DNA from: Thermococcus nautili
Lineage (GTDB): Archaea > Methanobacteriota_B > Thermococci > Thermococcales > Thermococcaceae
Length of the DNA stretch: 64,000 nt
Direction: 5' to 3'
Assembly (NCBI RefSeq): GCF_000585495.1
Contig: NZ_CP007264.1
Span: 248,001-312,000, forward strand
The translations under genes and the position numbers were made by a program. Below, piece by piece: positions 1 to 64,000 of this stretch (positions are counted from its first letter, which is position 1; each line of letters starts with the position of its first letter). Under the pieces are notes generated by a model that was given only the letters and a program-made list of their open reading frames with translations, ran no database searches and was not told the DNA's origin.

Positions 1-1
1 C

Positions 2-466
2 GGTGAGCCGAGCAGGAGGACGGCGGTAATAGCGAAGAAGGACTTTGGAATCCACGTCGAGTTAACGTATCTCATAATCCCGACGCTCAACGATAAGGAA
101 GAGGAGATACGGGCATTCGCCAGATGGGTTGTCGATGAACTCGGCGACGACACGCCGGTGCACTTCTCCCGCTTCTTCCCGCACTACAAGCTCCTCCACC
201 TTCCACCGACACCGCTCGAGACGATAGAGATGGCCTACCGCGTAGCTAAAGAAGAGGGTCTGAAGTTCGTCTACATCGGCAACGTGCCGGGTCATCCGGG
301 TGAGCACACTTACTGCCCCAAGTGTGGAAAGCCTTTAATAGTCCGCTACGGCTTTGAGATTACCGAGTACAATATCACCGAGGACGGAAGGTGTAAGTAC
401 TGCGGTGAGAGAATCCCGATAGTTGGCACCTACAAGAAAAGGCGCTATCCGGGGATGTGGTGGTGA
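2..466 (+). CDS. AmmeMemoRadiSam system radical SAM enzyme (AmrS), 3' part
   Basis: The reading frame is open from base 2, so the start and the radical SAM CX3CX2C motif lie upstream of the window. What remains (154 residues) matches the C-terminal end of the AmrS family: a TIM-barrel strand reading LTYLIIPTLND, then HFSRFFPHYKL, an IGNVPGHPGEHTYC segment, and two cysteine pairs (CPKCGKP and CKYCGERI) that look like a zinc or auxiliary iron-sulfur site. The protein ends in PGMWW. Family members are iron-sulfur/SAM enzymes usually next to an AMMECR1 and a Memo homologue; their reaction is not established. The family call is from the C-terminal signature only. Confidence 0.85.
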   Translation, partial: GEPSRRTAVIAKKDFGIHVELTYLIIPTLNDKEEEIRAFARWVVDELGDDTPVHFSRFFPHYKLLHLPPTPLETIEMAYRVAKEEGLKFVYIGNVPGHPGEHTYCPKCGKPLIVRYGFEITEYNITEDGRCKYCGERIPIVGTYKKRRYPGMWW

Positions 467-468
467 AA

Positions 469-1263
469 ATGGATAAGATTGAGGCGATTTTTTACATCGA
501 AGGCCTTTCCAACGACAAGAAAGCTTTGGAAAGCGCTGTAGAAAATATCGTGAAAGAGCTAAAGGGGGAGAACCTGGTCGAAGTTCTCGAAATTAACCCC
601 GAGGATATAATGGAGGGGGAAGGGGTACTCAAGTACTCCGCAGTAATAGAGGCGAAAGTTCGGGGAACCTTTGAGGGAGTTGTCAATGCCGTCCTAAAGT
701 ACGGTCCTGCCATCGTTGAAGTTCTCGCTCCCGGTAAAATCGAACTGGACTCAAAGAGCCTCATGAAGATTCTCGGGGATGTATCCCTCGTAATGGGGAA
801 GCTGATGAACAAATTTGGCAGTCTCGCGGCCTATCCGGACCTGAGCGAGGTTCCAGAACCTAGGATTGGGTATTCGAGGGAAGAAATTGAATCCCTAATT
901 CTCGACGACAGGTACATCAGATATCGCCTTGTAATAGAGGTTTCCGGCAAAGACAGAGCTTCTGTTGAGGAAACCATGAAAAAGGCCCTGTCGCTGGAGG
1001 GGTGTTTGATAAACGTCATGGCACTTGAGGGCTCAGAGGAAGACGGAGAGTTCAAGGGACTCCTTGCGGTTGAGCTCTTGTCGAACTTTGAGACGCTGTT
1101 CCAGCTGGTTGGCAAGTACGCTCCTGTTGCCATCTCAATCCTTGAGCCAGAAATCATAGACGTTACCGCGGGAGAACTCCAGAACACTTTGACTGACCTT
1201 GGAGGCTTCGTTAACGAGCTCACGAGCAGACCAGTTAAAAAGGCCCTTATGTCGAACCAATGA
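469..1263 (+). CDS. Conserved hypothetical protein with two repeated alpha/beta halves
   Basis: 264 residues, not recognised as a named family. The start is placed at ATG 469, which has GGTGGTG just upstream; GTG codons at 457, 460 and 463 overlap the stop of the preceding gene and are alternatives. The protein appears to be an internal duplication: residues of about 1-115 and 145-255 share the pattern of a hydrophobic strand, a helix, then K-Y-G/A-P-x-hydrophobic (KYGPAIVEVL and KYAPVAISIL) followed by an acidic helix ending near the repeat boundary. No signal peptide, membrane segment or metal motif is visible. It is tightly coupled to the upstream radical SAM gene, so co-transcription is likely. 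A ferredoxin-like fold is a guess. Confidence 0.75.
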   Translation: MDKIEAIFYIEGLSNDKKALESAVENIVKELKGENLVEVLEINPEDIMEGEGVLKYSAVIEAKVRGTFEGVVNAVLKYGPAIVEVLAPGKIELDSKSLMKILGDVSLVMGKLMNKFGSLAAYPDLSEVPEPRIGYSREEIESLILDDRYIRYRLVIEVSGKDRASVEETMKKALSLEGCLINVMALEGSEEDGEFKGLLAVELLSNFETLFQLVGKYAPVAISILEPEIIDVTAGELQNTLTDLGGFVNELTSRPVKKALMSNQ

Positions 1264-1270
1264 TATTATC

Positions 1271-1320
1271 GGCAAAAGGCGAATTTGCCATAGGCATTTA
1301 GTTAAGCTTTCTTTTATCAT
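1271..1320 (+). terminator. Hairpin plus T-rich tract after the duplicated-domain gene
   Basis: GGCAAA (1271-1276) pairs with TTTGCC (1284-1289) across a 7-nt loop, 8 bases after the stop codon of the preceding gene, and T-rich DNA (GCTTTCTTTTATC) follows at about 1305-1318. Archaeal termination relies mainly on the T tract; the hairpin may be incidental. Confidence 0.4.
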
Positions 1321-1365
1321 TTACGGCAATCGGCGAGCTTTTTTGGGCCAGTGAAAGGGTCTGAA

Positions 1366-1384
1366 AGCGAAAAGTATATATACC
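1366..1384 (+). promoter_or_regulatory. Strong promoter of the S-layer gene (BRE/TATA)
   Basis: An A-rich BRE-like stretch (GCGAAAAG) abuts a perfect TATATATA at 1375-1382. With the usual archaeal spacing the transcript would start around 1404-1407, giving a leader of about 50 nt, unusually long for this window. A near-consensus box fits a gene expected to be among the most highly transcribed in the cell. Confidence 0.75.
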
Positions 1385-1406
1385 CTTTGGGCGCCAAATG
1401 ACAGTG

Positions 1407-1453
1407 ACAACACTTAGATGGGGCTTTAGCCCAACAACTTAGGGAGGTGTTGT
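1407..1453 (+). promoter_or_regulatory. Predicted structured 5' leader of the S-layer mRNA
   Basis: ACAACAC (1407-1413) is complementary to GTGTTGT (1447-1453), extendable to 9 pairs with one G-U, and the 3' arm covers part of the ribosome binding site GGAGGTG (1443-1449). Inside lies a second hairpin, GGGCTTTAGCCC (1421-1432). The paired arm would start at or within a few bases of the expected transcription start. Seen in the sequence; function is inferred. Confidence 0.45.
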
Positions 1454-1456
1454 GAA

Positions 1457-3340
1457 ATGAAGGTGAAGAAAATCGCGGCACTTGCTGTTGGTGCCGCAAT
1501 GATTGGCGCCACCATCGGCTTCGCCAGCGCCACTACCGATGTTCAGAAGATACCGAAGAGCTTCTTCGTCAAGTCTGACGGTACCCCGAACGTTAAAATC
1601 GTGGTTGGAAGCAACGCTGCTGCTATGGACGTTGCGAGCGCCGCTGACATAGCTGTCGCCCTTGGAAGCCTGCTCTACACCACCAAGCAGGTTGAGGCTC
1701 AGAACGCTTACGTTAAGGTTAAGGCTGAGTACCCGCCTGAGACCGAGGCCATGTGGACTATCTACGCTTACAACTTCACTACCATCAACGCTACCAACGA
1801 CGGTAACATAACCAGCTGGGCCACCAGCTATGACGAGCTTCCGGGCACCTACTGGTGGAACGGTGCTGACTCCCCGACCGCCTACACCTACAACTACACC
1901 GAGTTCGTTGAGAACTTCAACGTTCCGGTCACCCTCACCGGCAAGGACAAGGCTGGTGACTACAGCATTGACTGGCACGTTACCATAGCCAACCCCGAGC
2001 TCAAGAGCATTGACCCGAGCAACTGGACGATGGTTGCTCCGCCGAAGAAGGCCGACATCGTCGTCGAGCCAGGCAAGCTCAGCATCCTCGTTGACTACGT
2101 CCTCTACAACTACAGCGTCACCACCACCGAGACCACCTACGAGGGCGAGCCCGAGTGGGGTGCCATCGCCAAGGAGGAGAGCGTTACCAACTACTACATC
2201 GGCGACGCTGAGGAGGTTGCCGCCAACGGCGGTACCATCGTCGATGAGGTCTTCCCGGGCGTCAGCGCTGGTATGAGCTTCACCGTCTTCGGTAAGGAGT
2301 ACAACATCCTTGAGGTCGGCAACGGCACCTTCACCGCAGGTATGCTGCCCGACGACAACCCGATGTGGTACGAGGTTGGCCAGAGCAAGACCATTCCGGG
2401 AACCAACTGGGTCGTTACCGTCCTCGACATCAACCTCCAGGAGACCAGGGCCCTTGTCATAGTCAAGGACGCCGCCACCGGCGCCCAGACCGGCCAGGTC
2501 ATCCTTGACAAGAACGCTCCGAAGTACTTCGTCGAGGAGGACGGCCAGGTTGAGGCCTACGACAGCCTCGCCGACGCTGGCTACAAGGCTGACCTCGTGC
2601 TCAAGCTTGAGGACACCTTCGTCGGTATCGACAACCACATCATCGCGAGCATCTACGCCGAGTACGACATCCAGACCCTCGGTCCGGTCTTCCACCCGGC
2701 CGACGGATGGAACGCTACCGTCAACACCGCCCTCAAGGACGGCACCTGGTACATAACCAACATCACCCTCGTCAACGACAAGACCCTCGAGGGCAACCCG
2801 ATTGACGTCTTCGGCGTCTACGACCTCAAGTACAAGTACGAGGAGAAGGCCTACGACAAGTACTACAACCCGGCCACCGGTGAGTTCGTCGCTGCTCCTG
2901 AGGGCAAGCAGTACATAGTCGCCTACGCCTACATCTGCCTCAAGGAGAAGGAGGGCAAGGTCGTCGAGAAGGAGCTCAAGGTCGGCGACCAGATTCCGGA
3001 CAGCGACTACACCATCGAGGGCATCTACGCCACCGCTACCACCGTTGAGCCCAAGCCGGTCACCGAGCCGATTGTCTACATGGACTACGAGATTAACGTC
3101 AACGACCCAGGAAGCAACCTCATCCTCGTCGGCGGTCCGGTTGCCAACAGCGTTACCAAGTACCTCGTCGAGCACAACGTCAGCAAGGTTGACTGGTACA
3201 ACAGCGCTGGCGACGTTGAGTACCTCCAGGACGCCCTTGGTGGCTACGACGTCGTCATCGTTGCTGGTGCCACCAGGAACGAGACCAGGGTTGCCGCCGA
3301 GAAGCTCATGAAGCACATCGCTGAGCTCGCGAAGGAGTGA
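1457..3340 (+). CDS. S-layer protein
   Basis: 627 residues forming the outer paracrystalline envelope. Residues 1-25 are a signal peptide (charged MKVKK, hydrophobic core, cleavage after FASA). The mature N-terminus contains GTPNVKIVVGSNAAAMDVAS, and the C-terminus contains LILVGGPVANSVTKYL and GYDVVIVAGATRNETR, the pair of motifs typical of the Methanococcus/Thermococcus S-layer N and C domains. Many N-X-S/T sequons (NFT, NAT, NIT, NYT, NWT) suggest N-glycosylation. The start follows a strong GGGAGGTG. Codon third positions are overwhelmingly C or G, unlike the flanking genes, a sign of very high expression. The gene stands alone between its own promoter and terminator. Confidence 0.93.
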   Translation: MKVKKIAALAVGAAMIGATIGFASATTDVQKIPKSFFVKSDGTPNVKIVVGSNAAAMDVASAADIAVALGSLLYTTKQVEAQNAYVKVKAEYPPETEAMWTIYAYNFTTINATNDGNITSWATSYDELPGTYWWNGADSPTAYTYNYTEFVENFNVPVTLTGKDKAGDYSIDWHVTIANPELKSIDPSNWTMVAPPKKADIVVEPGKLSILVDYVLYNYSVTTTETTYEGEPEWGAIAKEESVTNYYIGDAEEVAANGGTIVDEVFPGVSAGMSFTVFGKEYNILEVGNGTFTAGMLPDDNPMWYEVGQSKTIPGTNWVVTVLDINLQETRALVIVKDAATGAQTGQVILDKNAPKYFVEEDGQVEAYDSLADAGYKADLVLKLEDTFVGIDNHIIASIYAEYDIQTLGPVFHPADGWNATVNTALKDGTWYITNITLVNDKTLEGNPIDVFGVYDLKYKYEEKAYDKYYNPATGEFVAAPEGKQYIVAYAYICLKEKEGKVVEKELKVGDQIPDSDYTIEGIYATATTVEPKPVTEPIVYMDYEINVNDPGSNLILVGGPVANSVTKYLVEHNVSKVDWYNSAGDVEYLQDALGGYDVVIVAGATRNETRVAAEKLMKHIAELAKE

Positions 3341-3362
3341 ACTCCTTCCCCTCTTTTATCTT
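3331..3362 (+). terminator. Hairpin terminator at the S-layer stop codon
   Basis: GAAGGAG (3331-3337) pairs perfectly with CTCCTTC (3342-3348) around a 4-nt loop that includes the stop codon, and is followed by pyrimidine-rich CCCTCTTTTATC. It would insulate the highly expressed S-layer transcript from the next gene, which starts 51 bases downstream with its own GGGAGGT site. Confidence 0.55.
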
Positions 3363-3391
3363 CGCTTCTTATTCCCTGGGAGGTCTTCTGA

Positions 3392-4171
3392 ATGAACAAA
3401 AAGACAGTTGCTCTAATCATTGTACTGCTAGTTGTTCTGGCGCCAGTTTCCTACGTTCTCTATAGCTACTCAAAGTTCTCCAATGTCATTAACCCTGGAA
3501 ATCCCAAGGGCGAATCTCACTACGTGGTTTTGTACTCTGGCGGTCAGTTCTACATCATGAATCCAGCTCAGTACAGTCAGGTTCAGAAGTCTCTTCCTCC
3601 CGGTTCAAAGGCCTTTAACATAACACTCAAAAGTTACATAACGGGCAGTCCAGAGGTTGACCTGAACCTTACGCTGAGAGGTCTCTATGATAGGTTTGTG
3701 ATAGTCTTAGGGAGTCCTGATGTTCAAGAGTGCAAGACTAATCCCAATCTTTACCCTGGAAGTTGCCAGTTCAGGACGGCCGCTGTTACTGAGATTTCCG
3801 CACTAGTGTCGAGCATATTTTCAATGAACTACTATCTGCTCGCGAAGTCCAAGGGCTATGACAATGCCAGCGCAAAGGAATACGCCTACGAACAGACCCA
3901 GCTGAGACACGATGTGGCCTACCTAAGCTTCTGGACAAAGTTCGAGATAGGTAGGGGAGCCCTCGGAAACGAAAAAGTGCTAACGGTCCTCCTCATCGGG
4001 CCAGCTGAAGGCGCGAAGTGCAATTGCGTTTACATCCCCCGCAAGGGTCTTCTCGTTATCGAGGGGACAACGGACGAAACCCTTCGCGCGGAGATAGTTC
4101 TCATTGAGAACATCATAGGGTTCCAGTGGCCCGAGGGCAAAAACCCAGAGATAGTCTCGGCTACAGGCTGA
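3392..4171 (+). CDS. Membrane-anchored protein of unknown function
   Basis: 259 residues. Residues 6-27 form an N-terminal hydrophobic segment (uncleaved anchor or signal peptide); the rest is extracytoplasmic, with Asn-glycosylation sequons (NIT, NLT, NAS) and four cysteines in two local pairs (CKTNPNLYPGSC and CNC), which could form disulfides. No known domain is recognised. ATG 3392 is supported by GGGAGGT eight bases upstream. It lies directly behind the S-layer gene in the same direction, which suggests an envelope role, but the terminator between them argues for at least partly separate transcription. Its last 11 bases overlap the convergent COG1031 gene. Confidence 0.75.
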   Translation: MNKKTVALIIVLLVVLAPVSYVLYSYSKFSNVINPGNPKGESHYVVLYSGGQFYIMNPAQYSQVQKSLPPGSKAFNITLKSYITGSPEVDLNLTLRGLYDRFVIVLGSPDVQECKTNPNLYPGSCQFRTAAVTEISALVSSIFSMNYYLLAKSKGYDNASAKEYAYEQTQLRHDVAYLSFWTKFEIGRGALGNEKVLTVLLIGPAEGAKCNCVYIPRKGLLVIEGTTDETLRAEIVLIENIIGFQWPEGKNPEIVSATG

Positions 4172-5906
4172 TTTTTCCCTCAAGGATTTCCCTTTTATCC
4201 TCTCCAACAGCCCTGAAGAACTCATCCTCGTCCTTGAAGGGTCTCTTTGCGAGGATTCTGGTTGCGGTCTTCTTTCCGATTCCAGGGATGAGCTGCAGAA
4301 CCTTCGGACTCTCGCGGTTCACGTTTATCGGAAGGGGAACTCCCGTTATGCTCCTGAAGCCGTGGTCAACTATGAGAACGTCGTAGAAGCGGTTGAGGGG
4401 AACTTCCTTGGGAATCCCTACGATGAGAGGGTAGCTTCCTATCTGCCTTCCGTAGGTCAGGCCATTGTCGAAAACCTCTGTCCGAACGTCCCTCAGCACA
4501 GTTCCAACGGGGACAACCCTCTTGAGCATCGGCAGGTCAATCTCGTGCCTTATCTTGTGCCGGTAGTGCTGAATCAGCCGCTTGTGCTTTTCAGTCCTGA
4601 CCTTGTTCCGCATATGCCACAGGGGCGTTCCCGGGAAAACCACTACCTGCCTTATGTTTATCCTCCTCACCATCAGCCCGTCGTCAAGGAGCCTCTTAAG
4701 GAACTGGAAGGTTATCTCGTAGCTTTTCTTCGTCTCGCCCGGCAGGCCGAAGATGATGTTTATCCCCGGCAGAAGCCAGGGCATCCCGTTGTAGCCCCTC
4801 CTCGCGCCGACCTCGTTGAGAATCTTCACTGCCTCGTAGGTTTCTTCGGCGGTCGCGTTCAGATTGTTCAACTTGGCAACCTTGGGGTCGGCGCTCTCAA
4901 GGCCGAAGGCAACGACGTTGCCCGGCGTCCCGTACTTTATGAGCGCCTTTGCAATCCTAACGCTCTCCTCAGGATAGTTGGCTATGACTGCTGGATTCGC
5001 GTTGTCCACGTGGAGCGTTTTAACGTCCGGCGCGGCCGCGCGGATTCCGGCGAAGAGCCTCTCTATTGCATCGGGATTGGGAACCGGAACGCGTCCGTTC
5101 GGCCTCGCCATGTAGGAGAATATGCAGCTCTGTCTTCCAACCCTGAAGTGCCTCACACCGAGGTTGTAGAGGGCTTTTACTTCCGCAACAACATCCTCAA
5201 TCGGCCTGTCCTCAACTTTCCTGTATCTCACCGGCTCGGTGCAGAAGGAACAGCCCCCAATACCCATCGCCTTTGGACAGCCCCGCTGGGTTTCAATCTC
5301 CACGATGACGAAGTCGGGATAATCTGGAAACTGCTTCACGACCTCCGCCCCAATAATTGCATAATCGCGTAATTCGTTATAGTTTCTGAACCTGAGAGGG
5401 TCTGCGTCCTTCGGATTGGTTAGATAATCGAAGAGAAAAGCCTCCAGGTCCCCGTAGACGACGTGGTCAAACACGCTCTCGGCCAGCTGGAGCTCCCTGC
5501 TCGTGATTTTAACGCCTCCCATCGAGGCCGAACCCATAAAAGCTGGCCCGCCAAGGATTTTGGTCGCCTTCACGTCCCTCAGGAACCGTGCCACCTCTTC
5601 AACGCTTCCAGGGACGGCTGAGAGGTATTTTCCGGGTGTGTGCAGACCACCAATGTAAACTACCAAATCGGCCTTCTCCAGAATCTCTCTGGTCTTTGGA
5701 AAGTTGGGGGTCTTGTTCCTCGTCTCTATCCCCCTCTCACCGAGGAAGGTCGCGCGCAGGTCGTCAATCGTCAGGTAGAATACCTGGGCGTCCTTTCGGG
5801 CCTTCTTTATCGCGCCGTAGGCGTATCTGGGGTAGATTCCAAGGTAGGGTGGAACGCCGAGACCCGCCGGCTCATCGGTGTAGCCGTCTATCAGCACTAT
5901 CCACAT
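4161..5906 (-). CDS. COG1031 radical SAM protein with C-terminal helix-hairpin-helix
   Basis: 581 residues. The N-terminal half (MWIVLIDGYTDEP..., then GGLHTPGKYLS and KILGGPAF) resembles the cobalamin-binding-like domain found in front of many radical SAM enzymes. The cluster motif is C210-X8-C219-X2-C222 rather than CX3CX2C. A TIM-barrel part with HVDNANPAVIANYPEES and GLPGETKKSYE follows, and the last ~45 residues carry a helix-hairpin-helix (LIPGIGKKTATRILAKRPF) typical of nucleic-acid binding. The reaction is unknown for the family. The start at 5906 is chosen because the protein matches from MWIV and because a TATA box 25 bases upstream makes the mRNA leaderless; longer starts overlap the divergent gene. 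Confidence 0.88.
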   Translation of the reverse strand: MWIVLIDGYTDEPAGLGVPPYLGIYPRYAYGAIKKARKDAQVFYLTIDDLRATFLGERGIETRNKTPNFPKTREILEKADLVVYIGGLHTPGKYLSAVPGSVEEVARFLRDVKATKILGGPAFMGSASMGGVKITSRELQLAESVFDHVVYGDLEAFLFDYLTNPKDADPLRFRNYNELRDYAIIGAEVVKQFPDYPDFVIVEIETQRGCPKAMGIGGCSFCTEPVRYRKVEDRPIEDVVAEVKALYNLGVRHFRVGRQSCIFSYMARPNGRVPVPNPDAIERLFAGIRAAAPDVKTLHVDNANPAVIANYPEESVRIAKALIKYGTPGNVVAFGLESADPKVAKLNNLNATAEETYEAVKILNEVGARRGYNGMPWLLPGINIIFGLPGETKKSYEITFQFLKRLLDDGLMVRRINIRQVVVFPGTPLWHMRNKVRTEKHKRLIQHYRHKIRHEIDLPMLKRVVPVGTVLRDVRTEVFDNGLTYGRQIGSYPLIVGIPKEVPLNRFYDVLIVDHGFRSITGVPLPINVNRESPKVLQLIPGIGKKTATRILAKRPFKDEDEFFRAVGEDKREILEGKISL

Positions 5907-5923
5907 GTCCCGCCGTACGCGAT

Positions 5924-5937
5924 GGGTTTTAAAAACC
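5924..5937. promoter_or_regulatory. Near-palindromic shared TATA between divergent genes
   Basis: GGGTTTTAAAAACC is almost its own reverse complement and is centred about 25 bases from ATG 5906 on the minus strand and 23-35 bases from the candidate starts 5953/5965 on the plus strand. One TATA element could therefore serve both the COG1031 gene (leaderless) and the helical-protein gene. Confidence 0.5.
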
Positions 5938-5964
5938 AATCGGCCAACAGTGATGGGGGTAATC

Positions 5965-7914
<1,950 letters not shown>

Positions 7915-7983
7915 TCTCTCTCCCCCAGAACTTATTTTGGCCCGGAGTTTTTATACTTTCCTCACGCTAAGAAAAGGAGAAAA

Positions 7984-8358
7984 TCAGTCGAGGGGCCGGT
8001 ACTCATCAACGAGCTTGACTATCTCCTCGGCCTCCTCGGGCGAGGGCATGTAGTCCTCCTTCGCGAAGATGACCCTGATGTCGAGGTAGTCCTCGGGGAG
8101 GATGTCCACTATCTTCGAGGCTATTCTGTCGTCAATCCAGTCAAAGAGCTCCATGAGCTTCTCTTTGAGCTCCTTCGCCTTCTCTGGGCTGAGCTTGGCG
8201 AACTTCTCGGCATGCTCAAGGCTAACCCTTGCCTCGTAGAACATCGGCTCCTCGGGATTCTCCTCCATGCCCTCTTCTTTCCTGCGCTCGAGGAGCTCCC
8301 TGGTCTCGGCTATCGTGAGGTAGCGCTCCCCGAGCTTTTTACGACCTATCATGCTCAT
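7984..8358 (-). CDS. rpo4: RNA polymerase subunit Rpo4 (F)
   Basis: 124 residues. Rpo4 pairs with Rpo7 to form the stalk of archaeal RNA polymerase, acting in open-complex formation and processivity. Recognised by [20 protein letters not shown] at the N-terminus (tip-associated part) and the C-terminal HRDC-like helices with [25 protein letters not shown]. Length is normal for the family. Its ATG overlaps the L21e stop by 4 bases (ATGA), the classic L21e-Rpo4 pairing in euryarchaea. The partner rpo7 is not in the window. Confidence 0.93.
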
Positions 8359-8651
8359 CCCTTCTGTGGCCTGAGGTGAACCGGGTGTATGAAGAAGGTC
8401 TTAACCTTACCCCCGTCCCTTATCTGGACGATGTAAGCATCGCCGCGCTTGCCGACGACGGTTCCGGTCCTTCCGTGGAACCTCGGGTCGGGCATGCCCT
8501 TGTGGTAGCTCGGCTCTATGACGATGTGAACCCTCTGCCCGACCTCAAACTCCTGAAGGAACCTGGTGAGCGGGGGAAGACCCCTCTTTCTCGGCTTCTT
8601 GCTGAGCTTACCCCTGGTCTTCCTCCTAAAGCTGTGCGCCTTCTGAACCAT
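8355..8651 (-). CDS. rpl21e: Ribosomal protein L21e
   Basis: 98 residues, large-subunit protein. The sequence begins [19 protein letters not shown], the conserved rRNA-binding N-terminus, followed by an SH3-like barrel ([37 protein letters not shown]). ATG 8651 is preferred because GAGGTGG stands five bases upstream; GTG 8660 would only lengthen it by three residues. First gene of the L21e-Rpo4-(DUF655-KsgA) cluster; its transcript appears to begin about 118 nt upstream with a structured leader. Confidence 0.95.
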
Positions 8652-8769
8652 TTCCACCACCTCTCAACTTTTACGGGCCCCAACGGGCAAACTCGGATTT
8701 ACGACACGGGATTTTTCAAGGGGGAACGCTTTTCGCTCCGTTTAGACTTAGGACTAACCCCCTGGGAAT
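8652..8769 (-). promoter_or_regulatory. Long, potentially structured 5' leader of the L21e operon
   Basis: The TATA box at 8792-8800 predicts a transcript starting near 8770, leaving about 118 nt before the L21e start where most genes here have 0-30. The leader contains a stem of five G-C pairs (8720-8724 with 8758-8762) closing two small hairpins, AACG/CGTT (8725-8728, 8739-8742) and TTAG/CTAA (8742-8745, 8754-8757), arranged as a three-way junction. It could be an autoregulatory leader or a separate small RNA. No tRNA or C/D box features were found. Confidence 0.4.
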
Positions 8770-8791
8770 CACTAAAACCTACAAGGGCCCC

Positions 8792-8800
8792 TTTATAAAT
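8792..8800 (-). promoter_or_regulatory. TATA box of the L21e operon
   Basis: On the minus strand ATTTATAAAG is a near-consensus archaeal box preceded by A/G-rich GTGAAAG. It is the only good box between L21e and the next gene on that strand. Confidence 0.6.
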
Positions 8801-8829
8801 CTTTCACTCAAAAGGTGGAAAAAGGAAAG

Positions 8830-10347
8830 TCATCCGCGCCTCCGCAGTGCAACGAGAAGCGAAAGTAGAAGGATGATTCCCGGCCCGCAGATGCTCCCTT
8901 CGGAGGATTCCTCTGTTGTGAATACCTTGACAGGAACTCCCTGTGTTTTCTCGATGGTTACCGGTTCCTCCACTGTCTTCACGTCGAGTTCTCCCTTTGT
9001 GGCCACTGGTCCGGGAGTTAGTTCAACGTCCACAGGCATTACGTTGACCCTGAAGCCGTACGTTCCAATGACGGGGCCCTCTGGTTTTGATTGCAGGTTG
9101 GACAGTATTGCAAAGCCCCGGAAGTGCAGCACCGCTCCTGAGGCGGTTGTTTCCCTCCAGATGGCTATGAAGGAATTCCCGTTTGCGCTCACTCCCACGG
9201 GCTCTGACAAGAACTCAGGCAGGGTCGTTTTTTCCCATGGCATTCCATTGGAGACCGCGACAAAGCTACCAACCACTATTCCCATCGTGTCGGTTTTTAT
9301 GACCGCGTAGGTGGTGTTAAGGCCATCGTTGCAGGCCAGCCTGAACGCCTCAACGACAGTTGGCTGGAAAAGGAGGTAGTTTCCTGAAACGGTCAGCGCC
9401 GGTGCCGGTTCCGTTGAAGATGTTCTCGTGCTCAGGACGGTGACGTTTTCACTTTTTTCAGTGCAGGTTTTCTCAGGAATCAGGATGTACAGCTTGGCCC
9501 AGATGGTGGAGTTCCCGACGATTGCCCCAAGAACCGTCCCGTTTGAGGAACCTCCGAGAAAGTAGACTGTATTCCCCAGCGAGAGCGCCGATTTTATGAA
9601 GAACCCCTTGAGCGAACTCGTCACCTTCCACGTTCCAACTGGGTTGCCCTCTTTATCGAGCCTCAGGTAGTACCAGTTCCTCTCATCGTGCAGTATCAGG
9701 TAGTATCCGTCCCCAACCTTTCCAATCGCCGTGCTGTAAAGTTCTCCGGGGCCGTGAGGTATCCTGTACTCCCTGGCCCAGAGGAGTTTCCCGTTTCCGT
9801 CGAGTGCCAGGACGACCGGAACCGTGACCTGCTCGTTCCCCCTGAAGCTGTCAACGTGGGTCGCGATGAGTATCTCATTTCCCGCCTGAACAGCGTCGTC
9901 AACGGTCATTATCCAGCCCGGGCTCACGTTGAGCAGGTAATCCTTGGACCACAGGAGTTTTCCGTCCCTGTCGAGTTTAATCACCCAGATGTCTGTGTGA
10001 TTTCCCTCGTCGCTCTGCCCGATGAGAAGGATTGAGCCGTTGGCGGTTGCCCTGAAAATTCTCGGTGAGGGGTGCAACGGGGCACCTTTTACGTTCTCGC
10101 CCCACTTAAGCGAGCCGTTGGGGTAGAAGTCCCCAACCCAGGCCCCCGGAACCACTGGCGTTCCATTGGAGGTCATGTTGAACGGAACAACAACCACGAA
10201 GCCTCCATCTCCATCGCTTCCTACACCCGCTATCACCTCTGGATACGTTGCCATACCTTCTGGCGGCGCAAGTATGACCGCAGAACCGCTGACAAGGCCA
10301 ATCGTAAGCAATGCAACAAACACAGCTGGGGGAACCCTCCAAGACAT
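8830..10347 (-). CDS. Secreted protein with CGP-CTERM surface anchor
   Basis: 505 residues. Residues 1-25 (MSWRVPPAVFVALLTIGLVSGS) are a signal peptide. The body is a beta-propeller-like repeat series with recurring W-phrases such as GSLKWGENVKG, GKLLWSKDYLL and GKLLWAREYRIP, each preceded by an aspartate-rich turn (LDRDGK, LDGNGK), resembling PQQ/WD-like surface propellers. It ends in the CGP-CTERM tripartite tail: CGPGIILLLSLLVALRRRG, i.e. CGP, a hydrophobic helix and basic residues, found on many Thermococcales surface proteins. Start ATG 10347 has GGTGGT upstream and a TATA-like TTTTTATATTT at about 10377-10390. Ligand unknown. Confidence 0.88.
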   Translation of the reverse strand: MSWRVPPAVFVALLTIGLVSGSAVILAPPEGMATYPEVIAGVGSDGDGGFVVVVPFNMTSNGTPVVPGAWVGDFYPNGSLKWGENVKGAPLHPSPRIFRATANGSILLIGQSDEGNHTDIWVIKLDRDGKLLWSKDYLLNVSPGWIMTVDDAVQAGNEILIATHVDSFRGNEQVTVPVVLALDGNGKLLWAREYRIPHGPGELYSTAIGKVGDGYYLILHDERNWYYLRLDKEGNPVGTWKVTSSLKGFFIKSALSLGNTVYFLGGSSNGTVLGAIVGNSTIWAKLYILIPEKTCTEKSENVTVLSTRTSSTEPAPALTVSGNYLLFQPTVVEAFRLACNDGLNTTYAVIKTDTMGIVVGSFVAVSNGMPWEKTTLPEFLSEPVGVSANGNSFIAIWRETTASGAVLHFRGFAILSNLQSKPEGPVIGTYGFRVNVMPVDVELTPGPVATKGELDVKTVEEPVTIEKTQGVPVKVFTTEESSEGSICGPGIILLLSLLVALRRRG

Positions 10348-10407
10348 ATCTACCACCAAATCCAACTTTGCAGAGGAAATATAAAAAGATTTCTTGGGGG
10401 AACACAA

Positions 10408-11568
10408 CTACTCGTCTAAGATGTTCAGCACGTCGAGCCTCTCGCACCAGGCTTTCTTCCCGAGCAAATCGCTAACGCTCGGCTTAGTTCTCCCCTTGTC
10501 GCCCGAAACCAGCTCCTTGATGTAGAGCCCTCCGTCGGTGACGAGACGAAGCTCGAAGTGCTTCTCGTCAACCCACCTCGCCTCGGCCTCGTGAACCTTC
10601 CTCACCCTCACCTTGTCGGCCCTCGCCTTCCTGACGCGCCAGGGCGTTCTCTGGTGTATCTCAAGCCCCTCCAGCTTCCTCGCAACTTCCTCGGCTTCCT
10701 CCGGCGTTATGCCCTCCTCGACGAGAACGAGAGCGAGGTATTCCTTCCTGTGGTTCTTAGTTAGAACCTCCTCGGCTTCCTTCGCCGAGACGAAGCGAAG
10801 ATTAAGAACCTCCACCTTCCCACTCGCGTTTATCTCCTCCGCTATCTTCCGGAGGTCAACCCTTCTCCTCCTCGGGCTCTTAATTTCAACTATGAAGGGC
10901 CTTCCGTTGCCGAGGGTTCTGACATCAACGTCCTCTCTCCCCGCGCCTTTGAAGACGCACTTACCTTCGAAGGCCTTCGAAAACGCCCGACAGATTATCG
11001 AGGCTACGCTGTCCTCGAAGTCGGGCAGAGGCGTCTGGGGAATCCTGCGCACGAGCTTTCTATAACGCCCGTAAACGTAAACCGGGTTGATTTGAAGCTC
11101 TATCTCACCAGAGAACGGCTCGACTATGAAAACAAGGTCGGGGTTCTTCGAGGTCTCTTTTTCCATTGCCCTCCCAAAGGCCTTGCCGAGCTCGCGGTTG
11201 AACTCACGGTTTATCGGCTCGGCGGTGTCAATATTGAACTCCTCCCAGATAGCCTTCTCTTTCTCCTTGATTTCCTCCGGGAAGCGGGAACCGACGAGAA
11301 ACGTCTCGAACTCGATATCCTTGCTCGCTTCCTCCATGGCCTCCACGAGCTCGGGAATCCTCTCAAAGACGTTGTGGCAGAGCTCACACTCCTCTGGCTC
11401 AGCTATCGGTTCTAAGCCCCTCGCGGAGCGCTCCATGTTGAGGACGAACCTTATTGCTTTCCCCCGCTCCTCGTTCGTCCCCTTACCGAGCCTGGCGAAG
11501 AGCCTGCCGAGGCAGTGGTCGCAGAGTTTGTGCTCCTCAAGAACCCTTTCGGCCTTCTCGACTATCAT
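10408..11568 (-). CDS. pus10: tRNA pseudouridine(54/55) synthase Pus10
   Basis: 386 residues. Converts U54 and U55 in the T loop of tRNAs to pseudouridine. The N-terminal zinc-binding/THUMP-like part shows CDHCLGRLFARLGKG and a second pair in CELCHNVFERI. The catalytic domain contains the family's AGREDVDVRTLGNGRPFIVE, in which the first aspartate after GRE is the catalytic residue, then EIKSPRRRR and HQRTPWRVRKARADKVR. It ends with KELVSGDKGRTKPSVSDLLG. Family length is normal. Monocistronic, divergent from the HTH/Zn-ribbon gene, whose start lies 45 bases away. Confidence 0.95.
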   Translation of the reverse strand: MIVEKAERVLEEHKLCDHCLGRLFARLGKGTNEERGKAIRFVLNMERSARGLEPIAEPEECELCHNVFERIPELVEAMEEASKDIEFETFLVGSRFPEEIKEKEKAIWEEFNIDTAEPINREFNRELGKAFGRAMEKETSKNPDLVFIVEPFSGEIELQINPVYVYGRYRKLVRRIPQTPLPDFEDSVASIICRAFSKAFEGKCVFKGAGREDVDVRTLGNGRPFIVEIKSPRRRRVDLRKIAEEINASGKVEVLNLRFVSAKEAEEVLTKNHRKEYLALVLVEEGITPEEAEEVARKLEGLEIHQRTPWRVRKARADKVRVRKVHEAEARWVDEKHFELRLVTDGGLYIKELVSGDKGRTKPSVSDLLGKKAWCERLDVLNILDE

Positions 11569-11582
11569 CGTCCCACCCTAAA

Positions 11583-11593
11583 GTTTTTTATTC
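11583..11593 (+). promoter_or_regulatory. TATA box of the HTH/Zn-ribbon gene
   Basis: AGTTTTTTATTCC is centred about 25 bases before ATG 11613, implying a leaderless transcript. Confidence 0.45.
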
Positions 11594-11612
11594 CTCCTCC
11601 CAAGTTCCTCCG

Positions 11613-11906
11613 ATGGCCACTCGACGGGAACGGATAATAAGCCTTTTGGAGGAGCGGGATTATTCGGTGAGCGAGTTAGCCCAGGTTCTCGGAATCCGGG
11701 GCAGGGGGAGCAAAAAGCTCATTCTGGAGGACCTCAAGGCGATTCAGAAAATCCTAAGGCGCGAGGGAAAGGTTCTGCTTGTCAAACCGGCCGAGTGCAG
11801 GAAGTGCGGTTTCGTTTTCAGGCCCGAAATCAACATTCCCTCCCGCTGTCCGCGCTGTAAGAGCGAGTGGATTGAGGAGCCGAGGTTCATGATTGCCGAG
11901 CGGTGA
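11613..11906 (+). CDS. HTH/zinc-ribbon transcriptional regulator (COG3357-like)
   Basis: 97 residues. The N-terminal half is a winged-helix-like HTH (ERIISLLEERDYSVSELAQ followed by SKKLILEDLKAIQKILRRE); the C-terminal half is a zinc ribbon with two cysteine pairs (CRKCGFVF and CPRCKSEW). This combination fits the small archaeal regulators described as HTH fused to a Zn-ribbon. Targets are unknown. ATG 11613 sits 25 bases behind a TATA-like element, so the mRNA is probably leaderless. Located between pus10 and gatD without overlap; gatD has its own TATA box. Confidence 0.82.
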   Translation: MATRRERIISLLEERDYSVSELAQVLGIRGRGSKKLILEDLKAIQKILRREGKVLLVKPAECRKCGFVFRPEINIPSRCPRCKSEWIEEPRFMIAER

Positions 11907-11968
11907 GGCAAAAGCCCTTATAAGCCGGGCCCCTATTCTCATCGGTTGAAGTGTACGAGGGGATGCTT

Positions 11969-13288
11969 ATGAGGAAGGTTGAGGAGTTCATGAAGAGACA
12001 TGGACTTGAGGTAGGCGACCTCGTGAGGGTCGTCAAAAGGGAAGGGGACGAGAGAATTACCTTTGAGGGCCTCGTGATGCCTCCGTACGAGCTTTCGCCC
12101 GGCGAAACGCTGACGATAAAGCTCGACAACGGCTACAACGTCGGCGTTCTCATTGATGCAATCGAGGGCGTTGAAATCCTTGAGAAGGCCGTCGAGAAGC
12201 CGAAGATGGAGTTCAAGGAAGTTCTCCCGCGGAAGGAGGGCCTCCCGAACGTCAGGATTCTCGGAACCGGAGGAACGATAGCGAGCAGGATTGACTACAA
12301 GACTGGGGCAGTTCACCCTGCTTTCACCGCCGAGGAGCTTGCGAAGGCCGTCCCGGAGATATTCGAGATGGCCAACGTTACGCCCGAGCTCATAATGAAC
12401 ATTTTAAGCGAGGACATGAAGCCGGCCTACTGGGCGAGGATAGCCGAGGAGGTAGCCAAAGCCCTCAACGGCGGTGAGGACGGCGTTGTGATAGCGCACG
12501 GAACTGATACAATGGCCTATACCGCCTCGGCCCTGAGCTTCATGCTGAGGAACCTTACGAAGCCGGTCGTCCTCGTTGGTGCGCAGAGGAGCTCTGACAG
12601 GCCGAGCAGTGACGCGGCCATGAACCTCACCTGTGCGGTCAGGATGGCGACGAGCGACGTTGCCGAGGTCATGGTGGTGATGCACGGCGAGACGAGCGAC
12701 ACCTACTGTTTAGCCCACCGTGGAACGAAGGTCAGGAAGATGCACACCAGCAGGCGCGATGCTTTCAGGAGTATAAACGACGTCCCGATAGCAAGGATAT
12801 GGCCGAAAGGTGGGATAGAGTTCCTCAGGAGCGACTACAGGAGGAGAAGTGAGGGAGAAGTCATAGCCGACACGAAGATTGAGGAAAAGGTTGCAATCCT
12901 GAAAATCTACCCAGGAATCAGCGGTGAGCTCCTCGACTTCCTCGTTGATAAGGGCTACAAGGGTGTTGTGATAGAGGGAACCGGTCTCGGTCACGTTCCG
13001 CAGGACTTCATCCCCCACGTCCAGCGCGCGGTCGAGGAAGGCGTGGCAGTCTGCGTCACGAGCCAGTGCCTCTACGGCAGGGTGAACCTAAACGTCTACT
13101 CCAACGGCAGGAAGCTCCTGAAGGCGGGGGCGATACCCTGTGAGGACATGTTGCCAGAGACGGCCTACGTCAAGCTCATGTGGGTCCTCGGCCACACGAG
13201 GGAGCTTAGTGAGGTAAGGAAGATGATGCTGACGAACTACGCCGGCGAGATTACGCCCTACACGAGGTACGACACGTTCTTGAGGTGA
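11969..13288 (+). CDS. gatD: Glu-tRNA(Gln) amidotransferase subunit D
   Basis: 439 residues. With GatE it converts misacylated Glu-tRNA(Gln) to Gln-tRNA(Gln); GatD is the asparaginase-like subunit that releases ammonia from an amide donor. N-terminal SH3-like/barrel part ([17 protein letters not shown]-type), then asparaginase motifs [14 protein letters not shown] (first catalytic Thr), [13 protein letters not shown] (second Thr-Asp pair) and [20 protein letters not shown] 11969 is preferred because GAGGGG lies seven bases upstream and the protein then begins MRKVEEF; GTG 11951 and ATG 11963 are alternatives. TATA-like CCTTATAAG precedes at about 11913-11922. Stop overlaps the gatE region. 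Confidence 0.95.
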
Positions 13289-13293
13289 TGAAG

Positions 13294-15186
13294 ATGACCG
13301 AGAAGTTCGATTACAAGGAGCTCGGCCTTAAGGTCGGTCTTGAGATTCACAGACAGCTCGATACCAAGAAGCTGTTCTCGCTCGTTCCGAGCGAGCTGAC
13401 CGAGAAGGTGGACTTCACCTTTGAAAGACGCCTCAGGCCCACGATGAGCGAGCTCGGCGAAATTGACCCCGCGGCACTTGAGGAGTTCAAGAAGGGGAGG
13501 AAGTACATTTACGAAGGCAACTACGAGCTGAGCGACCTCGTTTATATGGACGAGGAACCGCCAAGGGGACCTGACAGAGAGGCTTTGGAGGTTACACTTC
13601 AGATTGCCTACCTGCTGAACGCCAAGCCCGTTGACGAGGTCCACTTCATGCGTAAAATCGTCATTGACGGCTCGAACGTTTCGGGCTTCCAGAGGACGGC
13701 GATAATAGCGCTCGACGGAAGGGTTGATACTCCATGGGGAAGCGTTGGAATCCCGACGATATGCCTTGAGGAAGACGCCTGCAGAATCGTCGAGAGGAAG
13801 GAGAAGGAGGTAATCTACCGCCTCGACCGCCTCGGCATCCCGCTCGTTGAGATAAGCACGACACCGGACATACACCACCCGGAGCAGGCTAAGGTGGTCG
13901 CGAAGTACATCGGCGACGCCCTGAGGGCCACCCGGAAGGTCAAGCGCGGTCTCGGAACGATAAGGCAAGATTTGAACGTCTCGATTAAAGGTGGCACCCG
14001 CGTCGAGATTAAGGGAGTGCAGGAGCTCGACATGATTCCGCTCATCATCGAGAGGGAAGTTGAGAGACAGCTTAACCTGCTCAAGATAAGGGACGAGCTC
14101 CGTGAGAGGGGTGTTAAGCCTGAGGACATTAAGGAGGAGTTCTACGACGTTACCGACGTCTTCGAGAACACTGAGTCCAAGATAATCGCCCGGACGATAA
14201 AGAAGGGCGGTAAGGTTTTGGCAGTCAAACTGCCGAAGTTCAGGGGTTTAATCGGCAGGGAAATTCAGCCCGGCAGGAGGCTCGGCACTGAGATGGCCGA
14301 CAGGGCCAAGAAGTACGTGAAGGGCATCTTCCACATCGATGAGTTACCGAATTATGGAATTACAGAAAAAGAGGTTAATGCAGTTATTGAAAAACTCAAC
14401 CTCGGAGAGCTCGACGCCTTCGTTCTCGTTGCGGCGGACGAGGAAACGGCAAAGAAGGCCCTCCGCGAGGTGATTAAGCGCGCGAGAGAAGCTATAGAGG
14501 GCGTCCCAGAGGAGACGAGGAGGGCCCTGCCCGACGGAAACACTCAATACATGCGCCCGCTCCCCGGAAAGGCGAGGATGTATCCTGAAACGGACATACC
14601 CTCGATTTTCATTCCGCCTGAGGAGAAGGAGAGAATTAAGGCCAACCTGCCAGAGCTCCCGCAGGAGAGGGTTGAGCGCTACGTGAAGGAGTATGGGATT
14701 GACAAAAGCCTGGCAGAGACCCTCGTAAACGACGAGCGCGACGAGCTCTTCGAGGAGCTCGTGAAGAAGGGAGTAAAACCCTCGCTGGCCGCTTCAATCC
14801 TCGTGGTCGTCCTCAAGGGCCTCAAGAAGGAGGTTCCGATTGAGAACATCACGGACGAGCACATCAGAGAAGCATTTGAGCTTTACCTCGACGGTAAGAT
14901 TGCCAAGGAGGCCTTTGAGGAGATATTCAAGGAGCTTGCGAAGAATCCGGAGAAGACCGCCGAGCAGGTGGCAGAGGAGAAGGGTCTAACGCTCCTCAGC
15001 GAGGAAGAGGTTGAGAAAATCATTGATGAGGTAATCCAGGCAAACATAGACGTCATCAAGGCCAAGGGAATGGGCGCGATGGGCATGATAATGGGAAGGG
15101 CAATGGCAAAGCTCCGCGGAAGGGCCGACGGCAAGCTCGTGAGCACCTTAGTGAGAAGGAAGATTCGGGAGCTGAGCGGGAGCTAA
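13294..15186 (+). CDS. gatE: Glu-tRNA(Gln) amidotransferase subunit E
   Basis: 630 residues. GatE binds tRNA(Gln) and phosphorylates/amidates the glutamyl ester using ammonia channelled from GatD. Signature stretches: [20 protein letters not shown] at the N-terminus, [16 protein letters not shown], and [20 protein letters not shown] in the catalytic cradle; an AspRS-like insert (residues of about 280-400) and a C-terminal helical/YqeY-like tail follow. ATG 13294 is preferred ([17 protein letters not shown] six bases upstream); ATG 13288 overlaps the gatD stop. Operon with gatD, no gap. A T-rich stretch after the stop (15190-15215) may end the transcript. Confidence 0.96.
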
Positions 15187-15216
15187 CTTTTTAAGTTCTT
15201 TTTCTTACTTTTATTG

Positions 15217-15732
15217 ATGGTTAAGGCAAAGTTCGTTGTCAGATACTTCGTGGTCGACTCTAGGGATGTTGATGTCAGAAAACTGGCGGGGACTTATATA
15301 GCCCTGCCTAGCCCTGACGTGGAGAGCCTGTACTGGGCACTTTATCAGATTCTCATGTCGGAGAGTAGTGCAACGGTTATCAAAACGCCAGAAGACATCT
15401 ATTACGTCGCTGAAGGCGCTCACGTTATTAAAAACGCCAAGGAGAGCTATGAGTTCATTATACGTAGAGAAAACGGGCTAAGGAGGGTTGCTGAAGAAAT
15501 ACTCGGTGTGAAGAGGCTCAAGCTCGACACCGTTGTGAATATCGTCCAGGCCGCTCTTTGGGGTTTGGCAATCCTCCTCGGCTACTTGGGCTACAAAAAC
15601 GACGCTCTCAACGAGGTTTCCTCATACATGGCCCTTCTCTTTCTGCTCTCTGGGGTTATTGAGAACTTCAGAAGGGGCTACAAAAAGCGGGAGCGGGTCA
15701 GAGCATCGGCTCCTCATCACGCCTCAGAGTGA
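15217..15732 (+). CDS. Small membrane protein, unknown
   Basis: 171 residues. A soluble N-terminal part (to about residue 105) is followed by two hydrophobic segments (VVNIVQAALWGLAILLGYLG and SSYMALLFLLSGVIENF) and a basic cytoplasmic tail. No family recognised. It starts 30 bases behind gatE. The last 13 or so codons overlap a C/D box sRNA encoded on the opposite strand, so the 3' end may be shaped by the RNA rather than by the protein. Architecture (soluble domain then a hydrophobic pair) resembles the next gene, though clear sequence similarity is not visible. Confidence 0.65.
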   Translation: MVKAKFVVRYFVVDSRDVDVRKLAGTYIALPSPDVESLYWALYQILMSESSATVIKTPEDIYYVAEGAHVIKNAKESYEFIIRRENGLRRVAEEILGVKRLKLDTVVNIVQAALWGLAILLGYLGYKNDALNEVSSYMALLFLLSGVIENFRRGYKKRERVRASAPHHASE

Positions 15733-15755
15733 GGGAAAAGCGCTCATCATCCCCG
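15692..15755 (-). ncRNA. C/D box guide sRNA
   Basis: Read on the minus strand the order is C box ATGATGA (15750-15744), a 16-nt guide, D' box CTGA (15727-15724), spacer GGC, C' box GTGATGA (15720-15714), a 12-nt guide, D box CTGA (15701-15698). All four boxes are consensus, the D'-C' spacer and the D guide have the usual lengths, and GGG before C can pair with CCC after D. C/D sRNAs with L7Ae, Nop5 and fibrillarin direct 2'-O-methylation at the fifth base from the D or D' box. The D' guide GCGCTTTTCCCTCACT is complementary to a conserved 23S segment (see findings). It overlaps the 3' end of the plus-strand membrane protein gene. Confidence 0.85.
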
Positions 15756-15840
15756 TTTCCGTTTTCCCTCTGCCCTTTTAAAGCCTGCCTTACCAACGCG
15801 GGGCGAAAACCATTTAAAGCGTGAAGTCGTTTTCTCTCCG

Positions 15841-16413
15841 ATGAAGTTCGTCAACGCCGTCCCAATCCTCTACTACGAGCTCAACGTTCCGCCGGAGAGG
15901 GTTAGGGAGGCCTTTCCTTTGGCACTTGAGTTCAAGAACCCTACTCCAGAGAGCTTCTCAATCGTGCAGCCACCTGGAAAGAACGCGGGACTGCTCGTGA
16001 TTGATGTCAAAGCTGAAAACCGCTACGTCTTCGTCCTTTCGGTTAAAGATGAGCTGGTTTTAATCAACGAAACCTTACCGAGAGTCTTTGTAATCCATCC
16101 AAAGAACCTCGGAGAGTTTTTCAGGGCCCTCGCTGAGGACGAGCTTGAGAGCCTCAAGGGCACCAAGAGGAAGGGAAAGTGGTGGCGTTTTCTCATAGAC
16201 TTCGCCGCAACTTCGGGGGTCATTTACATCGAGAACGAGCTTCACATAGGCTTCTGGACGGCGATTCTCCTGGCTGTAATCTTCGCGGAGGTTGAGTACC
16301 TCTTCGGCCCCAAGCAGGTCAAGGGACCTGCCACTGAGCTCGATGAGAAGACAGTCAGGAAAATGTACGAGGTTTCGGAGAAGAAGGGAAAGGTGGTGAA
16401 GGTCTCCCTTTAG
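15841..16413 (+). CDS. Membrane protein of unknown function
   Basis: 190 residues: a soluble N-terminal domain (about 1-115), a basic patch KGTKRKGKWW, then two hydrophobic stretches (FLIDFAATSGVIYI and IGFWTAILLAVIFAEVEYLFG) and a charged tail. Not recognised. A TATA-like CATTTAAAG at about 15811-15819 is roughly 25 bases before ATG 15841, implying a leaderless mRNA. The stop overlaps the hmgA stop by 4 bases on the opposite strand. Confidence 0.65.
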   Translation: MKFVNAVPILYYELNVPPERVREAFPLALEFKNPTPESFSIVQPPGKNAGLLVIDVKAENRYVFVLSVKDELVLINETLPRVFVIHPKNLGEFFRALAEDELESLKGTKRKGKWWRFLIDFAATSGVIYIENELHIGFWTAILLAVIFAEVEYLFGPKQVKGPATELDEKTVRKMYEVSEKKGKVVKVSL

Positions 16414-17630
16414 CGTCCCAGCTCCTTGTGGGCTTTCGCGAGGTGCTTCGCCGCTATCGCCGCGAGGAGCGAGAGTTCCCCAGCCAAAACCGCTCCCGCA
16501 ACTATCTCCGCGAACTTCTTGGCGTTTGTTCCAGGTGGGTCGCCCCCTCCAGCGACGCCCATAATGCTTAAAGCCTCCCTCTGGGTCGGGACGCGCGTTC
16601 CTCCCCCAACCGTTCCGATTTCGAGGCTCGGCATTGTTATGCTGATGTAGAGGTCTCCCTCAGGCGTAACTTCGGCGAGGGTTATGCCGTGTGAACCTTC
16701 GGTAATCTGTGCCTCGTCCTGCCCCGTGGCGAGGAATATTGCCCCGACTATATTGCCGAAGTGGGCGTTGAAGCCGTAAGAGCCGGCCTGGGCCGACCCG
16801 ACGAGGTTCTTGCGGTAGTTCACCTCCGCTATGAGTTCTGGCGTCGTCTTCAGCTTCCTCTCGACTATCTCACGCGGAATTATTGCCTCCGCTATCACCG
16901 TCTTACCGCGTCCGTTGATGAAGTTCATCGCGTTGGGTTTCTTGTCAACGCAGAGGTTGCCAGAGAGAGCGAGATAGCGAACGTCGGGGAACTTCTCTTC
17001 GATGACCTTCATTATCTCCTCGCTCGCTATCGTCACCATGTTCATTCCCATAGCGTCGCCGGTCTCGAACTCGAAGCGCAGGTATAGGTTGTTGCCCACT
17101 ATGAAGGGCTTAACGTCCCTGAGCTTTCCGTGCCTGGTGACCTTGCTGACGGCCTTCTCCTGGAGGTAGTCGATGTTCTCCTTCACCCACTCCGCGACTT
17201 CCCTCGCCCTCCTCGCGTCAGGGCACTTGAGGAGCGGTGCACGGGTCATCTTGTCGTCGATAAGCGTCGTTTTGACGCCACCTGCCTCGGTCAGGGCGGA
17301 GCAACCGCGGTTCACGCTGGCAACGAGCGCCCCCTCTGTTGTGGCGAGGGGTATGTAGAACTCGCCCTTCGCGTACTCGCCGTTGATTTTGAGCGGTCCG
17401 GCAACGCCCATGGGTATCTGGACGACGCCTATCATGTTCTCGATGTTCCTGCCGATGACCTGCTCGGGGTCTATGCTGTAGTGCCCGATGTGTTCGAGCT
17501 TCACGCCGAGCTTTTTCTCAAGGGCCTTTCTCCTGACCTCGGTCGCGGTTCTCTTGTCCGTGTACTTCTCAACCTGGTGGAGCTTTACCTCTCCCTTAAC
17601 GACCTTCTCAACGAGCTCCTCAAACTCCAT
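16410..17630 (-). CDS. hmgA: Hydroxymethylglutaryl-CoA reductase
   Basis: 406 residues. Reduces HMG-CoA to mevalonate with NADPH, the committed step of archaeal isoprenoid lipid synthesis. Class I motifs: ENMIGVVQIPMGVAGPL (substrate loop), ATTEGALVASVNRGC with the catalytic Glu, cofactor motif GDAMGMNMV, GNLCVDKKPN with the catalytic Lys, SLEIGTVGGGT, and the C-terminal catalytic His in AKHLAKAH. Lacks the eukaryotic membrane anchor, so it is soluble. Starts ATG 17630 behind a GGGGGTG-like site, 16 bases downstream of the MinD-like gene on the same strand. Confidence 0.97.
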   Translation of the reverse strand: MEFEELVEKVVKGEVKLHQVEKYTDKRTATEVRRKALEKKLGVKLEHIGHYSIDPEQVIGRNIENMIGVVQIPMGVAGPLKINGEYAKGEFYIPLATTEGALVASVNRGCSALTEAGGVKTTLIDDKMTRAPLLKCPDARRAREVAEWVKENIDYLQEKAVSKVTRHGKLRDVKPFIVGNNLYLRFEFETGDAMGMNMVTIASEEIMKVIEEKFPDVRYLALSGNLCVDKKPNAMNFINGRGKTVIAEAIIPREIVERKLKTTPELIAEVNYRKNLVGSAQAGSYGFNAHFGNIVGAIFLATGQDEAQITEGSHGITLAEVTPEGDLYISITMPSLEIGTVGGGTRVPTQREALSIMGVAGGGDPPGTNAKKFAEIVAGAVLAGELSLLAAIAAKHLAKAHKELGR

Positions 17631-17646
17631 TTCAACACCCCCAGAA

Positions 17647-18390
17647 TCAGCCGAAAATCCATTCCTCGAGGACTTCTCCGATTTCCTTGAACGCGACGGC
17701 GGCGTCGCTGTTGGGGAGGTACTTGATTATCGGAACTCCAACGTTTATGGACTCGGGGACGTTGTAGTCGAAGGGAACCCACCCGAGAACCGGGACGTCC
17801 AAATCCTCTTCTATGGCTTCTATTATCTTATCAACGACATCGGCGCTCTCGCGAACCTTATTCAGGACGACGCCGATGTTGAGGTTGTACTTCTCCCCGA
17901 GGGCCTTCAGTTTTTCTATCTCGTTCTTAACCATAGTCTCGAACGAGTAAATCGGAGAACGCTCTATTTCAACGACTATAAGCTGATAGTTGGCGACCTG
18001 AAACGTTGGGAGGGTATCAAAGGGAACACCCGTGGGGGAGTCGACAAAAACGACGCCGAACTTGTACTTCACCCTCTCAAGGATGTCAACGAGCCTCCTC
18101 GGAGAGATTCCAAGGACGTCCTGAAGCTGTGTGCTCCCCGGCATCACGTAGACGCCGGTTTCCTTGTGGCGGTATATGGCCCACTCCGGGTCAACGTCCG
18201 GGTTCTTTAGGAGGGTGTGGACTGTGTATTTAACCGTGTCTAGGGCGAAGTGAAAACCGAGGTTGGGCAGGTAGAGGTCGCCATCAACGGCCAGAACGCG
18301 GTACTCCTTCATGGCAAGGTAAGAGCTAAGGTTCGCCGTTGTGGTTGTTTTGCCGGCTCCGCCACGCCCCGTTACGACTATCAGTGCCAT
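17647..18390 (-). CDS. MinD/ParA-family ATPase
   Basis: 247 residues. Deviant Walker A VVTGRGGAGKTTTTANLSSY at residues 5-20, switch VDGDLYLPNLGFHF, Walker B VVFVDSPTGVP, and NKVRE near residue 180 place it in the MinD/ParA/Soj family; these bind ATP as dimers and position cellular components. The 'signature' lysine that precedes GGxGKT in MinD and ParA is an arginine here. No partner (MinE-like, ParB, CheY) is adjacent. ATG 18390 is preceded by GAGGGG; an AAACCTTATATCC box lies about 40 bases further upstream. Likely co-transcribed with hmgA. Confidence 0.88.
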   Translation of the reverse strand: MALIVVTGRGGAGKTTTTANLSSYLAMKEYRVLAVDGDLYLPNLGFHFALDTVKYTVHTLLKNPDVDPEWAIYRHKETGVYVMPGSTQLQDVLGISPRRLVDILERVKYKFGVVFVDSPTGVPFDTLPTFQVANYQLIVVEIERSPIYSFETMVKNEIEKLKALGEKYNLNIGVVLNKVRESADVVDKIIEAIEEDLDVPVLGWVPFDYNVPESINVGVPIIKYLPNSDAAVAFKEIGEVLEEWIFG

Positions 18391-18530
18391 CGCTACCCCT
18401 CTAAGCTTCTCTGTTGGGAGTTGAGGATATAAGGTTTCCGATTGAACTTCCGTCGGTACGTCGCTTTCTGCGTATGCACCTACACAATTCTGTCCAGTGA
18501 TGGGCCTTAAGGACTCGATGAACACAAAAG

Positions 18531-18540
18531 GTTTATATCG
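18531..18540 (+). promoter_or_regulatory. TATA box of threonine dehydrogenase
   Basis: AAAGGTTTATATCG matches the archaeal consensus; the predicted start near 18561 leaves a ~20-nt leader that contains the ribosome binding site AAGGAGATGG (18569-18578). Confidence 0.6.
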
Positions 18541-18583
18541 TCCCCGTTTAGATTCCCATTGTAAGGTTAAGGAGATGGTTGCC

Positions 18584-19633
18584 ATGGCTGAAAAAATGCC
18601 CGCTATTATGAAGACCAAACCTGCCTACGGGGCGGAGCTCGTTGAGGTTGACGTTCCCAAGCCCGGGCCGGGCGAGGTTCTTATCAGGGTTCTCGCGACG
18701 AGCATCTGCGGAACCGACCTCCACATCTACGAGTGGAACGAGTGGGCGCAGAGCAGGATTAAACCGCCCCAGATTATGGGCCACGAGGTCGCTGGAGAGG
18801 TCATCGAGGTTGGCCCAGGTGTTGAGGACCTTCAGGAGGGCGACTACATAAGTGCGGAGACACATATCGTCTGTGGAAAGTGCTACGCCTGCAAGCACAA
18901 CCGCTACCACGTCTGCCAGAACACCAAGATTTTCGGCGTCGATATGGACGGTGTCTTCGCGACCTACGCCATCGTTCCGGCCCAGAACGCCTGGAAGAAC
19001 CCCAAGGACATGAAGCCCGAATACGCCTCACTCCAGGAGCCCCTTGGCAATGCAGTTGATACCGTTCTTGCCGGCCCGATAGCGGGCAGGAGCACACTCA
19101 TAACCGGAGCCGGCCCGCTCGGACTGCTCGGTATAACCGTCGCGAAGGCGAGCGGTGCTTACCCGGTCATCGTGAGCGAGCCAAGCGACTTCAGGAGAAA
19201 GCTCGCCAAGAAGGTTGGGGCGGACTACGTTATCAATCCTTTTGAAGAAGACCCTGTTGAGGTCGTCATGAGCATAACCGACGGAGCGGGAGTTGAGGTC
19301 TTCCTCGAGTTCAGTGGTGCCCCCAAGGCCCTTGAGCAGGGCCTTAAGGCGACGACCCCTGGAGGAAGGGTCTCCCTGCTCGGGCTGTTCCCGAGGGACG
19401 TTACGCTCGACTTCAACAACCTGATAATCTTTAAGGCCCTTGAAGTTCACGGCATCACCGGAAGGCACCTCTGGGAGACATGGTACACCGTCTCAAGTCT
19501 CATCCAGAGCGGAAAGCTCAACCTCGACCCGATTATCACCCACAAGTACAAAGGCTTTGACAAGTTTGAAGAGGCCTTCGAGCTCATGCGCGCCGGAAAG
19601 ACCGGCAAGGTCGTTTTCTTCCCGAAGGAGTGA
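18584..19633 (+). CDS. tdh: L-threonine 3-dehydrogenase
   Basis: 349 residues. Zinc-dependent medium-chain dehydrogenase oxidising threonine to 2-amino-3-ketobutyrate with NAD+. Visible: catalytic zinc site [15 protein letters not shown] and GHEVAGEV, structural zinc site [15 protein letters not shown] with four cysteines, and the Rossmann motif [12 protein letters not shown]. The sequence is very close in pattern to the characterised Pyrococcus enzyme. ATG 18584 gives the family N-terminus ([15 protein letters not shown]) with AAGGAGATGG upstream; in-frame ATG 18575 adds three residues. Single gene divergent from the MinD-like/hmgA pair. Confidence 0.96.
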
Positions 19634-19701
19634 TTTTTCCTCCTTTTCTTTCACCGCAATTCTTAAGTAAACCCTTCCCCACTTCCCCCGGAGGTGTTGG
19701 A

Positions 19702-21201
19702 ATGGAGCTGAGTTATCAGGAGAAGCTCACCCTCATCAAGCTCAACGAACTGAAAAAAGCGAAATTCGAGGAACTCGTTAAAGAGACCGGTCTCGAGCAG
19801 GTAGCGGTCATGAGGGCAGTTCTCGGCCTGCAGGCAAAGGGTTTGGCCAAGCTCCACGAGAGGAGCGAGAGGGTCGTTAAGCTCACCGAGACCGGGAAGA
19901 AGTACGCCGAAATCGGCCTTCCAGAGTGGAGGGCCTTAAAGCTTCTCCGCGGGAGGGGAAAGGTCACGCTCGACGACCTCAGGGAGGTTCTCAGCGACGA
20001 CGAGCTCAAGCCGATAGTTGGCCTCCTCAGGAAGGAGGGCTGGGCGAGCGTCAGGAAGGAGGACGGTAAGCTAATTCTCGAAATCACGGAGAAGGGGCTT
20101 GAAGCTGGGGAAAGGCCCATTGACAGGGCCCTAAAGCTCCTCGCCGAGAAGGGAGTCGTTCCGGTTAACGAAATCGAGAAGCTCGTTCCCGTCAAGGAGC
20201 TTAAGAGGAGAAAAATCGGCGAGGAGGAAACTGTAACCGAGAGGGAAGTCGAGATTACACCGGCAGGCGAGGAGCTGGCTCCGAAGGTGGAGCTGAAGCG
20301 GGAGGTTTCTGTTCTAACTCCGGAACTCATAAAGTCCGGCAAATGGAGGGAAGTTGAGTTCAGGAAGTTCGACATAAAGGCCCCTGTGAGGAGGATTTAC
20401 CCGGGCAAGAAGCAACCCTACAGAGCGTTCCTCGACAAGATAAGGAGAAGGCTCATCGAGATGGGCTTCATCGAGATGACTGTTGAGAGCATGATTGAGA
20501 CCCAGTTCTGGAACTTCGATGCCCTATTCCAGCCCCAGAACCACCCCGCCCGCGAATGGACCGACACATACCAGCTCAAGTACCCGAAGAGCGGGCACCT
20601 GCCCGATGAGGAGCTCGTTGAGAGGGTTAAGACCGCCCACGAGCGCGGTCTGGCCGGCTCGCGTGGCTGGGGCTACGTCTGGTCTCCGGAGAGGGCGATG
20701 CTCCTCATGCCGAGGGCGCACGGTACTGCCCTTGACGCGAGACAGCTCGCGAAAGGTGTCGAGATTCCAGGGAAGTACTTCACGATTCAGCGCGTTTTCA
20801 GGCCGGACGTCCTCGATAGGACTCACCTCATCGAGTTCAACCAGATTGACGGCTTCGTCGTCGGCGAAGAGTTGAACTTCAGGCACCTCCTCGGAATCCT
20901 CAAGCGCTTCGCTGTCGAGATAGCTGGGGCCAGGAAGGTTAAGTTCCTGCCCGACTACTACCCGTTCACCGAGCCCAGCGTCCAGATGAGCGCCTACCAC
21001 CCTGAACTTGGCTGGGTTGAGTTCGGCGGTGCCGGAATCTTCCGCGAGGAGATGACTAAGGCTTTGGGCATAGACGTCCCGGTCATCGCGTGGGGAATCG
21101 GAATCGACAGGCTGGCCATGTTCAAGCTCGGAATAGACGACATACGCTACCTCTTCAGCTACGACCTCCGCTGGCTGAGGGAAGCAAAGCTGGTGTGGTG
21201 A
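19702..21201 (+). CDS. pheS: Phenylalanyl-tRNA synthetase alpha subunit
   Basis: 499 residues, archaeal/eukaryotic-type long alpha subunit. The N-terminal ~230 residues hold several winged-helix repeats ([40 protein letters not shown]) that contact tRNA. The class II catalytic core follows: [12 protein letters not shown] near motif 2, [19 protein letters not shown], and motif 3 [15 protein letters not shown] with [20 protein letters not shown]. Start ATG 19702 has GGAGGTG at 19690-19696. Head of a pheS-DUF2283-pheT transcription unit. Confidence 0.96.
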
Positions 21202-21206
21202 GCGAA

Positions 21207-21431
21207 ATGGCACAGAGCGTAAGGTACGACCCTGACGTTGATATCCTTTACGTTCAGCTCTCAAAGAAGAAGCCCGTTGATGCCGATATGAAAGGGGATG
21301 TGGTCATAGACCTCGATGAAAACGGAGAGGTCGTTGGCTTCGAGATATGGCGCGCGAGGGAGCTAATCCTGCCGGAGTTCATGAAGTTCATCGAGAAGAT
21401 AAAGGCCGAAAGGGCCCACGTGGAGGGTTGA
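21207..21431 (+). CDS. DUF2283 small protein between pheS and pheT
   Basis: 74 residues. The pattern VRYDPDVDILYVQLS, DVVIDLDENGEVVGFEIWRA is the DUF2283 fold signature; the function of the family is unknown and members are often found near toxin-antitoxin genes. It starts five bases after the pheS stop and ends two bases before the pheT start, so it is transcribed and probably translated with them. Placement inside the synthetase operon may be passenger insertion or a functional link; sequence alone cannot decide. Confidence 0.85.
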   Translation: MAQSVRYDPDVDILYVQLSKKKPVDADMKGDVVIDLDENGEVVGFEIWRARELILPEFMKFIEKIKAERAHVEG

Positions 21432-21433
21432 AG

Positions 21434-23140
21434 ATGCCAAAGTTCGACGTGTCAAAGCGGGATTTGGAGAGGCTTGTCGGTAGGGAATTCACGGTCGAGG
21501 AGTGGGAGGACCTCTTCCTCTACGCCAAATGCGAGCTGGACGACGTGTGGGAGGAGAACGGTGAAATCTACTTCAAGGCCGACTCCAAGGACACGAACAG
21601 GCCCGACCTCTGGAGCGCTGAGGGGATAGCAAGGCAGATACGGTGGGCGCTCGGCTTCCAGAGGGGCCTGCCGGAATACGAGGTCGAGAAAAGCGACGTT
21701 ACCGTTTACGTTGACGAGAGGCTGAAGGATATCCGTCCATACGGTGTTTACGCAATCGTTGAGGGGTTGAGCCTCGACGAAGAGGCTCTCAAGCAGATGA
21801 TTAACCTCCAGGAGAAGGTGGCTCTGACCTTTGGAAGGAGGAGAAGGGAGGTAGCAATAGGCATCTTCGACTTCGACAAGGTGAAGCCCCCGATATACTA
21901 CAGGGCGGGGGAGAAAACCGAGAAGTTCGTCCCGCTCGGCTTCGAGGAGGAGCTTACACTGGAGGAAATCCTTGAAAAGCACGAGAAAGGGAAAGAGTAC
22001 GGTCATCTGATTAAGGACAAGCCCTACTACCCTCTCCTCGTGGACAGCGAGGGTAAGGTCCTATCGATGCCCCCGATAATCAACTCCGAAACGACAGGAA
22101 GGGTGACAACGGAGACGAGGAACGTCTTCGTCGACGTCACCGGCTGGGATTTGAACAAGGTCATGCTCGCCCTTAACGTCGTCGTTACTGCCCTGGCAGA
22201 GCGCGGAGGAAAGATTAGGAGCGTTAAAGTCGTTTATCCCGACTTTGAGATTGAAACGCCCGATTTAACTCCCAAGTCCTTCGAGGTCGAGCTGGACTAC
22301 GTAAGAAAGCTCGCCGGCCTAGAGCTGAGCGACGGCGAAATCAGGGACCTCCTCGAGAGGATGATGTACGAGGTGAAGCTTGAGGACGGTAAAGCAAAGC
22401 TCCTCTATCCTGCCTTCCGCGACGACATAATGCACGCCAGGGACGTTCTGGAAGATGTCCTCATCGCCTACGGCTACAACGAGATTGAGCCTGAGGAGCC
22501 GAAGCTTGCCGTCCAGGGCAGGGGCGACAAGTTCGTCGAGTTCGAGGATGCCGTTAGGGAACTCATGGTCGGCTTTGGCCTTCAGGAGGTCATGACCTTC
22601 AACCTGACCAACAGGGAGGCCCAATACGAGAAAATGAATCTCCAATACGGAAGGGACTACTTTAACAACCCGCCGGCTGAACTCGTCGAGATAGAGAACC
22701 CGATAAGCCCGAAGTGGTCAGCGCTGAGGAACTGGCTTCTGCCGAGTTTGCTCGACTTCCTGAGCCAGAACACCCACGAGGAGTACCCGCAGAGGCTCTT
22801 TGAGGTCGGCAAGGCCACCCTGATAGACGAGGACAGGGAAACGAAGACCGTCAGCGAGAGCAAGCTTGCCGTCGTGCTGGCCCAGCCGAGGGTTACCTTC
22901 ACCGACGCGAAGGAAATCCTTGACAGCGTGATGAGGCATCTCGGCTTCGAATACGAGCTTGAAGAGGTCGAGCACCCGAGCTTCATCCCCGGCAGGGTTG
23001 GAACGGTAATCGTAAACGGCCAGACCATTGGCGTAATCGGCGAAATTCACCCAGCGGTTTTAGAAAAGTGGGGAATCGAGATGCCCGTTGCGGGCTTCGA
23101 GCTGTTCCTAAGGCCCCTCTACACGGAGCCCTACCTTTAG
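21434..23140 (+). CDS. pheT: Phenylalanyl-tRNA synthetase beta subunit
   Basis: 568 residues, the shorter archaeal-type beta subunit. It assembles with PheS as (alpha-beta)2, recognises tRNA(Phe) and carries the editing site. Elements seen: KFDVSKRDLERLVGREF at the N-terminus, the B3/B4 editing region (VFVDVTGWDLNKVMLALNVV), the B5 domain (YVRKLAGLELSDGEIRDLLE) and the degenerate catalytic-core-like domain (NPISPKWSALRNWLLPSLLD, VIGEIHPAVLEKWGIEMPV). ATG 21434 is preceded by GGAGGGTTG. Its last four bases overlap a possible small gene on the opposite strand. Confidence 0.96.
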   Translation: MPKFDVSKRDLERLVGREFTVEEWEDLFLYAKCELDDVWEENGEIYFKADSKDTNRPDLWSAEGIARQIRWALGFQRGLPEYEVEKSDVTVYVDERLKDIRPYGVYAIVEGLSLDEEALKQMINLQEKVALTFGRRRREVAIGIFDFDKVKPPIYYRAGEKTEKFVPLGFEEELTLEEILEKHEKGKEYGHLIKDKPYYPLLVDSEGKVLSMPPIINSETTGRVTTETRNVFVDVTGWDLNKVMLALNVVVTALAERGGKIRSVKVVYPDFEIETPDLTPKSFEVELDYVRKLAGLELSDGEIRDLLERMMYEVKLEDGKAKLLYPAFRDDIMHARDVLEDVLIAYGYNEIEPEEPKLAVQGRGDKFVEFEDAVRELMVGFGLQEVMTFNLTNREAQYEKMNLQYGRDYFNNPPAELVEIENPISPKWSALRNWLLPSLLDFLSQNTHEEYPQRLFEVGKATLIDEDRETKTVSESKLAVVLAQPRVTFTDAKEILDSVMRHLGFEYELEEVEHPSFIPGRVGTVIVNGQTIGVIGEIHPAVLEKWGIEMPVAGFELFLRPLYTEPYL

Positions 23141-23229
23141 TCCCTCTTTTTCCTCTTCTCAAGGAGGGCGCACATGAGCTCGAAGTTTGTAACACTTATG
23201 AGCACCTCAACGTCAAAGACTTCCTCCAT
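23137..23229 (-). CDS. Candidate small protein, 30 residues
   Basis: Minus-strand frame from ATG 23229 with GGGGTGAGAG just upstream. The product, MEEVFDVEVLISVTNFELMC followed by ALLEKRKKRD, is amphipathic with an acidic start and basic end. It occupies most of an otherwise gene-free 238-base gap between pheT and truA and ends four bases inside pheT. Codon use (GAG, CTC, AAG) is like neighbouring genes. No homologue is recognised; at this length chance is possible. Confidence 0.4.
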   Translation of the reverse strand: MEEVFDVEVLISVTNFELMCALLEKRKKRD

Positions 23230-23348
23230 TCTCTCACCCCAATTTTAGGTTCTCGTGCCTCTTTATCAAGTTTGCTGGAATTTTTTCGTATTTCGTTCGA
23301 ATTTTGAGTTTACAAAAGTCAAGAAAGTTGGAGGATTTTCGGGGAAGG

Positions 23349-23359
23349 CTTTTTATACC
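23349..23359 (+). promoter_or_regulatory. TATA box of truA
   Basis: GCTTTTTATACCC is centred 25 bases before ATG 23379, so the truA mRNA is predicted to be leaderless; no ribosome binding site precedes the ATG. Confidence 0.55.
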
Positions 23360-23378
23360 CTCCGCTGAAGCGCCAACC

Positions 23379-24182
23379 ATGAAGCTGGCTCTCCGCGTGG
23401 CCTACGACGGAACGGCATTCTACGGCTTTCAAAGACAGCCCGGAGTGAGGACGGTAGAGGGGGAACTCATCCGCGTTTTGACCAAACTAAAAATCATCGA
23501 AAGCCCGGAAGAGAACGACTTTAAAGGTGCCTCGCGGACGGACCGCGGAGTTTCCGCGTTCTTCAACGTGGTTTCGTTCGTTCCCGGCGAGAGGAGTGAC
23601 CTGGCGAGGCCAGAGGTGCTGAATCACCATCTCCGAGATGTCTGGGTTCTCGGCGTTGCCGAGGTTCCCGCTGACTTCCACCCGAGGTTCTGGGCGACCT
23701 CGAAGACCTACCGCTACTACCTCGTCGATGAGGGCTTCGACCTTGAGAAAATTCGTGAATGCGCCAAGCTCTTCGAGGGAACCCACGACTTCTCGGCTTT
23801 TGCGAAGCTTGAGCCGGGCAGGGACCCGATTAGGGAGATAACGCGCATCAGCATCGTTCCAAGACACGGCTACTACGTGGTTGAAATCACGGGCAAAAGC
23901 TTCCTCTGGGAGATGGTGCGGAGAATCGTCAACGCGCTCCGCTTCTGCGGACTCGGTCTCCTCGAGCAGGAGGACGTTAGGGCCATGCTCGCGGGGACTT
24001 ACAGGAAGAAGGTTCCGCCCGCTCCTCCAGAGAACCTCGTTCTGTGGCATATAGAATATCCGGGCGTCGACTTCAAAACCGACGAGAAGGGCCTTGCCAA
24101 AGCTAAGCGCGACCTCTTCGAGCGCTACTCAAGAGCTCTGACGAGAGCGGCGCTTTTTGGTGACTGCCTCGTTGAGCTTTGA
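23379..24182 (+). CDS. truA: tRNA pseudouridine synthase A
   Basis: 267 residues. Isomerises uridines 38-40 in the anticodon arm. Motifs: RVAYDGTAFYGFQRQPG at the N-terminus, the catalytic aspartate in GASRTDRGVSAFFNVVSF, the YRYYLVD strand, GTHDFSAFAK, and SFLWEMVRRIVNALRFCG near the C-terminus. ATG 23379 is the natural start because of the leaderless promoter and alignment of the family N-terminus. The last 54 bases overlap the end of the convergent XPB-like helicase gene. Confidence 0.94.
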   Translation: MKLALRVAYDGTAFYGFQRQPGVRTVEGELIRVLTKLKIIESPEENDFKGASRTDRGVSAFFNVVSFVPGERSDLARPEVLNHHLRDVWVLGVAEVPADFHPRFWATSKTYRYYLVDEGFDLEKIRECAKLFEGTHDFSAFAKLEPGRDPIREITRISIVPRHGYYVVEITGKSFLWEMVRRIVNALRFCGLGLLEQEDVRAMLAGTYRKKVPPAPPENLVLWHIEYPGVDFKTDEKGLAKAKRDLFERYSRALTRAALFGDCLVEL

Positions 24183-25523
24183 TTCCTTGTCGTAGTACTT
24201 TCCGTAGTACTGTTTCAGAGCTTTCTGCCTCTCGATGAAGTGCGTGTAGAGAAGCGGGTCGTCGTCCGCGACGTCAACTATAACTGCCCTCATGCCCTTC
24301 TTCGGCCTCAAGGCCCTTCCTATGGTCTGTATCGTCATGATGTCGCTCTTCCCTCCTCCTGCGAGGATTATCGCAGAAATCTCAGGTATATCAACCCCTT
24401 CCTTGAGCAGGGTCGAGATTAAAACCGGAATCTCGCCGTTCTTGAAGGCCTCAAGGACCTCCCAGCGGTTCTGACTCTTGGAGCTGAGAAACTCGGCCTT
24501 TATTCCTTCTTTTTCAAGCATCTCCTTCAGGATTTTGCCGTGCTCTATGCGCTTTACGTCGATGAGAACGCGGTGGCCCTTTCTGACGAGCTCCTTGGCC
24601 TTTGCCACTATTGCCCTGTTCCTCTCGTCGTTGTTCATGACGACGTCCTCGTAGAGCTCCTTGTAGCGCTCGCTGAAGGACGGCATGCTCGACTCGTAGG
24701 TTATGACTTCAAAGCGGGGCTTGGCCAGGAAGCCCTCCCTTATCAGGTCCTCGGCCTTCACCTCGTAGATTATCGGGCCGACGACGGCCTCAATCTTTAT
24801 CTCCTCACCGCGGACGCGCCTCCACGGTGTTGCCGAGAGCCCGAAGCGGTAAACTTGGGGAAGGCTTATTCCAAGCTGGTAAAATTTCTCGGCGGCGGAG
24901 GTCCTGTGACACTCGTCGAACATGACTATCGCGTAGTCGTTCTTCAGCTTGTCAACGCCCCTCGAAAGGAGGGTCTGTATCATGGCCACCGTTACGTTCT
25001 CCTCGTTCCACTTGTTGTCGCCGACGATTCCTGCTTTAACGCCGAGGAGCTCTTCAACCTTCTCGGCCCACTGGTAGAGGAGCTCCTTCGTATGGACGAC
25101 GATGAGCGCTGAAAGGTCAAGCTCGTGGATTATCCTTAACCCGACAACCGTCTTTCCGCTCCCGACCGGCAGAGCTAAAACGCCCATCTTCTCCTTCAGG
25201 GCTTTCCTAACGGCCCTTTGCTGATAGCGCCTCAGGGAGTAGTCCTCGTTCCACGTTGAGTTGAGTTTAACCCCGCGAACCTGCCGTTCGTCCTTGATTC
25301 TAACGCGGTAGCCCTTGCTGTTGAGGAACTTCTTGACCCTCGGAAGCAGACCGACGGGGAATGTCTTCTCGTAGGGGTCGTAGAGGCTCTCGGGCTTCTC
25401 CCATTTGCCGTAGTCCTTCTTGTAGGTGAGCAGGTCGTAGATTTTGAAGTAGACGCTCGGCTCCGCCTTCTCGACCTTAACCAGTGCCGAACCGTCTGGA
25501 ATCCTGAGGACAACCACGGGCAT
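24129..25523 (-). CDS. XPB-like superfamily 2 DNA helicase
   Basis: 464 residues. N-terminal damage-recognition-like domain, then SF2 core: SLRRYQQRAVRKAL (Q-like motif), Walker A ALPVGSGKTVVGL, DEAH-type box MFDECHRTSA, motif III FGLSATPWRR followed by RGEE (position of the XPB RED motif), and C-terminal motifs ISTLLKEGVDIPEIS and TIGRALRPKKG. This order fits archaeal XPB homologues, which act in DNA unwinding/repair; no Bax1 nuclease partner is adjacent. ATG 25523 (PVVVLRIPDG) is preferred over TTG 25529, with a GTCTATAAAGCC box 30-40 bases upstream. Basic C-terminal tail KKRRSRQ. Confidence 0.88.
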   Translation of the reverse strand: MPVVVLRIPDGSALVKVEKAEPSVYFKIYDLLTYKKDYGKWEKPESLYDPYEKTFPVGLLPRVKKFLNSKGYRVRIKDERQVRGVKLNSTWNEDYSLRRYQQRAVRKALKEKMGVLALPVGSGKTVVGLRIIHELDLSALIVVHTKELLYQWAEKVEELLGVKAGIVGDNKWNEENVTVAMIQTLLSRGVDKLKNDYAIVMFDECHRTSAAEKFYQLGISLPQVYRFGLSATPWRRVRGEEIKIEAVVGPIIYEVKAEDLIREGFLAKPRFEVITYESSMPSFSERYKELYEDVVMNNDERNRAIVAKAKELVRKGHRVLIDVKRIEHGKILKEMLEKEGIKAEFLSSKSQNRWEVLEAFKNGEIPVLISTLLKEGVDIPEISAIILAGGGKSDIMTIQTIGRALRPKKGMRAVIVDVADDDPLLYTHFIERQKALKQYYGKYYDKESKLNEAVTKKRRSRQSS

Positions 25524-25590
25524 GGCCAATCAAAGCGAGTGTGGAAAAAGGCTTTATAGACCTTTTGGAACAACGGCCTAAGGTGGTGGC

Positions 25591-26856
25591 ATGCTGAGGG
25601 AAATTCTTCAAACCTTCGACGACCTGATTGTCATAAAGGAACCCGTGAGCAAGGAACTTGAGATAACGCGCTATCTGCTGAAGTACCGCGACAGGCCGGT
25701 TCTCTTCGAGGACGTTGACGGCTGGAAGGTCGCCGGAAACATCTGGAGCACCCGTGAGAGGATAGCCCGCTTCCTGAACACGAGCAGGGAACGCCTGATG
25801 CACGTCGTGGCGGACGCGATGGAGAATCCCTCCCCCTACAAAACCGTTAAAAGCGCCCCGTTCCTGAAGAACTCGACGGAGGACTTTTCCCTTCTTGAAC
25901 TGCCTGTTCCGAAGTACTATCCCAAGGACGGCGGGCCATACTTCACCTCGGCGATGGTCATCGCAAAGGACGATAACGGCTTTGTCAACGTGTCCTTCCA
26001 CAGGATGATGGTCAGGGACGAGAAGACCGTTGCGATAAGGCTCGTCCCTAGGCACCTCTACGCGATGTGGAAGGACAAGGCCGAGCACGGAGAAGAGCTT
26101 GACGTTAGAATCGTCGTCGGCAATCCCATTCACCTGCTCCTCGCAGGCGCTACCAGCACAGCCTACGGAATCAGCGAGCTTGAGATAGCATCGAAGCTGA
26201 GCGAGCTCGCCTTCGGGAAGCCGGTTGAGGTCGTTGAGCTGGGCGGAATTCCTGTGCCGGTCGAGAGCGAGTTCGTCTTCGAGGCGAAGATAACTCCGGA
26301 GCTGGTCGACGAAGGCCCGTTCGTGGATATAACAGGAACCTACGACTACGTGAGGAAGCAACCGCTGGTAGTCTTTGAGAAGATGTACCACGTTGACGAC
26401 CCGATTTTCCACGCCCTCCTGCCAGGTGGCTACGAGCACTTCATGCTCATGGGCCTTCCAAAGGAGCCTCAAATATACGCGAGCGTCAAGCGCGTGGTTC
26501 CAAAGGTTCACGGGGTAAGGCTGACGGAAGGAGGTGCCATGTGGCTACACGCCGTTGTTTCGATAACCAAACAGCACGACGGCGACGGCAAGAACGCGAT
26601 TTTGGCGGCCTTCGCCGGCCATCCGAGCCTCAAGCACGTCGTCGTCGTTGACGAGGACATAGACATCTACGATGACAGGGACGTTGAATGGGCGATAGCG
26701 ACGCGCTTCCAGGCAGATAGGGACCTCGTGATAGTCCCCAACGCCCGCGGTAGCTCCCTTGACCCCTCGGCGGAGAAGAGCTTAACCGCCAAGTGGGGCA
26801 TAGACGCGACGAAACCTCTCGATAGAAAAGAAGAGTTCGAGAGGGCTAAGCTTTAG
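25591..26856 (+). CDS. UbiD-family decarboxylase
   Basis: 421 residues. Prenylated-FMN-dependent (de)carboxylase family. Consistent motifs: [46 protein letters not shown] with two glutamates of the active-site network, [15 protein letters not shown], and [17 protein letters not shown]. In archaea one UbiD homologue decarboxylates trans-anhydromevalonate phosphate in the modified mevalonate pathway, so this gene is a candidate for that step; other substrates cannot be excluded. Start ATG 25591 is preceded by AAGGTGGTGG. Divergent from the helicase; 3' end overlaps the DUF457 gene by 11 bases. Confidence 0.9.
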
Positions 26857-27436
26857 CCCCCTCCGCTTTTCTCACAATCTTGCCCACCAGCAGGTCTATT
26901 ATCTCCACCTTCTCGTAGAGGTACCAGAGGACGAGGAAGCTAAGCCCCGTCGAGAGGAACGGGTTGATTAAGTAGAGCGGACTGAGGGCGATGAAGACGG
27001 CGTAGCCGAGCAGGAACGCCGAGAGCGAGTAGAGAACCTTACCCGCTCCGAGCCTGTAAGTCGCGTAGAGGCCGGCAACCGCTATCGGAACTTCCCAGGG
27101 GACGAGTATGAACTTGCCCCAGAGGTGCCAGCCGAGCCTTGGAAAACCGTACCAGACGCCATTCGGGAGGAAGGGAATCCCTCCTGTGAAGAAGTCCGCG
27201 AGCAGGTGCAGGCCGTTGCCCAGAACTCCAAGCGGACCGAAGGGGAGCATGTAAATGAACGAGATGAAGCCGTGGTTGAAGAAGGTCCTCGTGAAGTCGC
27301 CGGTGATGAGAAGCATCTGAATGAAGCTGTAATCGGGTGCGGAGTTGGCTATGACGAATAGCCCGAGGAGCTTCCTGTTCCATCCCCTCCAGGTCCCTAT
27401 GAGGTAGGCAACGAAGATGTGCATCGGGAGTAGCAT
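26846..27436 (-). CDS. DUF457/YdjM-like integral membrane protein
   Basis: 196 residues with four to five hydrophobic segments. The N-terminus [19 protein letters not shown] and later [19 protein letters not shown] supply the histidine/aspartate pattern (H near the start, PD, and HLLAD) that defines this membrane-bound 'metal-dependent hydrolase' family, whose biochemical activity is unproven. ATG 27436 has GGTG six bases upstream; ATG 27424 would remove four residues. Stands alone, convergent with the UbiD gene. Confidence 0.78.
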
Positions 27437-27515
27437 TCGAACACCTCAGAATTCTTCGAAATTAAAACCTAAAAAGTTTTCTGAACAAAATTGAGAAGTT
27501 GAAAACAGAACGCAG

Positions 27516-28433
27516 TCACTTCACGAGGGTTAGGAAGATTTCTTCAAGGCTTGGTTCTTTCACCTGCATTGTCAGAATCTTTGCTCCCTGGGAAGCCACG
27601 TAATCGTGAAGCTCCTCGCGAATGTCCTCGGGCGAGACGACACGATACTTGTTCTCCCCGAGAGGAGCGACGTTCCATTCAGCAGAACTCCAGTCTACGG
27701 GCCTGTTCGTCTCGATGATGATTGTGTAGCCTGCCTTCTTGAGGAACTCGCGCTTGATGTTCTCAATGCTGTCCTCCAGCACAAGCTTGCCCTTGACGAT
27801 GACGCCAACGGTATCGCAGACTTCTTCAACATGCGCGAGAATGTGGCTCGAAAAGAAGACAGTCTTTCCAGCCTTCCTCTGCTCTCTGATAATTTCCTTG
27901 AACTCGGCGATGCCAGTCGGGTCGAGGCCGGTCATTGGCTCGTCGAGGATGAGCAGTTCGGGGTCGTTTATCAGGGCCTGAGCGAGGAGAAGCCTTTGAC
28001 GCATTCCCTTCGAGAATTTGCCGACTTTTTTATTCCTGACCTCCCAGAGGTTAACCATTTTGAGAATCTCCTCTGCCCTCTTTTCCCTCTCCACCTTGGG
28101 AATTCCGAAGGCCTTGCCGAGTACATCAAGGGTCTGCATGGGGGTTAAGAAATCCCAAAGAGTGGCGTGCTCGGGCATGTAGCCGATTTTGGCTTTGGTC
28201 TTTACGAGCTTGCCCTCGTTGAATTTTCCGTCTCTGAAGACTTCCTCGCCGAGGAGTTCTATTCTGCCCTCCTGAGGAAAGACGAGGCCGAGTAAGCTGA
28301 GGATTGTCGTGCTCTTTCCTGCTCCATTCGGCCCGAGGAATCCGTAAACGACTCCCCTTGGAACCCTCAGAGTGAGCCCATCTAGGGCCCTAACATCCTT
28401 ATAGGCCTTGACTAGGTTCTCAACCGTAATCAT
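27516..28433 (-). CDS. ABC transporter ATP-binding protein
   Basis: 305 residues. Walker A GFLGPNGAGKSTTILSLLGL, Q-loop (MPEHATLWDFLTP), ABC signature FSKGMRQRLLLAQAL, Walker B LLILDEPMTGLDP and H-loop SSHILAHVEEVC are all intact. The C-terminal ~90 residues form an accessory domain as in drug/antibiotic export (CcmA/NatA) ATPases. ATG 28433 is preferred (AGGTG eight bases upstream); ATG 28439 overlaps the permease stop. Paired with the upstream permease as an ABC-2-type exporter; substrate unknown. Confidence 0.92.
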   Translation of the reverse strand: MITVENLVKAYKDVRALDGLTLRVPRGVVYGFLGPNGAGKSTTILSLLGLVFPQEGRIELLGEEVFRDGKFNEGKLVKTKAKIGYMPEHATLWDFLTPMQTLDVLGKAFGIPKVEREKRAEEILKMVNLWEVRNKKVGKFSKGMRQRLLLAQALINDPELLILDEPMTGLDPTGIAEFKEIIREQRKAGKTVFFSSHILAHVEEVCDTVGVIVKGKLVLEDSIENIKREFLKKAGYTIIIETNRPVDWSSAEWNVAPLGENKYRVVSPEDIREELHDYVASQGAKILTMQVKEPSLEEIFLTLVK

Positions 28434-28438
28434 AACCA

Positions 28439-29329
28439 TCACCTCATGTCCATACGGAGGAAGCGCCAGGTCGCGATGCCGAGGTAGACCAGGGTCATAA
28501 CGACGAGCAACGCAACGTTTACCGCCCGCTTCTTCATCGCTTGGTCGATTCCGGCGTATTCGACTTTGTAATCGGTGTAAGTGTGGGTTTCCCCATTGAT
28601 TTCGACTGTTTTCGTTACCTCCTTGTAGTCGTTAACTGCGTCCAGGATAACGGAGAACTGGGAGCTGGGTGAGTAGAAGAGGTATTTTGTGTAGTAGTCG
28701 GCTTTGTAATCTAGAAGCTCCTGCATACTCGAATTCTCGGGGGCATGCTCCCCTGCCTTGTACATGACGAAGGCGGGGAGGAATATGTACAGTAAAAAGA
28801 ACACACCCAGTGCAACGCCGAGGGACGTTCCAGACGAGCGGACGAAGGTCGATATTATGTAGCCTATGGCAATGAACTCCAGCATCGTTAGGAGGAGCAA
28901 CAGGTTGAGCAGGAAGACGTCTGAGGTTATCTTTGAAATGGAAACACCAACCCACTGAAGACCAGCGAGGGTGACGAAGCTCGTGAGGAGCAGTGCAACG
29001 CCGAAGACAACGAGCTGCCCAACGTACTTCCCAAGGATGTACCCGAGCCTCGTCACGCTCTTGCTGAGGGCTATCCTGATTGTTCCATCCTCAATCTCCT
29101 TGTTTATCGCCCCGGCTCCAAAGACTATTGCCAGGATTCCCAGGAAGAAGAGTGCCGTTTTGCTTGAGAAGGTTATTATCGCCGCTATTGCTTCGAGTTC
29201 GTTTGTTATCCCCTCCTGTTTCATGTAGTAGAACGCTGGGATGTACAGGGCGATTATTATCGCCATTATAGCCCACAGTTTCTTTGTTCGCATTCCCTTC
29301 ATGAACTCAAGTTGGAATCCCCAAAACAC
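28439..29329 (-). CDS. ABC-2 type transporter permease
   Basis: 296 residues with about six membrane segments (LWAIMAIIIALYIPAFYYM, AALFFLGILAIVFGAG, ..., VALLVVMTLVYLGIATW) and a large extracytoplasmic loop between the last two (about residues 205-270). The sequence INKEIEDGTIRIALSKSVTR is characteristic of NatB/ABC-2 permeases. GTG 29329 is preferred because GGGAGGTG ends six bases upstream; GTG 29338 is the alternative. TATA-like ATTTTTATACTCC lies at about 29371-29383. First gene of the exporter operon. Confidence 0.85.
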   Translation of the reverse strand: MFWGFQLEFMKGMRTKKLWAIMAIIIALYIPAFYYMKQEGITNELEAIAAIITFSSKTALFFLGILAIVFGAGAINKEIEDGTIRIALSKSVTRLGYILGKYVGQLVVFGVALLLTSFVTLAGLQWVGVSISKITSDVFLLNLLLLLTMLEFIAIGYIISTFVRSSGTSLGVALGVFFLLYIFLPAFVMYKAGEHAPENSSMQELLDYKADYYTKYLFYSPSSQFSVILDAVNDYKEVTKTVEINGETHTYTDYKVEYAGIDQAMKKRAVNVALLVVMTLVYLGIATWRFLRMDMR

Positions 29330-29405
29330 TGGGAGCACCTCCCTTACTCTCGGTGGAAACTAAAGACGGGAGTATAAAAATTTTGTCCTCAGAATAGGAA
29401 TGAAA

Positions 29406-30194
29406 TTAGAGTCCCCTAAGTTCAAGAACGAGTTCCGCCCTTGGGCAGTGCCTCTTCAGCCTGTTTAGAACCTCACCCTTACCCCCGAGGACGGGCCAAA
29501 GGATTGAGTCTATGTGGAGCGGTGGAATTTCGGTTTTCTCCGCAATCCTGTTCCAGAAGCTAACCGGCGGCTCGGTGGTGAAGTGTTTGGTGTAGGCGTT
29601 TATCCTCACGTCGTCCGGAATCTCGATGGCCATCGGGTAGGGAACGAAAGCGCTAAAGGCAATCCTCCCCGCGTAGCCGAACATCTTCACGGCGAAGACT
29701 ATCGTTTTCGCACTCCTTTTGGCGTTCATAACCTTCGCGAGGTCGTCTCTAAGCCTTTCCATGCCGTTGAAGTAGTAATCCCTCAGCTCGTCCATCGAGA
29801 GAGACTCTAAGAAGGGCTCAACCCTCTCGATTCTCTTGAGCTTTCCGGCAACGAGACGCCTGTTGGTCTTCGAGTTGGGGAGAAACTGGGCGTAGGCCTC
29901 CGCTATATCTCTGGGTGGGTTCTCTGAAAAGTGCCTCGAGAACTCCCACCACCAGTCCTCGCCCTTCCCGCTCAGCTGGTAGCTGACGAGCGCGTTGGCT
30001 ATAACAAGTTTGATGAAGAGTTCATCGTCCTTCAGGTTTTTCTGGAGGTTTTTGAGGGCATCGAACTGCAAATCAACCTTCTCCTCAATGGTTCTCGCGC
30101 AGTCGATGCCGAGCTCCCGCAGTATTTCCACGAGCCGGTTAACTTTCTCGTTGTCCTCTCTGTATTTTACCCTCACGAAGCGGTCGAGCGTCAT
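29406..30194 (-). CDS. Archaeal 8-oxoguanine DNA glycosylase/lyase (AGOG)
   Basis: 262 residues. Removes 8-oxoguanine from DNA and cleaves the abasic site. The fold is an atypical helix-hairpin-helix-GPD. Recognised by WWWEFSRHF, KSKTNRRL-type basic region, NAKRSAKTIVFAVKMFGYAG, where a lysine in KTIVFAVK occupies the position of the catalytic Lys of the family, and IPDDVRINAYTKHF with the partner aspartate. ATG 30194 overlaps the HEPN stop (ATGA). Last gene of the MptG-MNT-HEPN-AGOG unit. Confidence 0.87.
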   Translation of the reverse strand: MTLDRFVRVKYREDNEKVNRLVEILRELGIDCARTIEEKVDLQFDALKNLQKNLKDDELFIKLVIANALVSYQLSGKGEDWWWEFSRHFSENPPRDIAEAYAQFLPNSKTNRRLVAGKLKRIERVEPFLESLSMDELRDYYFNGMERLRDDLAKVMNAKRSAKTIVFAVKMFGYAGRIAFSAFVPYPMAIEIPDDVRINAYTKHFTTEPPVSFWNRIAEKTEIPPLHIDSILWPVLGGKGEVLNRLKRHCPRAELVLELRGL

Positions 30195-30568
30195 AACAGA
30201 CCCCCAACCTTGGTGTATATCCGCTTGGCCACCTCATACCATCTCTCAACGTCTTCCCGTCGGTAGTCCGTGAAAGGATTAAAACCGGGAGTGTAGTATC
30301 GGCTTCGGGTGTATTCCCTTTCAATTTCCGCTAGACTCGTGATTTCGTCGTCCGAAAGCGGGATTTTCGCCAAGGCGACAAGCTGACCCAGTTTGTGGGT
30401 CCTCACATCTATCCCTCTTGAGAGTAGAAGCGCTTTGAGGCTCTTTTCTATTGCCTGTTGAATATGGAACACGGCAAAGTTCAACCTTCCACTTTGAATC
30501 TCGTCGAGGGCGGCGTTTAGATGCTCTTCAGCCAGTTTATACGTCAAATCAGCTGGGCTATCTCCCAT
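30191..30568 (-). CDS. HEPN-domain protein of an MNT-HEPN pair
   Basis: 125 residues, all-helical. LAEEHLNAALDEIQSGRLNF, FHIQQAIEKSLKALLLSRG and THKLGQLVAL are the conserved face of the HEPN family. The RX4-6H ribonuclease motif expected in the C-terminal helices is not seen there; SRYYTPG occupies that area and the only R-X6-H is in the central RGIDVRTH loop. Start ATG 30568 lies inside the preceding nucleotidyltransferase gene (25-base overlap), the usual organisation of MNT-HEPN toxin-antitoxin or AMPylation modules. Whether it is an RNase is doubtful. Confidence 0.85.
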   Translation of the reverse strand: MGDSPADLTYKLAEEHLNAALDEIQSGRLNFAVFHIQQAIEKSLKALLLSRGIDVRTHKLGQLVALAKIPLSDDEITSLAEIEREYTRSRYYTPGFNPFTDYRREDVERWYEVAKRIYTKVGGLL

Positions 30569-30945
30569 GAACTCGCCCCCTCCACGAGCTTTGGTTTGAG
30601 TTCCCTTATCTTCCTCCTGAGCTTGGACAGGAGCCGTTTCCATTCTTTCTCTCCGTAGAGGACACGATAGCCTGTGAGAACCCCCCATAGGAGCGGGTTA
30701 GTGGGTCTGAGCGAACCTTCATCAACCACGATGACGTCTATCGAGAAGCCGGTCTTGGTTTCGAACAGGAAAACCCCCTTCCAGAATTCGGGACTTTCGA
30801 CTTTTTTCTTGGTGATGATTAGAAAGTCGTAATCGGAGTCATCTCTGGCCGTTCTCCTAGCTCTGGAACCGAACAGAAGCACGCACTCCAAATTTTTTCC
30901 GAAGTGCTCCTTGGCGAGCTCGACTACTTTATCCTCAACGTTCAT
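30544..30945 (-). CDS. MNT-type nucleotidyltransferase
   Basis: 133 residues. The polymerase-beta-like motif LLFGSRARRTARDDSDYDF (GS-X10-D-X-D) around residues 24-42 and the third carboxylate in SIDVIVVDE are intact, so the enzyme should transfer nucleotides; in characterised pairs MNT proteins AMPylate tyrosines of the partner HEPN protein. ATG 30945 is three bases after the mptG stop and the 3' end overlaps the HEPN gene by 25 bases. Likely antitoxin/modifier of the pair. Confidence 0.88.
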   Translation of the reverse strand: MNVEDKVVELAKEHFGKNLECVLLFGSRARRTARDDSDYDFLIITKKKVESPEFWKGVFLFETKTGFSIDVIVVDEGSLRPTNPLLWGVLTGYRVLYGEKEWKRLLSKLRRKIRELKPKLVEGASSWEIAQLI

Positions 30946-30948
30946 GTT

Positions 30949-31920
30949 CTAACTTCCTCCCACGCTCCTTATCAACCTTTCCAGAAAGGCATTCTCGCTC
31001 ACAACCTCGGCCCCGGTGTTCCTCGGAAGGCCGAGCTCGACCTTTGCCCTTATCCCGTGCTCCTTAAGGTGGTCGTTAAGCTCCGCTGAGAGCCTCTGGA
31101 ACTCCGCCTTCAGGATTAGACCGTAAACGGTCGGCCCCCAGCTGCTCTGGCCTGCGCCGTAGGTTTTCTTGCCCAGCCAGTCGAGGATTAACTCCACGTC
31201 CTCCCTGAACTCTCCTCCCTGGAACTCCGCGAAGTGCCTGCCGACGAGCCTCTGTATCGCCGAGAGGTGCTCACCGAAGGCCCTGACGTTCCTCTCCTTT
31301 AACGCGGGCAGTAAGCCGAGTAAAATGCGGTGGCTTATCTCCATGGCCACGTTGACGTCCCCAAAGTTTCCGCCCATTATCGGCTTCTCTTCCTCTTCAT
31401 CGAGGCCCGGCTTGACCTCGGGAATCACGAGCAGGAACGCCCACTCCCCGGGAAACTCCTCGCGGAGTATCAGCGGGGGGATTCCTTCTTTAACCCCGCC
31501 ATCGAGGACGAAGCCGCCATGGGCGAAGGCGTAAATCCCGGCCCCGCTGTTCTTCCCCCTTCCGAGAACCTCGGCGAGTTTCTCAATCGAAACGTTCAGG
31601 TTGTTGAGCCTCGCTATTGCTGTTCCAACGGCTAAGCTCAGCTGTGTTGTTGAGCCGAGACCGACGTGCCTTGGAATTGCCTTCCGCACCTCGATTAGGT
31701 ACCCGGTTCCCGTTCCAAAGGCCGAGTTCATTCTCTCAACGGCCTTCTTTATTGTCTCCACGTCCTCGCCTTCAGCCTTTACCTCGAGCCGTTCAGCGGG
31801 CAGAACCTTCACCTCGTAGCCACCTTCGAGCGCCACCCCAAGGCTCCCGAAGCGCCTTCCGAGCGAGCCCGTTGGGTCTATCAGGCCGAGGTGAAGCCTC
31901 TTCGGTGTCCGAATTATCAT
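30949..31920 (-). CDS. mptG: Beta-ribofuranosylaminobenzene 5'-phosphate synthase-like (MptG)
   Basis: 323 residues, GHMP-kinase fold. Condenses PRPP with an aminobenzoate to begin methanopterin-type pterin synthesis in methanogens; in Thermococcales it presumably serves a modified folate. Signature: RTPKRLHLGLIDPTGSLGRR at the N-terminus, VGLGSTTQLSLAVGTAIARL, GRGKNSGAGIYAFAHGGFV and TYGAGQSSWGPTVYGL. ATG 31920 (MIIRTPKRLH) is preferred; ATG 31926 and GTG 31929 are alternatives. Divergent from a dihydropteroate synthase-like gene 48 bases away, and first of the four-gene unit ending in AGOG. Confidence 0.9.
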   Translation of the reverse strand: MIIRTPKRLHLGLIDPTGSLGRRFGSLGVALEGGYEVKVLPAERLEVKAEGEDVETIKKAVERMNSAFGTGTGYLIEVRKAIPRHVGLGSTTQLSLAVGTAIARLNNLNVSIEKLAEVLGRGKNSGAGIYAFAHGGFVLDGGVKEGIPPLILREEFPGEWAFLLVIPEVKPGLDEEEEKPIMGGNFGDVNVAMEISHRILLGLLPALKERNVRAFGEHLSAIQRLVGRHFAEFQGGEFREDVELILDWLGKKTYGAGQSSWGPTVYGLILKAEFQRLSAELNDHLKEHGIRAKVELGLPRNTGAEVVSENAFLERLIRSVGGS

Positions 31921-31968
31921 GCCCATCACCCTTTTATTGACTCCCGAGAATCCTCTGCGGTGGTGCTA

Positions 31969-32787
31969 ATGAAGTTTGCGGGAGTTAATCTTGACGAGCC
32001 GAGGGTAATGGGAGTCATCAACGTCTCGCCCGAGAGCTTCTACAAGGGGAGCGTGAGGAACGACGAGAAGGCCCTTGCCGAGACCGCCGTTAGAATGGTC
32101 GAGGAGGGCGCGAGCTTCATAGACATTGGCGCGAAGTCAACGGCCCCCTACCTCGAGACCCAGATTCCACTTGAAGAGGAAATCAGAAGGGCTGTTTGGG
32201 CTGTCAAGGTCGTCAAGGACGCGGTTGATGTTCCCGTGAGCATAGACACCACGAGCGCAAAGGTTGCGGAGGAAGCTTTAAAGGCCGGCGCCGACATCAT
32301 AAACGACGTCACAGGCTTCAAGGGCGACCCGGAAATGGCGAAGGTTGCCTCTGAGTACAGCGCTCCGGCCGTTCTCTGCGCCCATGGGAATGTGAGAAAC
32401 TTCTCTGACCCGGTCAGAACGGTTATTGAGTTCCTTGAGGAGAGCCTGACGATAGCGGAGGAGCACGGGGTTGAAGATGTTGCCGTTGACCCCGCCATCG
32501 GCTTCCTCCGACCGGAGTGGCCACCCTGGTACGAGTGGGACTCGAAGGTCATAGCTAACCTCAACCTGCTCAAGCTCCTCGGAAAGCCAATCCTCGTCGG
32601 CATCTCGCGGAAGTCCTTCATAGGCGCGATAACGGGCAGGAAGGACCCATCTGAAAGGCTCGCCGGCAGTCTGTCGGCAACGGCAATAGCGGTTCTGAAG
32701 GGTGCAAGAATAGTGAGGGCTCACGACGTGAGGGAAACCCTTGACGCGATTAAGGTCGCCGAGTTCATCGGGCGCTTTTCCACTTAG
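31969..32787 (+). CDS. Dihydropteroate synthase-like enzyme
   Basis: 272 residues. TIM-barrel pterin-binding enzyme joining the pterin and aminobenzoate moieties. Motifs: RVMGVINVSPESFYKGS, ASFIDIGAKSTAPY, VPVSIDTTSAKVAEEAL, DIINDVTGFKGD, AVDPAIGFLRP and ILVGISRKSFIG, ARIVRAHDV. Compared with bacterial FolP the S/T and AH...D residues are kept. ATG 31969 follows GGTGGTG; a CCTTTTATTG box about 30 bases upstream. Divergent from mptG, consistent with a shared pterin pathway. Its last 23 bases overlap the AI-2E gene. Confidence 0.88.
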   Translation: MKFAGVNLDEPRVMGVINVSPESFYKGSVRNDEKALAETAVRMVEEGASFIDIGAKSTAPYLETQIPLEEEIRRAVWAVKVVKDAVDVPVSIDTTSAKVAEEALKAGADIINDVTGFKGDPEMAKVASEYSAPAVLCAHGNVRNFSDPVRTVIEFLEESLTIAEEHGVEDVAVDPAIGFLRPEWPPWYEWDSKVIANLNLLKLLGKPILVGISRKSFIGAITGRKDPSERLAGSLSATAIAVLKGARIVRAHDVRETLDAIKVAEFIGRFST

Positions 32788-33769
32788 AGTTCTTCGCCCT
32801 CTTCCATTCTTCGAGGAGCGTTATCAGAAGCGACAGCGAGACGGGCCCGATGATGATTCCGACGAAGCCAAACGCGATGTAGCCCCCAAAGATTCCCACG
32901 AGGCTGACGAGCGCGTTAACGCCCCACTGCCTCTTGCCGAGCCTCTTGGAGAGGACTATATCCGGCGTTGGGGAAACTAGGATAAAACCGAGAATGCCCA
33001 TCGCGAGGGCCTTCCAATAGAGACCCGAGGTGAACAGGTAAATCGAACTCGCGCTCCATACAATCCATCCACCAACGACCGGAAGGAGTTCGAGGATGAC
33101 AACCAGTATTCCAGCTGCTATTGAGCCCCCCGCGTCCGATATTCCGAGAACGTAAAAGAGGAACGCGAGCACGGCACCTTTGCCAACGCTGACGAGGAGC
33201 CATCCACGTAGGAGGTAATGAAGGGTTTCCGTTGCGCTGTTTATGAGCTTTCTTGCTAGTTCTTCCCTGCTGGGGGGCAGGAGAGCATATATCTCGTCTT
33301 TTATCGCTCTCGCGTTCACGAGAACGCCGTAAAAGGCAAAGACCGCAACGATAATCTGGAGGGACAGCTTGGGAAGGGAATAAGTGTAGCCCAGAACGTA
33401 GGAGTTGAAGCGCTCCGCTATCGCGCTTGAGAGCTTGTTGAGAAGGTCGTAGACCCCTGATGGCAGGTTGAGGCCGAGGAGCCAGGCGAAGAACGTGTCA
33501 ACGTAGTCGGTCAGGGAGTGCTTGATATCGTTTATCCAGAGAGCAAAGCCGAGGATGAAGAGAAACGAAAATACAGTCAAGAGCCCCGTGAGAAGAAGTG
33601 CAGACCAGCGGTTGCCTATTCTGAGGCTGAGCCTCTCGTGAAGGGGATAGAGGATGTAAGCGAGGGTAATGGCCACAATAAGGGGAGAAAGGACAGGACT
33701 AACGGTCTGCCACGTGAGGTAGAGGACTCCCAGTGAGACGCCAATCCAAACCGCCGTTTCAAGCTCCAT
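32765..33769 (-). CDS. AI-2E family transporter
   Basis: 334 residues with about eight membrane segments. WQTVSPVLSPLIVAITLAYILYP at the N-terminus, the amphipathic central region with NLPSGVYDLLNKLSS, and the C-terminal ELLPVVGGWIVW, RLGKRQWGVNALVSLVGIFGG, GFVGIIIGPV are characteristic. Members export small metabolites or ions, and the physiological substrate here is unknown. The start overlaps the preceding 159-residue gene by 11 bases, so they are co-transcribed. Confidence 0.88.
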   Translation of the reverse strand: MELETAVWIGVSLGVLYLTWQTVSPVLSPLIVAITLAYILYPLHERLSLRIGNRWSALLLTGLLTVFSFLFILGFALWINDIKHSLTDYVDTFFAWLLGLNLPSGVYDLLNKLSSAIAERFNSYVLGYTYSLPKLSLQIIVAVFAFYGVLVNARAIKDEIYALLPPSREELARKLINSATETLHYLLRGWLLVSVGKGAVLAFLFYVLGISDAGGSIAAGILVVILELLPVVGGWIVWSASSIYLFTSGLYWKALAMGILGFILVSPTPDIVLSKRLGKRQWGVNALVSLVGIFGGYIAFGFVGIIIGPVSLSLLITLLEEWKRAKNSKWKSAR

Positions 33770-34238
33770 CGAGCATCCCCAAGTATTTTAGGATTAGCTC
33801 CCTCGCGCTCGGCTTGCTGAAGACTATCAAATAGCCCCTCTCATCGAGGATGAAGTCCTTCCCGAGCGCGAGTAAAGTCTTCTTGAGCTTCACGATTTCG
33901 GCCTTCTCGATGTCCACCCGCTCCTTGACTTCAGCCGGCGCATCCATCTCCTTCAGGGCCTTCTCGAGCCTGTTGAGGACGCTCCTGTTGACGAACTTAA
34001 TCGGGCTGAAGTCCGGCTCCTCCGCGACAATCTCGCCTGGGTCAATGTAGATGCCCCAGTGCTCCTTGGCGCACTCGAAGGGGTATACGTAGTCCTCCCC
34101 GTAGTCGGGAAGGTAGAGCTCCCTTATCACCGCGAGGAGAAGCCTCCTGGCGTCTTTCCCGTAGAACTCAATCCTGAGCTTGAACTTCCCGTCGTCGAAA
34201 CCGTTCTCGAACACCTCAAGCTTCTCCTCGCAGAGCAT
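33759..34238 (-). CDS. Conserved hypothetical protein
   Basis: 159 residues, soluble, mixed alpha/beta, no cysteines apart from Cys3 and the one in FECAKEHWG. Contains FYGKDARRLLLAVIRELYLPDYGEDYVYPFECAKEHWGI in pieces, with the strongly patterned YPFECAKEHWGIYIDPGE stretch. Not recognised as a named family. It sits four bases after sppA and overlaps the AI-2E transporter gene, forming an sppA-hypothetical-permease unit, which hints at a membrane-related role. Confidence 0.7.
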   Translation of the reverse strand: MLCEEKLEVFENGFDDGKFKLRIEFYGKDARRLLLAVIRELYLPDYGEDYVYPFECAKEHWGIYIDPGEIVAEEPDFSPIKFVNRSVLNRLEKALKEMDAPAEVKERVDIEKAEIVKLKKTLLALGKDFILDERGYLIVFSKPSARELILKYLGMLDGA

Positions 34239-34242
34239 CCAA

Positions 34243-35229
34243 TCACCCCCTCAGGTAAGGTTCAAGGTAACTCGGGTCGAGGTAGAGCGCCTTACTTCCG
34301 GTTATTCCGAAGTTGCTTGGAGTTTCAAGGTTCTTGTATATCACAACCCTTGCGCTCGTAACGTTCATTAACTTTTCGAGGGTCGCCATGGCAGTGTCCA
34401 TTCCACCGGTCTCGTCCACGAGCGTTCCGGTGACGTTCTCGGCGAACCACGTCCTTCCTGTGGCGAACTTCTTGACCTCAGAGACGCTCATGTTCCTGCC
34501 CTCGCTCACCGCCTGAAGGAACGCCTGGAAGTAGGTGTTTACCATGTTGGCTATGATTTTCTTCTCCTCATCCGTTAGTCCCCTCCACTCGGCACCCATG
34601 TCCTTGTAAGGACCGGTCTTGAAGACCTCAACCTTTACCCCGTTCCTCTGATAGTTCTCCTGCAGGTCGTAGTGAACGTACAGAACGCCAATGCTCCCCA
34701 CCTCTGCGAGCGGACTCGCGACTATCTTGTCGGCCCCGCTGGCTATGTAGTAGCCGCCGGACGCCATTATTCCGCCGGAATAGGCAACCACTGATTTGAC
34801 GAGGGCGAGTTTCTTGACTGCGGAGTAGATGTCCATAACGGGGCCGACATCACCGCCGGGGCTCTCAATCCACAGGAGAACCCCTCCGATTGAATCGTTG
34901 CTCGCGATTTTCCTCAGAAGGGGGACGACTTCAAGGGCCGTGTACTCGTTTATTATCCCGAAAATCGGGACGATGGCTATCGTTTTTCCTCCCGTCCCGT
35001 TGATGAGCGAGCGCAGGTAGGCAACTTCGTCCTTCAGCTGGCTGAGCTGGTAGCTTGATGTCCCGTTGCAGGTAACGTTTAGGGGAGTTTCCACTACCGC
35101 GGGGGCAGTCGCGTTTGGTGAAACCGCTATCGGGGAAGTCGCCTGGTAGAGCACCGCGATTGCCACAACTGAGAGCGCGAGCAGAAGAGCGAGGACGGCC
35201 GAGACGTACTTCCATATGTTCTCCCTCAT
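34243..35229 (-). CDS. sppA: Signal peptide peptidase SppA
   Basis: 328 residues. Membrane-anchored serine protease that degrades released signal peptides. Residues 7-28 form the N-terminal anchor. The catalytic domain contains LLWIESPGGDVGP, nucleophile Ser157 in SGGIMASGGYY, and general base Lys209 in EVFKTGPYKD; the 52-residue Ser-Lys spacing equals that of the characterised Thermococcus kodakarensis enzyme (Ser162/Lys214, from memory). Start ATG 35229 follows GGTGAGAGG; TATA-like GGTTTAAAAG at about 35261-35270. Divergent from the TIM-barrel gene. Confidence 0.94.
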   Translation of the reverse strand: MRENIWKYVSAVLALLLALSVVAIAVLYQATSPIAVSPNATAPAVVETPLNVTCNGTSSYQLSQLKDEVAYLRSLINGTGGKTIAIVPIFGIINEYTALEVVPLLRKIASNDSIGGVLLWIESPGGDVGPVMDIYSAVKKLALVKSVVAYSGGIMASGGYYIASGADKIVASPLAEVGSIGVLYVHYDLQENYQRNGVKVEVFKTGPYKDMGAEWRGLTDEEKKIIANMVNTYFQAFLQAVSEGRNMSVSEVKKFATGRTWFAENVTGTLVDETGGMDTAMATLEKLMNVTSARVVIYKNLETPSNFGITGSKALYLDPSYLEPYLRG

Positions 35230-35322
35230 CCTCTCACCTTAGACCCCTTGTCGGGCCAACTTTTAAACCTACCCTCGCTAAGCTTTTTATATTCCCCCGA
35301 GAAATTCGGGGCAGGTGATTGC

Positions 35323-36129
35323 ATGGAGATTGGGGTGACAATCTATCCCCATTTCGTTACAAAGGACAAGAGCCTCGCGTCAATCCTGGCGGACGTCAAG
35401 ATTAAGGACTACGACTTCGTTTCAATCTTCCCGCACACGCTCGGACTAATCAAGAACGGCATCGTCGTCGAGAAGAAGCTCAGGAACATCGAGACAACCC
35501 TCAGGGGAGTCGGGATAAGCTACATCGTCAGGATGCCGACTTCGGTTAACCTGCGCGACCACATCTACTACACGAGGCACTTCCGCGTCGCCAAGGCCGT
35601 CGCCGATGTTGCAATCAAGCTCGGCGCCAAGGTCATAGTCATGCAGAGCGGAAGGACCGGGAGGCTCGACCTCGAAATCGAGGCCATACAGCAGTTGGCC
35701 GACATGGTCGGACCCTTTGACATAAAGATAGCCCTCGAGAACACCTTCAGCGTCAAGGACACGCTCTACGTCGTTGAGAACGTCGAGAGGGATAACGTTG
35801 GCTTTGCCCTCGACGTGGCTCATGCCTTCCTCAGCGCCCAGGGCAACGAGGAGAAGCTCTTGGAAGATGTGAAGCTCGGCACCGACAAGACGGTAATCCT
35901 GATGATACACGACAACTTTGGAAAGCTCTTCCCGCAGGTCGAGCCAGAAGATGCCCTCGCCTACGGCGTTGGCGACCTCCACCTGCTCCCGGGCGAGGGT
36001 AAGATACCCTTCGGCAAGGTTCTCCGCCTGTTTGGCGACGTCCCGTTGCTCCTGAAGGTCAAGGACCCCGAGAAGTTCTCCAAGATACCGAGCAAGCAGG
36101 GGCTCATAGAACTGCTAACGAGCCTCTAA
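35323..36129 (+). CDS. Xylose-isomerase-like TIM-barrel protein
   Basis: 268 residues. The arrangement [71 protein letters not shown] and [15 protein letters not shown] fits the AP endonuclease 2/xylose isomerase-like superfamily, with Glu (ALENT), Asp-His (DVAH) and His-Asp (IHDN) as probable metal ligands. Sugar phosphate isomerase or epimerase activity is likely; the substrate is unknown. ATG 35323 is behind GGGGCAGGTG with a CTTTTTATATTC box at about 35283-35294. 3' end overlaps the RNase III-like gene by 15 bases. Confidence 0.8.
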
Positions 36130-36510
36130 TTCCAGCCTTTTCCCGATTTCCCTGTAGAGAACCGCGAGGGCCTTTCCTATCGCCTCTTTCTTCCTCGTGA
36201 AGTGTGTGACGTCCTCGCTCAGATTCTCGCGGATTATCCTGGCCGCTTCATCAATCGTTATAATGCCCTCGAGCCACGCGTAGGCGAATATTGCCTCGGC
36301 AACGTCTCCCCTCGCGTGCTTGTCGCTCCTCGGCGGGGCGAGCTTTCTCAATCCAGACATCTCAAGGGCTATGCTCAAAGAAGCGTTCGGAACCCTCTCG
36401 CCGGTCGGCCTTCCGAGGTACTCGCTCAACGCCAGGGAGAACGCAAAGTTGAGGAGCGAATCCCCGAACTTGGCCAATCCCTTGTCCGTGAAGTCCCTCT
36501 CGTACCTCAT
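36115..36510 (-). CDS. Single-domain RNase III-like protein
   Basis: 131 residues, no dsRNA-binding domain, comparable to Mini-III in size. [20 protein letters not shown] aligns with the RNase III signature (ERLEFLGDSVL): the Asp is kept but the Glu four residues earlier is Ala. [15 protein letters not shown] keeps the second acidic pair (D and E). Catalysis may therefore resemble Mini-III, or be lost. ATG 36510 follows GGTGATGGGG; ATG 36516 overlaps the stop of the upstream glycosyltransferase, indicating coupling. Confidence 0.8.
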
Positions 36511-36515
36511 CCCCA

Positions 36516-37538
36516 TCACCCGAAGAACGCCTCCATGTGCCACAGCCCCGCGTAGTGAATCCCGACGAGCATCGCTACGATGAGGGTTATAAAAACGTAG
36601 TCCTCGGTCTCGGCAAGGGCGCACCACGCCGGAACGGCCGGAAGGAGGAGCCTCGAAGCGCTCACCGCAGGAACGCCGGTTATGAGGTACTGGAGAGCGA
36701 CGGTCGGCGCCGAGAACGTGAAGTCCGCCCAGCGCCTCCTCCTCGCGAGCAGGAACAGCCCCACCGTGTAGGGGACGAGAAAGGCCCAGTGGTGGAGGAG
36801 CCAGTGTACTCCCCTCAGCCTGAAGTCCCCGACGTGCCAGTTCTGATTCACGAACCAGCTCCCGAGGAGCCATTTCGCCTGCGCAATGGGTCCGTCGAGG
36901 GAGGAATCCCAAGTTCTTTCGATTTCGAAGTACGTGAAAGGACTTCCACTGACTTGAACGAAGAACGCCGCGAGAAGGGCACAGAACACCGCGAAGGGAA
37001 TCAGGAAGCGCTTCCATTCCCTGGAGAGAATGAAAGCCGGGGCGAGGAGGACCATTGAGTACTTTGCCGTGACCGCGAGCCCGAGGAGAACGCCCGCTGC
37101 TTCGGGCTTCCTATCCCTGAGGTCATAGGCCGCGAGAGCGAGGCTCAGCGCGAGGGCTTCACTGTAGGGGGCCGTCGTAAAGAGGACGTACGCTGGGTTG
37201 AGGGCCAAGAAAAGGGCCGGTCTCGGGCCCCACCTCCGGAGGACTATAAAGGGCGGTATGAAGCTCAGGAAGTTCGCGAGCAGAAAGGCTGAGAGCCACG
37301 TCTCAAGCCCGAGCTTCGAGAGTGCCCGTATCATCAGGGGAAAGAGCGGGCCGAAGGCGAGTTCATGAACGTCAAAGTAGCCGCTTTCTGCTATGGTGAT
37401 GAAGTGCAGGCCGTCCCAGCGGAAGGAGAACTCCTCGACTCTGAAACCGACCGCGTGGAGCAGAATGAGCTTTCCCGCGAGGACGGCGAGGACGACTATG
37501 AGCCCCTTTTCTCTCGGAGTTAGCTCTCTTACTGCCAT
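36516..37538 (-). CDS. GT-C type mannosyltransferase-like membrane protein
   Basis: 340 residues with about nine membrane segments. The first extracytoplasmic loop carries [18 protein letters not shown] (the DGxH/WDG motif typical of PIG-V-like and related GT-C glycosyltransferases), followed by [13 protein letters not shown], then [16 protein letters not shown]. These enzymes transfer mannose from a polyprenyl-phosphate donor outside the membrane. The promoter ACCCTTTTAAGAC is about 25 bases upstream of ATG 37538, implying a leaderless mRNA. Coupled to the RNase III-like gene downstream. Confidence 0.75.
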
Positions 37539-37572
37539 CAAGATGAATAAGAAAAACGTCTTAAAAGGGTAT

Positions 37573-37857
37573 TCATTCGAGGGCCTTCTTCCAGGCGTCG
37601 AGAAGAACCCTCGCGCGGTCGAATATCTTCTGCGCGGCCTCCTCAAGGACTTCCTCCGGCTTGACCTTGCCGTCGGTAACGACCTTGAAGCGGGGCTTTC
37701 TGGCCATAAGAATCGGGTGCTCGATGGTGTAGCCGGCGAACTTGACGTGCTCGTTCTCGTGGAGCACCTCATTGAGCAGGTTGGCGAAGGTGTGGTCCTC
37801 TCCCTCAAGATAGAACTCCAGCAGGTTCTCCTCGCGCTTTATAACCTCAATCCTCAT
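37573..37857 (-). CDS. rpo11: RNA polymerase subunit Rpo11 (L)
   Basis: 94 residues. Rpo11 dimerises with Rpo3 to form the alpha-like assembly platform of RNA polymerase. [20 protein letters not shown] and the [12 protein letters not shown] strand are the family signature. ATG 37857 is preferred (GGTG six bases upstream). It overlaps the DUF2067 gene by 11 bases, the third gene of a Csl4-DUF2067-Rpo11 unit. Confidence 0.95.
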
Positions 37858-38476
37858 CAGCATCACCCGATAAAGCTTTCAACAGCTCTTCTAAGGCCTG
37901 CTCCTTGTTCTTGACCAGTTCGTATTTAAACTTATCCTCCTTCCACTCCGCCAGGCCGAGCTCGACAAGCTTTTCTATCACCTCGTCGGGCTCAAGGTTG
38001 AAGGCGACGCTGACGGGAACCACCACTTCTCTAATCTGCCTCGTCGTCTGGAGCGCGATTTCAGATAGAGCCTCGCCGAGCTTTCTCACGAGTTCAACCG
38101 CCTCGCCCCAGGGGAGGGAAGTTACGAGCTCATTATCTCTCAGCTCCGCCGTTTCGCCGAGGAGTTCGAGGGTTCTCAGGATTATGGCCGTTGAGACGCT
38201 CGTTCCGGCCTCGCGCAGGAGGTCGTCAACGGTGTAGTGGTAGAGCCCGCGCCTGTCAGGATAAAGTTTGGCCCTTACGCGGTTGTGAATCTCTCGTATC
38301 TTCCTTATCGCCTCCCTTATGTCGTCCTTCGTTCCCTGGACGTTTATCTTCAGCGAGTCGAGCTTGCCGTGGACGTAGATGAAAGCCGGCAGGCGGAGCC
38401 TCTGGAGCTCCTTCATGAACTCCTCCTTTTCCACGTCGCTCTTGACGTGAATCGTTATTACCTTCTTGGCCCTCAT
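37847..38476 (-). CDS. DUF2067 family protein
   Basis: 209 residues. The pattern [67 protein letters not shown] and [15 protein letters not shown] suggests an N-terminal ferredoxin-like domain joined to helical hairpins, as in DUF2067. Function unknown. It is locked between the exosome subunit Csl4 (4-base overlap) and Rpo11 (11-base overlap), so a role in RNA synthesis or turnover is a reasonable inference. Confidence 0.82.
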
Positions 38477-39066
38477 AGAGACACCTTCAGCTTTCTGTAG
38501 TAGGGGGAGAGCTTTCTCGTCTCGACGTTTCCACAGCGCGGGCAGATTAGCTTGTCCCCGCGCCTGATGAGGGGCGTTCTGCAACGGGAGCAGAGGGCGT
38601 AAACGACGCCGAGGTCCTTTCCTTTCGTCGAGAGCTGTATCGGGCTCTTCTCGTTGGCTATAACCTTCGCCCTGACCACGTCGCCAATTTTGAACTCCTT
38701 GGTTATGTCCTCAACAAACCCTTCCTTGACCTGCGAGATGTGAATTCCGGCGAGCTTTGAGGTCGCTATCTCCCTGTCGTTCTCGCGACCCTCTATCTGG
38801 AGGAGCTGGACGATTACGGCCTGTGGCTTGACCTCTATGACCCTCGCGAGGACTATGTCCCCGACCTTTGGAAGAGGCGGTGTGTCGGTTATAGGCTCAA
38901 CGCTTATCTCCATCTTCTCCGGGTTGATTCTAACCTTGCCCGCTCTGGTTGCGTAAAGTTCGCCGTTCTCCTCTCTAACCCCTTCGCCAGGCATGAACTC
39001 CTCTATGACCCCGAGGTAATCTCCGGGGAGGACAAGGTCACCGTTTTTAACCTTCCTATCTTCCAT
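38473..39066 (-). CDS. csl4: Exosome complex RNA-binding subunit Csl4
   Basis: 197 residues. Cap subunit of the archaeal exosome that recruits RNA and DnaG. N-terminal domain (GDLVLPGDYLGVIEEFMPGEGV), central S1 domain (VGDIVLARVIEVKPQAVIVQLL, IHISQVKEGFVEDITKEFKIGDVVRAKVI) and C-terminal zinc ribbon CSRCRTPLIRRGDKLICPRCG (four cysteines). Length and domain order are standard. First gene of its operon, starting at ATG 39066; divergent from thrS. Confidence 0.95.
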   Translation of the reverse strand: MEDRKVKNGDLVLPGDYLGVIEEFMPGEGVREENGELYATRAGKVRINPEKMEISVEPITDTPPLPKVGDIVLARVIEVKPQAVIVQLLQIEGRENDREIATSKLAGIHISQVKEGFVEDITKEFKIGDVVRAKVIANEKSPIQLSTKGKDLGVVYALCSRCRTPLIRRGDKLICPRCGNVETRKLSPYYRKLKVSL

Positions 39067-39177
39067 CCCCTCACCTCCGAAGATTTTCCTACGCCTTCTT
39101 TTTAAGCGTTCCCCAACGTTTATAGGCCGAAGGAAAAAGTTTTAGTAATTCGAAACGATGGAAGGGTGGTGGTAGGA

Positions 39178-41058
39178 ATGAGAATGCTTCTGATACACGC
39201 CGACTACCTCGAGTACGAGGTCAGGGATAAGGCCTTGAAGAACCCCGAGCCCATAAGCGACGAGCAGAAGAAGGGCAGACTCGACGAAGTTCTGGCGGTT
39301 TTCATAAGCGTTGAGAAGGTTGACGAGGCAAACCCCGACGAGGTCGTCGAGAAGGCCATAGCCGAGATAGAGGACGTTGCGAAGCAGGTCAAGGCCGAGA
39401 GGATATTCGTTTACCCCTTCGCCCACCTCAGCAGTGAGCTGGCGAAGCCGGGCGTCGCCCTTGAGATACTCAAGAAGATAGAGGAGAAGCTCCGCGAGAA
39501 GGGCTACGAGGTCAAGCGCGCTCCCTTCGGCTACTACAAGGCCTTCAAGCTGAGCTGTAAGGGACACCCATTAGCTGAGCTCAGCAGGACCATAGTCCCT
39601 GAGGAGGGCGTTTCAAAGGAGGAGCGCAACATAGCGCTGGAGAAGGAGGAGAAGGAGCTCGTCAGCTACTGGTACATCCTCACCCCAGAGGGAGAGCTCA
39701 TAGAGGTTGACAAGTTTGACTTCACCGGTCACGAGAACCTGAAGAAGTTCGTCAACTACGAGATAGCCAAGAACAGGATTGCCGACAGGGAACCACCGCA
39801 CGTCAAGCTCATGCTGGAGCACGAGCTCGTTGACTACGAGCCGGGAAGCGACGGCGGAAACCTCCGCTACTACCCGAAGGGACGCCTTATAAAGGGCCTC
39901 CTCGAGCAGTACGTCACCGAGAAGGTCGTCGAGTATGGAGCGATGGAAGTGGAAACCCCGATTATGTACGACTTTGAGCACCCCGCTTTAGAGAAGTACC
40001 TCAACCGCTTCCCGGCGAGGCAGTACATCGTCAAGAGCGGCGACAAGAAGTTCTTCCTCCGCTTCGCGGCCTGCTTCGGCCAGTTCCTCATCAAGAAGGA
40101 CGCGATAATCAGCTACCGCAACCTTCCGCTCAGGATGTACGAGCTTACAAGGTACTCCTTCAGGCGCGAGAAGAGCGGTGAGCTCTCGGGCCTCAGACGC
40201 CTCAGGGCCTTCACGATGCCCGATATGCACACCGTGGCGAAAGACCTCAAGCAGGCGATGGACGAGTTCAAGAAGCAGTACAAGCTCAGCATGGAGGTTC
40301 TTAAGGGCGTTGGGCTAACTCCAGACGACTACGAGGTTGCCATAAGGTTCACCCGCGACTTCTGGGAGGAGAACAAAGACTTCATCGTCGAGCTGGCGAG
40401 GATAATCGGCAAGCCTGTCTTGATAGAGATGTGGGATCAGAGGTTCTTCTACTTCATCCTCAAGTTCGAGTTCAACTTCGTTGATAACCTCGACAAGGCG
40501 GCCGCTCTGAGCACCGTCCAGATTGACGTCGAGAACGCCGAGCGCTTCGGCATAACCTACTACGACGAAGAAGGCAAGGAGCGCTACCCGCTCATACTCC
40601 ACTGCTCCCCGAGCGGAGCCATCGAGCGCGTTATGTACGCAATCCTCGAGAAGCAGGCCAAGCTCCAGGCCCAGGGCAAGAAGCCGGCCTTCCCGCTCTG
40701 GCTCAGCCCGATACAGGTTAGAGTGATTCCGGTCAGCGATGACGTCATGGACTACGCGCTCTACGTGGCAGGAAAGCTCGAGGGCGCGAAAATAAGGGTG
40801 GACGTCGATGACACCAACGACAGGCTCAACAAGAAGATAAGGAAGGCCGAGAAGGAGTGGATACCCTACATCATCGTCGTCGGCAGGAACGAGAAGGAGC
40901 AGAACACCGTCACCGTCAGGAGGAGGGAGGACGGCAAACAGCTTGAGATGCAGTTGGAGGACCTCATCAGGGAAATCAGGCAGAAGACGGAAGGCTTCCC
41001 CTACAAGCCGAGGCCCCTACCGCTTCTCCTCAGCAGGAGGCCCAAGTTCAGGGGCTGA
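39178..41058 (+). CDS. thrS: Threonyl-tRNA synthetase
   Basis: 626 residues. The N-terminal ~145 residues ([51 protein letters not shown]) are the archaeal D-aminoacyl-tRNA-deacylase-like editing domain for misacylated Ser-tRNA(Thr). The class II core has the zinc-site region [13 protein letters not shown], motif 2 [19 protein letters not shown] and motif 3 [18 protein letters not shown]; the anticodon-binding domain follows ([12 protein letters not shown]). ATG 39178 after GGTGGTGGTAGG fits the family N-terminus; ATG 39184 and GTG 39166 are alternatives. CGTTTATAGG TATA at about 39116-39125. Its end overlaps the DUF257 gene by 42 bases. Confidence 0.97.
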
Positions 41059-41778
41059 AAGCTTTTTCAACATTATCTTTTCTCTTCCCCTGCTTACCTT
41101 GAGGGAGTAGACAACAGGCTCGAAGTCCGCGTAAGGTGCCTTCAGGAAGTAGAGGAGCTCCTTGACGTGGTCCTCCATTATCCAGGACTTGGCGAGAAGA
41201 ACGTAGTCGCTGACGTTGGAGACCCACGCCACAAAGCGCCTTGATACCATGTCTGCGTTGAGGGGCAGGAGGAGCGTTGATTCCGGGAAGCGGATGCTCT
41301 TGTGGGCTATCGTCTGGTTGAGCAGTTTCAGCGTCTGCTCCTCGCCGAGCATGAGTGAGGCCCCATCGAGGGTGTAAATCATCCGTATGGCCTTTCCAGA
41401 TTTCAGTTTGTCCCGGAGTGGCCCGCAGTAAATCATGTCCACCTTGGGGTTTATCGTCTCGGGCTCAACTTTATCGAGGTAGAAGACGTTTTCAATCTCG
41501 GTTCTCAGCGGGGAGTAGCGGGAGCCAAATATGTCGATTATCGCCATTTTTGAACCTTTGAGGGCATTGTCGGCGTCGAGCCCAACGCTGGCGCACCTGT
41601 GGAGCAGACTGCGGAGCGGGACGCTGTAGTTTGATATTACAGTAAAGTAGCCGCTCTCAATGGCCTTTCTCAGAAAGAGGAACAGAATCTGCCATGCGGA
41701 GGAGTAGGCGTCGTAGATAACTGCAACGGTGGAGCCCCTCATCCGGGAGGGAGGAAAAACTTCCAGGAGGGTCTCCAT
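41017..41778 (-). CDS. DUF257 family protein
   Basis: 253 residues. [30 protein letters not shown], then [21 protein letters not shown] and [20 protein letters not shown], matches DUF257, a Thermococcales family that looks like a degenerate RecA/KaiC-type ATPase: the first strand-loop lacks a real GKT P-loop. Function unknown. ATG 41778 is three bases after the TIP26 stop, so the two are co-transcribed. The last 42 bases lie opposite the end of thrS. Confidence 0.8.
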
Positions 41779-41781
41779 TCG

Positions 41782-42456
41782 TCACCCTCCCGGGGGCGTT
41801 CCCGAGAACACCTCGTTCAGGAACTCCCGAGCCTCTTCGCTGAACTGGTCGAGCTTGACCTCCTTGCCGAACTTGTCGTAGACCTTTCCGTCCCTGAAGT
41901 TGAGCTCGAATATCTCGTAGTGCTCCTCGCTCTTCTCGTGGAGCTTTATTCCGTGACCCTTCAGGTGGTTCTCAAGGTTCTCGATGTCAACGTACTTGCC
42001 GCACTCCTCGCACTTATAGAACTGCCAGAAGATGTAGTCTTGGCCCGCTAAAACGTTGGCCTTTATGTGGTTTATCAGCGCACCGCCGAGGTACTCGTAG
42101 ACGTCCTCCTGAACGAGCTTGCCGTTGTCGTCAACGACCTTGAAGCCGGCCCAGACTATGTGGTCGTTTATGTCGGCGAGGGTCGCCTTGAGGTAGCGGT
42201 AGGTCAGCACGAAGCTCCCGTTCTTGATGTAGAAAACCCCCTTGTCGGGGATGGCCACTATGTGGATTCCCTTAACGTCCTTCCCGGCGAGCGAATCGGC
42301 TTCGTCCTTGTTCTTGGCCACATCGATGAAGACCTTGACGTTGCTCTTCTTGTGGATTCCTATTATCGTGCTTCCCTCAATTTCCCAGTGGTAGTCGTCG
42401 AGGTAGCGGACCTGCGTGTACACCTTCTTAACGCCGGGACTCAGTTCGCTGTACAT
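41782..42456 (-). CDS. TBP-interacting protein TIP26
   Basis: 224 residues. TIP26, described in Thermococcus kodakarensis, binds the TATA-binding protein and inhibits its DNA binding in vitro. Seen here: the nuclease-like N-terminal half ([58 protein letters not shown]) and a C-terminal zinc-finger-like part with [20 protein letters not shown] (two Cys, two His). ATG 42456 is preferred (AGGTGGTGAGC upstream). Upstream gene of the TIP26-DUF257 pair; an AGCTTATTAACAC box lies further upstream at about 42485-42497. Confidence 0.9.
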
Positions 42457-42516
42457 GCTCACCACCTGAGAAGGTTCTCGCGGGTGTTAATAAGCTTTAG
42501 CGGAAAAGCTTAAAAA

Positions 42517-43311
42517 CTACCGCCCAAAGCGCCTCTGCCTCTTCTGGAACTCGCGGATGATTCTGAGGAAGTCAATCTTCCTGAACTCCGGGAAGTAGAC
42601 GTCCACGAAGAACAGCTCGCTGTAGGCTATCTGGTAGAGGAGGAAGTTGCTTATCCTTATCTCACCGCCTGTCCTTATCACGATGTCAGGGTCGGGCATG
42701 TTGGGATAGTAGAGGTAGCGCTTTATCAGGTCCTCGTCTATCTCTTCCGGTTTGAGCTTTCCAGCCAAAACGTCGCTCACTATCTCCTTCACCGCGTCTG
42801 CAATCTCGCTCCTTCCGCCGTAGGCCAGGGCGATGTTGAGGGTGTAGTTGCCGTACTTTCTGGTAACCCTCTCGGCTTCCTCCGCCGCCTTCCTGACGTT
42901 CTCGGGGAGCATCTCCTTCCTCCCGATGACGTTGACCCTTATCCCGTACCTGTGAACCCTCTCGTCCTCAACGAGCTCCTTGAACTTCTCCTCGAAGAGG
43001 TTCATGAGGGCGTTTACCTCCTCGGGGGAGCGCTTGAAGTTCTCGGTTGAGAAAGCGTAAACGGTCAGCGTCCTTATTCCGAGCTCCCGGCACCATTCGA
43101 GGATTTCTTCAAGTTTTCGCGAGCCGAAGAAGTGACCGTACCAGGGGGGTTTCTCGAGCTTCCGGGCCCACCGCCGGTTCCCGTCCATTATGATTGCCAC
43201 ATGCCTTGGAATGTTCCCCGATTTAACCTTCTCCAGGAGATAGCGCTCGTAGAGGTCGTAGGCAGGCCTAAAAATAATGTGGGGGATGTGGGAGAGGAGC
43301 CTGTAAATCAT
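42517..43311 (-). CDS. uppS: Cis-prenyl (undecaprenyl-type) diphosphate synthase
   Basis: 264 residues. Extends allylic diphosphates with isopentenyl units in cis to make the long dolichol-type carrier used in N-glycosylation and S-layer glycan assembly. Motifs: HVAIIMDGNRRWARK (catalytic Asp), LTVYAFSTENFKR, ALAYGGRSEIADAV, and DPDIVIRTGGEIRISNFLL with ELFFVD. ATG 43311 lies five bases beyond the gamma-carbonic anhydrase stop, giving a two-gene unit. Confidence 0.94.
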   Translation of the reverse strand: MIYRLLSHIPHIIFRPAYDLYERYLLEKVKSGNIPRHVAIIMDGNRRWARKLEKPPWYGHFFGSRKLEEILEWCRELGIRTLTVYAFSTENFKRSPEEVNALMNLFEEKFKELVEDERVHRYGIRVNVIGRKEMLPENVRKAAEEAERVTRKYGNYTLNIALAYGGRSEIADAVKEIVSDVLAGKLKPEEIDEDLIKRYLYYPNMPDPDIVIRTGGEIRISNFLLYQIAYSELFFVDVYFPEFRKIDFLRIIREFQKRQRRFGR

Positions 43312-43316
43312 GGCCC

Positions 43317-43841
43317 TCACTCAAGCCTCTTCCTTGATTTGAGGTGCTTCTCGGCGAGCTCCATGTAGATTTCCGCGTTCTTCTTCGTCCACTCGATTTC
43401 CTCCTCGGTGAGCTGTCTCACGACCTTGCCCGGAACGCCGAGGACGAGGCTGTAGTCAGGAATCTCCTTGCCCGGCGGGACGAGAGCCCCGGCGCCGATG
43501 ACGACGTGCTTCCCTATCTTCGCGCCATCGAGGATTACGGAGCCCATACCGATGATGACGTAGTCGCCTATCTCCGCTCCGTGAACGACGGCGTTGTGGC
43601 CGATGGTGACGTACTTTCCGATAATCGTTGGCTGGTTGTGGGAGGTGTGTATGCTCACGTTGTCCTGAACGTTGGAACAGCAACCGATGTAAATCTGCTC
43701 GATGTCGCCCCTGAGAACCGCCGAAGGCCAGACGCTCGTCTTCTCCTCCAGAACGACGTCCCCAATGACGGAGGCGCTCTCGTCAACAAAAGCGGTTGGG
43801 TGAATCTTCGGCTTCTTTCCGTTGAACTCGTAAATCGCCAT
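43317..43841 (-). CDS. Gamma-carbonic anhydrase family protein
   Basis: 174 residues, left-handed beta-helix hexapeptide repeats (VIGDVVLEEKTSVWPSAVLRGD, NVQDNVSIHT, IIGKYVTIGHNAVVHG). Three histidines (in SIHTS, IGHNA and VVHG) occupy the zinc-ligand positions of gamma-class carbonic anhydrases, so metal binding is likely; reversible CO2 hydration is plausible but many relatives are inactive. Shares a promoter region with divergent hjc: ACTTATAAAG at 43872-43882 reads as a TATA element on both strands. Upstream partner of uppS. Confidence 0.88.
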   Translation of the reverse strand: MAIYEFNGKKPKIHPTAFVDESASVIGDVVLEEKTSVWPSAVLRGDIEQIYIGCCSNVQDNVSIHTSHNQPTIIGKYVTIGHNAVVHGAEIGDYVIIGMGSVILDGAKIGKHVVIGAGALVPPGKEIPDYSLVLGVPGKVVRQLTEEEIEWTKKNAEIYMELAEKHLKSRKRLE

Positions 43842-43912
43842 TTTTCATCACCGGGTTATAGTCCCGGGGAGAACTTATAAAGATAACCGGCCAACTTAAC
43901 CGGGGAAAGACC

Positions 43913-44311
43913 ATGAGGTACAGGAGAGGTGCCAGCGCCGAACGGGAGCTGATACGACTCCTTGAAGGGGTTGGCTTTGCGGTCCTCCGCTCGGCGGGGA
44001 GCCACAGGGTTGACCTCGTCGCGGGCAACGGAAGGGACTACCTGTGCATCGAGGTCAAGAGCACCCGCTCAAAGAGGCTCTACATATCATCTGAGGACGT
44101 TGAGAAGCTCGTTTCATTTGCCGAGAGCTTCGGCGGGAAGCCGGTCTTGGCCGTCAAGTTCATAAACGTGGGCTGGCGCTTCTACTTCCCCGGTGAGCTA
44201 AGGAAAAGCGGTAAGAACTACCGCGTTGAAGTTGGTGACGCGTTCCACACCCTCGAAGAGCTCGTCGGGAAGCAGAGAACCCTTGACGGGGTGATTGGCG
44301 ATGAGGTTTAA
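43913..44311 (+). CDS. hjc: Holliday junction resolvase Hjc
   Basis: 132 residues. Structure-specific endonuclease resolving four-way DNA junctions. The nuclease core: YRRGASAERELIRLLEGVGF (catalytic Glu), GSHRVDLVAGNG (Asp), and CIEVKSTRSKRLYIS (E-x-K). Length is normal. GGGGAAAG precedes ATG 43913. Its last 11 bases overlap the start of the next surface-protein gene, so they are co-transcribed despite unrelated roles. Confidence 0.94.
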   Translation: MRYRRGASAERELIRLLEGVGFAVLRSAGSHRVDLVAGNGRDYLCIEVKSTRSKRLYISSEDVEKLVSFAESFGGKPVLAVKFINVGWRFYFPGELRKSGKNYRVEVGDAFHTLEELVGKQRTLDGVIGDEV

Positions 44312-45863
44312 ATTGTGCGCCCTCCTGATTGTCATGCTCCTGCTGGTTCACATGCCAGCCGTTTCGTCCGAGGGCTCATCCCTTCTGAGCGTTACGGTTC
44401 TCAACGACACCATTCCCGCACTTCCGGGGAGCACCATTGTCGTTCCGTTCTCGATAACCAACCTTGGAAACGAGACGATAAACAACGTTACCGTTTACGT
44501 TACCGGGCCTGCTCAGGGCTTTCAGTACAGTGTTAAGGTGATAAGGACCCCCATCGAGCCTGGAAAGAGTGTGAACGACACGATAACGGTCAACGTCCTC
44601 AACGTTCCGCCCGGGAAGTACAATCTGACCCTCGTCGCGAGGGCCGGGAACTTCTATTCAACCGCGAAGTTCGTGGTTTCCGTTGGTGTTCTCTCGGACT
44701 ATTCCCTCTCCGTTGAGGTGGGAGGCAAGTACATATACGGAAACGACGTTGTCATTACCCTGAAGGCAATCTCCAAGTCCAACGGCGTTCTTCTGGGTTC
44801 CCTCGGCTATAAAATAGTCAGAGAAGGCGTTATTCTGAAGAGCTACGAGAACTCGACGTACCTGAACCCGGGCGAGGTCTGGGAGAAGGTAATCGTCCTG
44901 AAAAAGCCCGACGTTGGCAACTACACAGTGGTGCTCTGGGCGAACTTTGGAGGTAAATACAAGAGGGTCGTGAAGACGTTTGAGGTGTACCAGAGAAAGC
45001 TCCAATATGAGGTCTACTTCCGCGACGGTGCAATCTACGTTCGTGTCTTTAACTCCACGGGGGGAGTCCCTGGCATAGCGGTCTCCATAGACAACGTTAC
45101 CTTCAAGACAGACGTTGACGGTGAGGTTTCCTACCTCGTTAACGAACCCGGCGTTTACAGGGTAACCCTCAACCTCGACGGGAGGATTGTAACGACCTTC
45201 GTGGACGTCAAGAAGCTAATCGTCAGCCCGCGCGTCCTCAACGGCTCCATCGTGGTCAGGCTCATGGACTCAACCGGTGTTCCGGTTTCCAACGTGACGG
45301 TTGTGGCATCGGGGCCGCTCGGTACGGACTATTCGGTGACCAACTCCTCGGGCATCGCGGTTGTGAACCTTAACAAGACCGGCTACGGAAGCATCGTCAT
45401 CAAAGCCGAGAGCGACCGCTACCTCCCGGGTGAGGCTGTAGTGACGGTTTCAAAGCCCCCTTCCCCCACAACGTCAAGCTCCAGCCAAACCCAGGCTCCG
45501 ACTAGCACATCCTCACCCTCGAACACTACCGCCCAGTTCCCTCCCGGGACATCAGAAGCCACACCAAGTGGCTCAACTCACGTAGGACTAATCCTAATCC
45601 TCGCCGGGTTAATCCTCGCGGGAACCTCCTACCTCGCCTTTGCCGTTCCAATAGTCCACGAGGAAACCCTCGACCGCTACTACTTCCTCAAGGTCCGCGC
45701 CCCGAGGCTCCGCCCGCTGAAGAACTACCGCGTTGAGCGTGCAGTTAATGCTGTTGAGGTGCGCGTGACAAGGGGCAACGCAAAACTCGAGAACGGAAAG
45801 CTCGTCTGGGAGCTCGACCTTGAGCCGGGTGAAGAGGCCTACCTCCAGGCCGTTCTAGGCTGA
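44301..45863 (+). CDS. Surface protein with NEW3/CARDB-like Ig-fold repeats
   Basis: 520 residues. Signal peptide at residues 1-23 (FKLCALLIVMLLLVHMPAVS). At least three beta-sandwich modules follow: an NPCBM/NEW3-like domain (PGSTIVVPFSITNLGNETIN), then Ig-like and carboxypeptidase-regulatory-like units (AVSIDNVTFKTDVDGEVSYL, VTNSSGIAVVNL). A Ser/Thr/Pro-rich, probably O-glycosylated linker (about residues 390-435) leads to a membrane helix HVGLILILAGLILAGTSYLA and a cytoplasmic tail of about 75 residues. Many N-glycosylation sequons. Function unknown, probably adhesion or scaffold. ATG 44301 lies inside hjc. Confidence 0.82.
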   Translation: MRFKLCALLIVMLLLVHMPAVSSEGSSLLSVTVLNDTIPALPGSTIVVPFSITNLGNETINNVTVYVTGPAQGFQYSVKVIRTPIEPGKSVNDTITVNVLNVPPGKYNLTLVARAGNFYSTAKFVVSVGVLSDYSLSVEVGGKYIYGNDVVITLKAISKSNGVLLGSLGYKIVREGVILKSYENSTYLNPGEVWEKVIVLKKPDVGNYTVVLWANFGGKYKRVVKTFEVYQRKLQYEVYFRDGAIYVRVFNSTGGVPGIAVSIDNVTFKTDVDGEVSYLVNEPGVYRVTLNLDGRIVTTFVDVKKLIVSPRVLNGSIVVRLMDSTGVPVSNVTVVASGPLGTDYSVTNSSGIAVVNLNKTGYGSIVIKAESDRYLPGEAVVTVSKPPSPTTSSSSQTQAPTSTSSPSNTTAQFPPGTSEATPSGSTHVGLILILAGLILAGTSYLAFAVPIVHEETLDRYYFLKVRAPRLRPLKNYRVERAVNAVEVRVTRGNAKLENGKLVWELDLEPGEEAYLQAVLG

Positions 45864-45939
45864 CCTTTTCTTTTCCATTAGTAAACCTTATTAAGCCGGC
45901 CGAATACATTCAGATGACAGTCTAAAGGAGGCGAAAGCC

Positions 45940-46980
45940 ATGGTGAACCTCGAACTGCTGAAGAAAATCGTCGAGGCCCCGGGCGTTTCTGGATTCGAGT
46001 TCCTGGGAATCAGGGACGTCGTTATAGAGGAGCTCAAGCCCTACGTTGACGAGATTAAGGTTGACAAGCTCGGAAACGTCATAGCGCACAAGAAGGGAAG
46101 CGGTCCAAAGGTCATGATTGCGGCTCACATGGACAAGATAGGCGTCATGGTCAACCACATAGACAAGGAGGGCTACCTCCACATCGTCCCCGTCGGTGGC
46201 GTTGACCCGAGGACGCTGGTTGCACAGAGGATAAGGTTCTTCACCGATAAGGGCGAGCGCATCGGTGTCGTCGGCCACATTCCGCCCCACCTCCAGAAGC
46301 CCGAGGACAGGAAGAAGGCCGCTGACTGGGATACGATAGTCGTTGACGTCGGCGCCGAGGGCAAGGAGGAAGCCGAGGAAATGGGCTTCCGCGTTGGAAC
46401 CGTCGGCGAGTTCGCTCCAGCATTCACCCAGCTCAGCGAGAACAGGATTGCGACGCCGTACCTCGATGACAGAGTTTGCCTCTACGCCATGATAGAGGCC
46501 GCCAAGGCCCTCGAAAGCCACGAGGCGGACATCTATTTCGTTGCGAGCGTTCAGGAGGAGGTTGGCCTTCGCGGTGCCAGGGTTGCGAGCTACGCTATTG
46601 ACCCGGAGATAGGCATAGCGATGGACGTCACCTTCGCCAAGCAGGTCGGCGACAAGGGCAAGATTGTGCCCAAGCTCGGGGGCGGACCGGTCATGGACGC
46701 CGTTGGCCCGAACATCCACCCCAAGGTTCGCGCCTTCGCCGAGGAGGTCGCCAAGAAGTACGACATACCGCTCCAGGCCGAGGCCAGCCCGAGGCCGACC
46801 GGAACCGACGCCAACATAATGCAGATTAACCGCGAGGGCGTCGCGACCGCCGTGCTGAGCATACCGATACGCTACATGCACAGCCAGGTCGAGACCGCGG
46901 ACATAAGGGACATCGACCTTACCATAAAGCTCGCCAAGCACCTCCTCGAGGAGCTCAGGCCGATGGACCTCACTCCGTGA
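45940..46980 (+). CDS. M42 family aminopeptidase
   Basis: 346 residues. Di-metal aminopeptidase of the TET/deblocking type, forming large cytosolic assemblies that trim peptides. Metal and catalytic residues visible: IAAHMDKIG (His, Asp), PYLDDRV (bridging Asp), [14 protein letters not shown] (catalytic Glu pair), AMDVTFAK (Asp) and YMHSQVET (His). Strong ribosome binding site AAAGGAGGCG before ATG 45940; CCTTATTAAGCC box at about 45885-45896. Single gene. Confidence 0.93.
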
Positions 46981-47040
46981 TGGAGTTCCGCGATGGAAAG
47001 GTTTATTGGCTTTTCTTCCCTTCTTATATCCGGTGACCCG

Positions 47041-47604
47041 ATGATAGCGGTCGTTTCAATTGGCCCCATCGAGCGGTCGCTCGTTGAGGGCGTCGTTGAC
47101 TCCGTAAGGAATTACTACTCGCGCTTCGGGATTAGTGTCGAGTTCGTTGGTGAGGTTCCGGCCGAGCCCTTCTCGGTTGCCTTCAACGCCAGGAGAAACC
47201 AGTACCTTGGGAGGGTTTTCCTGCCAACGCTCTCCGCCCTTCGGGAGGAGCTTGGGGCAGTAGCTATTCTCGGCATCACGGAACTCGACCTCTACGAGGA
47301 GGGGCTGAACTTCGTATTCGGCCTGGCAAACCCCTCCTTGAGGAGCGCCATCGTCTCGGTTCAAAGGCTCAGGAACGAGTTCTACGGTCTTGAGCCCGAC
47401 GACACGCTCCTTCTTGAGCGGACCGTCAAGGAGGCGATGCACGAGCTCGGCCACGTTTTCGGTCTCAAGCACTGTCCGAACCCGAGGTGCGTTATGCACT
47501 TCTCTAATTCCCTCCTCGACACCGACGCCAAGGGGCCCCTCTACTGCCCGAGGTGCGAGGAGAAGCTTGAGGAAAACCTTAGGAAACTGGGGGTGTTGTC
47601 GTGA
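47041..47604 (+). CDS. amzA: Archaemetzincin
   Basis: 187 residues. Zinc metalloprotease of the archaelysin family with MHELGHVFGLKHC (HExxHxxGxxH) followed by CPNPRCVMHFSN and CPRC, forming the second zinc site CX4CXMX17CXXC characteristic of the group. N-terminal half is a mixed alpha/beta domain. ATG 47041 starts the conserved MIAVVSIGPI; two TATA-like elements (GGTTTATTGG and CTTATATCC) lie at about 47004-47030. The stop overlaps the CYTH gene start (GTGA). Confidence 0.93.
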   Translation: MIAVVSIGPIERSLVEGVVDSVRNYYSRFGISVEFVGEVPAEPFSVAFNARRNQYLGRVFLPTLSALREELGAVAILGITELDLYEEGLNFVFGLANPSLRSAIVSVQRLRNEFYGLEPDDTLLLERTVKEAMHELGHVFGLKHCPNPRCVMHFSNSLLDTDAKGPLYCPRCEEKLEENLRKLGVLS

Positions 47605-48137
47605 TTGAGGTTGAGGTCAAGGGCTACGCCGACGATAAGGTCTTTGAGCGCGTTAGGGAGAGCTTCCGGCTTATAAGGAAGGAGTACCACGAGGATACCT
47701 ACTACCAGCACCCGTGCAGGGACTTTTCAAAGACGGACGAGGCCCTGAGGATTCGCGTGAGACGCTTCAACGGCCACTTCGAGGCCTTCTTGACCTACAA
47801 GGGGCCGAAGCTCGATTCCGTCTCAAAGACGAGGGAGGAGATAGAGGTTCCCATCGAGGACCCCGATGCCCACGCGAGGATTCTTGAGGCTCTCGGCTTC
47901 CGCGAGGTTCTGACCGTTGAGAAGGTTCGCGAGAAGTACTACGTGGAGAAGGGCATCACCCTGACCCTCGACGAGGTTGAGGGCCTCGGGAAGTTCGTGG
48001 AGATTGAGGCCTTAACAGACGATAGGGAAAAAGTTCCCGAGCTCGTCGAGAAGCTTAGGGGGATTCTGCTTGAGCTCGGCGTTACGCGCTTCGAGAGGCG
48101 CTCCTACCTTGAGCTACTGCTCGGGAAGGGGGGCTGA
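47601..48137 (+). CDS. CYTH domain protein (class IV adenylate cyclase/ThTPase-like)
   Basis: 178 residues. The N-terminal IEVEVKGY contains the ExExK signature; further charged strands ALRIRVRRFNGHFEAFLTYKGP, KTREEIEVP and KFVEIEAL line the tunnel that binds triphosphates with divalent metal. The family includes CyaB-like adenylate cyclases, thiamine triphosphatases and inorganic triphosphatases, and the sequence does not tell which. Starts at GTG 47601 with a 4-base overlap with amzA; stop abuts the next start. Confidence 0.9.
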   Translation: MIEVEVKGYADDKVFERVRESFRLIRKEYHEDTYYQHPCRDFSKTDEALRIRVRRFNGHFEAFLTYKGPKLDSVSKTREEIEVPIEDPDAHARILEALGFREVLTVEKVREKYYVEKGITLTLDEVEGLGKFVEIEALTDDREKVPELVEKLRGILLELGVTRFERRSYLELLLGKGG

Positions 48138-48986
48138 ATGGGGAAGCTGGATGAACTGTTCGGTGTAATCAAGGGGAAGCGACCGGATACGGAAGTGCTA
48201 ACTGAGATAGAGGACAGACTGCTCGTTGATGATGTTCCCGGGGCCATAGCTCTCCTAGAAGAGCTCGAGAAGGAGCAGAACGTCGTCATAGCTGTCAGGA
48301 TGATTCTCCGAAAGATTCTCCGCATGAAGGAATCCGAAGAGACGGAGGTTCGTTTCGTTCCGCTCCTCAAGCAACTCGTTCCCTACATCAACGGGGTGAA
48401 AAATGAGCGCTACCGCGCACTCCTTCTCGGCGAACTGGCGATGGGTTTCTACATAATTGGGGCCGAACTTGAAGGTGATTTCGCCCTTAAAGCCTCGATA
48501 AACCTCGCTCTGAATCATCCAGACGTGCTGAGGGACATAATAATGGGCCTCATTAACGCCGGCCTCTTCCCAAAGGCCGGTTACGCAATGAAGTTCGTTA
48601 AGGACAAGGAAAAGCTCGACGTTGTTCTCGTTCACCTTGCCGAGGTTCTCTACGAGAGGGGAGAGGCCGAGAAGGCTCTGGCGGTGATAGGTCACATAAC
48701 GAGCAACTTCCATCGGGCCGTTGCGCTGCTTCACCTGGCCCAGTTTGAGAAGGACAGGGACAGGGAGAAGGCCCTTCAGTTCGTTGACTGGGCAATAAAG
48801 CTCGCCGAGAGGATAGAAGACCCCGACGCGAGGTTCGAGCTGATGCTCAAGCTCTACGACCTGAGGCACGAAATAGTGGGTGAGCCGCTCAGTCTCTCCG
48901 AGCTACTCGCGAGGGAAACTCCTGAGGAGACAGGGCAGGCGGAAGACCAAGGGCCCTCGACAGGAGGAGGGAGTGAGGAACCTTAA
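48138..48986 (+). CDS. TPR-like helical repeat protein
   Basis: 282 residues, almost entirely helical, with pairs of helices such as VPGAIALLEELEKEQNVVIA, FALKASINLALNHPDVLRDI, LAEVLYERGEAEKALAVIGH and REKALQFVDWAIKLAERIED resembling degenerate TPR units. Likely a protein-protein adaptor. The last 33 residues (acidic/Gly-Ser rich, ending TGGGSEEP) are encoded opposite the end of the ECF ATPase gene, a 98-base overlap. It starts immediately after the CYTH stop, so it is co-transcribed with amzA and CYTH. Confidence 0.78.
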   Translation: MGKLDELFGVIKGKRPDTEVLTEIEDRLLVDDVPGAIALLEELEKEQNVVIAVRMILRKILRMKESEETEVRFVPLLKQLVPYINGVKNERYRALLLGELAMGFYIIGAELEGDFALKASINLALNHPDVLRDIIMGLINAGLFPKAGYAMKFVKDKEKLDVVLVHLAEVLYERGEAEKALAVIGHITSNFHRAVALLHLAQFEKDRDREKALQFVDWAIKLAERIEDPDARFELMLKLYDLRHEIVGEPLSLSELLARETPEETGQAEDQGPSTGGGSEEP

Positions 48987-49718
48987 CCCCTATCTCGACG
49001 AGCTCTTCAACCCGTTCTGCAACCTCTCTGGGGGTTCCCTGGAGGATTACCCTCCCACCGTTTAAAACCACGAGTCTGTCAGCTTTTCTGAAGAGAAAGC
49101 GCGAATCGTGCTCGACCATAACGACCGTTGTTCCTGCCCTATTGAGCTCCTCAACGACCCTCAGAACCTCCCGCTTCCCCTTCGGGTCGAGCTGGGACGT
49201 CGGCTCATCTAGAATAAGGTGGCTCGGCTTCATCGCTATGACAGACGCTATGGCCAGCCTCTGCTTCTCGCCTCCGCTGAGATTGGGGGGAAACTCGTTT
49301 TCGAGGCCCCCGAGACCGACCACCTTAAGGGCCCACTCAACCCTCTCCGCTATCTCCTCCCTTGGAAGGCCGAGGTTTTCAAGGGCGAAGGCAACCTCAT
49401 CCTCAACGGTCATGTTGAACAGCTGGCTCTCCGGGTTCTGGAGGACGAGACCGACGAGCGTTGAAAGCTTTGAAACCGGCGTTTCCGTTGTTTTGAAGGT
49501 CTTCCCCGTTTTCGGGTCCCGGACAATGACCTCTCCCGAGAACGCTCCCCTAATCGAGTTGGGGATTATCCCGTTCAGCGTTAGTGCGAGCGTAGACTTT
49601 CCGCTTCCACTCGGGCCGAGGATTCCCACGAACTCGCCATCCCCTATTTTCAGGCTCACGTCCATCAGGGCAGGGTTTTTTGAGCGCGGATACCTGAACG
49701 TCACGTCCCTGAGTTCAA

Positions 49719-49722
<4 letters not shown>
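48889..49722 (-). CDS. ECF/CbiO-type ABC transporter ATPase
   Basis: 277 residues. Walker A GILGPSGSGKSTLALTLNGI, Q-loop VLQNPESQLFNM (the LQNPxxQ typical of energy-coupling-factor ATPases), signature NLSGGEKQRLAIASV, Walker B LILDEPTSQLDP and H-loop MVEHDSRFL. The C-terminal extension (RVEELVEIGVKVPHSLLLSR) is also ECF-like. No EcfT or substrate-binding S component is present in the window, so the rest of the transporter must be elsewhere. ATG 49722 overlaps the trkH stop by 4 bases. Its 3' end is antisense to the helical-repeat gene for 98 bases. Confidence 0.9.
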
Positions 49723-52175
<2,453 letters not shown>

Positions 52176-52212
52176 ACTCCCTTCTCTTTTGTTTGTCCCA
52201 GATGACTACAAC

Positions 52213-52228
52213 ATCTCGAGTCCCGCGC
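52213..52228 (-). repeat. Partial copy of tRNA-Ser anticodon-arm sequence
   Basis: ATCTCGAGTCCCGCGC (plus strand) is identical to 52432-52447 inside tRNA-Ser and in the same orientation, 219 bases apart; similarity continues weakly (TTC). It spans the anticodon loop and the 5' side of the anticodon stem and D-arm edge. A likely reading is an attachment-site scar left by an integrated element; antisense pairing with the tRNA is an alternative. Confidence 0.55.
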
Positions 52229-52298
52229 TTCTATTGGGGATGTATGAGAAGTGTAGAGTTCTTTCAAACACACGCATGAGTTATGTTTTCTATTTCCC

Positions 52299-52317
52299 AC
52301 GTCCGAAGGACGTTTTT
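52299..52317 (+). terminator. Hairpin with T run downstream of map
   Basis: ACGTCC and GGACGT pair perfectly around GAA and are followed by TTTTT. It is 124 bases past the map stop and in the plus orientation. Confidence 0.4.
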
Positions 52318-52384
52318 GATGTTTGAAAACGATAGAAGGGTAGAAATTTGAGTAGGAACCCCCAAACGGGCTCGGCAGTTTGTT

Positions 52385-52471
52385 TGGCGCCGGGGCAGGG
52401 ATTTGAACCCTGGTGGGCGGACGCCCACGGGATCTCGAGTCCCGCGCCTTCCCAGGCTAGGCTACCCCGGC
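52385..52471 (-). tRNA. tRNA-Ser(CGA)
   Basis: Read on the minus strand: acceptor GCCGGGG pairs with CCCCGGC, discriminator G and an encoded CCA end (52387-52385). The D arm contains TAGCCTAGCCTGGGAAGGC, the anticodon loop is CTCGAGA between CGGGA and TCCCG, giving anticodon CGA (codon UCG, serine), a long type II variable arm TGGGCGTCCGCCCA follows, and the T loop is GGGTTCAAATCCC. All stems pair well. No intron. A box at 52495-52504 provides the promoter. Confidence 0.97.
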
Positions 52472-52494
52472 GCGGTCTTTGGTTTGCTAACCGG

Positions 52495-52504
52495 TTTTAT
52501 AAAT
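52495..52504 (-). promoter_or_regulatory. TATA box of tRNA-Ser
   Basis: Minus-strand ATTTATAAAAC, preceded by GCGGAAAG, is about 28 bases before the tRNA 5' end, matching the expected archaeal tRNA promoter spacing. Confidence 0.6.
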
Positions 52505-52607
52505 CTTTCCGCGAAAACTTTATTAACCTAAGTTAACTAAAATGTCGCCGGTTGCAAAGGTTTAAATCCCAGGAGAACCAATATATAAATTGCAGGAGGT
52601 GGCAGAA

Positions 52608-53783
52608 ATGGTCGGAATTCAGGTGCAGAAGGTAATGACGGACAGGTTCCAGAAGATAGACATCGACGCCCCCCTTTCTGAGGCGATAGGAATCTTCGAA
52701 AAGGAAGACCCCGACCTCATTCTGGTGTTTGATGGAAACCTGTACAAAGGCGTTCTGACCCAGGACTTGATTATCCGCTCCCACCTCAAGTGGGACCCAA
52801 CCAAGGCCAAGGTTAGGGACGTTTACAAACCTGCTCCGGTTATAAAGCCTGACGAGGACTTGAGCAAAGCGGCAAAGCTCATGATGGAGGTTGACCTCCG
52901 CTCCCTTCCCGTCGGGGAGAGCAAAGCTGAAATCATCGGTGTTATAAACGATATAGCCGTTCTCGATAGGGTCGCCGAGACCGAGTTCGGTAAGAAGACC
53001 GTCGAGGAGTTCATGACAAAAGACGTCATAACCCTCAAGCCGGACGACACCGTCGCCAAGGCCCTCGCGACGATGCGCGACCACGCGATATCGAGGATTC
53101 CGATAGTTGACGAGGAGGGAAGACTCGAAGGCCTCGTCACGCTCCACGACCTAATCGTTAGGTTCATCAAACCCCGCTTCAGGGCCAAGGCCGGTGAGCT
53201 GGCCGGTGAGAAGATACCACCCTTCAGCATGCCCCTCCGCGACGTGATGATTAGGGGAGTCATAACCATACTCCCGGACGCGAAGGTCAGGGAAGCGGTC
53301 GCCACGATGAAGGACAACGATATAGACGGCCTCGTCGTCGTCAACGAGAACAACAAGGTCGTCGGAATACTCACCGTCAAGGACCTGCTCCTGCCCATCT
53401 CGAAGATGACGGAGAAGGAGGCAAGGTTCTACCTCCAGCTTGGCGGTGACGCCTCGATACTCAGCGACTTCACGAGGGAAAGGATAATCGAGGACATCAA
53501 GCGCTTCGTCGACGGCTACGAAGATTTACTCGGCCAGGAGGGCATAATATACCTCTACATCAGGCGCTTCCCGGAGAAGTTCAGGGGAGTTCACCTCTAC
53601 CAGGCTAGGATGAGGGTCGTCACCGACAGGGGCGTCTTCGTTGCCACCGGCGAAACCTGGGGAGCGATACAGGCGGTTCACGACGCTTTGAGGGCCATCG
53701 AGAGGCAGCTCCTCCAGAAGGCAGAATTGGAAAAGGACACGCGCTACGCCAAGAGGTTCCTCGAAAAGCTCGGCCTCAGCTGA
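52608..53783 (+). CDS. Four-CBS protein with C-terminal HPF-like domain
   Basis: 391 residues. Four CBS repeats: QVQKVMTDRFQKIDIDAPL (from residue 6), VRDVYKPAPVIKPDEDL (69), VEEFMTKDVITLKPDDTV (132) and LRDVMIRGVITILPDAKV (210), each followed by the I-P-V/GV-I core strands. From about residue 275 the pattern changes to helix, then strands GIIYLYIRRF, YQARMRVVTD, GVFVATGE and a long helix AIQAVHDALRAIERQL, which is the beta-alpha-beta-beta-beta-alpha order of ribosome hibernation factors (HPF/YfiA). This suggests an adenine-nucleotide-sensing ribosome factor. Start ATG 52608 follows GGAGGTGG; GGTTTAAATCC at about 52557-52567 is the probable TATA. 3' end overlaps the DUF835 gene by 8 bases. 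Confidence 0.85.
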   Translation: MVGIQVQKVMTDRFQKIDIDAPLSEAIGIFEKEDPDLILVFDGNLYKGVLTQDLIIRSHLKWDPTKAKVRDVYKPAPVIKPDEDLSKAAKLMMEVDLRSLPVGESKAEIIGVINDIAVLDRVAETEFGKKTVEEFMTKDVITLKPDDTVAKALATMRDHAISRIPIVDEEGRLEGLVTLHDLIVRFIKPRFRAKAGELAGEKIPPFSMPLRDVMIRGVITILPDAKVREAVATMKDNDIDGLVVVNENNKVVGILTVKDLLLPISKMTEKEARFYLQLGGDASILSDFTRERIIEDIKRFVDGYEDLLGQEGIIYLYIRRFPEKFRGVHLYQARMRVVTDRGVFVATGETWGAIQAVHDALRAIERQLLQKAELEKDTRYAKRFLEKLGLS

Positions 53784-54891
53784 GCTCCTCGAACTCCCTT
53801 TCTATTATCCTTCTCTGTTTCTCGTTGAGAACCTCCAGGTTTATCACAAGAACGAGTGCTCCTCCCTCTGCAACAACCCTGTCCTTAAGGTTCAGCAGGA
53901 ACTTAACTGCGTTCTCGAAGCCGTTCTCAAGCATTAAGTACTCGAAGGCCTCGACGTATATCGTTCTGTAACCCTGGGCCAGCGCACGGGCTATTAAATC
54001 GGTGAGGATTTCAATTTTCGTCGGGCTTATGGCGTAAACCTGTGGTCTCTCCTCCAGCTTGCCCTCCTTCGCGCGCGTGACCCAGAACACGAGGGTCTCA
54101 GGATTCAACGAGTTCTTTAAAGTTCTCAGGTCTTCCCTTGTTAGGACGACGGTTCCGGGCATGGCCCACAGCTTGCCGAGCTTTCTGAAGGCCTCTTCTC
54201 TTGAGCGGAAGAGGAAGACTCCTTTCTGGGGGGAAAGTTCTCCGTCCGCTTTGACGGGGGTTACGGGATAGAACACGAACTTCACCGCGCCAATAGCGGC
54301 AATCAGGCGGAACATTCCCCCAAGGAAAAACCCTATGGGCGCAAACCAATCTATGAACCTCGTGACGGGGTAGGTTATGTTGAGGGCGCCAAGCAGAATT
54401 AGACCCCAGGGGAACATTGCCTCAGGCGTTCCGCGAGAGATAACGTATTTATCCAGAACCCAGCCGAGGTAGACAAGCGACCCTCCGAGAACCAGGGAGG
54501 GAAGCACTGCCTCTTGGGTTGGGCTCTTGAAAACATCTGTCGCAAGAAGAAAGAGCCAGATGTACGAGGCAACAGCTAGAATGGAGATGTAAACCGTGTG
54601 CCTGAAATCGGTCTTCCCGTACTTCAGATGGAACGCCCCCCAGATTATCAGAATTCCAAAGAAGAAGTTTGGAATCTTGGCGGCTATAACGTAAGCCTGG
54701 GGATTTATATGGACACCCAAGGGGGCCAGAATGTAATCTTCGATTCCAATTGCGTCTATGAAGAACGCGGTGCTAATCAAAACCCACCCTTTGTCCCTAG
54801 TTTCATAGGCTTTGTAAGCAACGGCAACGAAAAGTACCCACCTTGAAATAAAGTTGAGGTAGGGTATGAGGTTGCTTCCAGGGATGCTCAT
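53776..54891 (-). CDS. Multi-spanning membrane protein with DUF835 domain
   Basis: 371 residues. About seven hydrophobic segments in the first 215 residues (from WVLFVAVAYKAYE to FRLIAAIGAVKFVFYPV), then a cytoplasmic DUF835 domain: GVFLFRSREEAFRKLGKLWAMPGTVV, ALAQGYRTIYVEAFEYLML, GGALVLVINLEVLNEKQRRI. DUF835 is common in Thermococcales, looks like a degenerate RecA-like fold and has no assigned function; a sensory role is speculative. ATG 54891 overlaps the stop of the nucleotidyltransferase gene (ATGA). Last gene of the UppP-like/NDP-sugar/DUF835 unit. Confidence 0.84.
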   Translation of the reverse strand: MSIPGSNLIPYLNFISRWVLFVAVAYKAYETRDKGWVLISTAFFIDAIGIEDYILAPLGVHINPQAYVIAAKIPNFFFGILIIWGAFHLKYGKTDFRHTVYISILAVASYIWLFLLATDVFKSPTQEAVLPSLVLGGSLVYLGWVLDKYVISRGTPEAMFPWGLILLGALNITYPVTRFIDWFAPIGFFLGGMFRLIAAIGAVKFVFYPVTPVKADGELSPQKGVFLFRSREEAFRKLGKLWAMPGTVVLTREDLRTLKNSLNPETLVFWVTRAKEGKLEERPQVYAISPTKIEILTDLIARALAQGYRTIYVEAFEYLMLENGFENAVKFLLNLKDRVVAEGGALVLVINLEVLNEKQRRIIEREFEELS

Positions 54892-56144
54892 TTCTCCATC
54901 ACCAACTTCTCCTGCCTCACTACCACGAGGCTGTTTGGCGGGACGTTGCGGTCAACGATAACGCCCGGCCCTATAAAAGAGTTGCTCCCAATCTTCCTGC
55001 CCGGATAGATGCTGACGTTGATACCAACCTTTACGTTGTGTCCGATTATCGCCCCGAGCTTGTGCCTGCCGCTGTCCTCGAGCTTCCCCTTGATTTCAAC
55101 CTTGACGTTGCCCCTGTCATGCCTCAGGTTTGCCGTTATCGTCCCCGCGCCGAGGTTCGTGTTTTCTCCTATTATCGAGTCGCCGACGTAGTTGAGGTGC
55201 GGTGCGTTGCTGTTGTCCATTATGATGGAGTTCTTGACTTCAACCGCGTTGCCGATGTGGCAGTTGTCGCCTATGCTCGTGTACGGCCTTATGAAGCAGT
55301 TCGGCCCTATCCGGGAGTTCCTGCCAATCTTCACGGGCCCGATTATGTAGGCCCCACTCCTGACGACGGTTCCCTCGCCGATTTCAACGGGGGGAACTAT
55401 CACCGCCCCTTCCTCGACCGTTCCTCTAATCTCGTGCCTGAGCCTGTTCTTGAGCAGGTATTCGTTGAGCTCGAGTAAATTCCACGGCCTTCCGACGTCG
55501 TTCCAGTAGCCGTCGTAGGGAACCGCCACAACCTTAAGCCCGGCGTCAATCATGAGGTTAATCGTGTCGGTTATCTCGTACTCCCCGCGCTCACTCAGGC
55601 CGGTTTTCTCTATGAAGTCGAAGACGCTCGAACGGAAGGCGTAGATGCCGAGGTTGGCGTAACCCGCTATTTTGCCGGGCTTTTCGGCTATGCGCGTTAC
55701 CCTTGAGCCTTCAACCTCGACCTTGCCGAAGTGACTCAAATCCTCGAAGTGCTTGACGACGATGGCGACGTCCGCTTTCTCCCTCCTGAAGGCCGAGACG
55801 AGCTCCCTAACCGCCTCCTCCTCGAAGTAGATGTCACCGTTTGCAACTATAAACTCGTCCTCCACGCTCTCCCTGGCGCTCTCTATGGCCTTCGCCGTTC
55901 CCTCTCCGGGCAACTGCTCCACGTAGGTTATCGGCTTGCCCCCGAACTCGTCTCCAAGGGTCTTCTTTATCCACTCGCTCCGATACCTAACCACAATCAC
56001 GAACTCGTCAACGAACGGGTACAGGTTCTCGAGGACGTACTCGATTATCGGCCGGTTGGCGACCTTGAGAACCACCTTCGGCCTGTCGTCCGTGAGGGGG
56101 CGGAGCCTTTCACCCTTTCCAGCTGCGAGGATTACACCCTTCAC
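54888..56144 (-). CDS. Bifunctional sugar-1-phosphate nucleotidylyltransferase/acyltransferase (GlmU-like)
   Basis: 418 residues. N-terminal nucleotidyltransferase: KGVILAAGKGERLRPLTDDRPKVVLKV with the G-x-G-T/E-R-x-R-P-x-T signature in variant form, FIVANGDIYFEEEAV with the catalytic Asp, and YWNDVGRPWNLLELN. From about residue 245 a left-handed beta-helix of hexapeptide repeats (IIGPVKIGRNSRIGPNCFIR, GAGTITANLRHDRGNVKVEI) like archaeal GlmU-type acetyltransferases. Produces activated (N-acetyl)hexosamine or other NDP-sugars for surface glycans. Coupled by 4-base overlaps on both sides. Confidence 0.92.
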   Translation of the reverse strand: MKGVILAAGKGERLRPLTDDRPKVVLKVANRPIIEYVLENLYPFVDEFVIVVRYRSEWIKKTLGDEFGGKPITYVEQLPGEGTAKAIESARESVEDEFIVANGDIYFEEEAVRELVSAFRREKADVAIVVKHFEDLSHFGKVEVEGSRVTRIAEKPGKIAGYANLGIYAFRSSVFDFIEKTGLSERGEYEITDTINLMIDAGLKVVAVPYDGYWNDVGRPWNLLELNEYLLKNRLRHEIRGTVEEGAVIVPPVEIGEGTVVRSGAYIIGPVKIGRNSRIGPNCFIRPYTSIGDNCHIGNAVEVKNSIIMDNSNAPHLNYVGDSIIGENTNLGAGTITANLRHDRGNVKVEIKGKLEDSGRHKLGAIIGHNVKVGINVSIYPGRKIGSNSFIGPGVIVDRNVPPNSLVVVRQEKLVMEK

Positions 56145-56914
56145 GTTATCACCTCCAGAGCGTAGACAACGACGGCAACCAAACCGAAGAGGATTAGGAA
56201 GTATCTTCCGTTTTTCTCGGCCATGCGCTCAAGGAGGGGCATCAGCAACAGGCTCCCGAAGAAGGCAGAGGCAAAGGCAGTGAAGGGAACCCACGCCGGG
56301 TCGCTCGACTGCCAGCTCCCGAGCTGGACGAGACGAAGGATTAGGTATGCCGGTGCCACCATGAAACCCCACTGAAGGGCTTTCTTGGCGCTGTGGCCGG
56401 GCAGAAGGAGCCCGAGGGTGACTGTGCCCGTTCTCGTGAGGGGGCCGAGCAGGGCAAAGCCCTGAAGGATTCCGGCGGAGATGGAGTCGAGTATGCTCGG
56501 CTGTTCCGGGAGCTTTCTGTCAAGCTCTTTGAGCGGGTTCTTCGTCGGGTTGAGGGCCGCGAGGAGAACTATGGCAACCCCCACGAGGGCGTTAACTACC
56601 GTGGAGACCTCGGCCGAAACCCTGCATGAAAAGCTCGAGACTGGGAGCCCTATCAGAACCGTGAAGAGGGTCGCAAAGAAGAGGTACTTAAGCTCGGCCT
56701 CGTAGATGCCCTTCATCGCTTCAAGAAGGAGCCTCGAAAACCTCTCCCTGAAGCGGAACAGAACGGCGAACGTTACACCGAGGTAGGCCGGAACGAGGAA
56801 GGAGGAATAGCCCTCGACCAGCGAGGAGACCCAGTTCGCCTCGGGGCTGAGGGGAAGCCACGACGTCAGCGCAACGATGAGCCCCGAGAGGAGCGCTTCT
56901 ATAGGCGTGCCCAT
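56141..56914 (-). CDS. UppP/BacA-like membrane protein with altered catalytic motifs
   Basis: 257 residues, about seven to eight membrane segments. EALLSGLIVALTSWLPLSPEANW aligns with the (Q/E)GLTEFLPVSSxGH motif of undecaprenyl-diphosphatase in spacing and in W/F-L-P, and GPLTRTGTVTLGLLLPGHSA with PGxSRSGxT, keeping the arginine. Both catalytic glutamates of the first motif are replaced (Val and Ser). It may be a polyprenyl-phosphate flippase/phosphatase variant or inactive. ATG 56914 is leaderless behind CCGTTTTAAATC. First gene of the envelope operon. Confidence 0.78.
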   Translation of the reverse strand: MGTPIEALLSGLIVALTSWLPLSPEANWVSSLVEGYSSFLVPAYLGVTFAVLFRFRERFSRLLLEAMKGIYEAELKYLFFATLFTVLIGLPVSSFSCRVSAEVSTVVNALVGVAIVLLAALNPTKNPLKELDRKLPEQPSILDSISAGILQGFALLGPLTRTGTVTLGLLLPGHSAKKALQWGFMVAPAYLILRLVQLGSWQSSDPAWVPFTAFASAFFGSLLLMPLLERMAEKNGRYFLILFGLVAVVVYALEVIT

Positions 56915-56970
56915 ATCTACCACAGCTTGATTTAAAACGGGGAGAACATAAACTTTTCGTGGTGGTGGAA

Positions 56971-57765
56971 ATGAAGGTTACCATCATCTACGAAAACCAT
57001 TCCGGCTTCAGAAAGGGCCTCCTCGGCGGGCACGGCTTCTCGGCCCTCGTGGAGCACGGGAGCGTTAGGGTGCTCGTCGATACTGGAACGGACGGTAGAG
57101 TCCTTCTCAACAACATGGAAGCTCTGGGAATCGAGCCGGACTCGATAGACTACCTCTTCATTACCCACGGCCACTACGACCACACCGGGGGCTTGAAGGC
57201 CCTCCTGGAGGCACGCTCGAAGCCGCTGAAGGTAATCGCCCACCCCGGAATCTTCCAGAGGAGGATTGCCCTGAAGCCGAGGAGGAGAGAGATAGGGATT
57301 CCCTTCACGCGGGAGGAGCTTGAGGGGCTCGGCGCCGAGTTCGTTCTGAAGGAAAAGCCCTTTGAGTTCGCCGAGGGCTTCATGAGCTCCGGCGAGATTG
57401 AAAGACTGACCTGGGACAGGGCCGTCGGCTACTTCCCCGATGGAACGAAGGACCCTGTGAAAGACGATATGGCGCTCATCCTCGACCTCGGCGATTCAAC
57501 GGCCGTAATCACCGGTTGCGGGCATTCGGGGGTTATCAACATCGTCAGGCACGCCGAGAAGGTCAGCGGAAAGCCGGTGAAGGCCCTAATCGGCGGACTG
57601 CACCTGATTGGCGCGAAGGAGGAACTGCTTGAAGACGTCCTCAAAAACGTCAAAGCCAGGCTCTACGCGGGCCACTGCACGGGGCTTGAGAGCTTCGCCT
57701 ACCTCCGCTGCCGGCTCGGGGAACGGGTCGAACCCCTGCACGTGGGCAAGGTCATCGAGCTTTAG
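56971..57765 (+). CDS. MBL-fold pterin-pathway hydrolase (COG1237, MJ0301-like)
   Basis: 264 residues. Metallo-beta-lactamase fold: FITHGHYDHTGGLKAL (HxHxDH), GCGHSGVINIVR, GGLHLIGAK and YAGHCTGLESFAYL supply the two-metal ligands. The sequence type is that of 7,8-dihydropterin-6-methyl-4-(ribofuranosyl)aminobenzene-phosphate synthase-like proteins. ATG 56971 follows GGTGGTGG; GTG 56959 is possible. Divergent from the UppP-like gene; the TATA-like GATTTAAAAC between them reads on both strands. Confidence 0.86.
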   Translation: MKVTIIYENHSGFRKGLLGGHGFSALVEHGSVRVLVDTGTDGRVLLNNMEALGIEPDSIDYLFITHGHYDHTGGLKALLEARSKPLKVIAHPGIFQRRIALKPRRREIGIPFTREELEGLGAEFVLKEKPFEFAEGFMSSGEIERLTWDRAVGYFPDGTKDPVKDDMALILDLGDSTAVITGCGHSGVINIVRHAEKVSGKPVKALIGGLHLIGAKEELLEDVLKNVKARLYAGHCTGLESFAYLRCRLGERVEPLHVGKVIEL

Positions 57766-57825
57766 CGAACCTTTAAATACTCGGCGGAGAAGGCAAGCAC
57801 CGCGAGAGAAAGGAGGGTGAGAGAG

Positions 57826-58896
57826 ATGAAGAATCCGTTTGAGAAGATGCCAACTGTCCTTACCGCTGACGAGCTCATCGACAAGGCCTTCAGGAGGGCC
57901 GAGAGGGCTGCATCAGCCTACAACCCGCCCGGCGGGAAGGTCGCGAAGGCAAGACAGCGAGAAGAGCTCAGAGTTAGAACCGTCTCGAACGTCGTTCGCG
58001 ACAACCTCAGGAAGATACTCGACAGGACGCCGGGCGTTTCGACGCTCCCGAAGTTCTATCAGGAGTTGGTTGATACTCTCGTCGATAGGGACCAGTTTCA
58101 CAAATCCCTCGCGAGGGTCAACTGGGCGATAAAGACCATCAGGAACCTCGAACAGCGCCACGTCGAGAAGATACGCTACGAGCGCGACCCGAAGGAAATA
58201 GCCAAGCTCCGGAGGGCCTTCTACGGCCGAGTTGCGGACATACTCCACGAGATTGACGACGATTTACGCTATCTGAATCAGGCAAGAAACGTTCTCAAGG
58301 AGTTGCCAGTCGTCGATTTGGAGCTCCCGACGGTCGTCATAGCCGGCCACCCGAACGTCGGCAAGAGCACTCTCCTTCGTGCCCTGACCAACGCGAAGCC
58401 AGAGGTTGCGAGCTATCCGTTCACGACGAAGGGCATAAACGTTGGCCAGTTCGAGGAGCACTACCTCCGCTACCAGGTCATAGACACGCCCGGTCTGCTC
58501 GACAGACCTCTCAGCGAGAGGAATGAGGTTGAGAAGCAGGCGATACTCGCTTTGAAGCACCTCGGAGACGTCATCGTCTACATCTTCGACCCGAGCGAGT
58601 ACTGCGGCTTCCCAATCGAAGAGCAGATGCACCTCTTCGAGGAGATACTGAACGAGTTCGGCGAGTTTCCGTTCATAGTGGCGATAAACAAGGTAGACAT
58701 AGCGGACGAGGAGAAAACTAAGGCCGTCGAGGAGTTCGTTAAGGCCAAAGGACTTGAGCCCGTTAAGATTTCTGCCCTAACTGGTGAGGGCCTCGACGAG
58801 CTGAAAGAGAGGGTAATAGCTGTCGTCGAGCCGAAGGCGAGGGAGCTGGCGAAGAAGATTATGGAAAAAGAGCTCTCGAAGTTCAGGGAAGGATAA
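57826..58896 (+). CDS. NOG1-type GTPase
   Basis: 356 residues. Large-subunit ribosome assembly GTPase. The N-terminal helical bundle (NPFEKMPTVLTADELIDKAF, RDQFHKSLARVNWAIKTI) is followed by the Obg-family G domain: G1 IAGHPNVGKSTLLRAL, G2 YPFTTKGINVG, G3 VIDTPGLLDRPL, G4 INKVDIAD and G5 KISALTGEG. Archaeal members lack the eukaryotic C-terminal extension, as here. ATG 57826 after GGAGGGTGAG; CCTTTAAATAC box at about 57770-57780. Confidence 0.95.
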   Translation: MKNPFEKMPTVLTADELIDKAFRRAERAASAYNPPGGKVAKARQREELRVRTVSNVVRDNLRKILDRTPGVSTLPKFYQELVDTLVDRDQFHKSLARVNWAIKTIRNLEQRHVEKIRYERDPKEIAKLRRAFYGRVADILHEIDDDLRYLNQARNVLKELPVVDLELPTVVIAGHPNVGKSTLLRALTNAKPEVASYPFTTKGINVGQFEEHYLRYQVIDTPGLLDRPLSERNEVEKQAILALKHLGDVIVYIFDPSEYCGFPIEEQMHLFEEILNEFGEFPFIVAINKVDIADEEKTKAVEEFVKAKGLEPVKISALTGEGLDELKERVIAVVEPKARELAKKIMEKELSKFREG

Positions 58897-58950
58897 GGTA
58901 GTGCGGAACTTTTATATTTTGTAATACCAATTTCTCTTTTGGTGAACTAC

Positions 58951-59178
58951 ATGGGCTCCGCGGTGATGAGCATAAGGATTCCGCAGGAACTCAGGCGGGA
59001 GATGAAGAAGTACGACATCAACTGGAGCGAGGAGATAAGGGAGTTCATTCGGAAGAGGATTGAGGAGGAAGAGAAAAAACGGGCCCTTCAGGAGGTCATA
59101 GAACTCGTCGAGTCACTTCCCGGAGTCCCCGAAGGGACAGCAAAACGGCTCGTGAGGGAGGACCGTGAGGGTCATTGA
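58951..59178 (+). CDS. vapB: VapB-type antitoxin
   Basis: 75 residues. MSIRIPQELRREMKKYDINW and SEEIREFIRKRIEEEEKK form a ribbon-helix-helix DNA-binding domain, followed by a C-terminal segment (QEVIELVESLPGVPEGTAKR) that would wrap the toxin. ATG 58951 is preferred; GTG 58942 and TTG 58939 are in frame. A CTTTTATATTTTG box at about 58910-58921 drives the pair, and such antitoxins usually repress it. Overlaps vapC by 14 bases. Confidence 0.88.
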   Translation: MGSAVMSIRIPQELRREMKKYDINWSEEIREFIRKRIEEEEKKRALQEVIELVESLPGVPEGTAKRLVREDREGH

Positions 59179-59578
59179 CACCTCAGCCCTCTGTAAATTT
59201 CTCCTGAATGAGAGCGGGTGGGAAAAGGTCATACCCCACCTTCAGCCCGAGAACGATGCCCGAACTGTTGAGATGCTCATCACCGAGTGCGCCAACGTCA
59301 TCTGGAAGAACGTTAGGATACACAAAACTCTCCAGAGGGAGGAAGGAGAGAGGCTTCTCGATGCCCTTTGGCTTCTCGTTGATAAGGGAGTCATAACAGT
59401 TGAGGAGAACCGAAAATACCTTCGGGAAGCCTTTGAACTGAGTGTTGAGCACGGCATAGCGGTCTACGATGCCCTCTTCATAGCGCAGGCCAAGGAACTC
59501 AACGCAACCCTCGTTACCTGCGACGAGAAGCAGGGGCGGATAGCCGAGAAGCTTGGGGTCAACGTGGTAGTCCTATGA
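59165..59578 (+). CDS. vapC: VapC-type PIN-domain ribonuclease toxin
   Basis: 137 residues. PIN-domain acidic residues are intact: Asp5 in RVIDTSALCKF, Glu in LITECANVIWK, Asp in IAVYDALFIAQA and Asp in VTCDEKQG. Metal-dependent RNase that typically cleaves tRNA or rRNA when the antitoxin is lost. Starts at GTG 59165 inside vapB. An unusual repeat-rich gap follows downstream. Confidence 0.93.
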   Translation: MRVIDTSALCKFLLNESGWEKVIPHLQPENDARTVEMLITECANVIWKNVRIHKTLQREEGERLLDALWLLVDKGVITVEENRKYLREAFELSVEHGIAVYDALFIAQAKELNATLVTCDEKQGRIAEKLGVNVVVL

Positions 59579-59583
59579 TACCT

Positions 59584-59673
59584 GCAATTTACTGTTAACA
59601 TCGTAAACTCCGGGAACTTTACGCTACCGTTAACTTTTTTGAGGTTTACGGTGTTAACGGTGCAATACTGTTT
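59584..59673. repeat. Cluster of GTTAAC inverted and direct repeats
   Basis: ACCGTTAAC (59626-59634) and GTTAACGGT (59653-59661) form a perfect 9-bp inverted repeat; a third GTTAAC lies in the palindrome TGTTAACA (59593-59600). GTAAAC (59603-59608) and GTTTAC (59644-59649) are also complementary, and GCAATTTACTGTT (59584-59596) recurs as GCAATACTGTT (59662-59672). It fills the gap between vapC and the S8e gene, which converge. Confidence 0.7.
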
Positions 59674-59732
59674 TCTTCAAATCCCCACAAAATCACACTC
59701 AGAACAAGACCAAAGGCAAATTAAGAAAAAGT

Positions 59733-60122
59733 TCAGGCCTCCTCCTTGAGGAGAACCGCGTTGACAACTCCGTCCTGGCCGGGCCTGCTGGTGACGACGG
59801 CCTTGCCAATCTCGGTCTGGATGATGGCGCCCTTGGTGATGATGTTTCTCCTCGCGTACTGCCTGTTGGCCGGGTTCTCGATGACGTTGAGTATCTTGAC
59901 CTTCTTGCCCTTACCACCGTCGAAGACGTTCGCGTAGAGGGCCTCGACGAGGCGAACCTTCCTGTTACCGCCGTAGGTCCTGATTATCTTCCTCCTCTCC
60001 CTGTCCTCGGCGACCCTGGTGTTAGCCGGCTCTCTTCCGAGCTCCCTCTTCCTCTTCTTCCTCGCGAGGACAATCCTTCCACCTGAGGGCTTTTTAAGTG
60101 ACCTTCCCTGCCAGATAGCCAT
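59733..60122 (-). CDS. rps8e: Ribosomal protein S8e
   Basis: 129 residues, small-subunit protein. [39 protein letters not shown] and [14 protein letters not shown] are characteristic, with [20 protein letters not shown] and the C-terminal [16 protein letters not shown]. Archaeal short form. ATG 60122 follows GAGGTGAGA; AGCTTATAAACG box at about 60171-60182. Single gene. Confidence 0.96.
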
Positions 60123-60239
60123 TTATCTCACCTCGATTAGCCTGATGAACCCATCGCCACTTTCGGGGGTTCGTTTATAAGCTTTTCTTAGGGACAACGC
60201 TTTTAAACGCTTCCGTCGTTACTAACATCGGTGGTGTAT

Positions 60240-62728
<2,489 letters not shown>

Positions 62729-62733
62729 TTAAC

Positions 62734-63111
62734 TCAGAGCTCGGCCTCGATGCCGTCTTCCTCGTCCTCCTCGAGCTCCCGAATCTCGTAGACCTTGAGG
62801 GGGACCTTCTTGAGGGCCTTGCCGACGACGGCCTTGGCTATCCTCTCGGCGTGCTCTATCGTCTGGGCGTTGTAGACCTTGAGCGTTAGATACATGCCGA
62901 CGAGGCCTACGTTCCCGATTACGAAGGCGCTCTCGAAGTGCGCCCCGCAGACGGGACACTGGGAGTAGCCGAGCTCAACGCGGACGAAGTCAAGCTTCTC
63001 CCTGTTGAGTGCCTTCGTTACCTTGCTCACGGCCACGTTTATCGCGTCCTCGCTCGTCTCAACGTCCCTCACGATGATAGGCGCCTCGAGAACCACCAGA
63101 TAGTCTCCCAT
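62734..63111 (-). CDS. DUF555 family protein
   Basis: 125 residues. DYLVVLEAPIIVRDVETSED, LDFVRVELGYSQCPVCGAHF (a CxxC pair) and AFVIGNVGLVGMYLTLKVYN match DUF555, a small euryarchaeal family of unknown function. Acidic C-terminal tail. ATG 63111 follows GGTGAGCGAG; ten bases after the DUF357 stop, so the two form an operon. Confidence 0.88.
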   Translation of the reverse strand: MGDYLVVLEAPIIVRDVETSEDAINVAVSKVTKALNREKLDFVRVELGYSQCPVCGAHFESAFVIGNVGLVGMYLTLKVYNAQTIEHAERIAKAVVGKALKKVPLKVYEIRELEEDEEDGIEAEL

Positions 63112-63121
63112 CTCGCTCACC

Positions 63122-63409
63122 TCACCCGAATGCGAAAAGCCTGTCGTCTTCACCCCTAAATACGCCGAGCCTCACGCCGGCATCTATGAACCCGTGTGCG
63201 TAGTTCAGCGCGGCAAAGGCCGTGACGTAGTCGCCCTTCTCGTAGTAGTACCTTGCGTCCTCAAAATAGCTCTTTGCCATCGTCAGGAAGTCCATCGCAA
63301 CCGCGTGGAGAAGGCTCTTCTCGTGAACGGCTACCTCAAGTCGCTTGAGGGCCTCTTCGGTGATTCTAAAATACTTCTGGAGCTTCTCATCGGTTACCTC
63401 GCGCTCCAC
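63122..63409 (-). CDS. DUF357 family protein
   Basis: 95 residues, all-helical. [37 protein letters not shown] and [20 protein letters not shown] are the DUF357 signature (helical hairpins with the final NYAHGWIDAG motif). Function unknown. The start is GTG 63409, the only suitable start in frame, behind GCGAGCGG; GGTTTATAAGAGG box at about 63436-63448. Confidence 0.87.
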
Positions 63410-63582
63410 ACCGCTCGCCTCGGTCGTGCTTTGAAAGTCCTCTTATAAACCTTACCTCAAAACTTTGCTGGGCAAAGTTTTATCAAAGTTTGTAGCTTCT
63501 TCTAAAGCGCTAAGTTTTGAGTGATTTTCTAATCACCTAGCTCTTTTGAGAGGGAAAACTTTTCAGTTTGCTCCTTTACTGT

Positions 63583-63633
63583 GGGTTTACCTTTAAATCG
63601 ACGCCCGACGGGCGTCAAGAAAGAAGTAAACCC
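63583..63633. repeat. Nested inverted repeat
   Basis: Outer stem GGGTTTAC (63583-63590) with GTAAACCC (63626-63633) encloses a perfect GC-rich hairpin GACGCCC-GAC-GGGCGTC (63600-63616), separated by A-rich asymmetric loops. Confidence 0.7.
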
Positions 63634-63767
63634 CTTGGAAAGGCTTTTTTGGTGTGTTCTCCTTTTGAAAAGTGCAATTTTGCAAGCAAAATCTGCTCTA
63701 CTTGAGCCTTGGATTGGGAGCTACTAACTTTTGGTGAAGCTTTTTCTAAAAACTTCAATCACCGACC

Positions 63768-63855
63768 TTGGTCAAACTCTGTGGGACTTTCGTCCCTCGC
63801 GTCGAGCAAAGCTCGACGTTGCGCAGGCGAGCAAGCTTTAGGAAAGCTTGACCAA
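63768..63855. repeat. Cloverleaf-like inverted-repeat element
   Basis: Closing stem TTGGTCAA (63768-63775) with TTGACCAA (63848-63855) surrounds three hairpins: GGGAC-TTTC-GTCCC (63783-63796), CGTCGAGC-AAA-GCTCGACG (63800-63818) and AAGCTTT-AGG-AAAGCTT (63833-63849, sharing two bases with the closing stem). Size and layout recall a tRNA, but there is no T-loop or anticodon-arm consensus. Confidence 0.6.
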
Positions 63856-63970
63856 AGAAGTTCCCTTCTCACCAACGGGGCAAAAAGTCAGTCGTGCACT
63901 ATCGAGTTGAATAGTTCAACGCGAGTTTAAAATTAGTAGGGACTCAGCGAAACAGTTTCAACGTATTTTT

Positions 63971-63987
63971 GGCGTCCTCCGGACGCC
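63971..63987. repeat. GC-rich hairpin near the window end
   Basis: GGCGTCC-TCC-GGACGCC, a perfect 7-bp stem preceded by TTTTT on the plus strand. Its core CGTCC-3 nt-GGACG also occurs at 52300-52312, in the other gene-free island. Confidence 0.6.
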
Positions 63988-64000
63988 GTTTATAGAGTGA

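Follow-up and report, generated by a model that had tools for sequence, protein, structure and literature searches.

We analysed a stretch of 64,000 nucleotides of the Thermococcus nautili genome (hereafter the window; contig NZ_CP007264.1, positions 248,001 to 312,000, forward strand), in which a candidate box C/D small RNA (sRNA) gene lies on the minus strand, over the 3' end of a small plus-strand protein gene and downstream of a TATA-like element (Table 1). The minus strand reads GGGG-ATGATGA-16 nt-CTGA-GGC-GTGATGA-12 nt-CTGA-CCC, with the C, D', C' and D boxes in order and each matching the consensus, over a box-to-box span of 15750-15698 (-), exactly the boxes, order, spacing and GGG/CCC flanks given in a preliminary description of this DNA. 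In archaeal C/D sRNAs approximately 12-16 nt separate the paired boxes and the D'-C' spacer is short, and the spacers observed here (C-D' 16 nt, D'-C' 3 nt and C'-D 12 nt) are within the range of the class.

Table 1. Features of the sRNA locus and of the overlapping gene, in window coordinates.
Feature	Position	Strand	Remark
TATA-like element TTTAAAA	15776-15782	-	33 nt upstream of the C-box TGATGA
C/D box sRNA, including terminal GGGG/CCC	15695-15754	-	extent of the Rfam RF00095 match
C box ATGATGA	15744-15750	-	read from the sequence
D' guide GCGCTTTTCCCTCACT	15728-15743	-	predicted target 23S A496
D' box CTGA	15724-15727	-	read from the sequence; changes with C' across homologues
D'-C' spacer GGC	between D' box (15724) and C' box (15720)	-	read from the sequence
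C' box GTGATGA	15714-15720	-	read from the sequence; changes with D' across homologues
D guide GGAGCCGATGCT	15702-15713	-	predicted target 23S U444
D box CTGA	15698-15701	-	read from the sequence
Small protein gene	15217-15732	+	last 11 codons and TGA are the sRNA complement

Such an arrangement had been judged unlikely to arise by chance, and, in fact, a strict four-box pattern (RTGATGA, 9-22 nt, CTGA, 2-10 nt, RTGATGA, 9-22 nt, CTGA; both strands) matched once in the window and in none of 300 dinucleotide shuffles; a looser four-box pattern also matched once in the window and was found in three of the 300 shuffles. The locus is matched over its full length (model positions 1-58 of 58) by the Rfam model RF00095 (snoPyro_CD, Pyrococcus), with 46.7 bits against a gathering score of 45 and with the same four boxes and two guides. 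This model is generic and matches 22 loci of the genome at E up to 0.001, two of them over the cut-off, so the window sRNA belongs to a larger set of C/D sRNAs in this genome. Single-strand folding of the sRNA is unremarkable (z -0.71), in an energy model that does not contain k-turn pairs.

Homologues were collected by a DNA search of 61 genomes of the genus and by running a sequence-only RNA model, built from 15 of the sRNA homologues, on 94 genomes of the family. We were able to identify 48 intact homologues in 47 of these 94 genomes, all with E 1.1e-15 or better, and the four boxes could be parsed in every one of them. The C box is TGATGA in 47 (the parser required this motif for 32 of the 48) and TGACGA in G094, the D box is CTGA in all 48 (CTGA or TTGA being admitted), the D guide is identical over its first 11 nt in all 48, and the D' guide over its last 11 nt in 46, the entry for G090 having been amended by eye. 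Part of this invariance is built in, since the homologues were collected by similarity and the parser filters required parts of the boxes and guides. The short C'-plus-D-guide pattern TGANGAGGAGCCGATG was present in 47 of 115 genomes of the class, all inside the family, and absent from all 21 class genomes outside it. Within the family, homologues with the same guide cores were found in all nine genomes of genus g12, and an intact copy in none of the 13 genomes of genus g13 (G097-G109).

Below the 48 intact copies there is a gap, followed by three damaged copies (E 7.6e-11 to 1.2e-8) in G076, G033 and G030; these decaying loci (L135, L136 and L134, respectively) have lost or damaged boxes. Weak matches of the RNA model start at E 2.7e-6 and up, and the two that were read, in G018 and G004, were rejected as another C/D sRNA, close to L004 of the window genome. 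One genome, G024, holds two copies of the sRNA, the second of which (L063; G024:C1:1402200-1404700) is accompanied by a separate TATA-like run and by a relic of the C-terminus of the overlapping protein; the sRNA and part of the adjacent gene were apparently duplicated together.

An A/T run of at least six nucleotides was observed at -42 to -22 from the C box in 43 of the 47 copies with enough upstream DNA, against 862 of 6755 positions (12.8%) in a control located 100-600 nt away, which lies largely in coding DNA; the run is missing in G079, G096, G085 and G112. In G079 (L035) the sRNA, which lacks the TATA-like run, is located approximately 26 nt behind a gene for HMG-CoA reductase of the same orientation, and it is perhaps co-transcribed with that gene.

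The D' and C' boxes were observed to change together. Among the 48 homologues (G090 read by eye), the combinations are CTGA with TGATGA (33), CTGA with TGAAGA (one), CCGA with TGACGA (10) and CCGA with TGAGGA (four), and no other combination occurs, a pairing of the variable letters that was not demanded by the parser. In the kink-turn, these variable D' and C' letters face each other. The four states require at least five changes on a protein tree of gatE (29 genomes; 10 of its 26 inner branches are open), and the rule has thus survived several changes. With the Rfam match, the conservation, this co-variation and the conserved TATA-like run, the proposal of a C/D sRNA antisense to the end of the gene stands.

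In C/D sRNAs, a guide with complementarity of approximately 10 nt or more to rRNA or tRNA lies next to the D or D' box and the modified base is at the fifth nucleotide. We scanned 23S and 16S rRNA for targets, with LSU numbering starting at the first base of the Rfam LSU match and not at the annotated 5' end. The D guide is complementary to LSU 440-451 over 12 nt, with one G-U at the box-proximal end and U444 at the fifth position, and the D' guide pairs over at least 10 nt with LSU ~493-503, with A496, which aligns with E. coli A466, at the fifth position. Um444 and Am496 in 23S rRNA are therefore the methylation sites predicted from the guides. The two sites are 52 nt apart and unchanged in all 30 LSU genes examined (20 from genomes with the sRNA and 10 from genomes without an intact copy; 30 of the 51 matched genomes among the 61). 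The rRNA guides of Pyrobaculum were described in a review as mostly dual, with sites within 100 nt of each other (PMC7994747). Shuffled guides equalled the score of the D guide in three of 300 trials and shuffled cores that of the D' core in 26 of 300; the D site can thus be regarded as reasonably firm, and the D' site, weak on its own, depends on its proximity to the D site. For the D' guide of the window itself, 23S A2734 scores 22 against 21 for A496, and one 16S site also scores 21. Taking the 16 distinct D' guides, the A496 site ranks first in LSU for 14, is tied for one and is second for one; against 16S rRNA, the guide of G028 scores higher than at A496 and those of G000, G008 and G112 tie, the 16S sequence always being that of the window genome, as was the LSU sequence for eight of the 16 guides.

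Both targets are also intact in all 10 examined LSU genes of genus g1 for which no intact sRNA was found, and the modification would thus be dispensable there or made otherwise. A search for a substitute U444 guide, with GAGCCGATGNYTGA and at most one mismatch, gave matches in 18 of 20 genomes without an intact sRNA, 108 in number against 173 for the reversed control. Exact matches to GAGCCGATGNYTGA were found only in G030 and G101, and these candidates were rejected, having no C/D boxes around them and looking like coding DNA.

The gene at the sense strand has two hydrophobic stretches (identified by eye) and no match in Pfam or NCBIfam. Its overlap with the sRNA, already recognised in the preliminary description, comprises the last 11 codons (15697-15729), which encode the C-terminus VRASAPHHASE, and the TGA (15730-15732), which falls inside the D' guide. 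In all 48 homologues, the sRNA complement encodes VRASAPHHxSE-stop or a near variant, with the TGA in the same frame and opposite the D' guide, and in 45 of the 48 no other frame contains a stop between the boxes. The complement TGA terminates a recognisable gene in 27 of the 48, namely 19 relatives of the window protein (window family) and eight genes for the oligosaccharyltransferase AglB; in the other 21, among them the second copy of G024, into which the window-protein relic runs, no intact recognisable gene enters the sRNA, and boxes and guides are kept. The next plus-strand gene (15841-16413) is, like its neighbour at 15217-15732, without a Pfam family; counterparts of the two share one single-linkage BLAST cluster in some genomes, e.g. 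G011, and the two genes may be distant paralogues.

Among the 19 overlapping window-family proteins, the codon identity at equal residues is 0.895 over the last 11 codons, compared with 0.503 for the body, where the best window of 11 codons reaches 0.707; selection therefore acts mainly on the RNA. The conserved bases are those of the boxes and guide cores, and the codon over the D'-C' spacer varies. Loss of the boxes with retention of the protein 3' end, which had been named in advance as evidence against the sRNA, was observed in G030 only, where the C box is lost and the protein tail is still present; nine other genomes with the protein, in which the sRNA was not found, lack the tail as well. 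Protein and sRNA are both present and located apart in G017. In G068, one of the 21 homologues that no intact recognisable gene enters, the relative of the window protein is terminated by a TAG immediately beyond the D box and in frame with the tail, which likely illustrates the state before the overlap.

The same tail was identified on a second protein. In eight of the nine genomes of genus g12 (L128-L130 and L140-L144), which we take to be Pyrococcus, in part from the PDB matches of its AglB, the sRNA is antisense at the end of AglB, a protein assigned in G088 by Pfam OST domains and PDB matches and in the others by BLAST clustering with G088. When their last 12 residues were trimmed off, the 19 window-family and the eight AglB proteins gave no match to each other with an E below 0.29. 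In eight further family genomes, in which the sRNA is elsewhere or was not found, AglB ends 1-4 residues past the last aligned residue, without the tail. The tail is also present in deposited structures: PDB 3wov carries VRASAPHHGSE and PDB 3vu1 (PH0242) VSASAPHHSSE, each followed by 10 further non-aligning residues, and the chain of PDB 2zag ends in SASAPHH. We read these three AglB chains, 2zag as far as SASAPHH, as carrying the imprint of the guide RNA, and conservation of the AglB tail alone does not therefore denote a function of the protein. We found no paper that links the sRNA to AglB or describes the shared tail, among papers with an open licence.

Parts of this layout are known from other C/D RNAs. 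In the available part of a study of T. kodakarensis, 17 potential snoRNAs were identified as antisense transcripts, 16 of them extending over the 3' end of the gene on the opposite strand (PMC4247193), the same 3'-end layout as that of the window sRNA. The orthologue of the window sRNA in G011, which was taken as T. kodakarensis since a model match at 1446210-1446266 coincides with Tko-sR52, is located at 795504-795568 and is absent from the table in which Tko-sR52 appears, which covers circular RNAs only (PMC9014305, Table 1, the part of that source consulted). Stop codons of neighbouring ORFs were also described inside C/D sRNA genes, where they are placed in the box motifs (PMC7994747, in its available part), and the window sRNA resembles these cases in containing the stop codon of a neighbouring gene. 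It differs in that this gene lies on the opposite strand, its stop corresponds to the complement of part of the D' guide, and the stop serves two unrelated genes; in the same part of that source, antisense examples are not treated separately. For other Thermococcus C/D RNAs an antisense position at a 3' end has already been described, and the shared tail on unrelated proteins is the unexpected point.

The locus is very probably a Thermococcales C/D box methylation-guide sRNA with its own TATA promoter, directed to U444 and A496 of 23S rRNA, whose overlap with the gene is incidental. From the sequence comparisons, it is most likely a double-guide sRNA for 2'-O-methylation of rRNA and not primarily an antisense regulator. 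The latter role, in which the sRNA would pair with the 3' end of the mRNA and alter its stability or methylate it, had been implied by the suggestion that guide RNA and mRNA could pair, and the two are perfectly complementary over 38 nt, by geometry, with a recognisable gene ending inside the sRNA in the 27 homologues mentioned above. However, the guides fit conserved rRNA, the sense partners are two unrelated proteins, and the association with a sense gene is not a conserved one (27 of 48, of two unrelated kinds). The bases conserved are, moreover, those of the boxes and guide cores and not the codon over the D'-C' spacer. Since boxes and guides are kept in the 21 homologues that no intact recognisable gene enters, antisense regulation as the main role was set aside and we consider it very unlikely; a role for the suggested pairing of guide and mRNA is not supported. 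That the window copy is a decayed or untranscribed relic seems most improbable: relatives do hold relics, the C box being lost in G030 and boxes being damaged in G076 and G033, but the window copy retains all of its boxes, the two guide cores and the TATA-like run intact, and the stretch is 98-100% identical to the copies in G034, G079 and G070. The chance that the boxes are fortuitous and the conservation belongs to the protein tail, as its retention in the 19 window-family proteins ending there might suggest, is practically negligible, since the same DNA is conserved with no intact gene over it and in an unrelated gene, there is almost no change at synonymous sites, D' and C' change together and none of the 300 shuffles gave the strict pattern.

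As a methylation guide, the sRNA would be transcribed from its own minus-strand TATA promoter, L7Ae would bind the kink-turn motifs formed by C/D and C'/D', and Nop5 and fibrillarin would complete the particle, in which 23S rRNA would be 2'-O-methylated at U444 by means of the D guide and at A496 by means of the D' guide. A particle of L7Ae, Nop5 and fibrillarin is established for the C/D sRNA class, and the gene for fibrillarin is present in the window genome. The overlap with the gene would be a side effect of position, the neighbour ending at the TGA that is complementary to the D' guide: the neighbouring gene probably lost its own stop and then ran on to this TGA. Transcription, RNP assembly and methylation, as well as this direction of evolution, are what we infer from the comparisons above.

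The window sRNA is one of the dozens expected per genome of this kind, and adds two predicted 23S methylation sites to them. Beyond this, it is likely that a guide-RNA gene here serves as a ready-made 3' end for convergent genes, such that two unrelated membrane proteins share a tail set by complementarity to rRNA and not by protein function; in a bolder form of this proposal, the shared tail may since have been put to use by the proteins. In compact archaeal genomes, an RNA gene on the opposite strand can thus dictate the termini of proteins.
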